From a virus, in IMG/VR virus record IMGVR_UViG_3300028883_000004, positions 64,001-95,880 of that record: a stretch of 31,880 bases of DNA, one strand, 5' to 3'. Positions 1 through 31,880 of this stretch are shown one piece after another. Numbering within the stretch: the first letter of the stretch is position 1; each line of letters starts with the position of its first letter. The position numbers were made by a program, and so were the translations under genes. The notes beneath the pieces are model-generated. The model worked only from the letters and a program-made list of their open reading frames with translations, did no database searches and was not told the origin of the DNA.

Positions 1-2
1 CG

Positions 3-1046
3 GTCGTTAGAGGCGAGACGGTCTACCTAACCCAGAAGCCTTATCATCGAATCAAGGAAGGCGATCGAATCTTCTTTCTCAACACTCTCGACGACGAGCC
101 TGGTCGGATGGTGAAACTTCTCAGGGTTCATAACGACGGGCTCTGGTATTACTTCTACGAGACCTCCGACATCCAGAGCTTCGCAGTCCTAAAGGCTCCT
201 GGCTCCTTCTTCGTGGAAAGGACAGACGGCATCTACAGGAAGCATATGTCCATCTCCGAGATTCACGAGAAGCTCATGCAAAGGGAGCAGGACGCCGACT
301 TCGATCCTCCCATCCTGGTGAAGATAGAGGGAGAGGACACCGCTTATCGCCCGATCAAAGGTCTAACCCTCCAGCCCTTCTTCGGAGAGGTTGAGGACAG
401 ACTGGACGACGAGAAGGACGCTCTCGATCATAACGAGGAACCAGAGGAGCCTTCTTTCTCCTTCTTCTATGAGGAGGCCTTCAAACTCTCGTCCGATCCT
501 TTCCGAACTTCCTTCTTCGTTCTGGATGTTACCAACGACATCGAAAGGAAAATCGAAGAGGACGGATACGACATCAGCGACTACGTAGACGGAGGGAGCC
601 TTCAGAACAAATACTACCTGGAGCTGAGGGCGGTCGATAACGAGCCGGCCGAACTTATGAGTAAGGAGCGCGGGCGGATCCATAAAGCGTCTGTAGACGG
701 TGAAGAGGAGAAGCTGCTGGCGGGAGCCCTTCTCGTGAAAGACAACTACGGAGACGAGGAAACAGAGATCACCAAAGTGGAGTTTGACCCGATGGTGAAA
801 GGCGTCTACAAACTTACTCTCACTCAAGCTTACGACGATGAGGTCAAAGCGACTCCTAACTTCGAGATTGTGATAAACGTCTTGAAGGTAAAGGACCTGG
901 AGAAGATCACACCGAGGACAGAGAGTATTCGGTTCGTAATGGAGGCCATAGACGGTATTACGGTTCTTGAGGGCGATGACTTCTATACGGATGACGACGG
1001 CGAGGTCATCAGCGATAAAGAGATCGAAAAACGGATGGGCATCTAA
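3..1046 (+). CDS. Unknown acidic protein, 5' end cut by window edge
   Basis: The reading frame is open from base 3 through the stop at 1046. The first ATG inside the window (108) lies about 35 codons into an already open frame, and it has no good ribosome site, so the gene most likely starts upstream of the window. The visible part is about 347 residues, rich in Asp and Glu, with many charged stretches and no membrane segment, signal peptide or catalytic motif I recognise. The short lysine-plus-acid repeats suggest a soluble cytoplasmic or virion protein. A 26-base gap separates it from the next gene, which has its own ribosome site. I do not recognise a family. Confidence 0.8.
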   Translation, partial: VVRGETVYLTQKPYHRIKEGDRIFFLNTLDDEPGRMVKLLRVHNDGLWYYFYETSDIQSFAVLKAPGSFFVERTDGIYRKHMSISEIHEKLMQREQDADFDPPILVKIEGEDTAYRPIKGLTLQPFFGEVEDRLDDEKDALDHNEEPEEPSFSFFYEEAFKLSSDPFRTSFFVLDVTNDIERKIEEDGYDISDYVDGGSLQNKYYLELRAVDNEPAELMSKERGRIHKASVDGEEEKLLAGALLVKDNYGDEETEITKVEFDPMVKGVYKLTLTQAYDDEVKATPNFEIVINVLKVKDLEKITPRTESIRFVMEAIDGITVLEGDDFYTDDDGEVISDKEIEKRMGI

Positions 1047-1072
1047 CAAACATTTAAGAGAGGAGCACGACA

Positions 1073-2062
1073 ATGTCAATCGAGAATAACGAAAGAGCAG
1101 CGGCAATCGAAGCAATCAAGACCCTTCTGGCTATCGGAAACGATACCTTTCATGCAGACTGGAAGAAGGAGAGCGACAATTACATTCAAATTTCAGAGGT
1201 AGGAAGGAAAGCAATTGCAGACTTCCTGGGAGGAGACGAGCGCGTCAACGACCTCCTCTTCGAACTTGGAGAAGCTATCACCTCGAAAGAGCAGGAGAAG
1301 ATCGACAAGACTGCGAAGAAGAACGCGGAGGCCTCCATCCGTAGGAGAGCGGCACTCAAAACGAAAATCCATCATCTTGCAACTATGAGAACATTGCGAG
1401 AGGATGTAATGAAGGCAGTCAAGCCTTTAGGACTTCCGAAGCATACCCAAAGCGGAAGCAAGTGGCACAGGGTATACACTAAAGGGATCAAGGTCATCAA
1501 AGTCAACTCCTCTGGAGATAATGTCTCAGCCGGAAGCAACTGGACGCCGGAGCACGAGACGATGGCCGCTCAGGTGGCGGTTAGAATCTATGCAGGCAGT
1601 TGCTATCCTCGCTACGAGAAGGATCAGGAGAAAATCGAAGAAGGCCTGAAGGACGGAGCCTCCAGAGTCTACGGAATGGTCGACGAGGTTACGAAGGCTC
1701 TCGACGAGGCAGGGATGGTCTACCAGATAAGGTTTGAAGAGTGGGTCTGGAAAAGAGGAGCCGACAAGAAGTTCCCGAACGGGAAAGTCGCTTCGAATCT
1801 TCGATACGATCAGCATGCTCAGATTCTGGTTTACGGTTACAAGCCTACTCGGATCGTGAAGGATAAAGAGCACAGCAACTTTGTCCAGCTCACAAAGACT
1901 CCTTGGGGTCCGGTGGTGGTAGACTACCCGAACAGGGTTACGATCATCGCAGACGATAAAGACGACGCTGAGAAGAAGGCCAACGAATGGTTAGAGGAGA
2001 ACGGCTTGGCAGGGCGGCCTAACAGCGGTTACGTCTGGAATGAAAAGGGGTTGATCGAATGA
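1073..2062 (+). CDS. Unknown protein, 329 aa
   Basis: The start is supported by an AGAGGAG ribosome site about 7 bases upstream of ATG 1073. The protein is soluble. Its N-terminal third is helical and charged (residues about 75-105 are rich in Lys, Glu and Arg), and its C-terminal half holds more beta-like segments. The C-terminus reads WNEKGLIE. There are no Cys pairs, no nucleotide-binding loop and no membrane segment, and I do not recognise a family. It overlaps the next gene by an ATGA junction, so the two are probably translationally coupled. Confidence 0.85.
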   Translation: MSIENNERAAAIEAIKTLLAIGNDTFHADWKKESDNYIQISEVGRKAIADFLGGDERVNDLLFELGEAITSKEQEKIDKTAKKNAEASIRRRAALKTKIHHLATMRTLREDVMKAVKPLGLPKHTQSGSKWHRVYTKGIKVIKVNSSGDNVSAGSNWTPEHETMAAQVAVRIYAGSCYPRYEKDQEKIEEGLKDGASRVYGMVDEVTKALDEAGMVYQIRFEEWVWKRGADKKFPNGKVASNLRYDQHAQILVYGYKPTRIVKDKEHSNFVQLTKTPWGPVVVDYPNRVTIIADDKDDAEKKANEWLEENGLAGRPNSGYVWNEKGLIE

Positions 2063-2310
2063 AAACCAAAGCGGCAAAAGGAACTCCCATGGAAATCATC
2101 CTCGAGGCAAGCGGGAGAGACCTCGACCGGTTACGAAATGACTACCGGTTCCAGGTTAGACTCCGGAAGCAGATGAAATCCATGGGACTTCCAAGAATGT
2201 CCTCCCTGGAGAGGAAATCGTTTGCCACTCCTGCGGAGGTAGAAGGCGAGAGAGAGGCCTGGGGACTTCAGGCAGGGTCTAACAAGGGGCGGAACAATAA
2301 AGCCGCTTAG
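2059..2310 (+). CDS. Small basic unknown protein, 83 aa
   Basis: This gene starts inside the stop of the upstream gene (ATGA, 2059-2062), a typical coupled phage junction. The product is small and strongly basic (many Lys and Arg), helical in the middle and ends KGRNNKAA. It has no recognisable motif. A DNA- or RNA-binding accessory role is possible from charge alone, but that is a guess. The stop codon lies within a short sequence (2302-2326) that resembles the leader of the gene at 5273. Confidence 0.75.
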   Translation: MKTKAAKGTPMEIILEASGRDLDRLRNDYRFQVRLRKQMKSMGLPRMSSLERKSFATPAEVEGEREAWGLQAGSNKGRNNKAA

Positions 2311-2334
2311 AACGGCGGAGAGGAGCTTAGAACG

Positions 2335-2811
2335 ATGAGAAAGAACGAAGTGAGCATTGGAAAGAGGTACATTGCAAAGGTCTCTGGGAACCTGGTGGAA
2401 GTAAGGTTGCTTCGAGAGAGTCCCTACGGCGGGTGGGACGCTATCAACCTCAAGACGAATCGAAAGATCAGAATCAAGACGGCGGGGAGACTTCGGAGAG
2501 AGGTCAAGGAATCGGTGAAACCCGATCCGAATGCACCTTCCACTGGAGAGATGAGAAAGAAGGCAGCCGACCTCTGCGTAACTCTCGGACTCACCAGAGA
2601 GAATGAGAACGTCTACGTTACTTTCGGACCGAAGGACAAACTGGAGGAGAATAAGAGGAAGCACGACGAGACTCGGAAGGTTCGAGGAGGTCTCCAGGTG
2701 AGGGTCTGGAAGGACAGACGATTTGTGGAGATGGTTATCGTCGACTTCGGGATTTGCTCTTGCAAACCTCACGGGGAAGGAAACTGGTCGGTGCTCGTTA
2801 TTCCAGCATAG
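2335..2811 (+). CDS. Unknown protein with SH3-like N-terminus, 158 aa
   Basis: A GAGAGGAG ribosome site lies about 11 bases before ATG 2335. The first 50 residues have a beta-barrel look (short hydrophobic strands alternating with basic residues, such as [17 protein letters not shown]), resembling small nucleic-acid-binding SH3-like folds seen in phage proteins. The middle is helical and the C-terminus holds two Cys in CSC. I do not recognise the family. It is the last gene before a palindrome and a hairpin terminator, so it probably ends a transcription unit. Confidence 0.8.
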
Positions 2812-2821
2812 AGGGTTACAA

Positions 2822-2847
2822 TGGGTCCAGTATATATACTGGGCCCA
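2822..2847. promoter_or_regulatory. 26-bp near-perfect palindrome in intergenic spacer
   Basis: The two 13-base arms TGGGTCCAGTATA and TATACTGGGCCCA are complementary except for one position (T2826 against G2843, which would be a G-U pair in RNA). The centre is AT-only (TATATATA) and the flanks are GC-rich. The size and symmetry fit an operator for a dimeric repressor, or a second hairpin before the terminator. It sits in the only non-coding gap between 2811 and 2936. Confidence 0.55.
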
Positions 2848-2869
2848 GTAACCTCTACGAATTTTGGTC

Positions 2870-2904
2870 GGCCCCGGTTCTCCGGGGCCTTCCTTGTCTC
2901 TTGT
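2870..2904 (+). terminator. Intrinsic terminator-like hairpin
   Basis: A perfect 8-bp GC stem (GGCCCCGG at 2870-2877, CCGGGGCC at 2882-2889) closes a TTCT tetraloop. It is followed by a T-rich tract (TTCCTTGTCTCTTGTTCTTTT). This fits a Rho-independent terminator for the upstream genes, with the next gene (2936) starting about 45 bases later on its own ribosome site. The T tract is interrupted, so efficiency is uncertain. Confidence 0.7.
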
Positions 2905-2935
2905 TCTTTTATTCCTTCCAGAAGGAGGAACACGA

Positions 2936-3232
2936 ATGAATAACGAACAGGCCATAGCGGCCATGAGGCAATTCGCCGAAGCAGTGACTGAAGTATTCAA
3001 GGGACTGCGAAAGGTTCTCGCTCCACTCGCCAGAGAGATAAGGAGATTTGGAAGGCAACTCCTTGCTCTGGCCGCTGCTGATAAGGGAGGAAGGTTCGCT
3101 GCTGGAAAGTGGGGAGGGAACTGGGAGCCCTTCTTTAACGGGAAGGCAGTCGTCATTCGTAAGAGTCGCTTGAGGAGGAAACTGGAGAAGGTCCTTTGGC
3201 TTCATCTCCAGGGGAGGTTAGAGCTATCATGA
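2936..3232 (+). CDS. Small basic unknown protein, 98 aa
   Basis: I chose ATG 2936 because an AGAAGGAGGAA ribosome site lies just before it. An upstream in-frame ATG (2864) would run through the terminator hairpin. The protein is helical and rich in Arg, Lys and Ala (for example LREI-type amphipathic segments around residues 25-50), with a basic C-terminal part. I recognise no motif. It overlaps the deaminase gene by ATGA and could be co-expressed with it. Confidence 0.75.
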
Positions 3233-3702
3233 CGGAACGCAGACGAAAAATTGTTAGACCCAAATGGGATGCTTACTTCATTGGGTTCGCTTTCCAGGCT
3301 TCGAAACGCTCCGCCTGTCTATCACGAGCAGTCGGGGCAGTTCTTGTAAGAGAGAAGAACATCTTGGCGACTGGGTACAATGGACCTCCGAGCGGACTTC
3401 CTCATTGCTCGGAGGTTGGTTGCATAAGAGTTCAGCAGAATGTTCCGTCTGGGCAGAGGCACGAACTTTGCAGAGGGCTCCACGCTGAGCAGAATGCCAT
3501 CATCCAGGCGGCGAAACACGGGACCTCTATCAACGGAGCGGACCTTTACTGCACGACTTTTCCTTGCGTCATTTGTGCGAAGATGATAATCAACGCAGGC
3601 GTTAAGCGAATCTACTTCACAAAGTCTTACGACGACCCGCTCTCCAAGGAGATGTTAGAGCAAGCTGGAGTTCTGCTCTACGAGGTTCTAGCCAATGAGT
3701 AA
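3229..3702 (+). CDS. Deoxycytidylate (dCMP) deaminase
   Basis: This is a zinc-dependent deaminase of the dCMP/ComEB family that converts dCMP to dUMP, the substrate for thymidylate synthase. The zinc and catalytic signature is complete: HAE at residues 85-87 (His ligand, catalytic Glu) and PCVIC at 112-116 (two Cys ligands). The preceding loop has the family's GYNGPPSG segment and an extra HC...C pair. The length (157 aa) is typical. The start at 3229 (ATGA overlap, GGGGAGG upstream) is preferred to an in-frame ATG at 3196. It works logically with ThyX (6805), which would methylate the dUMP made here. Confidence 0.95.
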
Positions 3703-4177
3703 ATTCATCAACACTGACAAACTCTTTCCCTACCCTCCGGACTTTGCAGCACGACCAAACGACTTCGAATACAGAGAGAAGGTCTCCTACGAAAGAATGA
3801 AGAAGTGCGCCGCCTATCTCAAGTCGAAGGGGTTCAAAGTCATAAAGGACCTCTCCTGCGTAAGAGTAGGAGACTGGATCGTGCTCTGCTTCGAGTACGA
3901 AGGAGAGAGAGGCTTCATCTCTGCATCAGGTCGAGTCAACAGAGTAATGGACGGGCACATCATATACGATTCTGGAGAGTCGTCCTACGGCGGCATAAAT
4001 CAAGAGAAGGACATCGACATCAATCCTCACCATCGCCTCTGGTGGAAGTCTAACATCCGCAAGAGACGGGTGGCTAAGAAGCAAGGCGAACCGAAGAAGG
4101 TCGTAAGGAGACGAGTGGTGAAGAAAACAGAAGATCAACCGAAGAAGGTTGTCAGAAGGAGGGTCGTGAAGAAATGA
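3695..4177 (+). CDS. Unknown protein with duplicated basic tail, 160 aa
   Basis: This gene overlaps the deaminase by 8 bases and the epimerase by 4. The first 125 residues look globular (beta-like segments such as [25 protein letters not shown]), reminiscent of small barrel domains. The last 35 residues are almost purely basic and hold the unit [12 protein letters not shown] twice, separated by four residues (TEDQ). Such tails usually bind nucleic acid electrostatically. I do not recognise the globular part. The small terminase candidate at 25221 begins with a related KKKRRVVKKETKK stretch. Confidence 0.8.
4091..4174 (+). repeat. In-frame tandem repeat coding the basic tail
   Basis: Two 36-base copies (4091-4126 and 4139-4174) each encode [12 protein letters not shown], with a period of 48 bases. 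They differ at several third codon positions but give identical peptides, which suggests selection on the protein rather than a recent DNA duplication. Confidence 0.8.
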
Positions 4178-5160
4178 GCTTCAAAAACGAACTAAAGGTG
4201 AGGCAAGCCTGCGTTACTGGAGGCGGTGGATTCATAGGAAGGGCTCTGACGAAGGCCCTTCTCGAAAAGGGGATCAGGGTCAGCGTCCTCGACGACTTCT
4301 CGACCGGGAACCTCAGAAAGACAAACGACCTCCAGGGAGAAGGAGACCTCGACATCGTGGAAGGCTCTGTCTTGGTAGAAGGCGACATCGTAAAGGCGAT
4401 AAGCGGATGCGATACGGTTTATCATCTTGCGGCTATTCCTTCCGTGCCTCTCTGTGAAATCTCTCAGGCTCAGTCCTTTATCGTAAATGTGGAAGGGACA
4501 CGAAAGATCATCGAGGCCTGCGAGGTTATGGCTCCAAGACGGGTCGTCTTTGTCTCCACTTGTGCTTTGTACAAGGACAGAGCGAACGACGAAGAGCCGG
4601 CAATGGAATCGGAGTGGATCGACCCTGCTCAGCAGTTCCACTACCCGATGCATAAATACATCGCTGAGGTCCTTGCTCTTTCTGCCCATCTCAGAGGGAA
4701 CGTCTCGTGCTCTATCGTTCGACCCTTCAACGTCGTGGGGAGAGGACAGCGAGACGGAGGAGCTTACAGCGCGGTCGTCCCTGCCTTCCTGCGGATGGTC
4801 GAGGGAGGCATTCCGCCTACGATAAACGGAGACGGAGGCCAGAGCAGAGACTTCGTCCCTCTCCCTCTGGTTGCAGAAGGTATCCTTCGAGCAGGAACGG
4901 TGGAGGAGGCAGGAGGGACAATCATCAATATGGCTACGGCCGTGGAGACCACCATCAACGGTCTCTTCGAGATGATCCTTCGGATCAGCGGAATGAACTT
5001 GACTCCCTCCTACGACGACGGCAGACCTGGAGAGATGCGAGCGATGTACGGGAGTACATATCGAATGAGGGAGATTCTGGGACTGGACGAGGAGCTGGAG
5101 ACCTACACCCTGCAAAAGGAGCTTGAGGGCATCCTGGAGGACATCCAGCAGGGATGGTAG
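4174..5160 (+). CDS. NAD-dependent sugar epimerase/dehydratase
   Basis: This is an extended short-chain dehydrogenase of the nucleotide-sugar epimerase family (UDP-glucose 4-epimerase-like). Visible are the NAD loop GxxGxxG (G16, G19, G22), the HLAA segment, NVEGT, the VSTCALY strand with Ser128/Thr129, and the catalytic YxxxK pair (Tyr157, Lys161). The RPFNVVGRGQ and NGDGGQSRDFV segments are typical of the substrate-binding half. The length of 328 residues is normal. Members of this family interconvert nucleotide sugars; the exact substrate cannot be read from sequence. It starts inside the stop of the basic-tail protein. Its role could be to supply a sugar for host surface or virion glycan change. 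Confidence 0.92.
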   Translation: MSFKNELKVRQACVTGGGGFIGRALTKALLEKGIRVSVLDDFSTGNLRKTNDLQGEGDLDIVEGSVLVEGDIVKAISGCDTVYHLAAIPSVPLCEISQAQSFIVNVEGTRKIIEACEVMAPRRVVFVSTCALYKDRANDEEPAMESEWIDPAQQFHYPMHKYIAEVLALSAHLRGNVSCSIVRPFNVVGRGQRDGGAYSAVVPAFLRMVEGGIPPTINGDGGQSRDFVPLPLVAEGILRAGTVEEAGGTIINMATAVETTINGLFEMILRISGMNLTPSYDDGRPGEMRAMYGSTYRMREILGLDEELETYTLQKELEGILEDIQQGW

Positions 5161-5272
5161 GCGAAAATCGGGCAATTTGGCGGCCTAGAGCGGCGATAGA
5201 GCGGCTTTTAGACCCTTCGGAGGGATAGGACAAGGGAGAAGGCCCAGGGCCGCTTATAACGGAGGAGAGCGA
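5161..5272. other. Intergenic spacer with short repeats
   Basis: This 112-base gap holds TAGAGCGGC twice (5186-5194, 5197-5205), a small GGCCC-A-GGGCC hairpin (5241-5251) and a leader GCCGCTTATAACGG (5249-5262) just before the GGAGGAG ribosome site of the next gene. A very similar leader stands before the gene at 2335. I see no convincing promoter hexamers. Confidence 0.45.
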
Positions 5273-6016
5273 ATGGACAAGAGAATACCGGCGAGAACTC
5301 GAATGCACCCTTTCCTGGAGCGGATCCGCGAGAGGAGATTTTGGGAACCCGAGAAGGAGACAATCGAGGCTCTTGTAGACGAGGGCGTCAATATCCTTCT
5401 CGAAGAGAAGGAAGGGACAGACGCCTACGAAACTATGAGGCACATGGTTATTTGGTTGACGGAACTGAAAGTCAGACACGAACTCGAAGGAGGACAAAAG
5501 GTGAAAGCAAACATCGTCGGATGGATTGCGGAACGACTCGGGATTCGATGGAAGTATAAGACTCCCGACGACGTAGGAAGTCGAATGCTCGTGAACTTCC
5601 TATGGAAGCAGGACGAAGGATGGAAGGAGGCTCATACGCTTTTCTTTCGGATGAAGCCTGGGAACCTTGTAGACAGACTTCTGTCGAGAGGGAACTTCAG
5701 CGGGGTAACCATCTCGCATGTCGTATTCGTAGCCTCCGAGAAGTGGTACAAGGTGCAAGGTGGTACGGACTCCACCTTCGTGAAGCACGAGATGGTTCAT
5801 CATGCTCAGTGCGAGCGACAGGTGTTCCCACTTTTACAGTTTTTCCTCTACGGACTGGAGAGCGTTCTCATCTACCTCTTTCGCTGGAATGATCATCCGT
5901 ACTACGACAACAAGTACGAGTACGAAGCGAGAGAGAAGGCAGGACAGAAACACAAGAACTGGAAAGAGGAAGGCTGGAACAGATGGCTCCCATGCATCCT
6001 GGGAGGTAAGCGATGA
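5273..6016 (+). CDS. Putative HExxH zinc metallopeptidase, 247 aa
   Basis: The central signature is HEMVHH at residues 172-177, a full HExxH zinc-binding helix followed by a Gln two residues later (HExxHxxQ). About 40 residues on, NKYEYEA offers Glu216 or Glu218 as a third ligand, as in gluzincin-type minimal peptidases. Between them lies a hydrophobic helix (about 180-202) that could sit in a membrane. The N-terminal 150 residues are helical and unmatched. There is no signal peptide. A GGAGGAG ribosome site supports the start. The target is unknown. The catalytic motif is seen directly, but the enzyme activity is inferred. Confidence 0.65.
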   Translation: MDKRIPARTRMHPFLERIRERRFWEPEKETIEALVDEGVNILLEEKEGTDAYETMRHMVIWLTELKVRHELEGGQKVKANIVGWIAERLGIRWKYKTPDDVGSRMLVNFLWKQDEGWKEAHTLFFRMKPGNLVDRLLSRGNFSGVTISHVVFVASEKWYKVQGGTDSTFVKHEMVHHAQCERQVFPLLQFFLYGLESVLIYLFRWNDHPYYDNKYEYEAREKAGQKHKNWKEEGWNRWLPCILGGKR

Positions 6017-6213
6017 GCAGGCAGGCGAAAGTGGAGAAGGCCCTTCGATCACTTAATGGCTGGAACATCGTGGCGGCGATAGCCAGGAAGGCAGGATTGC
6101 CGAAGAAGGAAACGGCGAACGCTCTCCTCGCTCTTCGACATCAGGGAAAGGTGAGGCGACAGGAAGTCGCCGACCCTTCCTCTTGCGGATGCTATGAATA
6201 CACCTTTGTTTAG
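6013..6213 (+). CDS. Small winged-helix-like protein, 66 aa
   Basis: This gene overlaps the metallopeptidase-like gene by ATGA. The sequence fits a compact winged helix-turn-helix: a helix, then AAIARKAGLPKKETANALLALRHQGKVRRQEV, where a turn and recognition helix precede a short wing. This pattern is common in small phage DNA-binding proteins. It ends in a Cys pair region (CGCYEY). The target is unknown. Confidence 0.7.
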   Translation: MSRQAKVEKALRSLNGWNIVAAIARKAGLPKKETANALLALRHQGKVRRQEVADPSSCGCYEYTFV

Positions 6214-6224
6214 GAGGAAGGAAA

Positions 6225-6464
6225 ATGCGCGACAGGTTTCTTAACTTCAAAACTTACAATCCGCCTACGAAATTCGTATGGCAACTCTGCTTTTGGGTTC
6301 TGATAGGGATAGCGGCGTCGGGGATTACGAAATGGGCCTGGGGAGCTTCCTTCGGAGAGGTCCCGTGGCTTCTAGGAGTTGTGGGAGGTCTCCGCTTTGC
6401 GGCAGTCAACCTTTTCTGGTCAACGGCTCTCCTTCTGTTTGCAACCAGGGCGAGAGGCATCTGA
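6225..6464 (+). CDS. Small membrane protein, 79 aa
   Basis: A strong AGGAGG ribosome site precedes ATG 6225. Two hydrophobic segments, about residues 17-37 and 46-73, are joined by a short loop, with basic residues at both ends. The product should be an inner-membrane protein with two helices. Holins can look like this, but no lysin lies next to it, so I make no such call. The next gene starts on the last base of its stop (TGATG). Confidence 0.75.
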   Translation: MRDRFLNFKTYNPPTKFVWQLCFWVLIGIAASGITKWAWGASFGEVPWLLGVVGGLRFAAVNLFWSTALLLFATRARGI

Positions 6465-6808
6465 TGCAGGAATGCGAAGTATGCGCGGCAATTATTAGAA
6501 TTGCAAACAGGTTCTCTCTTTCTGAACGAGAAGCAGAGGAGTTTGCTCGTAAGTTAATGGAGATCGGAAAACCAATTGAGGAGGTAGACTCAAGGAAGGA
6601 GCTTGAGGAGCTTCTGTATCAGTTGGAGAAGGAGCGAGTTCGGTTTCTTTCGGAGGATAAAGTGTACTCCGATGCAGAGGAGAGGAAAGAGAACAGACGA
6701 ACTTTGAGACAAAGGAAGCGGGTGCCAGAAAACCTGCATACGGATCCAAACAACCATTCTAGGATCAATCGAAGGATGATGCCTGGAAGGAGAGGAACGC
6801 GATCATGA
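6464..6808 (+). CDS. Unknown helical protein with N-terminal CxxC, 114 aa
   Basis: I chose ATG 6464 because it overlaps the upstream stop by one base; longer in-frame starts would overlap the membrane protein by most of its length. The N-terminus is MQECEVC, giving one CxxC. The middle is a long charged helix (about residues 20-75) and the tail is very basic (RRTLRQRKR, later RRMMPGRRG). It overlaps thyX by 4 bases. A nucleic-acid-binding role is possible from charge. Confidence 0.7.
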   Translation: MQECEVCAAIIRIANRFSLSEREAEEFARKLMEIGKPIEEVDSRKELEELLYQLEKERVRFLSEDKVYSDAEERKENRRTLRQRKRVPENLHTDPNNHSRINRRMMPGRRGTRS

Positions 6809-7521
6809 AGATACTTGTAAGGGAACCTGGTTTCGAGCTTATGACTCCGAAGGAGCATATTGCAGACTTCCCTGGGCTCATCGAGCTCGCCGGGAGGAAC
6901 TGTTACAAGTCGGAGGAGAAGATGACTCCAGAGTCCGCCTCCGCTTTCGTCAGAAGGATAATCAGGAGCGGTCATCACTCAGTTCTGGAGCACTGCGTCA
7001 TTATGGTCCGGATCATCTGTGACCGTGCATGCTCTCATCAACTCGTAAGGCATCGCCTTGCCGCTTACTCCCAGGAGAGTCAGCGTTACTGCAATTACGG
7101 AAGGGTCGATGCTCTTCAGATCATCTGTCCGCCGTCGATAGCTGAGGCGGAAGGCGTAGAGCAGGGACTCTACGAGGTGGAGTTTACCCAGAACAAAAAC
7201 TGGTGGCAGGTGAAAGAGGGGCCGACGTTCTTCGACGTAAAGCCGAGTATGTGGTTCAACTCAATCTGCGAGGCTTACGCGGCATACTCCAATCTTGTAG
7301 CGGCGAAGATCAAGGCAGAGGACGCAAGGACGGTTCTCCCGAATGCAACCAAGACGGAGGTGGTCTCCACTTTCAATCTACGGATGTGGAGGCACATATT
7401 CGAGGAGAGGGCTCACAATCCTCACGCCCAGTGGCAGATCAGGGGCATTATGCTCGACATCTTCCATCTGTTCTGTGAACTTCTCCCCGACTTCTTTGAA
7501 GACATGAAGGTGAAGAAATGA
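6805..7521 (+). CDS. thyX: Flavin-dependent thymidylate synthase ThyX
   Basis: ThyX makes dTMP from dUMP using methylene-tetrahydrofolate, FAD and NADPH. The hallmark RHRx7S motif is intact at residues 82-92 (RHRLAAYSQES), and the flanking segments SVLEHCVIMVRIICDRACSHQLVRHR and SQRYCNYG match the family closely. The C-terminal ARTVLPNATKTEVVSTFNLRMWRHIFEERAHNPHAQWQIR is the usual conserved substrate- and flavin-binding half. The length of 238 residues is typical. With the dCMP deaminase at 3229 it gives the phage its own dCMP to dTMP route. Confidence 0.97.
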   Translation: MKILVREPGFELMTPKEHIADFPGLIELAGRNCYKSEEKMTPESASAFVRRIIRSGHHSVLEHCVIMVRIICDRACSHQLVRHRLAAYSQESQRYCNYGRVDALQIICPPSIAEAEGVEQGLYEVEFTQNKNWWQVKEGPTFFDVKPSMWFNSICEAYAAYSNLVAAKIKAEDARTVLPNATKTEVVSTFNLRMWRHIFEERAHNPHAQWQIRGIMLDIFHLFCELLPDFFEDMKVKK

Positions 7522-7871
7522 AAGCGCACACGGTAAGCATTCCGTTCGAGGACATCGTGAAGATGGCGACAAAGATAGCCAGAGGAGGAAAGGAACTCCA
7601 AGAGAACCTTCTCGCAACTGTGCGAAAGGGAAAGACAGACGAGGTCGAAATGACGAAGGGCATGTTTACCTTCGCAGGAGGCCTCGCCCTTCTGGCTATT
7701 CCTGCTGTGAAGGAGAAGTTGACCTCGATCGAGGTGGAGGTCAAAGACGGTGACTACGAATACACTGTAAAGGGAGAGGATGAAGCTGTTAAAGTCTACT
7801 TCGTTCAGCTCGCCGTTATGGTGAAAGGAATCTCGAACTATGGAAACGAAGAAGAAACGTCGGACAACTAA
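7518..7871 (+). CDS. Unknown protein, 117 aa
   Basis: This gene starts in the thyX stop (ATGA). A moderately hydrophobic stretch (TFAGGLALLAIPAVKEKL, about residues 51-68) could be a buried helix or a weak membrane segment. The C-terminal half is acidic with beta-like segments. I recognise no family. It overlaps the next gene by 32 bases. Confidence 0.75.
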   Translation: MKAHTVSIPFEDIVKMATKIARGGKELQENLLATVRKGKTDEVEMTKGMFTFAGGLALLAIPAVKEKLTSIEVEVKDGDYEYTVKGEDEAVKVYFVQLAVMVKGISNYGNEEETSDN

Positions 7872-8139
7872 GAAGTGCCCTGCAAAGGGAGAGGTTAAGA
7901 AGCAAAGACTGTTTCTCCTCTCAATGGTTTTCTACGAAGCAGACGTACAAATCTCAGGACTTTCTATTGTTCCGATGGTGTCTAAACTCAACCTGGAATC
8001 CTACGGGCACGGTGTAGTCGGAATGTGTCTCGTCGGGACCGACAAAGAGGAACTGCAGAAACTCTGTCCCACCGCCGAGGTGCTGGAAATGGAACTGCTA
8101 CCTGGGAGGATATGTGCAGATGGAAAAGGTAGGCGGTAA
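7840..8139 (+). CDS. Unknown protein with basic N-terminus, 99 aa
   Basis: This frame fills the space between its neighbours, overlapping the upstream gene by 32 bases and the downstream gene by 20. A GAAAGGA site lies before ATG 7840. It starts METKKKRRTTKKCPAKGEVKK, a basic leader like the tails and leaders of other proteins here (3695, 25221), followed by a compact hydrophobic domain. I do not recognise the domain. Confidence 0.7.
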   Translation: METKKKRRTTKKCPAKGEVKKQRLFLLSMVFYEADVQISGLSIVPMVSKLNLESYGHGVVGMCLVGTDKEELQKLCPTAEVLEMELLPGRICADGKGRR

Positions 8140-9010
8140 GCGGCGCATTCGAGTGGTGGGTATAGTCTCCAACCTCTACAGTGGTTCGACGGCTCTCTCC
8201 GCCGTTCTAGGAGCCCATAGAGACGTTTTTAACATGGGGGAGATAGCCTCTATGTGGAACGAGACGAACCCGAACAGAGTGAAGGGGCGAAGATGCTCAA
8301 TTTGCAGGGTGGTCCAGCGGCATTGCTCCGTATGGGATTGGTTGGAACCAGAGACGATTCCTGTAGACAGAAGCACTCACTCAAAACTTGCGAAGGGACT
8401 AGGAGCGAATGTTGTAGTGGACTCCTCAAAGAACCCGGTATGGTTCAACAGAGTGGATCCGCGAAAAGGTTGGCTCCTTCTTCATCTGGTGAAGTCTCCG
8501 CTGGAGCTTGCGGCATCTTACAAGTTAAGACGTCCAGCTCTTCGCCTTCAGCCGGCTCAGGCTGCCTACGTCTGGTACAAGATCAACTCTGAGGCTCTAA
8601 AGACATTATTTATGGCGAAGAGGAGAGGAGCTTTAACGCTTACAATCACCTACAGGGATTTTGCAGAGAAGTTCGAAGAGACGGTCGCTATGGTTATGAC
8701 GACGATGGGAAAGACATTCGAAGAAGGTCAGAAAACTTACTTCGAGCAGGCTCAGCATTTCGTAGGCGGAAACTCGTGGACGATGCAAGACTTTATGGAA
8801 GGTCACAAACCTACGCAAGATGAGCCTGAGAACAAAGAGCGTTACCAGACAAAGGGAAGGCGACGAATATATTACGACGATAAACACCTTTCTGTTTTGA
8901 GTAAGAAGGAAGCGCGATCGGTCTATTCCAAAAGCGGCGTGGAGACATTAGCCAGGCATCTTGGAGTTAATGACAGAGACGACGATAAAACGCGGGAGAC
9001 ATTATTTTGA
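8120..9010 (+). CDS. Sulfotransferase-like protein, 296 aa
   Basis: The architecture fits PAPS-dependent sulfotransferases. The N-terminal phosphosulfate loop is SNLYSGSTALSAVLGAH (residues 17-33), where SGS/T replaces the usual SGTT. VVVDSSKNP follows at 98-106. LLLHLVKSPLELAASYKLRR corresponds to the 3'-phosphate region. HFVGGNSW at 213-220 matches the HxVxGNP motif common in bacterial members. Such enzymes move a sulfate from PAPS to a sugar, lipid or peptide. I start at ATG 8120, 9 bases after GGGAGGA; a GTG at 8114 is too close. The acceptor is unknown. Confidence 0.75.
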   Translation: MEKVGGKRRIRVVGIVSNLYSGSTALSAVLGAHRDVFNMGEIASMWNETNPNRVKGRRCSICRVVQRHCSVWDWLEPETIPVDRSTHSKLAKGLGANVVVDSSKNPVWFNRVDPRKGWLLLHLVKSPLELAASYKLRRPALRLQPAQAAYVWYKINSEALKTLFMAKRRGALTLTITYRDFAEKFEETVAMVMTTMGKTFEEGQKTYFEQAQHFVGGNSWTMQDFMEGHKPTQDEPENKERYQTKGRRRIYYDDKHLSVLSKKEARSVYSKSGVETLARHLGVNDRDDDKTRETLF

Positions 9011-9213
9011 AAAACAGAGACGACACAACAGACGTACTTGCTGCTGTAGAGGGAACTCAGATGGAAGTCTGGGAGATAGCAGAACGCTGGGAGATTCCAG
9101 AGGACGAAGTTGCTACGATCCTAGAAAACAACGGACTCGAACGATGCAGTGAATGCGACACCTGGGTTGAATGCGGAGAACTGGAAGAAGGCGTTTGCGA
9201 TTCCTGTAGATGA
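9007..9213 (+). CDS. Small zinc-ribbon protein, 68 aa
   Basis: The frame begins with TTG overlapping the upstream stop (TTGA, 9007-9010), with a CGGGAGA site 7-10 bases before. An in-frame ATG at 9060, preceded by GAGGGAA, is an alternative. The N-terminal half looks like a helix-turn-helix (VWEIAERWEIPEDEVATILENNG). The C-terminal half holds two Cys pairs (CSEC and CDSC) spaced for one zinc. Small adaptors of this sort often act in transcription or nucleic-acid binding. Confidence 0.65.
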   Translation: MKNRDDTTDVLAAVEGTQMEVWEIAERWEIPEDEVATILENNGLERCSECDTWVECGELEEGVCDSCR

Positions 9214-9259
9214 GCTTTTATTCCTGGAGGTAACTACAAACGAAATTGCGGAGGAGCTT

Positions 9260-9790
9260 ATGGCGAGCAAGGGAAAGATCACCAGCAGGAGGCAGGCCAA
9301 CATAATCGATCGCCTCCTTCTGGACGGAAAGGGAACGGCAAGGAGTCTAGCAAACGCCCTTGGCGTTAAAGACGGACAGCGGATCAAAAAATCATCGAGA
9401 GTCCTCAAGATTCTAAAGAACCTCAAAGTCAAAGGACTGATAGCGGAGCAGGACCCTCCTCAGAGGCACGAGGAGGATGTCAACTGGGCCGTACCTTCGT
9501 CGCTTGCGGAGGACATCTCTGCAGAGGAGATGGAGGCCGTCCTTGAGCTGGAGCGATTCCTCGTCCTGGAGAGAGAGGACACGAAGGAGGTACGAAAAGA
9601 CGGGGAGCCTTTATGCTATGAGGTGTCCTCGTCATTTAGGAATGAACTCATGGTCGTTTCAAATGCGTTAAGATGGAGAATGTACTCGGAGAGCGATCTT
9701 TTGGAGATAGCCGACGAGTTGACAAAAATCGAGGAGAGAGTTCGCATGCGAGTAAAGGCTCGTAGGCAACTCCAGGAAGGAAGCAAATGA
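9260..9790 (+). CDS. Winged-helix-like protein, 176 aa
   Basis: I start at ATG 9260, 5 bases after GGAGG. The frame is open further upstream to ATG 9149, but that start lacks a ribosome site and overlaps the zinc-ribbon gene by 65 bases. Residues 1-70 have a helix-turn-helix and wing look (RRQANIIDRLLLDGKGTARSLANALGV...ILKNLKVKGLIAEQD), so DNA binding is plausible. The C-terminal half is helical and charged. It overlaps the next gene by ATGA. Confidence 0.7.
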   Translation: MASKGKITSRRQANIIDRLLLDGKGTARSLANALGVKDGQRIKKSSRVLKILKNLKVKGLIAEQDPPQRHEEDVNWAVPSSLAEDISAEEMEAVLELERFLVLEREDTKEVRKDGEPLCYEVSSSFRNELMVVSNALRWRMYSESDLLEIADELTKIEERVRMRVKARRQLQEGSK

Positions 9791-10557
9791 AAGCTATTCT
9801 AACGGCGGCGAACCTGATCGGGCTTTTGTTCTCGGTCGTGATTCTTAACCCTCTTGCAGGAGTTCTTCTGAAGCTCAAGAGGAGGGACGGCGAAACTACG
9901 CAGATTCCGATTTGCGAAAATGAGCTGTTTCCCTTCATCGAGTCTGTCGGGGAGGAAGGCGTCTCGCTCGTTCTTGGAACCGACGACGACCTCTCCAGAG
10001 GCTTGGAGACTTTCTTCACAGGAGGTCTCCCGAACTTCCTCGAAGCAGACGATTACTTTGCAGAGATGGAGAAGGAATGGGAGACCGACAAAGCGCGGAG
10101 GATTATTGCTCAGCGGTTTAACCTCACGATGGGAGTCCTGCACTACGCCACCCATCGACTTTACTGCGCAATGAACGACGACAAAAAGACAGTCGAGGAT
10201 GTCTTTCTCGAACTCCTCGTAAAGAGCAAAGCTGCCGAGTTATTCGTAGCCGAGAATCTGGGTCGCCTCTCCTATCCGATATGGAAGGAAGGAACAAAGG
10301 CATCATGGGTCGTGGAGTTCCTTCATCATGACGATTCCTTCAAACTTCCTTCCACTTTTCAACCGATGCAGATGGCTATCGATATTGAAAAGATGGAGTC
10401 GGAAGGGAGAGCGACTTGCGCACTCAACGGAGATACAGTCTCGGACGCTCTCCTTCACCTGGCATCGATTCTCGATCCGAAGTACGGCGACAATCATTAC
10501 GGAAGCAATGTACCGTTTTCAATCCTCAAGATGAAACGAATCAAGGAGGAAGGCTAA
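9787..10557 (+). CDS. Membrane-anchored unknown protein, 256 aa
   Basis: A single N-terminal hydrophobic segment (about residues 4-29, AANLIGLLFSVVILNPLAGVLL) is followed by a basic KLKRR, as in an N-terminal anchor. The rest (about 225 residues) is soluble and mostly helical, with acidic stretches and a few His (HH at about 180). There are no catalytic motifs I recognise. It is coupled to the previous gene by ATGA and to the next by a one-base TAATG overlap. Confidence 0.75.
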   Translation: MKAILTAANLIGLLFSVVILNPLAGVLLKLKRRDGETTQIPICENELFPFIESVGEEGVSLVLGTDDDLSRGLETFFTGGLPNFLEADDYFAEMEKEWETDKARRIIAQRFNLTMGVLHYATHRLYCAMNDDKKTVEDVFLELLVKSKAAELFVAENLGRLSYPIWKEGTKASWVVEFLHHDDSFKLPSTFQPMQMAIDIEKMESEGRATCALNGDTVSDALLHLASILDPKYGDNHYGSNVPFSILKMKRIKEEG

Positions 10558-10742
10558 TGGCCAAAAGCGGATTTTGGAAAAGAGTGAGGAAGGAAGCAGG
10601 GCAAGAAACGTGCAACTGTGATGCTTACCCGTTCCCTCATCGTCTCGGTGGAGGAAAGTGCAACCAGGGAGAGGACGACACGGAGATCGTTCTTGAGTGC
10701 GAGCGCGAGAAGAAGGGCGACGGGAAGGAGGCTCAAGCGTGA
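10557..10742 (+). CDS. Small Cys/His metal-binding-like protein, 61 aa
   Basis: The start is ATG 10557 on the last base of the upstream stop, with AAGGAGGAAGG just before. The core CNCDAYPFPHRLGGGKC spaces two N-terminal Cys, one His and one C-terminal Cys, a pattern seen in small phage proteins and suited to bind one metal. The N-terminus is basic (WKRVRKE) and the C-terminus is charged. The next gene starts on its stop (GTGA). Confidence 0.7.
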   Translation: MAKSGFWKRVRKEAGQETCNCDAYPFPHRLGGGKCNQGEDDTEIVLECEREKKGDGKEAQA

Positions 10743-11116
10743 CTCGTAGAACCAAACGCAAAAGGAGCCAAACTCTCTCTGGAGTTACGCATCAAAAGGA
10801 GATTGGTTGCGGACGTCTTTTCGTTACGGTGAACTCAGACGACGATGGGGCCTTCGAGACCTTTGTGCGAACGGCAGGGCATGGTGGCTGCGAGTCTCTC
10901 AACGAAGGGATAGGCAGGATGGTCTCTCTTGCGCTTCGTTACGGAATCCCGAAGGAGGAAATCGTAAAGCAACTTCGAAGGGTGAGGTGCATGTCATGTG
11001 TAAGGGCAAAGGAGAGGGACGGAAGCGAAGTCAATGTAAAGTCTTGCCCTGATGCCATAGGAATGGCTCTTGAGGAGACCGAGACCGGGGAGAGTCCAGA
11101 GAAGGGGAGGGACTAA
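10739..11116 (+). CDS. Stand-alone TSCPD-domain protein, 125 aa
   Basis: The TSCPD domain is known as the C-terminal Cys-rich part of B12-dependent (class II) ribonucleotide reductases, and also as small separate proteins. Here it covers nearly the whole chain: GCGRLFVTVNSDDDG (23-37), GGCESLNEGIGRMVSLALRYGIP (49-71), VRCMSC (82-87) and the signature KSCPDAIG (101-108). The Cys set (24, 51, 84, 87, 103) is the expected one. The start is a GTG overlapping the upstream stop with GGAAGGAGG before it. No reductase is seen in this window, so it may partner a host or distant phage enzyme. Confidence 0.85.
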   Translation: MTRRTKRKRSQTLSGVTHQKEIGCGRLFVTVNSDDDGAFETFVRTAGHGGCESLNEGIGRMVSLALRYGIPKEEIVKQLRRVRCMSCVRAKERDGSEVNVKSCPDAIGMALEETETGESPEKGRD

Positions 11117-11117
11117 A

Positions 11118-11152
11118 GGCCGTAGGAGGCCGTAGGAGGCCTTCGGCTTCTC
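11118..11152 (+). repeat. Tandem 10-bp repeat and hairpin after the TSCPD gene
   Basis: GGCCGTAGGA is present twice in tandem (11118-11127, 11128-11137). The second copy runs into GGCCTTCGGCTTCTCC, which can fold with GGAGGCC into a stem around a TTC loop, allowing G-U pairs. No T tract follows. The whole spacer 11117-11314 is non-coding and also carries a copy of the dispersed motif at 11190-11206. Confidence 0.5.
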
Positions 11153-11189
11153 CAAGGTCTCCTAACCCTCCAGAGGCAGAGAAAACGCC

Positions 11190-11206
11190 CCTACGGCCGT
11201 TCTAGG
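11190..11206 (-). repeat. Dispersed motif CCTAGAACGGCCGTAGG, copy 1
   Basis: This is the reverse complement of the 17-bp motif also found at 14944, 22454 (16 bp) and 24658. The core ACGGCCGT is a palindrome, and the outer CCT/AGG also pair, leaving a small bulge. It lies between the TSCPD gene and the gene at 11315, within a larger CGCCCC...GGGGCG pairing. Confidence 0.7.
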
Positions 11207-11314
11207 ACGCAAAATGGGGCGAAAAAAGGGATAGAGATGATTGGTTTAGAATGAGGTTCAAACAAATTCGGAAAGCGGCAAACGATTGTGCGCTTATTCT
11301 AAGGCATTCGACTT

Positions 11315-11812
11315 ATGAAGAAACGTAAAGACAAAAACAAATACAGATGGACGAATAGGAAGGAGGACGGAACGTATCGAACAAAGGGATATGGGAAGTC
11401 AAAATGGAAACCTTATGCAATGGACGCTTGCCCGACATGCGGACGAAAGTATAAATATTTTAGGGCGGAATTAAATGTAAACTCTGGAAAGCAGACAGTG
11501 CTTCCGATTATCATTAAAGAGAGGGATGACCCAAATCATCCTAGGCATCAGGTCAATCTAAATCAGATGCTTGGGAAAATGCACGAGTTAAAGCAAGAAG
11601 CATGGGAGGCTCACAAACAAGAGTGCGAACTAATGGCTAGATCATTTGCAGGAGAGAAAGTCTCTGAAGATGAATGGATTGAAGCTGCAAAAGCAACAAC
11701 AGACGCACCTGGATATTTCTGTAGCACTAAAGACGACTGGACTCGTGAAAAGGATATGTACCCAATGTTTCGTAAAGAGAAGGAGAAAGACGACGAAGAT
11801 ATACCTTTTTGA
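11315..11812 (+). CDS. Unknown protein with SSB-type acidic C-terminal tip, 165 aa
   Basis: The chain ends in DDEDIPF (159-165), nearly identical to the acidic tip of bacterial single-strand binding protein (DDDIPF), which docks SSB onto its many protein partners. The body does not look like an SSB OB fold. It has a very basic N-terminus (first 35 residues), a CPTC knuckle at 39-42, and a charged helical region. The codon choice is more AT-rich than its neighbours (many AAA, ATA and TTA). The ribosome site is weak (AAGG, 11 bases away) and it follows a long spacer, so it may have its own promoter. The function is unknown. Confidence 0.75.
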   Translation: MKKRKDKNKYRWTNRKEDGTYRTKGYGKSKWKPYAMDACPTCGRKYKYFRAELNVNSGKQTVLPIIIKERDDPNHPRHQVNLNQMLGKMHELKQEAWEAHKQECELMARSFAGEKVSEDEWIEAAKATTDAPGYFCSTKDDWTREKDMYPMFRKEKEKDDEDIPF

Positions 11813-11865
11813 ATCATGAGATTTTATTCTGAGGGGAACGTAAACCTGTTATGGAGGAAAGACAA

Positions 11866-12270
11866 ATGAAAGCGATCGTAAACATTCATCTGGTTCTGGT
11901 TCTTTGCTACATTATTTTGGGAGCCCTCATCATAGTCGGTTGTTCCGACGGAGGAGACTCCCCGGACTGCAACTGCTCCTGTCCGGAAGGAGGGGAGAAC
12001 ATCGGAGACGATGATGACGACTCCCAGGGAGACGGCGACTACGACTACGACTGCGTAGTCATATCGAACTTCATCTTCGACGAATGCTCTTTCGATTTCT
12101 ACTTCGGCGGAGAGGCGGTTGACAGTCTTTGGATAGGAAGCGACCACTTCGACTTCGTATGCAAAGGAGGTTACATGCCGGAGGTCATGGACTGTCTCTG
12201 GGAGATGATCTTCGTAGAGGAGGCCTCCTGCAAGGACGTCGAGGACGACTACTACATCTGCTTCGAATAA
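11866..12270 (+). CDS. Asp- and Cys-rich lipoprotein, 134 aa
   Basis: I start at ATG 11866, 5 bases after GGAGGAAA; an ATG at 11851 contains that site. The N-terminus is a textbook lipoprotein signal: a short basic part, a hydrophobic stretch (about 7-24) and lipobox I-V-G-C with Cys26 as the lipidated residue. The mature part is very acidic (run of five Asp near residue 45) with nine or so further Cys, so it is probably disulfide-rich and outside the cytoplasm. Phage lipoproteins often block superinfection, but this is only an analogy. Confidence 0.8.
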   Translation: MKAIVNIHLVLVLCYIILGALIIVGCSDGGDSPDCNCSCPEGGENIGDDDDDSQGDGDYDYDCVVISNFIFDECSFDFYFGGEAVDSLWIGSDHFDFVCKGGYMPEVMDCLWEMIFVEEASCKDVEDDYYICFE

Positions 12271-12296
12271 CAACAAAGGAAAGGTACGGCGAGACC

Positions 12297-12875
12297 ATGA
12301 AAGACGATAATGAAAAGAGGAAAGGGAGAGGACGGAAGCGCGACGAAAAGGGCATAGCTTCCTTCCTGCTCAAGACGATAAACGGAGATCACTCCAAATA
12401 CTTCCTGGTTCGGGACCTTTGGGAGATGGTGTATCAGGGAATCAAAAGCGGAGAGATCGTCTCAAATGCCAGTTCGAATCTTCGCTCTCAGGTTCAGGGA
12501 GCATTGAAGTCTCTCGCCGACGGTGGAGAGATCAGGAAGGAGATGCACCTGTCGACTGGACGCTATTCGTCTTTGAAGTACAAGGCAAAGGAGATTCCAG
12601 TCACCATCGTCGAGAAACTTCCTCACGTTCTAATCGACGGCATGAAGAAGGGAAGGAGACTCTTCGCCGCGGTGGATTCCGTTTCGGACGAGGTGATCGG
12701 ACTCAAGTTCGATCGTAGAGCATTCATCAGAATCAAGAAGAAGGGACAGGACTTCACCCCGCACATCTCGCAGTTCGACTTCGTAGAGCTTACCATCGAC
12801 GGCGAGTTCCCGAACGGAAAGATCGTATGCGTCTCCTCGGAATACGTCATGAACAATCTTGCAATGGCATTCTAA
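12297..12875 (+). CDS. Unknown protein with winged-helix-like N-terminus, 192 aa
   Basis: I start at ATG 12297 after AAAGGAAAGG; the longer frame would overlap the lipoprotein gene. After a basic leader (KRKGRGRKRDEK), residues about 20-95 resemble a winged helix (LVRDLWEMVYQGIKSGEI...VQGALKSLADGGEIRKEM). The C-terminal half is beta-rich and unknown. The next gene overlaps its TAA stop by one base. Confidence 0.7.
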   Translation: MKDDNEKRKGRGRKRDEKGIASFLLKTINGDHSKYFLVRDLWEMVYQGIKSGEIVSNASSNLRSQVQGALKSLADGGEIRKEMHLSTGRYSSLKYKAKEIPVTIVEKLPHVLIDGMKKGRRLFAAVDSVSDEVIGLKFDRRAFIRIKKKGQDFTPHISQFDFVELTIDGEFPNGKIVCVSSEYVMNNLAMAF

Positions 12876-13519
12876 TGGACGAGCCATGGATCAAGATCAG
12901 CTTCTATGACTCAAGAGGACAGAAGGACGACAGTGGGGAGCTTTACGATAAGCTCCTCACCGATCGTTTTCTTTTGAAGGTCCCTCGGGTTGGGGAGTAC
13001 ATCTGGTTTCCATCGAAGGTGGAAGGGCATACCGCCTGGGTCGTAGACGAGATCGCTCACTGGGTAGGATATGAGACATCGAGAACTCATCGCGCGGCAG
13101 CCTTCTGCACACCCGTAAAGGAGTCAAAGGAAATGAGAGAAGGGCGAATGACATTGTCCGTAGGAGTAGGCGTCGTCTATGCTCTCGGGTACACCATGTA
13201 CAAGAAGGTCTCGGAGGCCACCTGGGAGGAAGTCAAACCGGAGCGGTACGAGAAGGTGCTTGAGGAGATAGCAGAGGACGTCAGAGAGGTCCTTCGAGTT
13301 CTCAAGAGGAGAAGGGACATCGTCGACTTCGAGGTGACTGCGGACCTGGGAGAGAATCGAATGCACCTAACCAAGTTCAAGGAAGTGGTGCTCATGATAA
13401 AGACAAAGTCGAGCCCTTCAGACATAGAGCACACGAAGCTCCTTCTCTCCGTAGATAGGGAAGGCAAGAACCTCTACAGCAGACACATTACAGTCAACCC
13501 GCTTTCGGCTATGGACTAG
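12875..13519 (+). CDS. Unknown protein, 214 aa
   Basis: The start is ATG 12875 on the final base of the upstream stop, with no strong ribosome site, so translation is probably by coupling. The protein is soluble with a beta-like first third and a long charged helix about residues 108-150 (EEVKPERYEKVLEEIAEDVREVLRVLKRRRD). I recognise no motif. Confidence 0.75.
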   Translation: MDEPWIKISFYDSRGQKDDSGELYDKLLTDRFLLKVPRVGEYIWFPSKVEGHTAWVVDEIAHWVGYETSRTHRAAAFCTPVKESKEMREGRMTLSVGVGVVYALGYTMYKKVSEATWEEVKPERYEKVLEEIAEDVREVLRVLKRRRDIVDFEVTADLGENRMHLTKFKEVVLMIKTKSSPSDIEHTKLLLSVDREGKNLYSRHITVNPLSAMD

Positions 13520-13547
13520 GAGAGCACCACCCCTGGAGGAGAGGACG

Positions 13548-13775
13548 ATGCAGGCAACCGTAGTCATAACGTATAGGGACATCCAGGACGATAAGGTCCG
13601 CAAGGTCTCCTACGCCTTCAAGGCTGTGGCTTCCGAGGGAGAGGCAATCGCTCTCTCCGTAAAGAGGTTCGAGAAGCTACACCATGTGCGTAGGGCGATC
13701 CTGTCTGCAGAGGTGATCCTGATAGAGGACACCATGGGCTTCGACCCAGACCCCAACGGAATCGAAGGAAGGTAA
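13548..13775 (+). CDS. Unknown small protein, 75 aa
   Basis: A GGAGGAGAGG ribosome site precedes ATG 13548. The sequence alternates hydrophobic strands and helices in a ferredoxin-like order (ATVVITYRDI...EAIALSVKRFEKL...RAILSAEVILIED), but the length is too short to decide. The family is unknown. It is part of the last plus-strand unit before the non-coding block. Confidence 0.7.
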   Translation: MQATVVITYRDIQDDKVRKVSYAFKAVASEGEAIALSVKRFEKLHHVRRAILSAEVILIEDTMGFDPDPNGIEGR

Positions 13776-13780
13776 AGACA

Positions 13781-13981
13781 ATGGACCACAACGGATTCGA
13801 GGCAGAGAGGAACAGGAAGCGAGACGAGAAGGTCCAGAGGACAATAGACAACTGCGCTCAAGACCTCTCGGAGATAACCAACCTGGAGCCCGACGACTGG
13901 CGTTCGATACTCTACAAGCTCGTCGACCCGTCCTGGGACGCCACAAGGTTCCACGCCCTGTTCAACCTCGTCAGACATTAG
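13781..13981 (+). CDS. Unknown small helical protein, 66 aa
   Basis: A GAAGGAAGG site lies before ATG 13781. The product is a charged, helical, soluble peptide with no motif. Its stop is followed 9 bases later by a 15-bp perfect hairpin, so it is the last gene of the left plus-strand block. Confidence 0.7.
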   Translation: MDHNGFEAERNRKRDEKVQRTIDNCAQDLSEITNLEPDDWRSILYKLVDPSWDATRFHALFNLVRH

Positions 13982-13989
13982 CCTCCCCA

Positions 13990-14056
13990 ACGAGGGAGAG
14001 GAGCGACCCACTCCGCGATGTTCCAAGGGTCAAAGGCTCCTCTCCCTCGTCTTTTA
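13990..14056 (+). terminator. Long perfect hairpin at end of left gene block
   Basis: The arms ACGAGGGAGAGGAGC (13990-14004) and GCTCCTCTCCCTCGT (14036-14050) pair over 15 bases without a mismatch, with a 31-base loop. CTTTTAAT follows directly. It fits a terminator with a long loop, or the first stem of a structured RNA. Confidence 0.65.
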
Positions 14057-14400
14057 ATCATCCCAGACAGCTTACCCTTTCCTGACAGGGAGGTGCATCC
14101 ACTCCCTGGGGAGGAACCACCACACCTCTAACGACTAACGAATCATGAGCATTTGCATGAGCTTTCAGAACTAGCTAAAAGGACACCCCAGCGAAAAGCG
14201 GACCAGAGACTATATAGGCGACAAGGCAAATAGGGCGGATAGGGGTACAAGTTCCCCACGGCCTCGCTGGCGCTCGTCCTCTCGCCGAGAAAACTCGTCG
14301 TGAGCCTCGCGCCTTCCTCGTCTATTCGTACCTAGAAGCTCCTCGCCTCCTACGCCCTAACGCCTTTATTGCCTAGGGGAAAGGTCTATTGCGTAGATAT

Positions 14401-14648
14401 AAACGCCCTACGGGCCGTATAGGGCGCGAGAGCAGGACTCCTAGAGCGGATCCAGGGAGAGGTTGAGGAACCATTGAGACATCGAGGAACCATTGAGACA
14501 ATGAATCGTAGGGTATCGTAGACGATTGTAGGGTACTGTCGGCAACTGTCGGGGAGTGTCGAGGTACTGTCGAGCCTGTCGTCCTTCTCGTAACGAATGA
14601 ACCAGAGGAGAAGGGAAGGCGCATGAAAGCCTAGAGAATAGGGCGTTT
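14401..14648. repeat. 10-bp inverted repeat bracketing the first iteron cluster
   Basis: AAACGCCCTA (14401-14410) and its exact reverse complement TAGGGCGTTT (14639-14648) enclose the first iteron pair and the 10-bp repeats. The left arm is also part of a local hairpin (14404-14426). Confidence 0.5.
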
Positions 14649-14774
14649 GCTTCATGTAAGGGTTGTAGGGTACTGTCTCCGACTGCGGGGTGATGTGAGG
14701 TACTGTGGAGCGAACGTGGGCGATCGTCCTTCCTCGTTAAAGCATTGAGACAATGTAGGAGCACTGAGACAATG
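14465..14774 (+). repeat. Iteron-like repeats (core CATTGAGACAATG), two pairs
   Basis: Pair one: GAGGAACCATTGAGACA at 14465-14481 and 14484-14500, identical over 17 bases and offset by 19. Pair two: CATTGAGACAATG at 14743-14755 and CACTGAGACAATG at 14762-14774, again offset by 19. The fullest core also occurs at 14491-14503. ATTG-AGA-CAAT is itself an inverted repeat, suited to a dimeric protein. Same spacing in both pairs argues for a real binding array. Confidence 0.7.
14531..14580 (+). repeat. Degenerate 10-bp tandem repeats ending in TGTC
   Basis: The segment reads as GGGTACTGTC, GGCAACTGTC, GGGGAGTGTC, GAGGTACTGTC and GAGCCTGTC in a row, a period of about one DNA helical turn. TGTAGGGTACTGTC recurs at 14664-14677, and GAGGTACTGT at 14561 and again near 14697. 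The phase with the helix suggests a protein binding on one face. Confidence 0.6.
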
Positions 14775-14943
14775 ATTCTCTCGTAGGGAGAGGGGATCGT
14801 ATGCAGGGAGACCTCCTCGACGAGAAGGAGGGAGAGGGAGAGGAGCCCAGGCCTCCTGTCCCAGAGAGGGTCCAGCTCTCCGCTCCCTGGGGAGGATACA
14901 CGATGTCCTCCTCTCCTTCCTCGTTAGAATACCCTAGAGAATC

Positions 14944-14960
14944 CCTAGAACGGCCGTAGG
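14944..14960 (+). repeat. Dispersed motif CCTAGAACGGCCGTAGG, copy 2
   Basis: This is an exact 17-bp copy inside the non-coding block, here extended to CCC...GGG on both sides. See also 11190, 22454 and 24658. Confidence 0.7.
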
Positions 14961-15127
14961 GCGGCAAACTCCCTCTCCCTCTAATCCTAACCCTCCCAAG
15001 GCAATAGAGCCCTCCTACGGCCCGTAGAGCTAAACGGATCCGCCAGAGGGAGCCTAGAGAAACATTCGAGGAGACAGGCGAGGCTAGAAGAACAAGGGGA
15101 GGGAGGGGAGACAGCGCGAGAGCAGGC

Positions 15128-15152
15128 GGGTCTGAAGGGGAGGGGGGAGGGG
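15128..15152 (+). other. Canonical G-quadruplex motif
   Basis: Four G tracts (15128-15130, 15137-15140, 15142-15147, 15149-15152) are separated by loops of 6, 1 and 1 bases, within the usual rule for a three-layer quadruplex. A further three-tract cluster lies at 15096-15108. Confidence 0.55.
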
Positions 15153-15196
15153 TTGTCTGATAGTGGCGAAAGGGCGGCGAAACACGAAGGACTGGA

Positions 15197-15214
15197 TGCG
15201 CTCCTACCAGCGCA
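15197..15214 (+). terminator. Short hairpin followed by TTTT
   Basis: TGCGCT (15197-15202) pairs with AGCGCA (15209-15214) around a 6-base loop, and CAATTTT follows. A second stem (15233-15240 with 15256-15263, one G-U pair) lies just downstream. It could be a weak terminator or part of a folded leader of the gene at 15350. Confidence 0.4.
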
Positions 15215-15349
15215 CAATTTTGTCAGAAAAGCGGCCATACGTCCTTGTCGTCTTTGTGTGGCCTGAAAGGACCTCGTAAGCAGGCACCGCCCTACACATG
15301 ATCTTTTTATCTAGGCAGAGAACATCGAACCAAAGGAGAAAGAGGAAAC

Positions 15350-15676
15350 ATGGAAAGAGCGGAAAAGAGGATAATGTCGATCGAATCCAACAATGGCCGT
15401 TCCTGGTGGGACTTCCTCATGCCCTGGAGGAAATCGCAAAGGGACGTGCACACTCTGCTGGAGAACGTCTTCAACGTCCAGAGAAGGGTAGACGAGTTGG
15501 AGCGTCTGGAGAGTATGGCTGCCGCTCAGAGCGTAAAGGACTCGAAGCGAATCGAGGACCTGGAGAGAACCGTCAAGAAGCAGGCCACTCGTATCGGGGA
15601 ACTTCGACAGAAAATCAAGGAGACCAATCGAGTCGCCCTTCAGGCAAAGAACGGAAAGGAATTGCAGTATGGATGA
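15350..15676 (+). CDS. Coiled-coil protein, 108 aa
   Basis: AAAGGAGAAAGAGGAAAC precedes ATG 15350. After a Trp-rich segment (WWDFLMPWRK, about 19-28) the chain is a long heptad-like helix (about 38-98: VQRRVDELERLESM...RIEDLERTVKKQATRIGELRQKI), so an oligomeric coiled coil is likely. The Trp-rich patch could touch a membrane or partner. No family is recognised. It is the first gene after the non-coding block. Confidence 0.8.
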   Translation: MERAEKRIMSIESNNGRSWWDFLMPWRKSQRDVHTLLENVFNVQRRVDELERLESMAAAQSVKDSKRIEDLERTVKKQATRIGELRQKIKETNRVALQAKNGKELQYG

Positions 15677-15702
15677 GGACATCGGAAAGGAGTCGTCCTG
15701 AT

Positions 15703-15930
15703 ATGCCCAAGACAATCTATCTCCCCAGGGACGGTCGAGGAGACCGCTCTGGGATAGACGTCACGTGGACGCCCTCTGCCCTTCGTCTTGGTATAGGCGG
15801 ATGGTACGACGGTTGCGTTGGAATCGAGTCAACCTCCATGAGTCTCGGGGAGTTCTTCGAGTCTCTTGGGATAACGGAGGCACATTGCAGGAAGGCCTTC
15901 AGGGAACTTGCGAAGAAGGAGAAGAAATGA
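15703..15930 (+). CDS. Unknown small protein, 75 aa
   Basis: I start at ATG 15703, 10 bases after AAAGGAG. An in-frame ATG at 15673 (ATGA overlap with the upstream stop) would add ten residues (MRTSERSRPD) and is the alternative. Much longer upstream frames are out-of-frame readings of the coiled-coil gene. Residues 1-45 look beta-like with many Gly, then a helical C-terminus ending AKKEKK. No family is recognised. Confidence 0.7.
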   Translation: MPKTIYLPRDGRGDRSGIDVTWTPSALRLGIGGWYDGCVGIESTSMSLGEFFESLGITEAHCRKAFRELAKKEKK

Positions 15931-16418
15931 AAAGAGACGGAATCCTGAATCACTATCAAGCAGGGCAACGGAGTTCTATTCCAAGTGAGGATGATGACGC
16001 TATTCAATTGGTGAAGATTATATTTCCAGACCTGCAGCACTGGATTGAGCGGCATACTAAAGTAAATGCGGCGGGAAGGGATAAACAGAAATGGCGTCAG
16101 ATATTTGCCGGAAATGTATTTGAGATTATAACGGCACTTAATGTAAACCCATCGAGTCCGGATGAGGCAATCGCCTTACGCGGAGAAATTGCCTCTGCTC
16201 TGGGACAGACCTTTTGGAACCTTGCTGCAGTTTGTGATGTATTCGGTTACGATTTGGCGGACTGTATCGTTAATGGAGCCTCTGACTTCAGAGTGTTTCG
16301 AGAGGAACGTTACGGGACGACGGTTATTGAGAGACTTCGACAGGCCCTTCTTGATGACATGAGAAAGACAAAGACGAAGGGCTCCTATCGAAGCAAGATT
16401 GGAGGAAAGAAGAAATGA
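15927..16418 (+). CDS. Possible MazG-like nucleotide pyrophosphohydrolase, 163 aa
   Basis: The start is ATG 15927 in the upstream stop (ATGA). Residues about 95-135 (GEIASALGQTFWNLAAVCDVFGYDLADCIVNGASDFRVFREERYG) follow the helix pattern of the C-terminal part of MazG-like proteins, which hydrolyse NTPs or dNTPs. The family's usual EExxE...ExxD metal set is not clear, with Gln or Ser where acids are expected, so activity is doubtful. Codon use is more AT-rich than its neighbours. Treat as a weak hint. Confidence 0.4.
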   Translation: MKRDGILNHYQAGQRSSIPSEDDDAIQLVKIIFPDLQHWIERHTKVNAAGRDKQKWRQIFAGNVFEIITALNVNPSSPDEAIALRGEIASALGQTFWNLAAVCDVFGYDLADCIVNGASDFRVFREERYGTTVIERLRQALLDDMRKTKTKGSYRSKIGGKKK

Positions 16419-16942
16419 GACAGTTTGGCGGACTTCATAAAGAGCAGATTGTCGATATGCTCAGGAAGGAGTGCGATGCTCAGATGCCATTCGTTCTTGG
16501 GAACCTCGTCGACTGTATCCCAGAGGTCGAACTTTATCGCATGGGCGACATGGGCATCTACGATCTTCACAGGAGAATCAGTCTGAGACTCACCAGGGAG
16601 ATTGTTGGAGCAGGACTTCAGTGCCTTCGACTCTCCTATGCCGGAAACGCAATCGACATTCAGGAGTGGCCTCTGCTGATCTTCGGAGAGGAGATGATGC
16701 AAAGGGCCTTCTTCTTCTCAAGACCGACAGAGCCCTACGGGACGGTGGTGTTCCAGGTGGTTGTTCCTGTCTCGGGAGACGACTGGGCAGAGACCCCGAA
16801 TGACCTCTCTCCTTTCCGCTCGTTCTTCACAGAAGGAGACTCCTTCAAGTACACCGAGGCAGTGCGGATGCCGTGGTGGCAGAAAATTGGTAAGGGTCCT
16901 GTCGCCAGGAGGAAAAGGAGAGTCAAGAAAAATGACAAGTAA
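16415..16942 (+). CDS. Unknown protein, 175 aa
   Basis: This gene overlaps the upstream stop by ATGA, with TGGAGGAAAG before it. A mixed alpha/beta soluble protein with hydrophobic strands (GTVVFQVVVPVSGDDW) and a basic tail (ARRKRRVKKNDK), similar in style to the basic tails at 3695 and 7840. It has no recognised motif. The next gene starts 11 bases before its end. Confidence 0.75.
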   Translation: MRQFGGLHKEQIVDMLRKECDAQMPFVLGNLVDCIPEVELYRMGDMGIYDLHRRISLRLTREIVGAGLQCLRLSYAGNAIDIQEWPLLIFGEEMMQRAFFFSRPTEPYGTVVFQVVVPVSGDDWAETPNDLSPFRSFFTEGDSFKYTEAVRMPWWQKIGKGPVARRKRRVKKNDK

Positions 16943-17228
16943 GAAAATGAGGGAAATGAAAACCGCCGGGAAACTATCTGGACTCTTTGACGACGAAGTG
17001 AAGGTCCTTTCCTGGTGGGTTGTCGCTGGAGTCGTTTCCAAAGACGGGTTCAACAGTAACAACACTCGAACTCGAAAGTTCGTAGAGGAGTGCTGTGAAC
17101 TTCATGGAGTCAAATGGACCACTATCAGAAATCTAGTTTACAAAAAGCACCTGTTCGAGACTGGAGACAATTTTACAGTTACGGATCCAGCTTTGGCATT
17201 AGCGTGTTATGACAAAAGGATAGGATGA
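16932..17228 (+). CDS. Unknown small protein, 98 aa
   Basis: ATG 16932 follows an AGGAG site within the end of the previous gene. The start MTSKKMREMKTAG is basic. The rest is helical with a possible helix-turn-helix (RKFVEECCELHGVKWTTIRNLVYKKHLF, about 47-74). A regulatory role is possible but unproven. It overlaps the next start (ATGATG). Confidence 0.65.
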   Translation: MTSKKMREMKTAGKLSGLFDDEVKVLSWWVVAGVVSKDGFNSNNTRTRKFVEECCELHGVKWTTIRNLVYKKHLFETGDNFTVTDPALALACYDKRIG

Positions 17229-17833
17229 TGAGCATGCTATTTCAAAATCAAGTGAGCATACCTATCGGAAAGAAGGGCGATGTTCAGATCCGCTACATGC
17301 GAGTGACCGGTCGACAGTCGAGGATGTCTTCGATGAGAGGTACATGGTGTCCTCCAGGCATCTATCGTCTCCTGGTGATAGGCGGACACACTATCATGAG
17401 TAATACACCAGACGAGTTATCCTCCTCGATGGCGCCTGTTCTGGAGGGAAGGGGCGACGTGCTGATCTTCGGCCTTGGTCTCGGGTGCATACTTCCAGAC
17501 CTTCTTGCGAAGGAGGAAGTCAACTCCGTTCTGGTGGTGGAGAAGAACAGGAATGTCATCGACCTCGTCTCTCCCTCCTTCTCGGATCCAAAGTTGACTA
17601 TCGTGGAGGGAGACGCCTTCGTCTGGAAACCAGAGAAGGGTCGAAAGTTCTCTACGATCTTTTTTGACATCTGGGGAGATTATCACACTGACCTCCTTCC
17701 GGAGATGGGGAGACTCCTTCGACGGTGTGTACCGTGGAAGAAGAAGGGCGACTGCTGGGCCGGCTGCTGGAGGCGGGAGGAGCTTCTTGACATCCGTAGG
17801 AGGGAGAGGGCGGCGAACCTACCTTGGGCCTGA
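17225..17833 (+). CDS. Rossmann methyltransferase / spermidine-synthase-like protein, 202 aa
   Basis: A class I SAM-binding fold is visible: VLIFGLGLGC (79-88, glycine loop), VLVVEKN with acidic Glu106 at the end of strand two, TIVEGDAF (125-132) and STIFFDIWGDY (143-153). This layout, especially VEKN followed by EGDAF and a DxWxD segment, is close to polyamine synthase-type proteins. Such genes occur in phages and their substrates are usually unknown. The C-terminus is short and basic. The start may equally be ATG 17228. It ends the plus-strand block before an AT-rich spacer. Confidence 0.7.
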   Translation: MMSMLFQNQVSIPIGKKGDVQIRYMRVTGRQSRMSSMRGTWCPPGIYRLLVIGGHTIMSNTPDELSSSMAPVLEGRGDVLIFGLGLGCILPDLLAKEEVNSVLVVEKNRNVIDLVSPSFSDPKLTIVEGDAFVWKPEKGRKFSTIFFDIWGDYHTDLLPEMGRLLRRCVPWKKKGDCWAGCWRREELLDIRRRERAANLPWA

Positions 17834-18140
17834 TCCTCATGTTATTTTAGCAATCATGAAAAATGCCTAATTTTTGAGCATGTAAAAATAACATGCAAAA
17901 ATCGGGCTATTTTTTTTGGGTTATTTTAAGAGTTGCGAAAAAAAGGCAAAAAAAATTTTTTGACCCCTTCCTAGATTCTCATGTAACTCATTAAAATCGT
18001 TATGCTTTTCATGTCTTAAATTTTTTTTGAGTTACATGAGATTTTTCTGTACACTCATGACGCTTATTCCTTATAATGCCCAAAGATCGAAAGATCAAGG
18101 CGAGCGAAAGATTGAAAACCGAACCAGAGAGGAGATCGAA
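17834..18140. other. AT-rich intergenic spacer with long inverted repeats
   Basis: About 300 bases of very AT-rich DNA stand out from the GC-balanced surroundings. Inverted repeat A: TCTCATGTAACTCA (17977-17990) and TGAGTTACATGAGA (18028-18041), 14 bases perfect. Inverted repeat B: CATGTTATTTT (17838-17848) and AAAATAACATG (17885-17895), 11 bases perfect. A small GCATGT/ACATGC pair (17878-17896) nests in B. GTTATTTTA recurs near 17920. The spacer could be a promoter/operator block, a terminator set, or a DNA-unwinding element. Confidence 0.6.
18072..18077 (+). promoter_or_regulatory. Possible -10 box (TATAAT)
   Basis: An exact TATAAT lies 63 bases before the gene at 18141, just after inverted repeat A. 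No good -35 hexamer is found at 16-18 bases, so it would need an activator or another sigma factor. This is a weak call. Confidence 0.35.
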
Positions 18141-18527
18141 ATGGAAATGACTAGGGAACAGCTCGACAAGGTTTACAAGGCAGTCGAAAACTTTAACGCT
18201 AGGGTCCTGGAGGGAGAAGGAGTCGAAGGCTTCCTCCGAGTCCTCGCAATGTTCAAGGACGTTCAGCGAAGGTACAACATGGAGGACGGACCTTTCGCGA
18301 TAGCGGTTGTTACACGGATGCTGAAAGAGGACGGGATGTTCCTTCGAGGAAGTCACTCACAAGGTTACGTCTACCTCGAAGATGAGGACGACATCAACTG
18401 CTCAGACGTTATGTTCTACGGACCCAACCTGGTGGAGGTTAAAGCACGGCGAGTTATCCTCCCCAGCGACAGACACGTTTACATTGCAGAAGTCAATTTC
18501 GTTACCCCGAAAGGAGAGAGAGCATGA
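18141..18527 (+). CDS. Unknown protein, 128 aa
   Basis: I start at ATG 18141 after AGAGGAG; a longer frame from 18027 runs through the inverted repeat and lacks a ribosome site. Mixed alpha/beta, acidic in the middle (LEDEDDINCSD). No motif is recognised. It is the first gene of a nine-gene block of unknowns and overlaps the next by ATGA. Confidence 0.75.
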   Translation: MEMTREQLDKVYKAVENFNARVLEGEGVEGFLRVLAMFKDVQRRYNMEDGPFAIAVVTRMLKEDGMFLRGSHSQGYVYLEDEDDINCSDVMFYGPNLVEVKARRVILPSDRHVYIAEVNFVTPKGERA

Positions 18528-19195
18528 ACGAGCGTACAACAAAAAGCGGACACTCGATCGTAACCAGGAAAGTTAAAATGTCAGAGAGCTTCCTGCATAC
18601 CGGAGGAGCAAGAGGGAGCAGGGCGTATGGCGGAAAGAAGAAACCGAATAGGGTCTCGACCTTCAACGTCGACATGGTTCTCTATCACAGCTTCGTAGAG
18701 AAGCGGCGGCAGGACGACAAGAGTTACAAAGTCGTAGTCGGAGTCCTAACCGACTCGGAAGCAACCACGTTCATAAAATGCAAAGAAGAAGAAATCGTTT
18801 GGTCGACGACGGTCGCCGATGTAAGGCAAGCCCAACTTCTTTGCGAAGCGATAGCAAAATGGATCGCAGGATGGGACGAGGTTCCTCTGGAGAAAAGAGA
18901 CCGCAGGAGACTTCAGGGAGTCTGGCTTGAGATGAGAGGCAAGATGGGATACACCGGAGAGCACGTCTCCCTCATCGTGGTTACAAAGGCCTCCAGGAAC
19001 GGGAATGAAGTCTACTGGATGGGAGAACATCTCTTCACGATCAACTCAACGTTCTCCTCTCTCCGGTCTACCTGCTACGAAGTTGCAGATACCGGATTGC
19101 ACTGGAAGGAACTCAGCTACGCAGTGGAATACGGGGCGAAGTCGATTCTAGGCGAACGCCCCATAGACGATAACGGCGAGTACATCAACGAATAA
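18524..19195 (+). CDS. Unknown protein, 223 aa
   Basis: AAAGGAGAGAGAGC precedes ATG 18524. The N-terminal 45 residues are basic and Gly-rich, probably flexible. The rest is globular with strands and helices (YHSFVEKRRQDDKSYKVVVGVLTDSEA is one example). It has no catalytic motif I know. It is followed by a 22-base gap with its own ribosome site for the next gene. Confidence 0.8.
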   Translation: MNERTTKSGHSIVTRKVKMSESFLHTGGARGSRAYGGKKKPNRVSTFNVDMVLYHSFVEKRRQDDKSYKVVVGVLTDSEATTFIKCKEEEIVWSTTVADVRQAQLLCEAIAKWIAGWDEVPLEKRDRRRLQGVWLEMRGKMGYTGEHVSLIVVTKASRNGNEVYWMGEHLFTINSTFSSLRSTCYEVADTGLHWKELSYAVEYGAKSILGERPIDDNGEYINE

Positions 19196-19217
19196 CGAAA
19201 GAGAGAGGAGCAAGACA

Positions 19218-19919
19218 ATGGCTATTTTCAGGAAAACCGGAGTGGAGAAAATCAAGGACGTAAAGCGGAACTCGAAAGGGAGAGTCATCAACGGTTGGGT
19301 CTACGCAGCAGAGACCTTCTTCGGTGGATTCATGGAGAAGGATGAGAGACCATTCGGAAGTATCGACGGACCCTACAGCGGAGACTTCGAAAAGAGAGTT
19401 AGAGACTGGGCATGTGATACAGGACATTGGATGAGAGGATGGAGCGGAATCAGGATCGCTTCCAAGGCCATCATCGAATACGCAGAGAAGCATGCGCAAG
19501 GTGCTCCTTACAAAATCCTCGAGTTCAAGAATCCCGAAGGAAAGAAATCGTGGAAGGGTTACACGACATACAGATCGGAGCATAATGCAGTCATCGTTCT
19601 TTTCGAGGACTTCCACTTCGCAGTCATCTCTCTCTGGTCATACGAACTCCCTTCCTTCCTGAAGAAACGGATGGAGAAGGCCTCGACGAATAAGGTCGAG
19701 ATGGTAAGAGCCGACCAGCTGAAGGAAGGCGACAAAGTCATCTACAACTTCGCAGGGTTGGCTCAGAAGCCAAATCGTCAAGAGGTCGAGGTTGTTTTTG
19801 CAAAGCAAAACTCTCCTCGTGGAATGTGGATCAAATTCAAGAGAGCGGACGGCAGTGAGATTCAGGTTACAACGACAACTTACGATAAAATGGAACTCGT
19901 GAAAGGAGCAAGCAAATGA
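19218..19919 (+). CDS. Unknown protein, 233 aa
   Basis: AGAGAGAGGAG precedes ATG 19218. The chain has a C-terminal stretch (about 150-233) with a KOW/SH3-like rhythm (VRADQLKEGDKVIYNFAG, then VEVVFAKQN, GMWIKFKRADGSEIQVTT), a fold that binds nucleic acid or proteins. The N-terminal part is unknown. It is coupled to the next gene by ATGA. Confidence 0.75.
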   Translation: MAIFRKTGVEKIKDVKRNSKGRVINGWVYAAETFFGGFMEKDERPFGSIDGPYSGDFEKRVRDWACDTGHWMRGWSGIRIASKAIIEYAEKHAQGAPYKILEFKNPEGKKSWKGYTTYRSEHNAVIVLFEDFHFAVISLWSYELPSFLKKRMEKASTNKVEMVRADQLKEGDKVIYNFAGLAQKPNRQEVEVVFAKQNSPRGMWIKFKRADGSEIQVTTTTYDKMELVKGASK

Positions 19920-20164
19920 GTAGGGGAACAAACGGCGAGCAGGAAATGGTTCAGGCTTTGATGGAAACCTTCTACGGAATCAACGAAGATGTTATCAGTG
20001 GAGAGTACGAGGCTCCAGGGAGTAACGAACTCGAAGCGGTACTCGGCGAAGGCGACTGGGAGATTCAGTCGTTTGATGAAGCCGGTCTCCTTACTGGGAA
20101 CGATGGAGTCGTCATCAAGGGCGTCAACGGACGGACTTTTCAAATCACTATCGTGGAAGCATAG
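19916..20164 (+). CDS. Acidic small unknown protein, 82 aa
   Basis: AAAGGAG precedes ATG 19916. The product is strongly acidic with few basic residues and no Cys. Small acidic phage proteins often inhibit host enzymes by mimicking DNA, but nothing specific supports that here. No motif is recognised. Confidence 0.75.
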   Translation: MSRGTNGEQEMVQALMETFYGINEDVISGEYEAPGSNELEAVLGEGDWEIQSFDEAGLLTGNDGVVIKGVNGRTFQITIVEA

Positions 20165-20177
20165 GAGGGAGAGAGCA

Positions 20178-20834
20178 ATGGACGAGAGAAGAACAATCAA
20201 ACTGAGAGACGGACGGAAACTGGAAGCGATTATGGTTCCTATCGAGGAAACGGAACTCGGGAGGCAGATTGCAATCGAGTACGAACGCGACGGAGAGAAG
20301 GGAATCGAACTCGGTCTCGTGGAGTGGCATGATGTAAAGGGAACGGGAGTCGCCTTTACCGTTCTTCTGGTAGATGGAAACAGGCACGGTGATAGCATGT
20401 CGACTGGAAGGAAGGTTGCAGAGGTCCAGAGATACAACTGGGACATGTTTCCCGAACTGGAGTTCTCGGCTTCTCGTTTCGGAATCAATCTGGTCGAACT
20501 TCCGGAGAAGATCAAAAGCGAGATGAGAAGGTGGAGAGAGATCGGAGACATCTCCTTTCCGAAATCCTACATCGAGTTTCATCGCTTCCTTGCAAACAAG
20601 CATTTTACAAACCTCCTTCGTAGGGACCTGATCACTCGAATCTATCACCGGGGATTTGAGGACGACGGATGGTGCGACGGGATGAAGGCGGTTGTAGCAG
20701 TCATCGAGGATAAGTTCGGCCGGCTCTTCAAACTCGTTTGGAACGACAGCAATCAGGAGTTCTTCGCGGTACATAATTCCGGTGGCTCCTCTCCCTTCCG
20801 TTTTCAGTTTGATTCTGAAGGAGGTGCTAAATGA
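20178..20834 (+). CDS. Unknown protein, 218 aa
   Basis: I start at ATG 20178 after AGGAGGGAGAG; the longer frame overlaps the acidic gene. Residues 1-45 look like a small beta-hairpin domain (RTIKLRDGRKLEAIMVPIEE). The centre has a helical block with His and Arg (FHRFLANKHFTNLLRRDLITRIYHRG). No known family. It overlaps the next gene by ATGA. Confidence 0.75.
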   Translation: MDERRTIKLRDGRKLEAIMVPIEETELGRQIAIEYERDGEKGIELGLVEWHDVKGTGVAFTVLLVDGNRHGDSMSTGRKVAEVQRYNWDMFPELEFSASRFGINLVELPEKIKSEMRRWREIGDISFPKSYIEFHRFLANKHFTNLLRRDLITRIYHRGFEDDGWCDGMKAVVAVIEDKFGRLFKLVWNDSNQEFFAVHNSGGSSPFRFQFDSEGGAK

Positions 20835-21247
20835 GGCCAGACTTTAACAAACCAGCACATTCCTTCAAGGGCGTAACATTCGCCTTCCCTTCTGATTTCG
20901 GAATCGGGTTTGCAAGAGGCTTTTGCAAAGAGTTGAAAATCGCTTATGCTCCATACGCTCAGTATCCAAGAGCAACCTTCCTGGCCTTCCTCCCTCCACG
21001 AGCAAGGAAGTGGAGAAGCGCAGTGCTTTTTTCCGATCAGATGCTCGTGATTCTAAATGGCGACAAAACGAAAGAGGTCCATGCTCTTACTTACGGACCC
21101 CTTGAGGAAGGATCAACCCCAGGGATCAAAACTCAGCGCGCCTCATTCTCGTCCTTTAACAAGGGATGGAATGAAATGCTTTTAGAGTTCGCCAAGGAGC
21201 ACGATGCAGTATTCATTCAAGACTCGAAAGGAGAGGAAATCAAATGA
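20831..21247 (+). CDS. Unknown protein, 138 aa
   Basis: GAAGGAGGTGC precedes ATG 20831. Soluble, with aromatic-rich and beta-like segments in the first half (FKGVTFAFPSDFGIGFARGF). No metal or nucleotide motif. It is coupled to the next gene by ATGA. Confidence 0.75.
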   Translation: MRPDFNKPAHSFKGVTFAFPSDFGIGFARGFCKELKIAYAPYAQYPRATFLAFLPPRARKWRSAVLFSDQMLVILNGDKTKEVHALTYGPLEEGSTPGIKTQRASFSSFNKGWNEMLLEFAKEHDAVFIQDSKGEEIK

Positions 21248-21669
21248 AGGACCTTTATCAATTCGTAGCGGACAGCAAGCAGACTAAGGAAGCAGCCAGC
21301 AAGAGGATGTCCTTCGACTCCTCTGCTTCCTTCTCAGACGTAAAATACGAAGCCGACAAATGGGTGAGGGAACTCAACGAGAAAACGGTTGCAGATCATG
21401 GCTTCCGTCTCTCAGCCATCTACTCCCTGGAGAAGGTCTGGGAGGCTGAAGCGTCTCCGGTTCCTCAGTTTGGAAAGGTAGAAGTATGGGCCGGCTTCGC
21501 AAAGGTTGGATCAGCAAAGACTTCCAACGGGGCGTTTCGAGTTTTCAACAAATGGGTAGGAGCAAAACCAGGGGAGAGGGGCGGATGCAAGATGTCCCTG
21601 AAACATAATGGGCTAGAAGTAAAGTTCGTAGGACCTGGAGCATGGGTCTACAAGGAGGAAGGCGAATGA
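21244..21669 (+). CDS. Unknown protein, 141 aa
   Basis: AAAGGAGAGGAAATC precedes ATG 21244. The first 80 residues are helical (KWVRELNEKTVADHGFRLSAIYSLEKVWEAE), the rest beta-like with Gly turns. No family is recognised. It overlaps the next gene by ATGA. Confidence 0.75.
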   Translation: MKDLYQFVADSKQTKEAASKRMSFDSSASFSDVKYEADKWVRELNEKTVADHGFRLSAIYSLEKVWEAEASPVPQFGKVEVWAGFAKVGSAKTSNGAFRVFNKWVGAKPGERGGCKMSLKHNGLEVKFVGPGAWVYKEEGE

Positions 21670-21980
21670 CTTACGATGGATCAATCAAGAAGATTACAAC
21701 CATCGGGGAGATGAAGAAGGCTCTCGAGGACCTCACGGAGTACATGGGCTTTGATGACAATGATCAAGTTAGACTCCTTCTGGTGAAGTGCGACTCTCCA
21801 TATTACCGCACTCATCCTGAGACTCGGAACCCAGGCGATGCGGAGGTTCCCATCGAGTTTATCAATGTCCCGCGAGTTAAACTGGATATCGCTCGGGACC
21901 CTGTGAAGGGAATTGGTCGCATCCTGCAGATAGGAGTCCCGTTCGACTTTAAGGTTGTAGTGGAAGGAGAAGAACGATGA
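21666..21980 (+). CDS. Unknown protein, 104 aa
   Basis: I start at ATG 21666 in the upstream stop, just after AAGGAGGAAGG. The protein is acidic at first (EDLTEYMGFDDNDQ) then mixed, with a strand-like C-terminus (VPFDFKVVVEGEE). No motif is recognised. It overlaps the next gene by ATGA. Confidence 0.75.
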   Translation: MTYDGSIKKITTIGEMKKALEDLTEYMGFDDNDQVRLLLVKCDSPYYRTHPETRNPGDAEVPIEFINVPRVKLDIARDPVKGIGRILQIGVPFDFKVVVEGEER

Positions 21981-22450
21981 GCAAGTCGAAAAAAGACGAG
22001 AAGGAGAGAAGGCCTATCAAGGTTGTTTACATAGGAAGGCGACTCAACACGAAGAAGAACAAGGCACTATGCGTCTACCGGGAACTGCTGGAGGGAGACA
22101 AACTTGGGAAGGAGGAACACTGCTTCGGTTCCTGCCTCGATAAGAAGCGAGGACAGGATGTGGTTGGAGCCGTCTATTCGGGAGAGGTAAGCACGGACGG
22201 GGCGACCTTCTATGGTCCCTGGAAGTGGTGCGGTCGCTCCTCGAAGAAGGCTCAGACGCTTACTGCTGAATGGATACTCCTCGACCAGGCGGCCTACAAG
22301 GAATACGCCTTGAGGAAAGAGACCCCTGGTGCCTTCCTGGAGAAGGCCTTGAAACCGGTCCGATATGCCTACTTCAATGCCCAATCTGCAAGGCAGCGAG
22401 AGCTTATTCTGGCTCAGGTCCTAAGAATCGTCACGAAAGGTGCCATTTAA
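21977..22450 (+). CDS. Unknown protein, 157 aa
   Basis: GGAAGGAGAAG precedes ATG 21977. A basic leader (KSKKDEKERR) leads into a globular region with three Cys (CVYREL, HCFGSC) that could bind a metal or form disulfides, though the spacing fits no finger I know. This is the last plus-strand gene of the block; a strong bidirectional hairpin follows. Confidence 0.75.
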   Translation: MSKSKKDEKERRPIKVVYIGRRLNTKKNKALCVYRELLEGDKLGKEEHCFGSCLDKKRGQDVVGAVYSGEVSTDGATFYGPWKWCGRSSKKAQTLTAEWILLDQAAYKEYALRKETPGAFLEKALKPVRYAYFNAQSARQRELILAQVLRIVTKGAI

Positions 22451-22453
22451 CGG

Positions 22454-22469
22454 CCTAGAACGGCCGTAG
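22454..22469 (+). repeat. Dispersed motif CCTAGAACGGCCGTAG, copy 3
   Basis: A 16-bp copy of the motif lies just after the stop of the last plus-strand gene. Its GGCCGTAGA end (22462-22470) is exactly complementary to TCTACGGCC (22525-22533), so it also forms the outer stem around the bidirectional terminator. Confidence 0.7.
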
Positions 22470-22476
22470 AGGCACC

Positions 22477-22510
22477 GAAGGGCTCTTGGGGATATAACCA
22501 AGAGCCCTTC
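22477..22510. terminator. Bidirectional terminator between convergent genes
   Basis: GAAGGGCTCTTGG (22477-22489) and CCAAGAGCCCTTC (22498-22510) pair perfectly over 13 bases around an 8-base loop. The stem sits between a plus-strand gene ending at 22450 and a minus-strand gene ending at 22536, so it can serve both. An outer 9-bp stem (22462-22470 with 22525-22533) encloses it. Confidence 0.8.
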
Positions 22511-22535
22511 TTGCTTCCGCCGCTTCTACGGCCTC

Positions 22536-22817
22536 CTATGGCTTTTCAACCTCCCTAGTCTCCAGGACTCTGAAGCTCCCGTCCTTTCCTCTCTTCACTA
22601 CAACGATGACTCCTCGTCCTTCTTCTCCCCAATCGACTCCGAAATAAACGTCAGGTCGGAGGAACCAGATGCGCCATCTTATCTTATCGAAAAGGAGGTC
22701 AAGACTCTTACGAAGGTTTATGTTGTCCCATGATGCGAAGAGGAGAGCAACCACGGCAAGTGGATACTCCAGAGGAGAGAAAGACAGGATGCCGTCGAGT
22801 TTGATTTTCCCTTTCAA
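22536..22817 (-). CDS. Unknown small protein, 93 aa, TTG start
   Basis: The frame starts with TTG overlapping the upstream stop (TTGA), 8 bases after a GGAGGG site, so TTG is credible. Residues 18-30 form a hydrophobic stretch (YPLAVVALLFASW). The C-terminal half DVYFGVDWGEEGRGVIVVVKRGKDGSFRVLETRE has the strand-turn-strand look and first Asp of RNase H-like folds, but is too short to be a full domain. Last gene of the minus-strand cassette. Confidence 0.6.
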   Translation of the reverse strand: MKGKIKLDGILSFSPLEYPLAVVALLFASWDNINLRKSLDLLFDKIRWRIWFLRPDVYFGVDWGEEGRGVIVVVKRGKDGSFRVLETREVEKP

Positions 22818-23419
22818 GTTCTCATCCCTCCTGCCTTCATCCGTCTTGTGAAGGTATCCATGTCGACTTCCTTCCCGTCGATGGTCGGGACGATTCTCAG
22901 AACTCCCATTTGCACGTCGAGTTCTGTGGATACATTCTTGAACGAGACCTTCCTGAAAGCATCGCGAGAAAGTCTACCTGCATGAGCAAGCCGATGAGTC
23001 GCCGCCATAAGGATCATCTTCAACTTTTCTCTGGTGTCCTTATTGTTCGGATGAGGACCGGAGGCGATAAAGGGAACGAGTGCCTTCGTGTAAGTGTCTC
23101 TGACTACAGAGCAGATGTCCTCTGGAAAATCGAAAGCGTTGCTGGCTTGTTGTAGGAGAATCGCCGCCCGCTTTGTTTCGTCAACTATTGCCTTTGAAGG
23201 GTCCTTGCACTGTCGCGTTTCGAGGAGAGCATATCCGGCTATTAGTTCTCCGTGAGCATGTTCCTTTGTTGTAACAGTGAAACCAAGTCCGCATGTGTTA
23301 CAAATGTAACTGGCGAATGTCTCTCCGTCGCCGAACTGAATCTTCATCTCTTTGTGACCAAGTTCTTCGCTCTTTTTGAGAGCTGTCTGAACTCCACGAT
23401 CGAGGTCTGCCTTGCTCAT
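22814..23419 (-). CDS. Unknown protein with CNTC knuckle, 201 aa
   Basis: GGAGAAAG precedes its ATG. The N-terminal third contains one Cys pair (CNTCGLGF, about residues 40-47) and an HAHGE stretch, which could together hold a metal. The middle is helical (AAILLQQASNAFDFPEDICSVV). No family is recognised. It overlaps the next gene of the cassette by 4 bases (start side of this gene, stop side of its upstream neighbour). Confidence 0.75.
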   Translation of the reverse strand: MSKADLDRGVQTALKKSEELGHKEMKIQFGDGETFASYICNTCGLGFTVTTKEHAHGELIAGYALLETRQCKDPSKAIVDETKRAAILLQQASNAFDFPEDICSVVRDTYTKALVPFIASGPHPNNKDTREKLKMILMAATHRLAHAGRLSRDAFRKVSFKNVSTELDVQMGVLRIVPTIDGKEVDMDTFTRRMKAGGMRT

Positions 23420-24120
23420 TGTCTTTCTCCAGAAAACGGGTTTGCATTAACTACCGTGTAAAGGCAAGCCTTTACGAATTCGTCGATTGTATCTTTTTTG
23501 TAGCGCGACCAGTTCTTCGCTTCCTCAGATGCCTGAGAATCAAAGGGGACGAAGAAGATGTGCCAACCCTTCGATTGAAGAAGGGACGCCATTACAAATG
23601 ATGTGCTCATTAAACGACCTGCTACATCCGGACTTGCTCCCATTAGCCTGCTCGGGTCGTGTAGGATCATACCTCTACTGACTCCGCGACTCTCCAGAAT
23701 ATTGTTAAGCGTTAGAGCATAGGAGGTCATATCGGAAAGAGGAAGCGGATGCACCGTGGGAAACTTTCGTTCTGCTTCCTGGACCTTTGGAGAGAAGGGC
23801 TCCCATTTAGAAAGAGACCTGATGTGAAGAGGGAGACCAAGAACTTGATTGAACTTCATGACAGCATCCATAGAAGGGGTCCAGAGGAAGGCTTCACAAT
23901 CAAGTAAACTTGGAAGGTGCTCAAGTCCTGTTTCCTTCTCGTCCTTGAATCCAGCTCCTTTGAGGAGTCCTAATGCCGTAGACAGTTGGTTGTTTAGAGA
24001 CCCAGGCCCTGCAACTGCAGTGGTTAAGAGATTAAGTCTGCATCCGTCTATGCATACATAGTCAGGATCACCTCGAAAGGTCTCTGTTGCTAAAGAATCG
24101 ATTGCAAGTATTATCGTCAT
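23416..24120 (-). CDS. Unknown protein, possibly RNase H/RuvC-like, 234 aa
   Basis: I start at the ATG at 24120 (AAAGGAA before it); a longer frame from 24198 overlaps the transglycosylase gene. The N-terminus MTIILAIDSLATETF has the strand with acidic end that opens RuvC/RNase H folds. ILHDPSRLMG and the C-terminal TIDEFVKACLYTV recall later strands and the final acidic helix of that fold. The acidic residues do not line up clearly with RuvC catalytic positions, so this is only a structural guess. Confidence 0.55.
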   Translation of the reverse strand: MTIILAIDSLATETFRGDPDYVCIDGCRLNLLTTAVAGPGSLNNQLSTALGLLKGAGFKDEKETGLEHLPSLLDCEAFLWTPSMDAVMKFNQVLGLPLHIRSLSKWEPFSPKVQEAERKFPTVHPLPLSDMTSYALTLNNILESRGVSRGMILHDPSRLMGASPDVAGRLMSTSFVMASLLQSKGWHIFFVPFDSQASEEAKNWSRYKKDTIDEFVKACLYTVVNANPFSGERQ

Positions 24121-24140
24121 CTGTTTTCTGTTCCTTTCAT

Positions 24141-24791
24141 TTACTGTAGGGAACCATCGTCGCTCTGCACCTTTCCAGCATTTCTTTCCCAGTTCCACTT
24201 GTAATGAGGAGAGGCTACATCACCTAGTCGTTTTCTGTATCTCCTCAAACGCTTCATAACGACTGTCGTGTAGTTCTTATTGCAATGACCATTGTAGTCC
24301 TGAAGGTCCATCTCATGAAGCAAAAGAACCTCTGTCCCTATCTTTACGTTCGTCCACGGGTCAGTCAGACTTTCTCTTGGAATGTTCCAGCGTCTTGCAT
24401 GCATACCTATCACCTGCATCGCTCCACATCCAAAAGGTCCGCATCCAACGTCCTTCCATCTACTCTCTGTCCAGATGACTGCGGAAACTAAAAGCGGATC
24501 GAGGTCCCTTCCCCAAGACCACTCACATACAGCTCGAAGAAGTCTCTCCTGATACTCTCCAGAAGGCGGTGCAACCGATTTGCGGAGATCGGCTACACAT
24601 ACTTGCATTCCAACTTCCTTCTCTGGTGGAAGGGAGAAGAAAAGCGTTGTCTCGCTTCCTAGAACGGCCGTAGGAGCACGATCGTAATGCTTCCTTTGTC
24701 CTATCCCTTCTGAGGCGAGTGTGGCTATTAGAACGGCATAGACGAGAAGGCCGAAGAGTCTGGCTAGAACGGGAGGTCCGTCAGTTGGCAT
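24141..24791 (-). CDS. Membrane-anchored lytic transglycosylase (SLT family), 216 aa
   Basis: A single N-terminal hydrophobic segment (about 8-27) acts as anchor or uncleaved signal. The SLT domain follows from about residue 80: LLVSAVIWTESRW contains the catalytic Glu109 and Ser110, and CGAMQVIGMHA (122-132) is the second signature. LTDPWTNVKIGTEVLL is the third conserved segment. Two Cys (117, 122) flank a GPFG turn. These enzymes cut peptidoglycan with anhydro-sugar formation, and in phages act in DNA entry or lysis. It overlaps the gene before it by 11 bases. A copy of the dispersed motif lies inside it (24658). Confidence 0.87.
   Translation of the reverse strand: MPTDGPPVLARLFGLLVYAVLIATLASEGIGQRKHYDRAPTAVLGSETTLFFSLPPEKEVGMQVCVADLRKSVAPPSGEYQERLLRAVCEWSWGRDLDPLLVSAVIWTESRWKDVGCGPFGCGAMQVIGMHARRWNIPRESLTDPWTNVKIGTEVLLLHEMDLQDYNGHCNKNYTTVVMKRLRRYRKRLGDVASPHYKWNWERNAGKVQSDDGSLQ
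24658..24674 (+). repeat. Dispersed motif CCTAGAACGGCCGTAGG, copy 4, inside a gene
   Basis: This is an exact 17-bp copy in the coding part of the transglycosylase (minus strand), at residues about 40-45 (APTAVLG) just after the membrane anchor. Being kept inside a coding region suggests a role in DNA rather than in transcript ends only. Confidence 0.7.
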
Positions 24792-25098
24792 TTTGCATCC
24801 TGACTAGAGCCTTTACGAAGTCGTCGTTTCTGGCTCCATTGATTGTTGGAATCATAACGAACATTCCATTGAATGGCGGATCGGTTACGAACTTAACCTC
24901 CCATTTGAATTTGCTAGAGACTCGTTCTGACACACCACAATCATTAAATACTTTTGCAGTGGCTTCTGATAACTCTGACTGAAGATAGACTTCAGCGTCG
25001 TCTACTTTCTTGCCTTCCAAGTTCTTTCCTACAAACTTGGCTCCGACTTCTTCGATTGCCATTCTAAGTGCTATGGCTAACTTCGTCTTGTCGATCAT
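24781..25098 (-). CDS. Unknown protein, 105 aa
   Basis: A strong GGAGGAAGGAGG site precedes its ATG, and it is the first gene of the minus-strand cassette. Soluble, with a helical first half (KLAIALRMAIEEVGAKFVG...) and beta-like second half (KFKWEVKFVTDPPFNGMFVMIPT). No motif is recognised. The next gene starts within its end. Confidence 0.75.
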   Translation of the reverse strand: MIDKTKLAIALRMAIEEVGAKFVGKNLEGKKVDDAEVYLQSELSEATAKVFNDCGVSERVSSKFKWEVKFVTDPPFNGMFVMIPTINGARNDDFVKALVRMQNAN

Positions 25099-25220
25099 TG
25101 TGCCTCCTTCCTCCTAGAACAAAAGATCATAAAGCAAATCGGGTCCCATAAAAATGTCCTGGCAAGGTGCAATGTGCACTCCGTAGACTTTCTCCAAATG
25201 CATCTGAGGAGATAGTGCGC
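25099..25220. promoter_or_regulatory. Divergent intergenic region
   Basis: This 122-base gap separates the start of the minus cassette from the start of the packaging genes, so promoters for both directions should lie here. I see AT-rich patches (near 25120-25155) and a TGCA-ATG-TGCA inverted pair (near 25170), but no clear -35/-10 pairs. Confidence 0.4.
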
Positions 25221-25940
25221 ATGACCGATAAGAAGAAACGGCGAGTGGTAAAGAAGGAGACAAAGAAGTCTCCTCCGAGTCGTGCAGACGATAGTTTAGA
25301 ACAGCGGGATCAGCGAAGATCAGAGGCGACCAGACGAAAGATTGCCGGTGTCGTTAGAGCATGCTGGTCAATGGAAATGTCTTTTGACGAGATAGCGGAT
25401 TCGGTATACGAAGGAACCGGTGAGACGCTATCCTCTGCAGACGTTGCTATGTACGTTGAGAGGGTTATGCGAGAGGCCACCGTTCAACTGGAGGCTCAGG
25501 ACGCTGGTGTAACTTACATCCGCTACACTCTTTCTCAGCTTACAGTTGCAAGACAACTCAATGACCTCATAAAAGACTTTTCAAACTCCAAGCAATACAA
25601 TGCCCTGGTGGGAGCCCTTCGAGCAAAGTCCGACATCATCGATCGCGTTCTAAAGGTCGGGCAGGATATGGGATTCGTCAGGAGAGTTCCTGAAGGTCAT
25701 TTTATTGTAAGTGGACAGGACCTTCGGGAGCTTACCCAGGACGAACTCGTGAAGCGGATAGCTTCGGAGAACGAAAGGATGGAAACGCTCACAAAGGAAC
25801 TTATGACGGAGACCGGTGTTTCGCCAAAGAAGGGCAGCTTGTACCTTCTTCATCCAAAGAAGGGAGATGGCGCCCCTCGTAAGGGAGCCTCTGCCTCTGC
25901 AGTTGAGATGGATCCGCTGAAGGAGGACGAAGGAACATGA
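25221..25940 (+). CDS. Putative terminase small subunit, 239 aa
   Basis: I start at ATG 25221 after GAGGAG; a longer frame from 25167 is unlikely. The gene overlaps the large terminase by ATGA. After a basic leader (KKKRRVVKKETKK), residues about 45-90 form a helix-turn-helix (IAGVVRACWSMEMSFDEIADSVYEGTGETLSSADVAMYVERVMRE), as in small subunits that recognise the packaging site. A central helical region would support oligomerisation. Position plus fold give the call; no specific family is recognised. Confidence 0.6.
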   Translation: MTDKKKRRVVKKETKKSPPSRADDSLEQRDQRRSEATRRKIAGVVRACWSMEMSFDEIADSVYEGTGETLSSADVAMYVERVMREATVQLEAQDAGVTYIRYTLSQLTVARQLNDLIKDFSNSKQYNALVGALRAKSDIIDRVLKVGQDMGFVRRVPEGHFIVSGQDLRELTQDELVKRIASENERMETLTKELMTETGVSPKKGSLYLLHPKKGDGAPRKGASASAVEMDPLKEDEGT

Positions 25941-27403
25941 TGCTCAGTGAAGCAGAACTCCTGAGGAGCAGCGGAAAGGTAAAGGCGATCGAGGAGGTTC
26001 GTGAGCGTCGGGAGATCAGCAATGAGATTCTGCGCAGGCTTATCATAGAGAATAAGCGCGTCGACCTTCTCGCAACTCTCCTCTGTGGTTATTATGCCTA
26101 TGATCCTCATCTTGCAATGATGGAGTGGAATGAACTCCATCCAGACTTCAACCTCATTTTGGCCTTCCGAGATTTGGGCAAGACGACCATCTCGACTATT
26201 AATGATGCGGCCTGGGAGATTGTAAACGATCCAAACGTTCGACTTCTGCTTGGATCCAAGACGGATACAAATGCAAGAGCCTTCCTCAGAGAGTTAAAAC
26301 GAAAACTCGTTAGACCTGACCTGGTGGAGGTATTTGGTCAGCAGTTTAACGCTGCAAAGTGGAACGAGTTTGAGATAGAAGTTATCGGAAAGACAATGGA
26401 CAATAAGGAGCCGACCGTACGAGCGCTTGGAGCAGAGAGCGCGGTCGCTTCTCAGCATTACGATGTTATCTACGGAGACGATATCGTTTCGGAGGACAAC
26501 TCCAGAACAGAGAATCAGAGAGATACACTCAAGCGTTTCTTCTATTCTATTTTAGATCCGTGTTTGGAGCCTCCTTTCTATCGCCCTGGCAGGCAGACTG
26601 GTTTTCGAGTAAGGGGTACACGATATCATCCCTACGACCTTTATCATCACATAATGGAAAACGATCAGAGGTTCGAGGGAAAGGTACGAATAATTCCAGC
26701 GACAGACATTAATGGTGTAAGCAATTTTCCAGAGAAGTTCTCAGACGAATACTTTAGAGAAAAACGAGCAGCGTTAGGCTCCTTGTTTTACTTCCCGCAA
26801 TACATGTTGGATACGGAAGTAATGAAGGGAGAGGTATTCGACTACAACTGGTTCAGGTGGGTAGATTCCGTTCCGGCAATCTCTCAGCTTTCTGTTTTTA
26901 CAGGAGTCGACCTCGCAATTTCACAAAAGAAGGGTTCGGACTCTTTTGCAATCGTTACAGTCGGCGTAGACAATCAACAGAACATTTACCTTCTTCACTA
27001 CTGGACTGGAATCATTCCGACTGGAAAACAGACAAAGGTCATCTGTAGGGTGGCCGATAGATTCCATCCAGTTAGGACTGGAATCGAGGCTACGCAATAT
27101 CAGGAGGCGAAGGCACAGGAACTCCGTATGAATCCGGATACAAAATATGTCAACGCTATTCCGGTATGGGTAAACAAAAACAAGGTTACAAGAGCAATGA
27201 ACGTCACTCCAATTCTGGAGGACGGTCGATTTCACTTTTACACCGGTATGGATACAGGGCGATTGGAAGAGCAGCTTGTAATGTTCCCAAAGAAACCTAG
27301 AGACCTCGTGGATGCATTGGTGATTGCTCTTAACCTTGCCACGAATAAGAACAGGAGAGGCGGGAAACGCCGTAAGCGCGAGAAGGAACCTGGTCTCATC
27401 TGA
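25937..27403 (+). CDS. terL: Terminase large subunit
   Basis: This is the motor-nuclease that pumps DNA into the head. The ATPase part shows a Walker A variant FRDLGKTT (77-84, with Lys82) and a Walker B YDVIYGDDIV with Asp181/Asp182. The C-terminal nuclease part shows GVDLAIS (Asp325) and RDLVDALVIAL (Asp456 and Asp459), the usual acidic set of an RNase H-like fold. The length of 488 residues is typical. It sits between the small subunit candidate and the portal, as expected. Confidence 0.93.
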   Translation: MMLSEAELLRSSGKVKAIEEVRERREISNEILRRLIIENKRVDLLATLLCGYYAYDPHLAMMEWNELHPDFNLILAFRDLGKTTISTINDAAWEIVNDPNVRLLLGSKTDTNARAFLRELKRKLVRPDLVEVFGQQFNAAKWNEFEIEVIGKTMDNKEPTVRALGAESAVASQHYDVIYGDDIVSEDNSRTENQRDTLKRFFYSILDPCLEPPFYRPGRQTGFRVRGTRYHPYDLYHHIMENDQRFEGKVRIIPATDINGVSNFPEKFSDEYFREKRAALGSLFYFPQYMLDTEVMKGEVFDYNWFRWVDSVPAISQLSVFTGVDLAISQKKGSDSFAIVTVGVDNQQNIYLLHYWTGIIPTGKQTKVICRVADRFHPVRTGIEATQYQEAKAQELRMNPDTKYVNAIPVWVNKNKVTRAMNVTPILEDGRFHFYTGMDTGRLEEQLVMFPKKPRDLVDALVIALNLATNKNRRGGKRRKREKEPGLI

Positions 27404-27417
27404 GGAGGAAAGAGAAG

Positions 27418-29145
27418 ATGGCTGACGAGAAGAAGATCACAGGAAATAAACTTGAAGCGACTCAGGTTGGAGAGACGCGAACTCCAGATGGTCGGAGACT
27501 TCGAGCCTATACGATCCAACCTGTCTTGAAGGAGAAAGGAACAGGAAACGACTCGGCGGATGCCGACAAAACAACTTCCCTTCCAGACCCTTTCAAGGAT
27601 CATTACGGAAGCGACAAACTCATCCCTCCGATTATTGATCCTGGTGAACTTGCAATACTTCCTGAATATTGCAGCGAACTGGGACCCTGTATTGAGACGA
27701 TGGAAATCAACGTCCCTGGGTTTGGGTATCGTATCGCAGAACGTAAGAAGATCATCGACACCCTCGAATCACTCTCCCCTGGAAAGAAGCTCCCAGAAGA
27801 AGCTCAGCGAGAGATCGCTCTGGAGAGACTTCGAATGCAGAACTGGTTTGATCAGGCAGGTGGGATCGAATCGTTTACGAAACTCAGAAGGAAGCTCAGA
27901 GTCGACCTAGAGACGATTGGATGGTGTCTCGCTGAGGTGGTTCCTAACGGAGATAGCCTTCCGTCCTATTTGAACCATGTTCCTGCATTTGAAGTTAGAC
28001 TTTCAAAAGTCGATGATGAACATACAGAGTACAAAGAATCGAGATTGGAAATCGGGGAAAACGGTCATCCAAAAATCACCGAGATTATCGCCTTCAAACG
28101 CTTCCGTAGATTCTGTCAGATTCGAAACAACGTTAAAGTCTGGTTCAAGGAAATGGGCGACCCTCGAACGATAGATCGAAAGACAGGAGAGATCATCGAC
28201 GAATCGAAACTTGAGAGCTGGAAGAAGGGCGGAGGAAAGGAGGCCCATCCGGCAATCTACAGGAAACTGTACTGCACTCGCTCTGCTTACGGTCTCCCGC
28301 GTTACAAAGGTTCGCTCCTTCAAATTTACGGTGTTAGAAGGGCGGATGAGGTAAACTACACGACCTTCACAAATAACAACATCCCATCGATGATGATCAT
28401 GGTTGAAAACGGAGGCCTCACGGATGGATCCATCGATCGCCTTACGGAGTTCGTCACAGATCAGGTGAAGGGCGATGCCAACTGGAGCAAGTTCCTCGTT
28501 GTAGAGGCTGAGCCTTACGAAAGTGATGCAACCGGACAACCTGAAGGAAAGGTCAAACTCAACCTGGAGAAGTTAGGGAACGTTCAACAGAAGGATGAAT
28601 TGTTCCAGGAGTTTGTAAAGAACTCACTCGACAGAATCAGGCGAAACTGGAGAATCACTCCAATTTACCTGGGAAGGACAGACGACTACACCAGGGCGAC
28701 CGCCGCAGAGGCAAGACGCCTTACGGACGAACAGGTGTTCCAACCTGAGAGAGAGGACGAGGACTTCGAAATCAATCAGCAACTCACTCTCCGACTTGGA
28801 TTCAAATGGCATGAGTTCAAAACGAGAACTCCTAACATCACAGACACAGAGTCTCTCGTGAAGCTACTCGGCGCGGCAGACAAATCTGGAGGCCTCACCC
28901 CTGAGATCAGCAGATCGATTTTGGAGATCATCACAGGACTCGACCTTGGAAACGTCTCCGACAAGATCGACGGAGACATCCCCTTCTGGCTTCAGATCGT
29001 AAGGGAGCAGATGCAGGGGAAAATCAACAAGTCAAAGGGCGGTGGAAGTGGAGCGGATATAGACCTCGTTGAAGCGATGGTAGATTTGAGAAGGAAGGTC
29101 GAGGACCGATACGCAGAACTTCAGCAGGATCACAACATAGAGTAG
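27418..29145 (+). CDS. Phage portal protein (PBSX-like)
   Basis: The portal is the dodecameric ring at one vertex through which DNA enters. The match rests on the typical central region: SAYGLPRYKGSLLQIYGVRRADEVNYTTFTNNNIPSMMIMVENG (about 290-335), DGSIDRLTEFV, and DRIRRNWRITPIYLGRTDDYTRATAAEA (about 405-432), all familiar from the PBSX-type portal family. The length is 575 residues, with a charged C-terminal helix. A GAGGAGGAAAG site precedes ATG 27418. Confidence 0.85.
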   Translation: MADEKKITGNKLEATQVGETRTPDGRRLRAYTIQPVLKEKGTGNDSADADKTTSLPDPFKDHYGSDKLIPPIIDPGELAILPEYCSELGPCIETMEINVPGFGYRIAERKKIIDTLESLSPGKKLPEEAQREIALERLRMQNWFDQAGGIESFTKLRRKLRVDLETIGWCLAEVVPNGDSLPSYLNHVPAFEVRLSKVDDEHTEYKESRLEIGENGHPKITEIIAFKRFRRFCQIRNNVKVWFKEMGDPRTIDRKTGEIIDESKLESWKKGGGKEAHPAIYRKLYCTRSAYGLPRYKGSLLQIYGVRRADEVNYTTFTNNNIPSMMIMVENGGLTDGSIDRLTEFVTDQVKGDANWSKFLVVEAEPYESDATGQPEGKVKLNLEKLGNVQQKDELFQEFVKNSLDRIRRNWRITPIYLGRTDDYTRATAAEARRLTDEQVFQPEREDEDFEINQQLTLRLGFKWHEFKTRTPNITDTESLVKLLGAADKSGGLTPEISRSILEIITGLDLGNVSDKIDGDIPFWLQIVREQMQGKINKSKGGGSGADIDLVEAMVDLRRKVEDRYAELQQDHNIE

Positions 29146-29154
29146 GAATACAAC

Positions 29155-31875
29155 GTGCCTGTTTTCAAATGCAGCAATGGGAAGTATCGCATCGGAAACG
29201 GTCCTTGTGTTTTCACCAGTAGGGAGAAAGCAGAGACCGCCATGCGAGCTTATTACGCAAGGGTTCAAAAGGGCATCGAGGATGAATTCGATACCTTCCT
29301 TGCTTTTGAGCTTCCTCTGCTGGAACTCACAGGAATTGCAAAGGCGAAGTCTGCCGCAATGGTTGAGGTGGAACTTTCTAACCTTCTGAAGAGTCGCTTC
29401 AATAACAAGGTGAAGGGTCTCGTAGAGAGAGGCAACGACTTCTTCGTAAAAAGAGGGAAAGGAAAAGTCACAAAAACAGATGTCAAAGCCTACATGGATA
29501 ACTTCGAAACGGAGATGGCTACACTATCTCCAAAACTCCAGCGGCAGGTTCTAAGAGGAGTCAGGACGCTCTATGGATTAGGAGCGGCAAACGCCTCCTC
29601 GAAATTCGGTCTTGGATACTCACTGAGCCTGATGGATGAAGCAGCTATAAACTGGGCTGCAAAGGATAACCTGTACTGGGTTGGAAACTTCTACAGCAAG
29701 AACCTATCGAAACAATTGAGAGGGATAACAACTCAGCTCGCTCTGAAGGAGGGACTAGGAAGGAACGAGGCAGGACCTGTCCTGGGGAGAGCGATCAACA
29801 AGTTCATAAATGAAGGCCCAAAGGAGTTTACAGGATTCCGCATTCCGAAAGGATGGATCGGGACTCCAGATCAATATTGGTCGGCGCTTGCCGGACATAT
29901 CAGGGGTCTCTCCACAACTTGGGGCTCCCTCTCGTCTTTCCAGCAGGTTGGTATTTTGTACTTCACGATCATAGCCACTGGAGACGAAAGGATGTGCCCG
30001 GTTTGTGGTCTCCTCGATGGGCAAGTCTATCCGGTGAACTATGCAGTGCAACTTCGCGATCAAATGATGCAGGCTGAATCTCCAGAGGCGGTGAAGTCTC
30101 TTAACCCGTGGATGAAGGCGGGAGAGATAGAGGACATCGTGGGTCGGTCTGAGTTCCAGGGAACAAAGTTGAATGCTGATGAGGTTCGGAAGCTAATCGA
30201 CAGTGGCGTTGTCTTTCCTCCCTTCCACTTCAGATGCAGATGCGACTTCGAGGCCTCCGATCAGTCTGAGGTTCAGGAGGTCTACGGGAAGGGCGGAAAG
30301 GGAAAGAGCGGAGGCGGCGGAGGAGCGGCGAAACCCAAGTCAAAGGGGTCTCCCAAGGAGAAGGCTCCGAAATCGCCTCCTACGGTGCCTCTCGTAGCTA
30401 ATGCAGCCCGTTTGAAGTCCAGTCTCCCTCCTGGAAACTTCTCTGTCACTTCTTCGACTCTTTCTCAGCAGGAACTGGGGACATTTTCTTCACAGGTTGC
30501 TGGAATGTCGGATGATGCGGCAGAGGCCTTCCTAAACGCAAAAGTCAGTGAGATATTTGAAGGCGGTGTCGTCCTAGACGGAAAGCACTCTGTGAGTATG
30601 ATCAGAATGATCGAAGATGCTCCCTTGTCTATGGCTCGTGTAGATATGCTGAAAGCTGCTGCAGATAACGAGTTGAAGGCGTTCAGTACGACATTGCAAA
30701 CTCGAACTCGAAATCTAGGTCAGAAGGCTCTTGCTCGATTGAATCCTGCTACTGCCGATGAATACGCAGAATATAGGAAACTTCGAGCTGCATTCAATTC
30801 TGAGGTTAGTGCTACGCGGCAAAGGTTATGGCATGGAAGAAGATACATGGCATACGCCGAGGACCTTAGATGCGATACAACTTATTTACTGGAGAAAAGC
30901 GGACAGGGAAAGACACTTAAATGGAAAGCAAAATACACAAAAGGAAAGTTCTACAAACAAACAACTCTTTACGGAGATGCGGCAGAACGACTTGATTGGT
31001 TTGTAGCCAGAGAGAAAGCTGCAATGTGGATGCAGCAAAACATGGAGCTTGTTGATGGGGCTCCTCTCTCTAAACTTATTCAATATGCCGCTAGAGACGG
31101 AGTCATCCCAACTCAGGTTGCTCAGGATGCTCTTGCAATAGAGGTAATGAATTATCGCTATGCAATGCACTACTCTTATGACGACCTTCAGATGTTTAAC
31201 AACTTTGCAAGAGGTGGGAAATGGAACAATCCAAACTTCAAAAAGAAAGTAGCATGGCGGAATAGAGGAACGGTTGCAAGACCCTCTACAATATCCCAGT
31301 GGATGGAGAGAGTAGACGATGGTATGTACAAGATGCCAGTTCATGCTAGAGCCTACACACCACAATGGGTAGGGTTATCAGACATGGGCGAATTCTCAAC
31401 CGCCTCAGCCTGGTCAAAGAATGCAAATTATCGTTCGTTTGCTTACAACCCAAAAGATGCAGGACCAGGAACGCGTTATCTTTCGACTAAACGATTTGAA
31501 TATGAGATAACCGGCTACAACCCGTACAAAGAAATCGCCATTATGGATCAGGGTGCAGCAGTCCATGAATACTTCCACAACCTTGAGGGGTCTCTATTCC
31601 AGCAAGAGGTTAGGTTAAACGCAAACAGGTTTAGATGGTTACATGGTGACGGAAAGAGCGTTGGCAAACAGTTCCTTCATAGTCATCAGAGAAAGAACCT
31701 CCATCAACCTAACCTGTCAGAGGAGTTTGCCATCTCGTCAGAGAAGTTCACAGGGGTTGGAAACTACTACGGACTCAAGAAGCAATCTTACGATATTTTC
31801 GTGCAGAGCATGAAGGCCTCCTCTGGAGGTATCGAAGATGCAGCCAAACTCGGTTCTCACAAGTTAGGCAACTGA
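29155..31875 (+). CDS. MuF/gp7-type minor head protein with HExxH C-terminal extension, 906 aa
   Basis: The start is GTG 29155, preceded by AGTAGGAAT. Residues 1-40 form a Cys-containing module (CSNGKYRIGNGPCVFTS). The minor head (MuF/SPP1 gp7-like) domain runs to about 370 with its signature CPVC (281-284), GQVYP, and PPFHFRCRC with His358, Cys361 and Cys363. A Gly/Lys/Pro linker follows (about 377-410). Then come about 500 residues not needed for a MuF protein, with HEYFHN at 804-809 (HExxH). Temperate-phage MuF proteins are known to carry toxin domains at their C-terminus. The next gene begins on the final base of its stop (31875). Confidence 0.8.
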   Translation: MPVFKCSNGKYRIGNGPCVFTSREKAETAMRAYYARVQKGIEDEFDTFLAFELPLLELTGIAKAKSAAMVEVELSNLLKSRFNNKVKGLVERGNDFFVKRGKGKVTKTDVKAYMDNFETEMATLSPKLQRQVLRGVRTLYGLGAANASSKFGLGYSLSLMDEAAINWAAKDNLYWVGNFYSKNLSKQLRGITTQLALKEGLGRNEAGPVLGRAINKFINEGPKEFTGFRIPKGWIGTPDQYWSALAGHIRGLSTTWGSLSSFQQVGILYFTIIATGDERMCPVCGLLDGQVYPVNYAVQLRDQMMQAESPEAVKSLNPWMKAGEIEDIVGRSEFQGTKLNADEVRKLIDSGVVFPPFHFRCRCDFEASDQSEVQEVYGKGGKGKSGGGGGAAKPKSKGSPKEKAPKSPPTVPLVANAARLKSSLPPGNFSVTSSTLSQQELGTFSSQVAGMSDDAAEAFLNAKVSEIFEGGVVLDGKHSVSMIRMIEDAPLSMARVDMLKAAADNELKAFSTTLQTRTRNLGQKALARLNPATADEYAEYRKLRAAFNSEVSATRQRLWHGRRYMAYAEDLRCDTTYLLEKSGQGKTLKWKAKYTKGKFYKQTTLYGDAAERLDWFVAREKAAMWMQQNMELVDGAPLSKLIQYAARDGVIPTQVAQDALAIEVMNYRYAMHYSYDDLQMFNNFARGGKWNNPNFKKKVAWRNRGTVARPSTISQWMERVDDGMYKMPVHARAYTPQWVGLSDMGEFSTASAWSKNANYRSFAYNPKDAGPGTRYLSTKRFEYEITGYNPYKEIAIMDQGAAVHEYFHNLEGSLFQQEVRLNANRFRWLHGDGKSVGKQFLHSHQRKNLHQPNLSEEFAISSEKFTGVGNYYGLKKQSYDIFVQSMKASSGGIEDAAKLGSHKLGN

Positions 31876-31880
31876 TGAAC

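Follow-up and report, generated by a model that had tools for sequence, protein, structure and literature searches.

What does a tailed phage keep in 1368 bp that hold no gene? The question is raised by a block at positions 13982-15349 of the window, the whole 31,880-nucleotide stretch analysed here, which corresponds to positions 64001-95880 of the 95,880-bp virus record IMGVR_UViG_3300028883_000004. A preliminary description made from the window had called this block the only long gap of the genome and had read it as either a replication origin or a large structured RNA. The analysis presented here favours the origin, which is unproven, and disfavours the large ornate RNA; the block is a plausible phage origin in an undescribed phage lineage.

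The gene-free block and its genome

Under a coding model that was trained on this genome, the block is the longest gap of the entire record, in agreement with the preliminary description. The next-longest gaps measure 862 bp and 469 bp, and the former looks by eye like an unrecognised gene fragment. Of the ORFs lying wholly within the block, the best reaches a coding-model score of 9.2, the calling threshold being 10. The block and its neighbours are as follows.

13781-13981, + strand: upstream ORF, 66 aa
13982-15349, unstranded: non-coding block, proposed replication origin region; largest gap of the genome, no ORF above the coding threshold
15350-15676, + strand: downstream ORF, 108 aa, of coiled-coil-like composition, with a purine-rich ribosome-binding-like sequence just 5'

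Read from the left, the block holds a terminator-like hairpin, a C-rich tract, a skew switch near 14375, the first pair of dyads and the first cluster of iterons. After these come a spacer, the second iteron cluster, the second dyad pair, further duplications of short words and, ending before 15350, a G-rich tract.

The large subunit of terminase (25937-27403) is encoded at the right end of the window, together with portal-like and minor head proteins. These terminase, portal and head genes (window 25937-31875) close the record, which opens with a head protease-like gene followed by the gene for the major capsid protein (genome 509-3615). Given this arrangement, the record probably represents a circularly permuted genome that is almost whole, notwithstanding its classification as being without end repeats. 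Replication genes found in the genome encode a family B polymerase (PolB), DnaB, a DnaG-like primase, helicases and a UvsX-like recombinase, and further products include SbcCD, a RuvC-like resolvase and a DnaC-like loader. The families searched gave no integrase, no ParB and no known replication initiator in the genome, and no initiator gene was recognised near the block.

Single-protein searches with the terminase, portal and polymerase returned no close relative. A search with the capsid protein returned one relative at 56% and, via alignments, a large family of phages, uncultured and about 90-114 kb in size, in which the nearest relative by major capsid protein has about 57% identity and the terminases are 32-42% identical to that of this phage. 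A 101-kb contig with a capsid protein 57% identical, L099 (PNAM01000087.1), also came up; it is assigned to a Myxococcales MAG, which offers a lead to the host unless the contig is phage DNA that was mis-binned. The comparison set consists of 17 large records, this genome and sixteen others, brought to one layout and one gene-calling method; gene calls from shorter fetched fragments were left out as unreliable, the training sequence being too small.

Repeats and motifs confined to the block

Repeated 8-mers number 149 in the block compared with 24±7 in dinucleotide shuffles, an excess of about sixfold that none of 200 shuffles reaches. Inverted 8-mers are also in excess (88 versus 25±7), which is partly expected since the left side of the block is C-rich and the right side is G-rich. 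Two periods emerge, one of 19 bp (31 of 40 matches from about 14446) and one of 10 bp (at lag 10, 28 of 40 positions match from about 14503); the best score at any lag in 100 shuffles is 24 in both cases. The features are listed below.

14102-14113, unstranded: CTCCCTGGGGAG, an exact copy of which is repeated at 14883-14894
14404-14424, + strand: bracketing inverted repeat, left arm
14469-14507, + strand: dyad pair 1, a pair of CATTGAGACAATG-like sites with 19-bp spacing; promoter-like TTGAGA-17-GACAAT (14474-14502)
14506-14595, + strand: iteron cluster 1, a 10-bp unit repeated imperfectly about eight times, with the rough consensus (T/C)(T/C)GT(A/C)GGG(T/A)A
14663-14738, + strand: iteron cluster 2, a partial duplicate of cluster 1
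14740-14778, + strand: dyad pair 2, with equal 19-bp spacing; promoter-like TTGAGA-17-GACAAT (14745-14773)
14943-14963, - strand: bracketing inverted repeat, right arm, 81% complementary to the left arm
15128-15152, + strand: G-quadruplex motif, the sole + strand match in the genome

The two repeat pairs with 19-base spacing, the helical-phase 10-bp repeats, the bracketing inverted repeat and the quadruplex motif had all been named in the preliminary description, and each was recovered. The CATTGAGACAATG-like copies lie at 14472/14491 and 14743/14762; two are exact, one has one mismatch and the fourth has two mismatches. No copy with one mismatch or fewer exists elsewhere in the genome, where the best matches have two. 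Part of cluster 1 is duplicated at 14663-14711 (84% identity over 51 columns, E 2.6e-5), the iteron TTGTAGGGTACTGTC has exactly two copies in the genome, both within the block, and CTCCCTGGGGAG has no exact genome copies other than the two listed. Searches for DNA homologs of the block in phages, plasmids and 47 family records gave only short chance matches.

Tandem, regularly spaced direct repeats characterise iteron origins, and the block has them. Two other marks of origins are missing from it. DnaA boxes (TTATNCACA) with one mismatch or fewer do not occur in the block, the nearest one-mismatch matches being at 13103 and 16823, and there is no AT-rich unwinding zone, the GC content being 55% overall and 0.45 in the lowest 100 bp.

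The chief rival to an origin, and one that may coexist with it, is a promoter/operator control region for the downstream operon of small, probably early, genes, in which the dyads would be regulator sites or tandem rightward promoters and the rest leader or spacer. The two promoter-like matches within the dyad pairs have identical 17-bp spacing and are built from the 19-bp repeats. Such matches, which are weak and were made by consensus only, number three in the region where 0.6 are expected. Their density is 2.2/kb in the block versus 0.74/kb genome-wide. The terminator-like hairpin at the left end and the same-direction genes on the right would also suit a control region. Against this, a promoter needs neither 1.37 kb nor phased arrays, the density of promoter-like matches is not raised in the corresponding blocks of the relatives G010 and G016, and the dyad is absent from the rest of the genome, which argues against a shared operator. 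We consider a control region as the explanation of the block rather unlikely.

Other candidates for the repeats were rejected. An operator shared across the genome is at odds with motifs confined to the block, and a parS centromere with a ParABS system is at odds with a ParB search of the genome that gave no match (controls were positive in 11 of 14). As for hairpin promoters of the N4 type, the dyad, with a 5-bp stem and a 3-base loop, is not exceptionally stable, and no protein of the size of a virion RNA polymerase was called, the largest called protein of the genome having 1125 aa. A tandem-pair pattern search also brought up L255. This unrelated phage contig of 37 kb carries TGAGACAA 18 times within a gap of about 0.5 kb (2307-2830) that is flanked by an AAA_25 helicase-like gene and RusA. 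The array probably represents the origin iterons of L255 itself, and the word that it has in common with the block may be chance. It was not used as support, since repeat arrays occur about four times per Mb of fetched viral DNA and a matching array somewhere in the collection is therefore expected by chance.

Strand polarity

A switch in strand composition divides the block at the following point.

14375, unstranded: GC-skew switch point, left -0.18, right +0.18

The change from C-rich to G-rich is significant in a Brownian-bridge test (p~2e-4), and it is the deepest negative-to-positive GC-skew switch of the genome when compared with all other 1000-bp windows. GC skew had been proposed as a check on the origin, and the outcome is divided: the inversion from negative to positive that is characteristic of origins is present locally, but third-codon skew along the genome has no sign change at the block and no chromosome-scale origin signature. 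The skew signal is therefore a local one.

Among 15 family blocks, a switch of the GC type with p<1e-3 is present in five (this genome, G016, G021, G025 and G030) and reversed only in G019, compared with 0.3% of control windows in each direction. When the change is measured from A+C to G+T (keto), seven of the 15 blocks have it and three (G019, G023 and G035) have the reverse, compared with 0.9% of control windows each way; by the keto measure the block of this genome reaches only p 0.03. In other family blocks the skew switch is absent.

Folding and the possibility of a large RNA

Several hairpins had been reported for the block, of which one proved exceptional.

13990-14050, + strand: terminator-like hairpin, z -5.6; perfectly paired stem of 15 bp, then TTTT

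Being very stable and followed by TTTT, this hairpin is most readily taken as the terminator of the gene or operon upstream. Short hairpins as a class are not enriched in the block (8 versus 4.5±2.4; 25 of 200 shuffles have as many).

A large, structured RNA without coding function, whether GOLLD/ROOL-like or of a new ornate type, would be in keeping with a length above 800 nt, a location in a phage and several long-range complementary segments. The folding results do not follow suit. The z score of the whole block is -1.4 and weakens to -0.38 without the first 75 bases, which hold the terminator. Local 100-nt windows of the block have a mean z of -0.08, random genome windows a mean of -0.59, and the terminator is the sole + strand outlier among the local windows. 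Elsewhere in the family, the G016 block folds worse than its shuffles (positive z), and that of G010 folds better than its shuffles, in step with its AT palindromes. Rfam gave no match for the block at the gathering score and only chance matches at a relaxed E-value, nor did it give a match in the corresponding stretches of seven relatives. The GOLLD and ROOL covariance models likewise did not match the block. The block resembles these RNAs in being a long non-coding phage segment, and differs from them in having no covariance-model match, no excess folding stability and no tRNA neighbourhood. GOLLD and ROOL are often found near tRNA islands, an association that is frequent and not defining (PMC12286853); no tRNAs were found in the window or in the whole genome. 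Sequence is not conserved between family members, not even between the gaps of the related genomes G018 and G019, which cannot be aligned. The folding and Rfam results speak against an ornate folded RNA, but not against a transcript over the block. We regard a large structured RNA as extremely unlikely, and one candidate is thereby removed from the list of giant phage RNAs.

Placement of the gap among relatives

Ten of the 17 large records, this genome included, have their longest gap 8-17 kb upstream of the terminase gene, and four more (G025, G029, G030 and G033) have it 19-25 kb upstream. In 14 of the 17 it is 9-25 kb upstream. The nominal binomial p for the placement in the 10 records is 4e-7, a value that overstates the case since the position window was chosen after the first cases had been seen. 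In G035 it is the second-longest gap that fits, and G007 and G009 have no such gap at the expected place. Direct repeats are clearly enriched in eight of the 10 family blocks tested. The alignment with related phages that had been suggested as a check yielded no alignable block sequence, as no family block could be aligned with another. The repeat sequences are not common to the relatives, but repeat-richness and position mostly are. G018 and G019 share 36 kb at 69% identity, and their gaps have homologous genes on both flanks and gap sequences that do not align; judged from these alignments, the position of the gap is retained and its sequence replaced. The G010 block (oriented 13610-14330), at a similar position, has a very different type of repeat, a TATTATATATAATA-like palindrome present about six times.

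It is possible that the block is the remnant of decayed genes or junk that accumulated in a variable region. The small-gene region around the block is indeed hypervariable, and few neighbouring genes have homologs in the relatives. The exact spacing of the repeats, the confinement of motifs to the block, the recurrence of large gaps at a similar position in a compact family and the failure of any ORF within the block to pass the coding-model threshold nevertheless make decay very unlikely.

Alternatively, the block could be a pac site, where packaging initiates, or a genome-end region recognised by terminase. The repeats and the absence of genes would fit, as would the ends of the record, which resemble a cut made in a circularly permuted genome, with terminase at the end and capsid at the start. 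In addition, a probable small terminase gene adjoins the block, about 10 kb from the large subunit gene, in G018 (24829-25503) and G019 (65753-66427, both oriented), the block lying just upstream of it. In this genome and most other relatives, the probable small terminase gene is instead beside the large one and about 10 kb from the block, and pac sites are as a rule short and close to terS. A packaging site is accordingly judged very improbable, slightly more so than decay.

The block as a probable replication origin

On balance, we consider it somewhat probable that the block is the replication origin of this phage, or one of its origins, of a fast-evolving iteron type, a function that we infer from sequence. 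This reading is favoured because the iteron-like repeats are confined to the block, the skew switches locally, the replisome includes a helicase loader, and the placement and repeat-richness of the gap are similar across the family. Several observations count against an origin. The block has no DnaA box, no AT-rich zone and no recognised initiator, skew does not change genome-wide, the switch is reversed in three relatives (G019, G023 and G035) and absent in others, and two (G007 and G009) lack the gap.

In the proposed mechanism, a putative phage initiator, probably dimeric, would bind the phased 10-bp iterons and the paired dyads, and the duplex would open within or beside the array. The phage DnaC-like loader would place DnaB at the opened site, where primase and PolB would start synthesis, probably outward in both directions. 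Such bidirectional synthesis would leave a switch from C-rich to G-rich sequence in the block. In a sub-variant of this mechanism, the dyads would act as rightward promoters and opening at the same site would be primed by transcription through an R-loop.

Iteron origins that work with an initiator, a loader and DnaB occur in phage lambda (O/P) and SPP1 (gp38/39/40). The block shares with these the tandem spaced repeats, the phage DnaC-like loader and the DnaB helicase, and differs in that its array is not inside an initiator gene, its initiator was not recognised and it has no obvious AT-rich unwinding element. R-loop origins, such as those of T4 and the cluster A mycobacteriophages, have promoter-like sites followed by G-skewed sequence in a short non-coding region and diverge between relatives. 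The block has promoter-like matches and positive GC skew downstream of them, a likeness to T4 that is one of sequence and does not demonstrate a T4-type system. Origin sequences diverge strongly between related mycobacteriophages, and the RNA-based prophage origins of cluster A are extrachromosomal maintenance elements located beside parABS (PMC7157519), a neighbourhood that is absent here, where ParB had no match. The PLE satellite of the Vibrio cholerae phage ICP1 has a proven origin in a repeat-bearing 2.7-kb non-coding region, in which the RepA_N initiator RepA binds one type of repeat (PMC7145576). The block is similar in being a large non-coding gap with several types of repeat, one of which consists of semi-palindromic direct repeats (iterons). 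It differs in that PLE has RepA nearby and its region lies between divergent operons, whereas the block has no recognised initiator and genes that run in one direction.

For the family as a whole, it is conceivable though doubtful that these uncultured phages of about 90-114 kb keep the place and general architecture of their origin (a long gene-free tract, phased degenerate repeats and often a switch from A+C-rich to G+T-rich sequence) while its sequence is fully turned over between species. Such turnover with a kept architecture would imply a fast co-evolving candidate initiator that binds the origin. If the origin reading is right, an origin can be predicted for a large lineage of uncultured phages, and origins can be proposed in relatives by a simple rule, namely the longest gap about 9-25 kb upstream of terminase together with repeats and a polarity switch. 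It would also imply that an initiator gene is missing from those recognised.

Other genes of the window and genome

The window also encodes a dCMP deaminase (3196-3702), a nucleotide-sugar epimerase (4174-5160), ThyX (6805-7521) and a methyltransferase (17225-17833), and a transglycosylase-like gene lies in its right part, probably at 24141-24791 on the minus strand. Among the replication genes at 31-61 kb of the genome, ThyX (Thy1) is matched a second time, more weakly, and the uracil-DNA-glycosylase family is matched twice. The presence of two ThyX-like genes in a single phage is unusual.
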